Shown one piece after another: positions 1-18,982 of a DNA stretch of 18,982 nucleotides (positions within the stretch are counted from its first letter, which is position 1; the number at the start of each line of letters is the position of its first letter). Position numbers and translations under genes: made by a program. Origin of the DNA: Candidatus Zixiibacteriota bacterium (GTDB lineage Bacteria; SM23-81); assembly GCA_030628225.1 (NCBI GenBank), contig DAOVRJ010000009.1, forward strand, positions 1 to 18,982. Reading direction: 5' to 3'. Under the pieces are notes generated by a model. The model searched no databases, was not told the origin of the DNA, and saw only the letters and a list, made by a program, of their open reading frames with translations.

Positions 1-437
1 CAGAGAGCATCCAGGTCTACGGTGAGCTTCATCGTTATCTTCCCGTCCTGGCTCACTGGAAGGGGTTTAGGATTGCGGAGATCAAAGTGCGCCACCATCC
101 CCGACTGCACGGTAAGAGCAAGTTCGGCCTGAGCCGCTTCCTCAACGGCTTTCTGGATCTGTTGACGGTGATGTTCTTATCCAAATACATCAGGCGTCCC
201 ATGCACCTGTTCGGGGTGCTGGGCCTGGTGCTGTTTGTGGCGGGTTTGGGTATCAACCTGCACCTGACCTGGCTGTGGTTGCACAAGGTGGGAATCGGTC
301 GTCGACCACTGCTGTTTTTGGGGATCCTCTTGGTCATTGTGGGAGCTCAGTTTCTGCTCATGGGCCTCATCGGGGAGATGATCACCAGCCAGGATCGGGA
401 TAAAAGCGCTTATTCCATCAAGAAAATGCTCACCTAA
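1..437 (+). CDS. Membrane-anchored family 2 glycosyltransferase, C-terminal part
   Basis: This is the 3' end of a gene that enters from the left edge; the frame is open from base 3 and stops with TAA at 435-437, giving about 144 residues. What is visible is the distal part of a Dpm1/GtrB/CsbB-type GT2 enzyme: a GELHRYLPVLA segment, then an EIKVRHHPRLHGKSKFGLSR segment, which is the family's typical region just before the membrane. Two hydrophobic helices follow, roughly bases 219-276 and 312-384, and a short basic tail. Family members transfer a sugar from a nucleotide donor to undecaprenyl phosphate on the inner face of the membrane, making a donor for GT-C enzymes. The catalytic N-terminal half lies outside the window, so the sugar cannot be guessed. 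An internal GTG at 87 could mimic a start, but homology-like sequence continues upstream of it. Confidence 0.85.
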   Translation, partial: ESIQVYGELHRYLPVLAHWKGFRIAEIKVRHHPRLHGKSKFGLSRFLNGFLDLLTVMFLSKYIRRPMHLFGVLGLVLFVAGLGINLHLTWLWLHKVGIGRRPLLFLGILLVIVGAQFLLMGLIGEMITSQDRDKSAYSIKKMLT

Positions 438-454
438 GATGGAGAGATTTTTCC

Positions 455-1594
455 GTGAGGGCCTGCTACTTTGGGACCTATGAGCAGAACTATCCCCGGA
501 ACAAGGTGATTATCGATGCTCTGCGTTCAGCGGGGGTAGATGTGGTGGAGTGCCATCTGCCTCTCTGGGAGCTGACCCGCCATAAAACGGGGAGTTTTTT
601 CGGTCCTAAATCCTTGATCTTGCTGACATTCCGCATCGCGTGGGGTTATCTCAAGCTCATCGGCATGTACCTGAAACGGGCCGGCGATGCCCAGATTGTC
701 ATGGTGGGGTACATCGGGCAGCTGGATCTCTTGCTGGCCAAACTGCTGACCAGAGTGGGCAGGAGAAGGAAACTTATCTTCAACCCCCTGGTTTCTCTTT
801 ACGACACTCTCGTCGATGATCGGGGTCTGTTCCACCCGGGCTCCCTGGCGGCCGACTTTCTTTTTTTTATTGATCGTTGGTCTTTTCGGCTGGCAGACAG
901 GATAATTCTGGACACAGACGTCCATATTGATTATATTTCCAAAAAATTCGGAATAGACAGAGATAAATTTGCACGGGTGTTCGTGGGAGCTGATCAGGAG
1001 GTGTTCTTCAGCGGGCATAGAGTGGAAAAGGACACGCCATTCATCGTCCTCTTTGTGGGCAAATTTATTCCCCTGCACGGCATTCCCCACATCATTGCTG
1101 CCGCCAGCTTGCTGAAAGAGGAGCGGGATATCCGCTTCGAGATCGTCGGCTCCGGGCAGCTCCACGACCAGATCATGGAGCTCTGCCGCCGGCTCAGTGT
1201 GAAAAACATCGCCTTCACCGAATGGATCCCCTATGAGCGGCTGGTGGAGAAAATGGCCCAGGCTCATGTCTGCCTGGGAATCTTCGGGGAGAGCGCGAAG
1301 GCCAGCAGGGTCATACCCAACAAGGTGTTTCAGGGTCTGGCCGTTGGCATGCCAGTGATCACTGGGGACTCCCCAGCCAGCAGAGAGCTTTTGATTCACG
1401 GCCAGAGCGCTATTCTGGTGCCCATGGCCGATGCGCAAGCCCTGGCCCAAGCTATACGTTCTCTGAAACAGAATAGGGCGTTACGAGAGAAAATCGCTGC
1501 CGGGGGGCGCGCGGTGTTCCACGAGAAATGCGCTGTGCAGGCACTGGGCCAGCAGTTAGAAGCTTTCTGTCGGGGTGTGTTGGGCCGGTCCTGA
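455..1594 (+). CDS. GT4 (GT-B fold) glycosyltransferase
   Basis: A 379-residue glycosyltransferase of the GT-B fold. The start is GTG 455, with a GATGGAGAG ribosome-binding stretch at 438-446; the gap to the preceding gene is 17 nt. The C-terminal half carries the GT4 donor-binding region: FIVLFVGKFIPLHGI around 196-210, IVGSG at 230-234, and the FGES...IPNKVFQGLAVGMPV block at 277-301. In that block E279 is the first donor-site acid, while the position that is often a second Glu is Gln293; Gln at this place also occurs in related enzymes, so I do not read it as inactivation. It has no signal peptide and should act at the cytoplasmic membrane, adding a sugar to a lipid-linked glycan. The specificity is unknown. 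The flippase directly downstream supports a role in lipid-linked oligosaccharide assembly. Confidence 0.85.
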   Translation: MRACYFGTYEQNYPRNKVIIDALRSAGVDVVECHLPLWELTRHKTGSFFGPKSLILLTFRIAWGYLKLIGMYLKRAGDAQIVMVGYIGQLDLLLAKLLTRVGRRRKLIFNPLVSLYDTLVDDRGLFHPGSLAADFLFFIDRWSFRLADRIILDTDVHIDYISKKFGIDRDKFARVFVGADQEVFFSGHRVEKDTPFIVLFVGKFIPLHGIPHIIAAASLLKEERDIRFEIVGSGQLHDQIMELCRRLSVKNIAFTEWIPYERLVEKMAQAHVCLGIFGESAKASRVIPNKVFQGLAVGMPVITGDSPASRELLIHGQSAILVPMADAQALAQAIRSLKQNRALREKIAAGGRAVFHEKCAVQALGQQLEAFCRGVLGRS

Positions 1595-1651
1595 GGGCAT
1601 CGCGCCCACCAGCCCGGATCGAGATCGTGGCGTTTCTTTCATCAGATGTGC

Positions 1652-1657
1652 GGAGGG
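1652..1657 (+). promoter_or_regulatory. Ribosome binding site fixing the flippase start
   Basis: GGAGGG lies four bases before the ATG at 1661. An in-frame ATG at 1646 precedes this site and has no comparable ribosome binding sequence, so the site favours the 1661 start. Confidence 0.6.
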
Positions 1658-1660
1658 CTC

Positions 1661-3100
1661 ATGTCCCCGGCGACCACTGCCAGAGGCACCGTTCTGCTGG
1701 TATCCTCCAAGGCTCTTTTTCTGGCCGGCAGCGTTGTGATTCACGTCTTTCTGGGGAGAACCCTGGGGCCGGAAAGCTATGGCCTGTATGGCCTGGCCAT
1801 GTCTATCCTGCTATGGTTTGAGGTGATCGTGAATTCGGCCGTGCCATGGGCCGTTTCCAAGGTCATCAGTGAGAAAAAAAGCTTGGCGCGGGCCGTTTTT
1901 CGTCAGGGGATCGTGCTGCAGCTGGTTTTCTCGCTGGTCATCCTGGCCCTGTTTCTGGTTCTCTCGCCGACCCTGGCCCGGCTCTTTGGGGATCGGGCCG
2001 TGAAAATTCTGTTGTGGTGGGCGGCCCTGGACATCCCCTTCTTCGCCCTGCTCTCCATTTTTCTGACCTATTTTAACGGTCAGCAGCAGTTCGGGAAACA
2101 GGGTGTCGTTTCCATCTGCCGTATCCTGTTCAAGGTGGTGGCCACGGTGCTGCTGGTGATCGGCGGCTTTTCGGTTCGGGGAGCGCTGTTGGGCAACATC
2201 TTGGGATCCGCCCTGGCTCTGATGGTGGGAATCTGTCTGGTCAGCCTGCCCCGGCCGTCAGGGGATCGGGCTCGACTCATCGAGCGGGTGCTCAACTTCG
2301 GAGTACCCTACACCCTGTTTCTTCTGTCCGCACAGCTGTTGCTGAACGTGGATCTGTGGTCGGTCAAGATCCTGCTGAAGCAAGTGGCCTTCACCGGGTT
2401 CTACACCTCGGCTCAGACTATCTCCCGGGTGCCCTTTTTTCTTTTTTTGGGGCTGACGACGGCCTTATTCCCGGCCCTGTCCAAGTCCACCAGCAGCGGC
2501 CAGGCCCAGATGAGCCGCACCCAGATCAAACAGGCCCTGCGACTGTTAGCCCTGGCTCTGTTGCCCGCCGGAGCCATCATCTCCTCGGCGCCGCGGGTGG
2601 TGGTGGAACTGTTCTACGGGATCAATTTCAGCCCGGCCGTCCTTCCCCTGACAGTGCTGATTTGGGGGATGATCCTGTTCACCGTTTTCTACACCTTGGC
2701 AGTTATTCTATCCGTTGCCGGAAGACCGCTGCTGGTTTTGCTGTACAGCCTGTTCTTGATCCTAGTGGATGTTCTTTTGAACTGGAGTCTGGTGCCCCGG
2801 ATGGGGTTAATGGGGGCGGCCATAGCCACTTCCATCAGCGGGCTCCTGGGGGCCGCCATTTTGGGAAGCCTGGTCTTCCGACAGTTCCGGGTGTTTATCG
2901 GAGGTCGATCTCTGCTCAAGATGATCCTGGCCGCTGTTTTTATCTTCGGCTTGTCGGCCCTGGTACCGCTGGAAGGGTCTCTGTTTGTACTGAAGGGTCT
3001 GATCCTTTTCGCCCTGTATGTAGGTTGCTTGATCGTGCTGAGGGAAGTTGGTGAGGAGGATTTCCGTCGCCTGAGGAGTCTGTGGCCCACTTTCTCCTGA
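1661..3100 (+). CDS. Wzx/MATE-like polysaccharide flippase
   Basis: A 479-residue integral membrane protein of the polysaccharide-biosynthesis flippase (MurJ/Wzx, MOP superfamily) type. It is hydrophobic through most of its length, with about 12-14 helices expected for the family. The N-terminus (KALFLAGSVVIHVFLGRTLGPESYGLYGLAMSI, given here as separate pieces KALFLAGSVVI and LGRTLGPESYGLYG) is the typical first-helix pattern of Wzx proteins: a helix followed by LGxxxYGxYxL. Members move undecaprenyl-diphosphate-linked oligosaccharides from the inner to the outer face of the cytoplasmic membrane. I chose ATG 1661 because of GGAGGG at 1652-1657; ATG 1646 would add five residues. The gene sits between two GT4 enzymes, which suggests that it exports the glycan they build. 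Confidence 0.9.
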   Translation: MSPATTARGTVLLVSSKALFLAGSVVIHVFLGRTLGPESYGLYGLAMSILLWFEVIVNSAVPWAVSKVISEKKSLARAVFRQGIVLQLVFSLVILALFLVLSPTLARLFGDRAVKILLWWAALDIPFFALLSIFLTYFNGQQQFGKQGVVSICRILFKVVATVLLVIGGFSVRGALLGNILGSALALMVGICLVSLPRPSGDRARLIERVLNFGVPYTLFLLSAQLLLNVDLWSVKILLKQVAFTGFYTSAQTISRVPFFLFLGLTTALFPALSKSTSSGQAQMSRTQIKQALRLLALALLPAGAIISSAPRVVVELFYGINFSPAVLPLTVLIWGMILFTVFYTLAVILSVAGRPLLVLLYSLFLILVDVLLNWSLVPRMGLMGAAIATSISGLLGAAILGSLVFRQFRVFIGGRSLLKMILAAVFIFGLSALVPLEGSLFVLKGLILFALYVGCLIVLREVGEEDFRRLRSLWPTFS

Positions 3101-3136
3101 TTGAGTTCATGATCGGGGCACTGGGAGCTTTCCTCT

Positions 3137-4294
3137 ATGCAAAGACTGCAAGTTTGTCTGGTTTCCCAACAGCTGGGCGAGGTGAAAAGCGGTGTTGGTG
3201 TCTATACTCGAAACGTCGCTCGAAAACTGTTGGCCGACGGCCACTCGGTTACCCTGATCTGTCCCCGGGAGCGAGCATCAACGGACATCCCCGGGCTTCG
3301 TCTGGAACTGGTTTCTGGAAAGGGAACGGGCACCTCGCACGTCCGCTGGCTGATGCTCTCCCGACGTTTTGGCCGGGCTCTGCGGGCGCTGCGCCGGCAG
3401 CAGAAATTCCATCTGGTGCACTTCACCGATGCCCGTGAGGTCCTGTTCTGTCCGCTGAGGGGCATACCGGCCGTGGGCAACATGAACGACTATTATTTTG
3501 CGGTGGCTCCCCGCAGCCCCTGGGTCTTCAAGAGAGATTATGTGGACTGGCCCATCCGGTGGGCATATTACAACACGGTGCGTCTCTTGGAGCGACGGGC
3601 TCTGGGCAAGCTGACGGCCATCATCTGCAACAGCCATCACACAAAGGATGTGCTGGCCGAGCAGTACCGGCTGTCCTCCGAGAGGCTGCCGGTCATCTAC
3701 AAGAGCATCGATCTGAGCCAATATACTTTCCGGCCTCGCCGGCTGGAGGATGGCCATCCCTCTGTCCTGTTCATCGGCGGCAACGTGCAGCGCAAGGGAT
3801 TGCCGACCCTGATTCGTGCCGCCCCTTTGGTCTTGCAGGCCTTTCCCGGGGCGAGGTTTGTGGTGGTGGGCGACAACCAGAACATGAAGGCCATGAAAGC
3901 CCTCTGTCTCCAGAACGGGGTGCAGGAGAACTTCCATTTTCTGGGCTGGCGATCCCACGACCAGATCCAGGAGCACTATCAACGATCTACCGTGTTCGTG
4001 ATGCCCTCGCTCATAGAGGCTTTCGGCGTGGTTTTTCTGGAAGCCATGGCCTCGGGAGTGCCGGTCATCGGTGGGGATGTGGGGGGGACCAAAGAGCTGA
4101 TTCAGGACGGAGTGAACGGGTTGCTGGTGGCTCCCCGGGACCATCGAGCCCTCGCGGAGAAGATATTGTACTTGCTGCAGAATGAGGAGAGCCGACAGCG
4201 GTTGATCCAAAATGGATTGGGGACGGTTCAGCGTTTCGGCGTGGAGGGAATGCTCCAAGAGACCTATGCCCTCTATCGAAGGCTGTTGGCATGA
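3137..4294 (+). CDS. GT4 glycosyltransferase with EAFG motif
   Basis: A 385-residue retaining glycosyltransferase of family GT4. The N-terminal Rossmann half opens with VCLVSQQLGEVKSGVGVYTRNVARKL-like sequence; the GVGVYTRN piece (19-26) is the usual glycine-rich acceptor loop. The C-terminal half has VLFIGGNVQRKGLPTLIRAA near 210-229 and the donor-site ExFGxxxxE motif (E294-A-F-G ... E302), followed by MASGVPVIGGDVGG. All expected donor-binding residues are present, so it should be active at the cytoplasmic membrane. GGGAG at 3123-3127 precedes ATG 3137 by nine bases. The end overlaps the following methyltransferase start by ATGA, which indicates translational coupling. Donor and acceptor are unknown. 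Confidence 0.88.
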   Translation: MQRLQVCLVSQQLGEVKSGVGVYTRNVARKLLADGHSVTLICPRERASTDIPGLRLELVSGKGTGTSHVRWLMLSRRFGRALRALRRQQKFHLVHFTDAREVLFCPLRGIPAVGNMNDYYFAVAPRSPWVFKRDYVDWPIRWAYYNTVRLLERRALGKLTAIICNSHHTKDVLAEQYRLSSERLPVIYKSIDLSQYTFRPRRLEDGHPSVLFIGGNVQRKGLPTLIRAAPLVLQAFPGARFVVVGDNQNMKAMKALCLQNGVQENFHFLGWRSHDQIQEHYQRSTVFVMPSLIEAFGVVFLEAMASGVPVIGGDVGGTKELIQDGVNGLLVAPRDHRALAEKILYLLQNEESRQRLIQNGLGTVQRFGVEGMLQETYALYRRLLA

Positions 4295-5190
4295 GAACGG
4301 AGAGAGTCAAGTGTCCCCTTTGTGGCCAACATACCAAGGAAGCGGTTTTATGGATCAAGAACGCATACAGATATGTGCAATGCACCGTCTGCGGAATGAT
4401 TTATATCAATCCACAGCTTTCCGATGAGAGCGTCGCCCAAATTTACAGCAACGTGCTGTATGGTCAGAAATCCGAACGGCTGGACCTGGTACTTCCCACG
4501 TTACACAAGTATAAAGCCAGGCTGTTAAAAAAATTTGAACGGTTTCGAAAAACGGGCTATCTTCTCGATGTCGGTTGTTTTAAGGGGTTCTTACTGTTCA
4601 GTGCCTCTCAAAGAGGGTGGAAGACCTTCGGAACAGAGGTCTCAGAGCCGGCAACCCGTTTTGCACGAGAGGAGTTGGAACAGCAGGTGGACATTGGAGA
4701 TTTGCTCCACATGTCTCGTTTTGATCAGCTCGATTTTGATGTGGTGACCCTCTTTGATGTGATTGAACATCTGTCTCGTCCATGTCTTTATCTGCAAAAA
4801 GTTCATTACCTTCTGCGCAAAGGAGGCCTGCTGTATATGGAAACCCCCAATTTCAATGCCTTGCCGAGATTTGTGTTGGGCAAGAAATGGACCGTTTTTA
4901 ACAGTTTGCACCGGTCCTATTTTACGCCCAGCACCATGGCGCGGATGCTTCAGAGGGTCGGCTTTGAAAGCATCAAAATACAAACGCTGGGATTTCTTCC
5001 TCTGAGCACGAGGGAGAATGAGCCCGAGTCGTCAAAGGTCAAGCCCGAGCCAAAATTTCTCCGGTTCTTGCCCATCGACCTTTTGCGAAATACGAAGGAT
5101 ATCGTCGAATCTGCCGTGTTCTTTCCCCCTGACTTTTTAGGCATAAAGGTGGGGACAAAGATGGTAGTTCGGGCAACCAAGGGAGCTTAA
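4291..5190 (+). CDS. Zinc-ribbon class I SAM-dependent methyltransferase
   Basis: A 299-residue protein with an N-terminal zinc ribbon (C8-x2-C11 ... C31-x2-C34) followed by a Methyltransf_23-type domain. Motif I is LLDVGCFKGF at 91-100 and a FDVVTLFDVIEHL segment forms the typical post-II region; LLRKGGLLYMETPN follows. Enzymes with this ribbon-plus-methyltransferase layout are common in glycan clusters, where they methylate sugars or sugar nucleotides; some relatives act on small molecules. The start overlaps the previous stop (ATGA). The C-terminal third (residues about 230-299) is not diagnostic. Base composition is clearly lower in GC than both neighbours (35-50% in sampled 60-base lines against about 60%), which suggests a separate origin. 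The substrate cannot be told from sequence. Confidence 0.85.
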   Translation: MRTERVKCPLCGQHTKEAVLWIKNAYRYVQCTVCGMIYINPQLSDESVAQIYSNVLYGQKSERLDLVLPTLHKYKARLLKKFERFRKTGYLLDVGCFKGFLLFSASQRGWKTFGTEVSEPATRFAREELEQQVDIGDLLHMSRFDQLDFDVVTLFDVIEHLSRPCLYLQKVHYLLRKGGLLYMETPNFNALPRFVLGKKWTVFNSLHRSYFTPSTMARMLQRVGFESIKIQTLGFLPLSTRENEPESSKVKPEPKFLRFLPIDLLRNTKDIVESAVFFPPDFLGIKVGTKMVVRATKGA

Positions 5191-5193
5191 AAA

Positions 5194-7569
5194 ATGGCAG
5201 TTGGGTTGAGGAAATGGAAGTCGGACCTGGGGTTGATGGCCCTCCTGTACGCTCTGGTGCTGTTTCTATATCGTGATATCGCCTTTTTGAACAAGATGTT
5301 CGTCTCCGCCGACACCATTGCCCAGGGAGCGGTCTTTGGGAAGTTCGGGTTTGATCAACTGGCCGCCGGTCATTATCCCCTCTGGTATCCCCATATTTTC
5401 TCGGGAATGCCCTTTTTCGCCAGTATGTCCTTCGATGTGTTCGTCTATCCGGCGCGGATCATCCTCCATTATCTGGATCAGTTCGGTTTCCATTTCCTGC
5501 ACTACAAGATCGCCCATTTCTTCATGGGAGGCCTGTTCACCTACCTGCTGATGCGCTCCTACAAACTGGAGAGATTCAGCGCTTTCATATCAGCGGCGGT
5601 GTTCATCTTCAGCCCCATGGTTGCCTCTCTGGAACATGGAAACCGGATCATCACCATCATGTATATTCCGGTAATTTTCTACCTGATCAGAAGACTCTAT
5701 CTCCGCCGGGACCTGACCTCCCTGGCCTGGGCCGGATTGGCCGTTGGCTTCCAGATGATGGCCAACCACATGCAGATCGTCTACTACACTTGGCTGTTCC
5801 TTGGCCTTCACTTCTTCGGTCTGCTGGTGACAGACCTCAGGAAAAAAGTTGGCTTAAAGCGGGTGCTCCAGAGAGGAGGTCTGCTGGCTGGAAGCATGAT
5901 CATCGGCCTGGGCGTAGCTGCCTTCCTTCTGCTTTCAGTCTACGAGTTCACGCCATATTCGGCACGGAGCTCCGGCGATGCCCTGGCCGCCTATAACTAC
6001 GCCACAAATTGGTCCTTGCACCCCAGGGAGATGTTGACCTTCTTCGTCCCCTCCTTCATGGGATTCGGCGGGCAAACCTACTGGGGATATATGCCCTTCA
6101 CTCATTGCCCTAACTATCTGGGGATCGTGGCCCTGTTTCTGGTCGTCTGTGCCTTGATCTTTCGCCGTAGCCGGACAACCATCTTCTTCGCCGGGGCGGG
6201 ATGTCTGGCCATCCTGGTTTCCTTTGGCCGCTTTTTTCCGGTTCTGTACAAGCCCATGTATGCGCTGTTGCCTTTTTTCAGCAAATTTCGAGTGCCGGCC
6301 ATGATCCTGATGCTGTTATTCTTCTGTGTGGCCGTCCTGGCCGGTTTTGGGGTCCAGGCTCTGCTGGAAATGGGCTCGAGCTCGGCCAGCCGAGAGGGAG
6401 TTAAAAAACGGCAGAAGCTCAGCAGATCACTGTTCATTTTAGCCGTGATCCTGGTGTTGGCAGGGATCATGTTTTCCATGGCCAGGGGGCCTATATCCCA
6501 AAGTTTGATGGCCGGTTACGACCGTGTCGATGCTGCCCTGGGCCGCCACCAGGACATCGCTGCACAGCTCAGAGATCAACTGGATGGCCGCAGGTTCGCC
6601 ATGGTCTTCGGGGACATCTGGAAGATGCTCCTCTTTCTGGCTGCCGCCAGCCTGCTGGCGGCCCTGTATCTGGGAAAGAAAGTAAACCGGCGTACCTTCG
6701 TCGGGCTGCTGGCCGTCCTGTTGCTGCTGGATTTCTTCTGGGTGGATCTGGGACTGGTCCATTTTCAGCAGCAGCGCGGATACGAGCGGGTCTATTACCG
6801 TGCCCGTGAGGACGAGATCGTTCGCTTTTTAGAAAAAGATAGCTCCCTGTTTCGCATACTGCCCCTGGACGATCTGAGCTCAAACGAGTATGCTTACTTC
6901 CAGATCAGCTCCGTGGGTGGCTATCATCCGGCCAAGTTGGGCATCTATCAGGAGGTCATGGAGAAGGTGGGCCTGGGCAATCCCAACCTGATAGATCTGC
7001 TGAACGTCAAATATCTTATCACCAAACGGCATATCGACCACCCCCGCTTTGAACGGGTATTGGAGACAGCCTCGGGGGCTGTTTACCGGAATAAAAAGGT
7101 CATGTCCCGGGCCTTCATCGTCAACCAGATGGAGATCTTGGAGGATAAAGAGGAGATCTTTGCTCGTCTGAGTTCCGCGGAGTTTGATCCCCGAGAGACG
7201 GCTATATTGGAGCGCCAGCCTTCCTTCTCCCTGGATCCCGGAGAGGGCGGCGCGGTGCGGGTGGTCAGCTACGGGTGCCAGGAGATCCAGCTGGAGGCCA
7301 GCGTGACCGCGGCCAGTCTCCTGGTACTCAGCGAGATTTACTACCCCGCCGGCTGGAAAGCATATGTGAACGGCCAGCGTACCCAGATATACAAAACCGA
7401 TTATCTGCTGCGGGCCGTCTACCTGCCCGCGGGAGATCACCGGGTCAGCTTTCACTTTCGTCCTTGGACCTTTCCAGCGGGTCTGTGGATCAGCATTCTC
7501 TTTCTCCTGGGTATTATGGTGACTTTGGCTTTCGCTTGGCGGAGAAATCGCCGGGTCCATCGCGGTTGA
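5194..7569 (+). CDS. YfhO-family GT-C type membrane glycosyltransferase
   Basis: A 791-residue polytopic protein. The N-terminus has one helix (about 12-27), then a periplasm-facing loop with VSADTIAQG (D40) and PLWYPHIFSGMPFF, which is the characteristic pattern of YfhO-type GT-C proteins. Roughly ten further hydrophobic segments follow to about residue 510, then a soluble domain rich in beta strands, and a last helix near 765-782 with a basic tail. The ending (LSEIYYPAGWKAYVNG, then YLPAGDHRVSFHF) is also typical of the family. Characterised relatives in Firmicutes use undecaprenyl-phosphate sugars to decorate surface polymers on the outer face of the membrane. It starts three bases after the methyltransferase stop. 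A polyprenol-phosphate donor could come from the GT2 genes at 1-437 or 8510-9223; that link is inferred. Confidence 0.85.
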   Translation: MAVGLRKWKSDLGLMALLYALVLFLYRDIAFLNKMFVSADTIAQGAVFGKFGFDQLAAGHYPLWYPHIFSGMPFFASMSFDVFVYPARIILHYLDQFGFHFLHYKIAHFFMGGLFTYLLMRSYKLERFSAFISAAVFIFSPMVASLEHGNRIITIMYIPVIFYLIRRLYLRRDLTSLAWAGLAVGFQMMANHMQIVYYTWLFLGLHFFGLLVTDLRKKVGLKRVLQRGGLLAGSMIIGLGVAAFLLLSVYEFTPYSARSSGDALAAYNYATNWSLHPREMLTFFVPSFMGFGGQTYWGYMPFTHCPNYLGIVALFLVVCALIFRRSRTTIFFAGAGCLAILVSFGRFFPVLYKPMYALLPFFSKFRVPAMILMLLFFCVAVLAGFGVQALLEMGSSSASREGVKKRQKLSRSLFILAVILVLAGIMFSMARGPISQSLMAGYDRVDAALGRHQDIAAQLRDQLDGRRFAMVFGDIWKMLLFLAAASLLAALYLGKKVNRRTFVGLLAVLLLLDFFWVDLGLVHFQQQRGYERVYYRAREDEIVRFLEKDSSLFRILPLDDLSSNEYAYFQISSVGGYHPAKLGIYQEVMEKVGLGNPNLIDLLNVKYLITKRHIDHPRFERVLETASGAVYRNKKVMSRAFIVNQMEILEDKEEIFARLSSAEFDPRETAILERQPSFSLDPGEGGAVRVVSYGCQEIQLEASVTAASLLVLSEIYYPAGWKAYVNGQRTQIYKTDYLLRAVYLPAGDHRVSFHFRPWTFPAGLWISILFLLGIMVTLAFAWRRNRRVHRG

Positions 7570-7589
7570 AGACGGAGGGGCTTGCGAGG

Positions 7590-8513
7590 ATGACCGGCAA
7601 ATCGCAAAAGCCGAAAATTCTGGTTACTGGCTGCAACGGTCTTTTGGGCCAGAAGGTGGTGGCGTTGACCCGGCAACGGTACTGGACGGTGGGTGCCGAT
7701 TTGCAGGATGAGTCCTTGGGTTCGGTTGATGAATATCTGACCATGGATATCAGCAAACGGGAGGCAGTGCTGGACGCCGTGGAGAGGATCTCGCCCGTGG
7801 GCATCGTCAACACGGCTGCCCTGACCAATGTGGATGCCTGTGAGAAAGACAGGGATCTGGCCTGGGCGGTGAATGTGGACGGCGTGAGATTTCTTCTGGA
7901 GGCATGCCAGAGAATAAGCAGCAGCCTGATCCAGATCTCCTCAGACTATGTTTTTGACGGCGAGGATGGTCCCTATGGCGAGGATGCCGCTGCCAACCCC
8001 CTGGGCTTTTACGGGCTGACCAAGCTGGAGAGTGAGCGGGTCCTGGTGGGGAGCCGTTCGCCCTGGGCCGTGGTGAGAACCAATGTGCTCTATGGTTGGG
8101 CCCGGAGCGTGCGGTCCAACTTCGTCCTCTGGGTACGCGCTCAGCTTGCCGCCGGGAAATATGTCCGCACGGCCATCGACCAGTATGGCAACCCCACGCT
8201 GGCCGAGAACCTGGCCCAGGGCATTCTGGCTTTGCTCAGGAGAGGCCAGCAGGGGATATTTCACATCGCCGGCGCGGACTACGTGAGCCGGTGGACATTT
8301 GCTCTGATGATCGCCAGGGTATTCGGTCTCGACCAAAAGCTGATTGCTCCGGTGCTCTCGGCTCATCTCTCCCAGTGGGCGCCGCGGCCCCATTGGGGTG
8401 GGTTGAGGATCGATCGGGCCGCCCGGGAGCTGGGCATCTCAATTCTCGGCGTTCAAGCCGGGCTGAATGCTCTTAAGGAACAGATTCCCCTCGAGGAAAT
8501 GGAGGTGCGGTGA
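7590..8513 (+). CDS. RmlD-like sugar-nucleotide reductase (extended SDR)
   Basis: A 307-residue extended short-chain dehydrogenase. The nucleotide-binding G14-x2-G17-x2-G20 motif sits in LVTGCNGLLGQK, VNTAALTNVDACE is the family's second conserved block, and the active site shows SSDYVFDG (117-124) and Y141-G-L-T-K145. This order matches dTDP-4-dehydrorhamnose reductase and its relatives, which reduce a 4-keto sugar nucleotide with NAD(P)H. No RmlA, RmlB or RmlC partner is present in the window, so dTDP-rhamnose cannot be claimed. ATG 7590 follows GGAGGGG at 7574-7580; the frame is open further upstream inside the YfhO gene, but that would not fit a Rossmann N-terminus. The stop overlaps the next start (GTGA). 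Confidence 0.85.
   Translation: MTGKSQKPKILVTGCNGLLGQKVVALTRQRYWTVGADLQDESLGSVDEYLTMDISKREAVLDAVERISPVGIVNTAALTNVDACEKDRDLAWAVNVDGVRFLLEACQRISSSLIQISSDYVFDGEDGPYGEDAAANPLGFYGLTKLESERVLVGSRSPWAVVRTNVLYGWARSVRSNFVLWVRAQLAAGKYVRTAIDQYGNPTLAENLAQGILALLRRGQQGIFHIAGADYVSRWTFALMIARVFGLDQKLIAPVLSAHLSQWAPRPHWGGLRIDRAARELGISILGVQAGLNALKEQIPLEEMEVR
8501..8506 (+). promoter_or_regulatory. Ribosome binding site for the Dpm1-like gene
   Basis: GGAGGT ends three bases before GTG 8510 and lies inside the end of the reductase gene. It supports the unusual GTG start and coupled translation. Confidence 0.55.
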
Positions 8514-9223
8514 AATCACTGATAATTATTCCCACATACAAAGAGAAGGAGAATATCGAGCGCCTTGTCCGGACGCTGTTTGATCTGGGTCAGGAGATCG
8601 AGATCCTGATCGTGGATGATAATTCCCCGGATGGAACCGGCGACACAGCGGACCGGCTGGTAGCCCAGGATAGCCGCATTCATGTGTTGCACCGGCCAGG
8701 CAAGCTGGGTCTGGGGTCAGCCTACATTCAGGGTTTCAAATTCGCCCTGGATCACGGCTACGATCTGATCTTCGAGATGGATGCCGACTTTTCTCACGAT
8801 CCCAGCTACATCCCGCATTTTCTGGAGAAGATCAAAGAGTGCGACCTGGTCTTGGGATCTCGCTATGTGCAGGGAGTAAACGTTATCAACTGGCCCATGT
8901 CCCGGCTGTTGTTGAGCTATTTTGCCAATTTCTATACCAGGATCATCACCGGCCTGCCCATTAAGGATGCCACTGGCGGATTCAAATGCTATCGTCGCAG
9001 CGTGTTACAGGCCATTGACCTGGATAATGTGAAATCGGATGGCTACTCTTTTCAGATCGAGATGACCTTTAAATGCTGGAAGAAGGGCTTCCGGATCACC
9101 GAGATCCCGATCATTTTTTACGAGCGTCAGAGGGGACATTCCAAGATGTCCAAGAAGATCGTGCGCGAGGCGGTAGTGATGGTGTGGCGCCTGAGGCTGC
9201 TGAGCCTGTTGGGGAGAATCTGA
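8510..9223 (+). CDS. Dpm1-like polyprenol-phosphate sugar synthase
   Basis: A 237-residue GT2 enzyme of the dolichol-phosphate mannosyltransferase type. It opens with LIIIPTYKEKENIERLV, has ILIVDDNSPDGTG at 33-44, the metal-binding D91-A-D93 in FEMDADFSHDP, LGSRYV, and KDATGGFKCYRR, then EIPIIFYERQRGHSKMS near the end. It ends without the C-terminal helix pair of the gene at 1-437, so it resembles the single-domain, soluble Dpm1 class. It should make a polyprenyl-phosphate sugar (mannose or glucose in known members) as donor for a GT-C enzyme such as the YfhO protein. The start is GTG 8510, supported by GGAGGT at 8501-8506 and by the four-base GTGA overlap with the reductase. Confidence 0.88.
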   Translation: MKSLIIIPTYKEKENIERLVRTLFDLGQEIEILIVDDNSPDGTGDTADRLVAQDSRIHVLHRPGKLGLGSAYIQGFKFALDHGYDLIFEMDADFSHDPSYIPHFLEKIKECDLVLGSRYVQGVNVINWPMSRLLLSYFANFYTRIITGLPIKDATGGFKCYRRSVLQAIDLDNVKSDGYSFQIEMTFKCWKKGFRITEIPIIFYERQRGHSKMSKKIVREAVVMVWRLRLLSLLGRI

Positions 9224-9226
9224 ACG

Positions 9227-11515
9227 ATGGGTTTCGCGGGGCAAAACGGGAGTACGCTGAGCCGGGCGAGGGTTACCAAGGACGTTTCGGTGATCGTCGT
9301 CAACTACAACGTGCGGGATTTGCTGGAACAGTGCCTGCGCTCTATCCACAGGGCCTGCGAGCACCTAGATGCCGAGGTGCTGGTGGTGGACAATGCCTCC
9401 CGGGACTCCAGCTCGCAGATGGTTAAGGACAAGTTCCCCTGGGTTCAGCTGATCCAAAACCAGGTCAATGTCGGTTTCTCCAGGGCCAATAATCAGGCTC
9501 TGGAGAGGGCCCGGGGCCGGTACTTTTTACTGATCAACCCGGATACCCTGGCCCGGGAGGACACCGTGCAGACCATGATGGACTTCATGGATGCCCACCC
9601 GGAGACCGGGGCCGCGGGCTGTAAAATTCTCAATCCGGATGGCACACTGCAGTTGTCCTGCCGGCGCAGCTTTCCCACGCCCTGGGTGGCTCTCTCCAAG
9701 ATCTTAGGCTTAGGGCGGATTTTCCCCCGCAGCCGGGTTTTCGGCAAGTACAACCTCACCTACTTGAACCCCGATCAAACGGTGGAGGTGGATGCTCTCT
9801 CCGGTTCCTTTATGTTCCTGCGTCGGGAGACCCTGAAAGAGATAGGGCTATTGGACGAGCGGTTCTTTATGTATGGGGAGGATCTAGACCTGTGCTATCG
9901 CGTCAGGAAGGCCGGCTGGAAGATCTATTATGTGCCCGCCACCCAGATTATTCACTACAAGGGCCAGAGCACCGAGTCCAGCGTCAGCACCGTTCTTGAT
10001 TTCTACCGGGCCATGTATATCTTCGTCAGAAAGCATCTCCGTCGTAGATATTTTTTCTTTCTGCACTGGTTTCTCACCCTGGGCATCGCCATAAGGGCTG
10101 GTATCTCATTCGTGGGCAGAGTGATTCGGCGGACCTTCCCCGTTTTTCTGGACCTGCTTCTGGTGAATATGGCTCTGCTGGCGGCCATCGTTTTTCGCTT
10201 TAGTGGCCTCATCCCGTTGCCTCCCTTCAACAACTACATCTCCTATCTGATCATCCATGGTGTCTGCACCCTGATCTGGCTGGGTAGCTTCTGGGCTCTG
10301 GGGCTGTACGACCGCCGGCGATACTCCACTGTACAGGCCTTTTGGGCTGTGACCCTGGGGTTTTTGCTCATCTCCACGCTCACCTATTTCAAACAGGAGT
10401 ACGCCTTTTCCCGTATCGCCATCTTGACCACCTATCTGCTGAATCTGGTCCTGATTTCAGGATGGCGTTTGCTGTTTCGACTGATGGCCAAGACGTCCGT
10501 GGGACGGGCTCTGCCTTTCAAACGGGCCCTTATCGTGGGGGCTAATGAGGCCGGCAGGGCAATTATGGTCCGGCTGAGGGGTCGACTGGATCTGGGCTCT
10601 CGAGTGGTGGGTTTCGTGAGCAGCGGAGTTGCTGAACAGTTGGAGTCCCTGGATGGGCTGCCGGTCCTGGGGCGGGTCGATGATCTGCCCCGGATCGTGG
10701 AGCGGGAGAAGATCGAGGAGGTCATCGTTACCACCTCCTCCAGCTCCTATGCCTCCATCTTGGGGATGATGGCCAGCTGTGCGCCATCTCGGGTTGATTT
10801 CAAGCTGGTGCCCAGTCCCTATGAGGTGATGATCGGTGGGGCTCAGATCGATCGCATCGATGATATCCCCATGGTGGAAATACGCTACAGGCCCCTGCTG
10901 GGTTGGAACCGGGTCCTGAAAAGGACCACCGATCTGATCGTTTCCGCCACTTTATTGATGGTTGCCCTGCCCTTGGTCATTGCCTGGGAGATACTGCGCA
11001 AGTGCCGGCCGGATAGATATCGCACCGTTTGGCGCACCGTCAGCGGCAGGGAAAACCGGTCAATTGTTCTGGCAACGCACCAGATTGTGGTTCCAGACCC
11101 GGCTAAGTCCGACCGGCTCAGGCTTTTTCACTATCGGTGGGCTCTGGACAAGATGCCCTTCCTATGGGCCGTTTTCCACGGCGGCCTCAGCCTGGTGGGT
11201 CCGGAGCCTTTGCAGATGGGCAGGGCGAAGGATACTATCCTCAAGCCCGGATTGACCGGTTTCGTTCAGATCCATGTTAAGGAAGGTCTTACTCCGGAAG
11301 AGAAAGAGGAGTATGAGATCTTTTATCTGCGCCATCAATCCCTGATGTTGGATACTCAGATATTGCTAAGAGCGTTCTGGGGTTTGATCAGGGGTGCCGG
11401 GGGCCTGCGGACATCGTCGGCGTTGGCAGCAGGGTCTCTGCGGTCGAAGGCAAAGTCTCATCTTTCAATTGACGACGAAAGGGTGGAGAATGAACGAGTT
11501 CGTTCTCGATTTTGA
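9227..11515 (+). CDS. Fusion of GT2 glycosyltransferase and WcaJ-like phosphoglycosyl transferase
   Basis: A 762-residue two-enzyme protein. Residues about 18-270 are a rhamnosyltransferase-like GT2 domain: [14 protein letters not shown] (53-58), NPDT (104-107) and [10 protein letters not shown] (216-225). Residues about 305-420 hold four helices as in WcaJ/WbaP proteins. A Rossmann-like CoA_binding_3 domain follows (GANEAGR at 438-444), then a bacterial sugar transferase domain (about 560-725) starting [13 protein letters not shown] and including LSLVGPEP and [11 protein letters not shown]. Normal members transfer a hexose-1-phosphate to undecaprenyl phosphate and so start glycan assembly. 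Here the catalytic Asp-Glu pair reads D641-K642, and the usual FRQxRxG ... KFRSM stretch is unrecognisable, so catalytic activity is doubtful. The 3' end overlaps accA by 26 nt. GGGGAG at 9211-9216 supports ATG 9227. Confidence 0.82.
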
Positions 11516-12446
11516 GCGTCCCCTCATAGAGCTGGAAAAGAAGATCCAGGACATGAAGGATTTCAGCTCCGGCGAGGACATCGAGCTGTCCCAGGAGATC
11601 AAACGGCTGGAGAAGCGCGCCGAGAAGCTACGCGCTGAGATCTTCGCCAACCTGACGCCCTGGCAGAGGGTTCGGCTGGCCAGGCACCCCAAGAGGCCCT
11701 ATACACTGGATTATATCCGGCTGATCATGGAGGAGTTTGTGGAGCTTCACGGCGACAGGCGCTATGCCGATGACCGGGCCATCGTCGCCGGACTGGCCAA
11801 GCTTGCTGGCCGACCGGTGGTGGTGGTGGGCCATCAGAAGGGGCGAGACACAAAGGAGAACCTGCGACGCAACTTCGGCATGGCCCATCCCGAGGGATAT
11901 CGCAAGGCCCTCAGGCTTTTCCGTCTGGCCGCCAAATTTCATCGTCCGGTGATTGTCTTTATCGATACCATGGGTGCTTACCCGGGCATCGGGGCCGAGG
12001 AGAGGGGGCAGGCGGAGGCCATTGCCACAAATTTGAAGGTTATGTCCCATCTGCCCGTTCCCATCATCGTCTCCATCATCGGTGAGGGTGCCAGCGGTGG
12101 AGCTCTGGGCATTGGGGTTGGGGATCGGATCCTGATGCTGGAGAACGCATGGTATTCGGTGATCTCGCCGGAGGGCTGTGCGGCCATTCTATGGCGGGAT
12201 CGGGCCAAGGCGCCGCAGGCGGCCGAGGCGCTGAAGCTGACCGCTCAGGATCTGATGAAGCTGGGGATCATCGACGTCATCGTGCCGGAGCCGCTGGGCG
12301 GTGCCCACCGGGATTTTAAGGCTGTGGCCCAGGTCCTTAAGGGCAAAATCTTAGAGTCGCTGGAGGAGATCTCCAGTATCCCCCCAGAGCGACTGGTTGC
12401 CCAGCGCATAAATAAGTTCGCCCGCATGGGCAGTATCGTCGAATAG
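11490..12446 (+). CDS. accA: Acetyl-CoA carboxylase carboxyltransferase subunit alpha
   Basis: 318 residues, essentially the length of E. coli AccA (319). The protein pairs with AccD to form the carboxyltransferase that moves CO2 from carboxybiotin to acetyl-CoA, giving malonyl-CoA for fatty acid synthesis in the cytoplasm. Diagnostic pieces are the N-terminal coiled region ([11 protein letters not shown] and [11 protein letters not shown]), [72 protein letters not shown] and [13 protein letters not shown] 11490 sits right after GGTGGAG and inside the end of the fusion gene, so translation is probably coupled. Alternative upstream in-frame starts would only add residues encoded in another gene. 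AccD, AccB and AccC are not in the window. Confidence 0.97.
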
Positions 12447-12469
12447 GTTTTTGGGGAAGGAGAGTGAAG

Positions 12470-12640
12470 ATGATCGACCAGGAGTTGCTGGATATTTTGG
12501 CCTGTCCCCTTTGCCGGGGAAGTCTGGAGTATGATAAGAAGAATGAGAAGCTGATCTGCCATGCTTGTAAGCTGAGGTTCCGCATCGAGGATGACATTCC
12601 CGTGATGCTGCTGGATGAGGCGGAGAAATTCGCCGAGTAA
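12470..12640 (+). CDS. Trm112-like small zinc-ribbon protein
   Basis: A 56-residue protein, too short for most size filters. It opens MIDQELLDILACPLCRG and has two CxxC pairs (C12-x2-C15 and C33-x2-C36), then FRIEDDIPVMLLDEAE. This is the Trm112/YcaR pattern: a small zinc-ribbon whose eukaryotic and archaeal members activate SAM methyltransferases, while bacterial ones (YcaR in E. coli, next to lpxK and kdsB) are poorly defined. GGGGAAGGAGAG at 12453-12464 is a strong ribosome binding region. It lies 23 nt after accA and 11 nt before mreC. The partner in this organism is unknown; the zinc-ribbon methyltransferase at 4291 already has its own ribbon, so it is not an obvious client. Confidence 0.88.
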   Translation: MIDQELLDILACPLCRGSLEYDKKNEKLICHACKLRFRIEDDIPVMLLDEAEKFAE

Positions 12641-12651
12641 AAGGAGAAGCG

Positions 12652-13467
12652 ATGTCCCGATTGACGTTCTGGACGGAGAGGTCCCGGCGGCTTATCGTGC
12701 TCTCCTGCGCCGTGATCATCTCCACGGTATTGCTTTCCATGGGGCATAGCCAGAAGGCATTTGTGGTCAGAGCTCTGACCATCAGTATTTTAGCTCCGGT
12801 GCAAAAGGGCATCTCCCTGGCCAGCCAGTTCTGGGACGTCTATTTTCAAAATCGCTCTCTGCGGCAGTTGAATACAGAGCTTTCCCTGGAAAACCAGATG
12901 CTCCGGGAGGCCCAGCTGGAAAACCTTCGCCTGCGGCAACTGCTCTCCTTCCGTGAACGCCAGAAGCTGACCTCCATCTTATTGGCCGAGGTGATTGCCA
13001 GGGAGCCGGCCCGGCAGATGAACTCCATTCTCATCGGCAGTGGCTCTCATTTGGGGGTGAAGCAGAACATGTCCGTGGTTACCTCTCAAGGGCTGGTGGG
13101 CCGAGTTGTGGAGGTCTATCCCAGCACCGCCATCGTCCAGGTTCTGCTGGATCGCAACTGCCCGGTCAGCGCCATGGTTCAAAGGAGCCGCGTCTCAGGG
13201 ATTCTGGTCTATGAGGGAGGCGCTTCCTTTCGCCTGAAGAATGTCCCCTGGCGTATGGATGTGGTGGCCGGTGACATGGTCATCTCCTCCGGTCTGGGGG
13301 GAGTATTTCCCAAGGGGTTGCAGCTGGGCAGGGTGGGCCAGGTTTTCTCCAATGAGCGGGAGCTGTTTAAGGAGATCGTGGTGCAGCCCTCGGTGGATTT
13401 CAACAGCCTGGAGGAGGTTTTCGTTATCCTGAACACTCCCCAGGACACGGAGGAAGGGGAAAAATGA
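12652..13467 (+). CDS. mreC: Rod shape-determining protein MreC
   Basis: 271 residues, a usual size for MreC. One N-terminal membrane helix lies at about 13-30. It is followed by a heptad-rich coiled coil near 66-100 (rich in Leu, Glu and Arg) and a periplasmic beta-barrel domain with SQGLVGRVVEVYPSTA, VQVLLDRNCPVSAMVQRS, GDMVISSGLGGVFPKGLQLG and the end VEEVFVIL-like LEEVFVIL. MreC scaffolds the elongasome and controls PBP2-RodA activity. AAGGAG at 12641-12646 precedes ATG 12652. The stop overlaps mreD by ATGA. The gene just upstream is not mreB, which is the usual neighbour. Confidence 0.96.
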   Translation: MSRLTFWTERSRRLIVLSCAVIISTVLLSMGHSQKAFVVRALTISILAPVQKGISLASQFWDVYFQNRSLRQLNTELSLENQMLREAQLENLRLRQLLSFRERQKLTSILLAEVIAREPARQMNSILIGSGSHLGVKQNMSVVTSQGLVGRVVEVYPSTAIVQVLLDRNCPVSAMVQRSRVSGILVYEGGASFRLKNVPWRMDVVAGDMVISSGLGGVFPKGLQLGRVGQVFSNERELFKEIVVQPSVDFNSLEEVFVILNTPQDTEEGEK

Positions 13468-13958
13468 GGGTTCTGCGCTATATCCTGTTGGCCGCATTGG
13501 CCTTGATTCTGCAGAGCACTCTGCTGAAGCTGGTGGCCGTCGGGCAGATCCAGCCCGACCTGGTTCTGCTGGTCCTTTTCTACGTGGCTTTGTCGGAGGG
13601 ATCTTACGGCGCGACCATAGCCGGATTCTGCAGCGGTCTGGTTCAGGATGTCTACGCCCCCCAGACCCTGGGCCTCAACGCTCTCTGTAAATCCCTGATC
13701 GGCTTTGGGCTTGGATACTGTCAGCGAGGTGTCTTTGTGGATAGCCTGGTCGCCCGCAGCCTGATATTGTTCGCCGCCGTCTTGATCCATGATATTCTGT
13801 ATTTTCTGATATCCTCCTGGCCCGAGGTGGGCCGGGGCTTTGGCCTGGTGGTCAGATTTGGTCTTCCCACAGCCCTGTATACAGCTCTTCTGGGTTACGT
13901 GGTCTTCTACCTGATCCGCAGAGAAAAGCGGATCCAACCTCTTCAGGAATCGCCATGA
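13464..13958 (+). CDS. mreD: Rod shape-determining membrane protein MreD
   Basis: 164 residues with about five hydrophobic helices, typical of MreD. The N-terminal LRYILLAALALILQSTLL, the IQPDLVLLVLFYVAL stretch and GFCSGLVQDVYAPQTLGLNAL are family hallmarks (the last matches the GLxxDxxxxxxLGxxA pattern). MreD is an inner-membrane partner of MreC in the elongation complex. Both ends overlap neighbouring genes by four bases (ATGA), so mreC, mreD and mrdA should be co-translated. Identification rests on pattern and position together, since MreD sequences vary widely. Confidence 0.93.
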   Translation: MRVLRYILLAALALILQSTLLKLVAVGQIQPDLVLLVLFYVALSEGSYGATIAGFCSGLVQDVYAPQTLGLNALCKSLIGFGLGYCQRGVFVDSLVARSLILFAAVLIHDILYFLISSWPEVGRGFGLVVRFGLPTALYTALLGYVVFYLIRREKRIQPLQESP

Positions 13959-15733
13959 TCTCCGGTCGTCCTCTCAGCAAGCGGGGCGAGCTTATTCCCG
14001 CTATAGTGGTGATCGTTCTGTTTTCCGTGCTGGCCATTCGCCTTTTTGACCTTCAGGTGGTGCGCGCCAGCGACTACCGGCGGCTTTCGGAGGAGAACAG
14101 AATCCGGTTGATCCCGGTGGATGCTCCCCGGGGGCACATTCTGGATCGCCATGGAGAGGTGCTGGTCTGCAATCGTCCATCTTACGTGGTCTCCATTCTC
14201 CCCTTCATGCTGAAGGAGATGGAGCTGACCATCCAGAGACTGAGCCGGATTTTGAACGTAGACCCCCAGGAAATCGTAGAGAAGGTAAGTCAGAGAAGAT
14301 GGAATAGATTTGCGCCCGTAAAGATCAAAAGGGACATCGATTTTAAAACTCTGGCCATTATCCAGGAGCACAAGCTGGATCTCCCGGGGGTCATCTACCA
14401 GGTGGAACCCCGGCGGGAGTATCTGCAAGGGCAGCTGGCCGCCCACCTGTTGGGCACCGTGGGGGAGATCTCTCCCCGGGAGCTGGAGACCCACAGGGGC
14501 CACAGATACCGCTATGGGTCTCTCATCGGCAAGGCAGGGCTGGAGAGACAATACGAGCCATTTTTGCGGGGTGAAGATGGCGTACAATATGTGGAGGTCA
14601 GCGCCGTTGGCCGGGAGATCGGGCCTCTGGCCGATCGTCCTCCTGCAGAGGTCAAGCCGGGAAGCGATCTGATCTTGACCATAGATCTGGCCCTGCAGAA
14701 AGTTGCCGAGGAGGCTCTGTCGGACACGGTCTGCGGAGCTGTGGTGGCCATAGACCCGACCAGCGGAGAGGTGCTGGCCATGGTGAGCCGCCCCACCTTT
14801 GACCCCAATCTCTTCAGCACCGTGGTGCCGGAGAGCACCTGGCGTCAGCTGAACGAGGATCCGGGCCATCCGCTGTTGAACCGGGCTATCCAGTGCTCCT
14901 ACCCTCCGGCATCGACCATGAAGCTGGTCACGGCTGGCGCCGGTCTGGAGTACAAGGTGATCGGCCAGTACACCCGTTTTGCACCATGCAGCGGAGCCTA
15001 TAAGTACGGAAACCGCTGGTTTCGATGCTGGCGGCCAGAGGGCCATGGCTCCCTGGCCCTGGTGGGTGCAGTGGCCCAGTCATGCGATGTCTATTTCTAT
15101 CAGCTGGGCTTGAAAATAGGACTGGAGCGCTGGAGCGAGTTCGCCGCAGATTGTGGCTTCGGGGTTCCGCTTGGTCTGGATTTGCCCAACGAGACCGGCG
15201 GGCTTATCCCTGATCAGGCTTTTTTCGATCGCCGGTATGGCAAGAGGAAATGGAGCCCGGGGGTTCTGCTGAATCTGTCCATCGGCCAGGGCGAGAACCT
15301 GGTGACGCCCCTCCAAATGGCCTGCTTCACTGCCGCCATAGCTAACGGGGGAACCATCTACCGGCCTTTCCTGGTCAGGGAAATTCGCAGCGTGGCCGGG
15401 AAATCGCTGCCCAGAGATCCGCAGATAGTGGGTCATCTGCCCCTTTCTGCCGATAATTTGAAGATTATCAAAAGGTCTCTTAGGGCGGTGGTTGGCGACA
15501 TCAAGGGCACCGGCAGGCAGGCCGCGATCGAGGGGGTGGCGGTGGCCGGCAAGACGGGGACGGCTCAGAATCCTCACGGCGAGGATCACGCCTGGTTCAT
15601 CGGATTTGCTCCTCTGGACGATCCCCGGATAGCCATCGCTGTTTTAGTGGAGCTCGGAGGTCACGGGGGTTCCGTGGCAGCACCCATAGCCGGCAAGGTG
15701 ATGGAAGCCTATTTGAAAAGAGGTGGCCTGTAG
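13955..15733 (+). CDS. mrdA: Penicillin-binding protein 2 (elongation transpeptidase)
   Basis: 592 residues, a class B PBP. It has an N-terminal helix (about 14-30), then the pedestal domain starting APRGHILDRHGEVL (57-70), and the transpeptidase domain from about 235. Catalytic motifs are S320-T-M-K323 (preceded by YPPA where PG is usual), S376-C-D378 and K533-T-G-T536. It cross-links new peptidoglycan in side-wall growth with RodA. C345, C358, H364 and C377 match the spacing of the zinc site that I recall for E. coli PBP2, with Cys in place of two Asp ligands. It overlaps mreD by ATGA and shares one base with rodA (TAGTG). Confidence 0.96.
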   Translation: MISGRPLSKRGELIPAIVVIVLFSVLAIRLFDLQVVRASDYRRLSEENRIRLIPVDAPRGHILDRHGEVLVCNRPSYVVSILPFMLKEMELTIQRLSRILNVDPQEIVEKVSQRRWNRFAPVKIKRDIDFKTLAIIQEHKLDLPGVIYQVEPRREYLQGQLAAHLLGTVGEISPRELETHRGHRYRYGSLIGKAGLERQYEPFLRGEDGVQYVEVSAVGREIGPLADRPPAEVKPGSDLILTIDLALQKVAEEALSDTVCGAVVAIDPTSGEVLAMVSRPTFDPNLFSTVVPESTWRQLNEDPGHPLLNRAIQCSYPPASTMKLVTAGAGLEYKVIGQYTRFAPCSGAYKYGNRWFRCWRPEGHGSLALVGAVAQSCDVYFYQLGLKIGLERWSEFAADCGFGVPLGLDLPNETGGLIPDQAFFDRRYGKRKWSPGVLLNLSIGQGENLVTPLQMACFTAAIANGGTIYRPFLVREIRSVAGKSLPRDPQIVGHLPLSADNLKIIKRSLRAVVGDIKGTGRQAAIEGVAVAGKTGTAQNPHGEDHAWFIGFAPLDDPRIAIAVLVELGGHGGSVAAPIAGKVMEAYLKRGGL

Positions 15734-16956
15734 TGTTCAGCGGCGCCAGCAGAAATGCCGATCTGTTCCTGGTGGTCGTGGTGGTTCTCCTCTGTGGAGT
15801 AGGGGTGCTGACCATCTTCAGCACCCTCCAGGGGAGCGAGGTCTCCATGGCCCGGAACCTGCATCTAAAACAGCTTTTCTGGTTTGGCCTGGGATTTTTG
15901 GCCATGATTCTGGTGGCTGTCATTCCCTACAAGTTTTACTACGCTTTGTGCCCTATCATCTACGTCATCTCCCTTCTTTCCCTGGTCTTGCTCTTTTGGT
16001 TCGGCAGCGGGCAAGGCGGAGCGAATCGGTGGTTCAATTTAGGATCGTTCTACTTTCAGCCGGCGGAGCTGGTCAAGGTGACCACCATCTTCGTCCTGGC
16101 CCGATATCTATCCGGCCGCAAGGTCGCCGCCGGGGGCATCAAACCGTTTCTTCCCGCCCTTCTGTTGGTGGTTCTTCCTTTTATCCTGATCATCAAGCAG
16201 CCCGATCTGGGCACATCTATGGTTTTTATGGCCATCCTGGTGGCCATGCTGTACCATGCCGGGATGAAACCAGCCAACCTGTTTTTGCTTCTCTCCCCGG
16301 CCATCAGCCTGATCTGTGCCTTTCACCTGATCTCCTGGATGATTTTCATCCTGGTGGTTATCCTGATGCTCTTTCTGTCCCGGCCCCGGTTCTTGACCAC
16401 AGCGGCCATTTTTCTGACCAACTTCGCCGTGGGCATCATCACCCCCATCATGTGGAGAGGACTGCACGAGTATCAGCAGAAGAGGATTCTGGTCTTCCTC
16501 GATCAGGGGCGCGACCCTCTGGGGGCGGGCTATCAGGTGATCCAGTCCAAGGTGGCTTTGGGTTCGGGTGGATTTTTAGGCAAGGGCTTTCTTCACGGTA
16601 CTCAGACGAAGCTGGCCTTTCTGCCGGCCCAGCATACCGATTTTATCTTCTCCTCTTTTGGGGAGCAGTTTGGTTTTTTGGGTAGCATGATCATCCTGTT
16701 TCTTTTTCTGATACTGATTCTTCGGGGAGTGAAGATCGCCCAGATGGCCAGAAACAAGTTCGCCGGATTGGTGGCCCAGGGGGTCACCGCCGTCATTTTT
16801 TTCCACGTTTTCGTCAACGTGGGGGTTTCCCTGGGAATTATGCCGGTCACCGGATTACCCCTTCCGTTCATGAGCTACGGCGGCTCATCCCTGATCACCA
16901 ATATGATCCTGGTGGGCCTGTTGCTGAATGTCCGCTTTCGCTGGCAGGAATACTGA
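15733..16956 (+). CDS. rodA: RodA, SEDS peptidoglycan glycosyltransferase
   Basis: 407 residues with about ten membrane helices, SEDS family (RodA/FtsW/SpoVE). It polymerises lipid II into glycan strands in partnership with PBP2, encoded directly upstream. Visible hallmarks: NRWFNLGSFYFQPAELVK (98-115), QPDLGTS, FLDQGRDPLGAGYQ with D261 at the position of the catalytic Asp of RodA, QSKVALGSGGFLGKGFLHGTQ, LPAQHTDFIF, and GLPLPFMSYGGSS near the end. The start is GTG 15733, whose first base is the last base of the mrdA stop codon. I prefer RodA to FtsW because of the operon and the HGTQxxLxFLPxxHTDFIF segment. Confidence 0.96.
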   Translation: MFSGASRNADLFLVVVVVLLCGVGVLTIFSTLQGSEVSMARNLHLKQLFWFGLGFLAMILVAVIPYKFYYALCPIIYVISLLSLVLLFWFGSGQGGANRWFNLGSFYFQPAELVKVTTIFVLARYLSGRKVAAGGIKPFLPALLLVVLPFILIIKQPDLGTSMVFMAILVAMLYHAGMKPANLFLLLSPAISLICAFHLISWMIFILVVILMLFLSRPRFLTTAAIFLTNFAVGIITPIMWRGLHEYQQKRILVFLDQGRDPLGAGYQVIQSKVALGSGGFLGKGFLHGTQTKLAFLPAQHTDFIFSSFGEQFGFLGSMIILFLFLILILRGVKIAQMARNKFAGLVAQGVTAVIFFHVFVNVGVSLGIMPVTGLPLPFMSYGGSSLITNMILVGLLLNVRFRWQEY

Positions 16957-16962
16957 TCGGCC

Positions 16963-16968
16963 GGAGGT
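16963..16968 (+). promoter_or_regulatory. Ribosome binding site fixing the lgt start
   Basis: GGAGGT lies four bases before GTG 16973. It favours this start over the in-frame ATG at 16928, which lies inside rodA and would add 15 residues that do not fit an Lgt N-terminus. Confidence 0.6.
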
Positions 16969-16972
16969 ACCT

Positions 16973-17797
16973 GTGCACCCGATTTTATTTAGAATCGGCC
17001 CCTTCGCCCTGCGCTCTTACGGCCTGATGCTGGCCCTCTCCTTTTTTCTAGGCATTCTTTTGGCCGGCAGGAGGTTAAAGAGAATGGGCGGGGATCAGAC
17101 CAAGATGATCGACCTGGCCGTAGTGATCATCCTGGCCTCGGTCATCGGCTCCCGTCTTTTCTACGTGGTCTTTCACTGGAACGAGTTTTCCGGGCATTTC
17201 CTGGACATCATCAATCCCTTTAACAATGCCCAGGGGATTGGTATCGCCGGCCTGTCCATGGACGGGGGGGTGTTTCTGGCCATTTTGTGTGGCCTGCTTT
17301 TCCTGCGGTTGAGGAAACAGCCCATATTGCTGACCCTGGATGCTCTGGCTCCTTCCTTTGCCCTGGGTATTTTCCTGACACGTATGGGATGTTTTTTGAA
17401 CGGCTGTTGTTTCGGCAAACCCTGCTGGGGGAGCCTGGGCGTGATTTTCCCGGCGGACTGCCCGGCGGGATGGATATATCCACAAACCCCGCTCCATCCG
17501 GCGCAACTGTACAACTCCTTGGGGGGATTGATCATGTTTGGTCTGTTGCTCTGGTTGGAGAGACAGAGGACCTTTTCCGGATTTACCTTTTTCTTGGCCC
17601 TGATCTTTTATGGCCTGCTACGTTTGGTCGTGGATTTTTTCCGTTACTTCCAGGAGGGCGAGATTCTGTTTCGTCCGGGGGGTGTGCCCATCACCGGTAA
17701 CCAGGCAGTCAGCCTGGCGGCCATGGTTCTGGCTCTGATTCTGTTTCTCTGGTTTCGCTCGCACAGGTCCTTTTCCAGAGGGCGCGGATCGACCTGA
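16973..17797 (+). CDS. lgt: Prolipoprotein diacylglyceryl transferase
   Basis: 274 residues with about seven helices. Lgt moves a diacylglyceryl group from phosphatidylglycerol to the lipobox Cys of prolipoproteins at the cytoplasmic membrane. The N-terminus HPILFRIGPFALRSYGLML is diagnostic. The signature appears in the Cys-rich form TRMGCFLNGCCFGKPCWG (136-153), where R137 matches the essential Arg of the E. coli GRxGNFxN motif, and LHPAQLYNS (174-182) is the usual HPTQLYES. The position of E. coli His103 (in FHGGL) is Asp97 (MDGGV), which is unusual. The start is GTG 16973, 16 nt after rodA. It is the last gene of the tightly packed run. Confidence 0.93.
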   Translation: MHPILFRIGPFALRSYGLMLALSFFLGILLAGRRLKRMGGDQTKMIDLAVVIILASVIGSRLFYVVFHWNEFSGHFLDIINPFNNAQGIGIAGLSMDGGVFLAILCGLLFLRLRKQPILLTLDALAPSFALGIFLTRMGCFLNGCCFGKPCWGSLGVIFPADCPAGWIYPQTPLHPAQLYNSLGGLIMFGLLLWLERQRTFSGFTFFLALIFYGLLRLVVDFFRYFQEGEILFRPGGVPITGNQAVSLAAMVLALILFLWFRSHRSFSRGRGST

Positions 17798-17958
17798 CCG
17801 GGAACTGGTGGTTCCATTGTTTCCGTGCTTTTTTTCCGTGTTCTTCTTCCGTGATTATTTTTTTCCTCTTTGCATCGATAGCATGGGTGAGTGGTTCCAT
17901 TGTTTCCGTGCTTTTTTTCCGTGTTTTCCTTCCATGATTTCCTCTTTGCCTTGACAAC
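17798..17958 (+). other. Non-coding spacer between lgt and comF
   Basis: This 161-base spacer is the longest non-coding stretch in the window. It is pyrimidine-rich on the + strand and is made almost entirely of the direct repeat described separately. I see no tRNA, no convincing promoter and no classical terminator in it: the small GGAAC/GTTCC hairpin at 17801-17815 is not followed closely by a T run. Confidence 0.7.
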
Positions 17959-17966
17959 ATGGGTGG
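17808..17966 (+). repeat. 83-bp imperfect tandem direct repeat with nested 13-bp TTCCGTG units
   Basis: Copy 1 spans 17808-17890 and copy 2 spans 17891-17966. The first 35 bases of the two are identical; after that there are substitutions and a 7-base deletion in copy 2. Inside copy 1 the heptamer TTCCGTG occurs at 17821, 17834 and 17847; in copy 2 it occurs at 17904 and 17917, with TTCCATG at 17930. Spacing is exactly 13 bases in both. Each copy ends in CATGGGTG, and in copy 2 this contains the first possible comF start codon, so the repeat looks like a duplication of the comF leader. Confidence 0.9.
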
Positions 17967-18834
17967 CGGGATGGAAAGTTTGTCCGGTTCGCTAAAAGGG
18001 CTGCTCAGTGACCTGCTGGATTTTATCTATCCACCTCACTGCGGAGTCTGTGGCCGGGGACTGATCGGGGAGCAGAGGGTCGTCTGCGACGCCTGCTGGC
18101 AGGACCTGGGGGTCATCGCCGAGCCCTTCTGCCAGAAGTGCGGTATTCCCCTGTCCAACCCAGATCTTCTCTGCGCAACATGTAAGGCACGCCGCCACCT
18201 CTTCTCCTTTGCCCGTTCACACGGCCTCTTCGATGAGACCTTCCAGAAGATCGTCCATCTGTTCAAATATCGCCGAATGCGCAGCCTGGCCCGGCCTCTG
18301 GCCGATCTCATGGCCGGGACCATGGGAGCAGATCCGCGTTTCGCCGGCATGCAGGCCTTGGTCCCTGTGCCCCTGCACACGGTCAAGTGTCGTGCCCGCG
18401 GCTATAACCAGAGCGATCTATTGGCCAGGGAGCTTTCCCGGGCCATCCAGCTGCCCGTTCTCGAGCGAGCCCTGGTCCGCACGGTCAATACCCAATCTCA
18501 ATCGAAGTTAAACCTGAGCGAGCGGGCGACGAACGTGCGCAATGCCTTTCGGGTCAAGGATCCCGGGCAGGTGCGGGACAAGCGGATCGTGGTGGTGGAT
18601 GACGTACTGACCACGGGTTCCACGGTCGATGCCTGTGCCGCCGCCCTTATGCAGGAGGGAGCCGGGGAAGTTTGTGTGATCACCCTGGCTCGGGCGGTAG
18701 AACCCGGAAAGGCAGCAAAAGCCGAGACTAGAGACTCGAGACTCGGGAAAAGCCGGGGATCGGGATCCGGGAATCGGGGGCAAAGGCCGAGACTGGAGAC
18801 TAGAGACTCGTTAAAAGAAAAAACCGATCCTTGA
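17959..18834 (+). CDS. comF: ComF family phosphoribosyltransferase-like protein
   Basis: 291 residues from ATG 17959; ATG 17971 is an equally possible start, with a weak GGTGG before it. The N-terminus has a zinc-ribbon of CxxC pairs (C28/C31, C43/C46, C58/C61, C72/C75). The central part has LFKYRRM, VPVPLHTVKCRARGYNQSDLLA (LVPVPLHxxxxxxRGFNQ pattern), and LNLSERATNVRNAF. The PRPP-binding loop is IVVVDDVLTTGSTVDA (210-225). ComF proteins act in the cytoplasm in DNA uptake during natural transformation, through a mechanism that is not settled. The core ends near residue 249; the last 40 residues are Arg/Ser/Lys-rich, contain ETRDS twice (256-260 and 280-284), and are encoded by simple DNA repeats, so they are probably not functional. 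Confidence 0.92.
   Translation: MGGGMESLSGSLKGLLSDLLDFIYPPHCGVCGRGLIGEQRVVCDACWQDLGVIAEPFCQKCGIPLSNPDLLCATCKARRHLFSFARSHGLFDETFQKIVHLFKYRRMRSLARPLADLMAGTMGADPRFAGMQALVPVPLHTVKCRARGYNQSDLLARELSRAIQLPVLERALVRTVNTQSQSKLNLSERATNVRNAFRVKDPGQVRDKRIVVVDDVLTTGSTVDACAAALMQEGAGEVCVITLARAVEPGKAAKAETRDSRLGKSRGSGSGNRGQRPRLETRDSLKEKTDP
18717..18810 (+). repeat. Simple GAGACT-type repeats in the 3' end of comF
   Basis: Two related blocks, 18717-18746 and 18782-18810, share a core of the form AAAG-x-CCGAGACT followed by further GAGACT units (some joined as ACTCGAGACTC). Between them lies GGGATCGGGA-like sequence at 18755-18780. The whole is in the comF frame and encodes the odd C-terminal tail. This type of low-complexity DNA is normally found between genes. 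Confidence 0.8.
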
Positions 18835-18841
18835 TTATAGT

Positions 18842-18877
18842 TTAGAGAGTTCAGAGAGTTGTGAAAGTTTGGGGAGT
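18842..18877 (+). repeat. Four-unit 9-bp tandem repeat upstream of the last gene
   Basis: Units TTAGAGAGT, TCAGAGAGT, TGTGAAAGT and TTGGGGAGT follow each other without gaps, at 18842, 18851, 18860 and 18869. All end in AGT, and the last six bases are mostly purine. The fourth unit contains GGGGAG (18871-18876), eight bases before ATG 18885, so the repeat supplies the ribosome binding site. Confidence 0.75.
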
Positions 18878-18884
18878 AATGCAG

Positions 18885-18982
18885 ATGAAAAGGCTGCCTG
18901 TGGGCAAATTGAGCTCGACCTATTTAGCTGAGCTGCTGCGCCAGCATTGTCCGGCACATGCCGGGGTGGTTATCGGCCCCGG
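18885..18982 (+). CDS. AIR synthase/HypE-like protein, N-terminal fragment
   Basis: Only the first 32 residues are in the window; the frame is open to the right edge. The sequence MKRLPVGKLSSTYLAELL followed by VVIGPG resembles the start of AIR-synthase-related proteins (HypE and its archaeal-type relatives), which begin LPxGKLPxxxLxxLL and reach a VGPGxGEDAAV ATP-site motif a few residues later. The rest of that motif is outside the window. ATG 18885 is preferred over ATG 18879 because GGGGAG at 18871-18876 then has an eight-base spacing. Identification from so short a stretch is tentative, and no hydrogenase gene is visible that would argue for HypE itself. Confidence 0.55.
   Translation, partial: MKRLPVGKLSSTYLAELLRQHCPAHAGVVIGP

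Follow-up and report, generated by a model that had tools for sequence, protein, structure and literature searches.

GT2 glycosyltransferases fused to a probably inactive large monotopic phosphoglycosyl transferase in several phyla

The fusion gene and its neighbourhood

The window, by which we mean the whole 18,982-nucleotide stretch analysed (Candidatus Zixiibacteriota contig DAOVRJ010000009.1), holds a single intact ORF with an ATG start in which a family 2 glycosyltransferase (GT2) domain is followed by the layout of a large monotopic phosphoglycosyl transferase (Lg-PGT), namely a four-helix bundle and a PF13727-type domain ahead of the PGT core (Table 1). A previous, sequence-only reading had placed a GT2 domain, four helices, a Rossmann domain and a sugar-transferase domain in one frame, and the ORF, the Pfam matches and the structure model all agree with it. 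The Pfam search of the protein matched Glycos_transf_2 (PF00535) at residues 21-171 (6e-23), CoA_binding_3 at residues 364-529 (4e-18) and Bac_transf (PF02397) at residues 565-720 (4e-18, above cut-off); TIGR03025 and TIGR03023 also matched at residues 307-589, both below their cut-offs.

Table 1. Features of the fusion gene and its neighbours, with positions in the window
Feature	Position	Strand	Remarks
RmlD-like reductase (PF04321)	7590..8513	+	Neighbour conserved in 10 loci
Dolichyl-phosphate-sugar-synthase-like GT2 (DPM1-like)	8510..9223	+	Directly upstream; conserved neighbour
GT2 :: four-TM :: Rossmann :: pseudo-PGT fusion	9227..11515	+	762 aa
GT2 (GT-A) domain, residues 19-250	9281..9976	+	Active site intact: D55, NPD 104-106, DE 210-211, ED.D 218-221, H243
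Four long helices, residues 273-421, Lg-PGT membrane bundle	10043..10489	+	Profile match and model
Rossmann domain (CoA_binding_3 / Lg-PGT 'DUF'), residues ~430-529	10514..10813	+	Pfam and model
Segment 530-552, Rossmann-PGT junction	10814..10882	+	Low-confidence strands in model
Pseudo-PGT domain, residues 565-720 (Bac_transf)	10919..11386	+	Pfam, alignment, fold comparison
K565-R566, equivalent to PglC Lys7-Arg8	10919..10924	+	Re-entrant-helix motif, kept; alignment to PglC
D641-K642 at the catalytic Asp-Glu dyad site (PglC D93-E94)	11147..11152	+	Alignment to PglC
GPEP 658-661 replacing GPRP; E660 at PglC R112	11198..11209	+	Alignment to PglC
D709, equivalent to PglC Asp169	11351..11353	+	Salt-bridge partner of Lys7, kept; alignment to PglC
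accA	11490..12446	+	Conserved downstream neighbour; 26-nt overlap with fusion 3' end

The GT2 half carries the features expected of its family, that is, a GT-A fold, an NPD metal site and an acidic base region. Those of the PGT superfamily fold are likewise present in the second half (the Bac_transf match, the PGT fold, K565, R566, P582 and D709), but those of an active PGT are not. The Asp-Glu dyad is D641-K642 (codons gac, 11147-11149, and aag, 11150-11152), the positions of PglC K59, M63, R88 and R112 are occupied by V614, H618, Y636 and E660, and the mobile loop is shortened or missing. Judged from its residues, the chain would thus have no second active site and would not combine two catalytic domains as Bi-PGTs do. 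Judged by where it lies, the segment between the Rossmann and PGT domains (residues 530-552) may be the counterpart of the WbaP domain-swap hairpin.

The fusion gene starts 3 nt past the stop codon of its upstream neighbour, and the order dolichyl-phosphate-sugar-synthase-like GT2, fusion, accA recurs in 15 of 71 loci, with the RmlD-like gene upstream in 10. The window genome has at least three other Bac_transf genes, whose family scores are far stronger than that of the fusion. Near the DPM1-like gene, positions 5194-7569 encode a YfhO-like membrane protein, and the YfhO-like and DPM1-like proteins show weak matches to the streptococcal protein-glycosylation families PgfM (PgfM1/PgfM2) and PgfS. 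Downstream, positions 11490-18834 hold accA and then a match to MreC (PF04085), followed, by reading of the translations, by mreD, a penicillin-binding protein, rodA, lgt and comF genes; on that reading, a cell-shape cluster lies immediately downstream of the glycan genes.

Loss of the active site across the fusion family

Homologues were sought by a scan over GTDB species genomes, and the best 80 of 451 relatives were retained. Their loci, most of them from metagenome-assembled genomes, yielded 75 ORFs in which a GT2 half and a Rossmann half share one reading frame, from Zixibacteria, KSB1, Deferribacteres, Marinimicrobia, Ignavibacteria, Balneolota/Rhodothermota, Bacteroidetes and the Fibrobacter group (Chitinivibrionales). 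The PGT domains of 69 fusions were set against those of 25 stand-alone Lg-PGTs in an alignment to Campylobacter PglC, with the roles of PglC residues taken from previous studies (PMC6133551, PMC10519829, PMC12550135). The alignment puts D641-K642 at D93/E94 and finds neither an FRQ nor a KFRSM motif in the window protein, both as the sequence-only reading had it. The SLVGPEP motif, which that reading took to survive, has in fact lost the Arg of GPRP (PglC R112, present in 25/25 canonical relatives), which is Glu here and is gone family-wide.

The same loss runs through the whole set. Glu is found at the E94 position in 0/69 fusions and Asp at the D93 position in 3/69 (the window protein, its homologue in Zixibacteria SM23_81 and that in L008, a duplicate of the SM23_81 genome), as against 25/25 stand-alone Lg-PGTs in both cases. 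Arg at the R88 position persists in 5/69 fusions versus 25/25, and neither M63 nor R112, each kept in 25/25 stand-alone proteins, occurs among the residues listed for the 69 fusion domains. The fusion PGT domains also lack KFRSM, FRQ and the greater part of the mobile loop. The scaffold positions are, by contrast, kept (K7 69/69, R8 66/69, P24 52/69, G104 69/69, D169 69/69); in PglC, Lys7, Arg8, the Ser-Pro pair and Asp169 are determinants of topology and fold (PMC6133551). This pattern of catalytic loss and scaffold retention is repeated in another 29 fusions, all but a few of which belong to a single different phylum, and in 14 from another group, and no Asp-Glu pair stands at the dyad site in the printed sequences of these 29 and 14. 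In the GT2 half, D55 is conserved in 71/71 sequences, and NPD, DE, E218/D219/D221 and H243 in 74/74.

Comparison of the window protein with its SM23_81 homologue, in which synonymous sites are near saturation and dN/dS ratios are accordingly rough, gave 82% identity and a dN/dS of 0.05 for the GT2, 76% and 0.11 for the Rossmann domain, and 61% and 0.15 for the PGT remnant overall. Within that remnant, the core (residues 636-720) is 74% identical at saturated synonymous sites and the former substrate loop (residues 590-632) only 39.5%. As far as these two sequences can be read, the scaffold is under strong constraint and the substrate loop under little.

A sequencing error or single mutation behind the Asp-Lys pair is ruled out by the 74%-identical Zixibacteria SM23_81 homologue, which carries it too. 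Close homologues with Asp-Glu, which would have made the change a private one, were looked for, and none was found among the examined homologues of the window's fusion lineage. On the question of whether Lys642 is conserved with the fusion, Asp-Lys is confined to the Zixibacteria sub-lineage, the conserved feature being the loss of the active site. The relevant unit is a multi-phylum family, not an Asp-Lys change in one protein.

Structure models

The model of the whole protein (mean pLDDT 82, pTM 0.66) found WbaP (8t53) as its best Foldseek match, and the GT2 domain matched 6p61 at Z 23.5. Since the search with the whole model was filled by GT2 matches, the PGT domain was folded separately (pLDDT 85.7). 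The resulting model matched WbaP at Z 17.9 (154 residues, 2.8 Å) and PglC at Z 16.2 (165 residues, 3.3 Å), with no match above Z 3 beyond these two and the next, unrelated, at Z 3.0; the alignment underlying the model included canonical PGTs, a bias towards a fold of the PGT kind. In this comparison of matched ranges, the domain model resembles both WbaP and PglC, and the fold appears to have been kept while the active site was lost.

Distribution, origin and erosion

At a presence threshold of E<=1e-60 or 1e-70, a fusion match occurs, mostly as one copy, in 23/23 near-complete genomes of one phylum (that of G077), 46/46 of a second (that of G048) and 38/43 of a third (that of G057). ORFs with a usual length of ~700 aa are present in 59/59 genomes of one phylum and in most of two others. 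The cultured Gracilimonas mengyeensis (L069) carries the full-length form. In the window's own phylum, the window genome (G000) and G001 have a match, and G002 and G003 have none at this threshold.

Chloroflexota have the two halves as separate genes, a GT2 of this kind standing immediately ahead of an Lg-PGT. In a quick tree, a branch with SH-aLRT 90 divides the Lg-PGT halves of the fusions from stand-alone Lg-PGTs, which is consistent with a single origin of the main fusion lineage. In another quick tree, 25 of the 28 dead fusions fall in the clade that holds the query. Three more distant GT2::Lg-PGT fusions in which the dyad is absent (L160 in G072, L162 in G138, L164 in G102) do not sit cleanly inside the main clade.

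Four other GT2::Lg-PGT fusions (L317, L318, L320 and L322) retain intact D-E, KFR(S/T)M and GPRPER motifs in genomes that also carry a match to the main lineage. In the latter tree, their Lg-PGT halves group with the stand-alone proteins, which makes them a separate fusion. That fusion itself kills the PGT is ruled out by these intact dyads, some in the same genomes, and is also opposed by those of a GT4 fusion (L028) and a WecA/MraY-like fusion (L041_2). L319 (G218:C7:53161-55356) stands in tandem with L322 (50796-53024), whose Asp-Glu is intact, and has Glu-Lys at the dyad and KFRVK replacing KFRSM; it is apparently an independent dyad loss in progress, a change of the same kind. In L041 (1525-4008, 827 aa), a canonical Lg-PGT with an intact dyad is fused to a WecA/MraY-like polytopic domain and, by reading of the sequence, two kinds of PGT share one chain.

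Within the main lineage, the middle of the PGT domain is deleted in Ignavibacteria, Marinimicrobia and Bacteroidota members, and the PGT is missing altogether in Chitinivibrionales (543 aa). Prevotella oral taxon 299 (L148:4043-5236) encodes a 397-aa GT2 of the fusion family with a short tail only; this gene lies near recR, as does its counterpart in a Saprospiraceae locus (L097). In bacterium SM23_31, a lone GT2 (L106:4882-5826) stands shortly ahead of accA, as if the whole PGT half had been lost with synteny kept.

Proposed role and alternative explanations

We consider it likely that the fusion consists of a family 2 glycosyltransferase tethered to the membrane by an Lg-PGT that has lost its catalytic function. 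The PGT half would be inactive in the transferase sense and would act as a membrane platform or scaffold for an active GT2. The sequence-only reading had offered loss of activity, with the domain anchoring or organising the GT2, as the first of two alternatives, and the alignments argue for it, with the catalytic set lost but the scaffold residues and the GT2 site conserved. Neighbouring genes for a GT2 and an Lg-PGT, which Chloroflexota still keep apart, would have merged into one ORF, with the PGT active site lost at or near the base of the fusion lineage. The GT2 domain would do the chemistry, most likely placing a sugar (presumed, like the acceptor) onto a polyprenol-linked acceptor at the cytoplasmic face, and the four helices, the Rossmann domain and the pseudo-PGT with its re-entrant helix would hold it at the membrane surface; dimerisation or nucleotide sensing may have been inherited from Lg-PGTs. 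The RmlD neighbour and the rhamnosyltransferase-like matches of the GT2 together suggest dTDP-rhamnose as a candidate donor, which we offer as a lead only.

A special form of this platform role, whose probability overlaps with that of the explanation above, is that the pseudo-PGT partners an active Lg-PGT in a heterodimer formed via the Rossmann/hairpin interface, coupling priming to the addition of the next sugar. In Lg-PGTs, a hairpin of the Rossmann domain mediates dimerisation (PMC10942596), and a canonical Lg-PGT gene lies close by on the same strand in 33/71 loci; these are mostly from Balneolota, however, with none nearby in the Zixibacteria, KSB1 and Marinimicrobia loci examined, and such a partnership seems to us unlikely.

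Counting against the need for a platform everywhere are the Bacteroidota members with the PGT middle cut, the absence of the PGT in Chitinivibrionales and the Prevotella GT2 with its short tail. Given such truncations, part of the PGT domain could be a decaying relic. That the entire PGT half is an evolutionary relic in decay, with no role and the GT2 alone mattering, would fit this stepwise erosion and the lone GT2 ahead of accA in SM23_31, but we hold it to be rather improbable in the face of the ~700-aa ORFs retained across phyla, the near-invariant equivalents of Lys7, Arg8 and Asp169, and the identity of the PGT core despite saturated synonymous divergence.

We give little weight to a further idea, that the pseudo-PGT is a repurposed lipid-carrier module which, at the membrane surface, would hold a sugar linked to polyprenol or offer it to both the GT2 and its DPM1-like neighbour, in a core glycosylation pathway common to the carrier phyla and possibly at the Man-Rha core step of Bacteroidota-type protein O-glycosylation. 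The Bacteroidota O-glycan core is Man-Rha, and a 2025 review calls the core machinery unidentified (PMC12871550), and a link of the fusion to this system is attractive. Enrichment of a D-S/T-type motif in exported proteins is the pattern described for Bacteroidota O-glycosylation. By a crude home-made exported/cytosolic rule, the D-[ST]-[AILMVT] motif stood at 1.30x in exported and 0.83x in cytosolic proteins of the window genome, and at 2.07x in exported proteins of G002, a genome of the same phylum with no fusion detected, with no cytosolic enrichment. These values gave no support for the link, the fusion-less genome being the higher; of the controls, that from Prevotella was weak and that from E. 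coli of insufficient size.

The second alternative of the sequence-only reading, a PGT still active by a changed mechanism with the Asp nucleophile kept, Lys in place of Glu and a charge swap with E660, is highly improbable: D641 is kept and E94 to K occurs together with R112 to E/D in the window protein and SM23_81, but the Asp is absent from nearly all other members, the uracil- and UndP-binding residues (K59, M63, F43, R88, R112) are gone and the mobile loop is cut.

Significance and comparison with known systems

If the fusion is indeed a GT2 on a dead Lg-PGT platform, the monotopic PGT superfamily would have a pseudoenzyme branch that is no rare accident, the same dead domain having been retained in several phyla and being close to universal in two or more of them. 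The label of polyprenyl glycosylphosphotransferase is easily given to genes of this type, and they would then be counted in error among the initiators of pathways. These sequences also tell structural PGT residues apart from catalytic ones and draw attention to a conserved pair of glycan genes, the dolichyl-phosphate-sugar-synthase-like gene and the GT2 fusion. Literature searches for inactive or pseudoenzyme PGTs returned no description of the family, although an earlier mention in a superfamily network paper (PNAS 2021, e2018289118) is possible.

Among known systems, the fusion shares with Lg-PGTs (WbaP, WcaJ; TIGR03025, PF13727 and PF02397) the order of four helices, CoA_binding_3-type Rossmann domain and PGT fold; unlike them, it adds an N-terminal GT2, lacks the Asp-Glu dyad, the GPRP Arg, KFRSM and FRQ, and has its mobile loop cut. 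Bi-PGTs, described as a functional domain fused to a PGT catalytic domain (PMC10942596), resemble it in joining another functional domain to a PGT but differ in that the PGT domain of the fusion is without an active site. With the small monotopic PglC (8e37, 8g1n) it has in common the fold and the re-entrant-helix residues Lys7, Arg8, Pro24 and Asp169, whereas the compared catalytic and substrate residues are lost, except for D641 at D93. The GT2 half is similar in GT-A fold and sequence to rhamnosyltransferase-type GT2 proteins (TIGR01556, RmlT, WrtF), from which it differs in scoring below the NCBIfam cut-offs and in being fused to a pseudo-PGT half.
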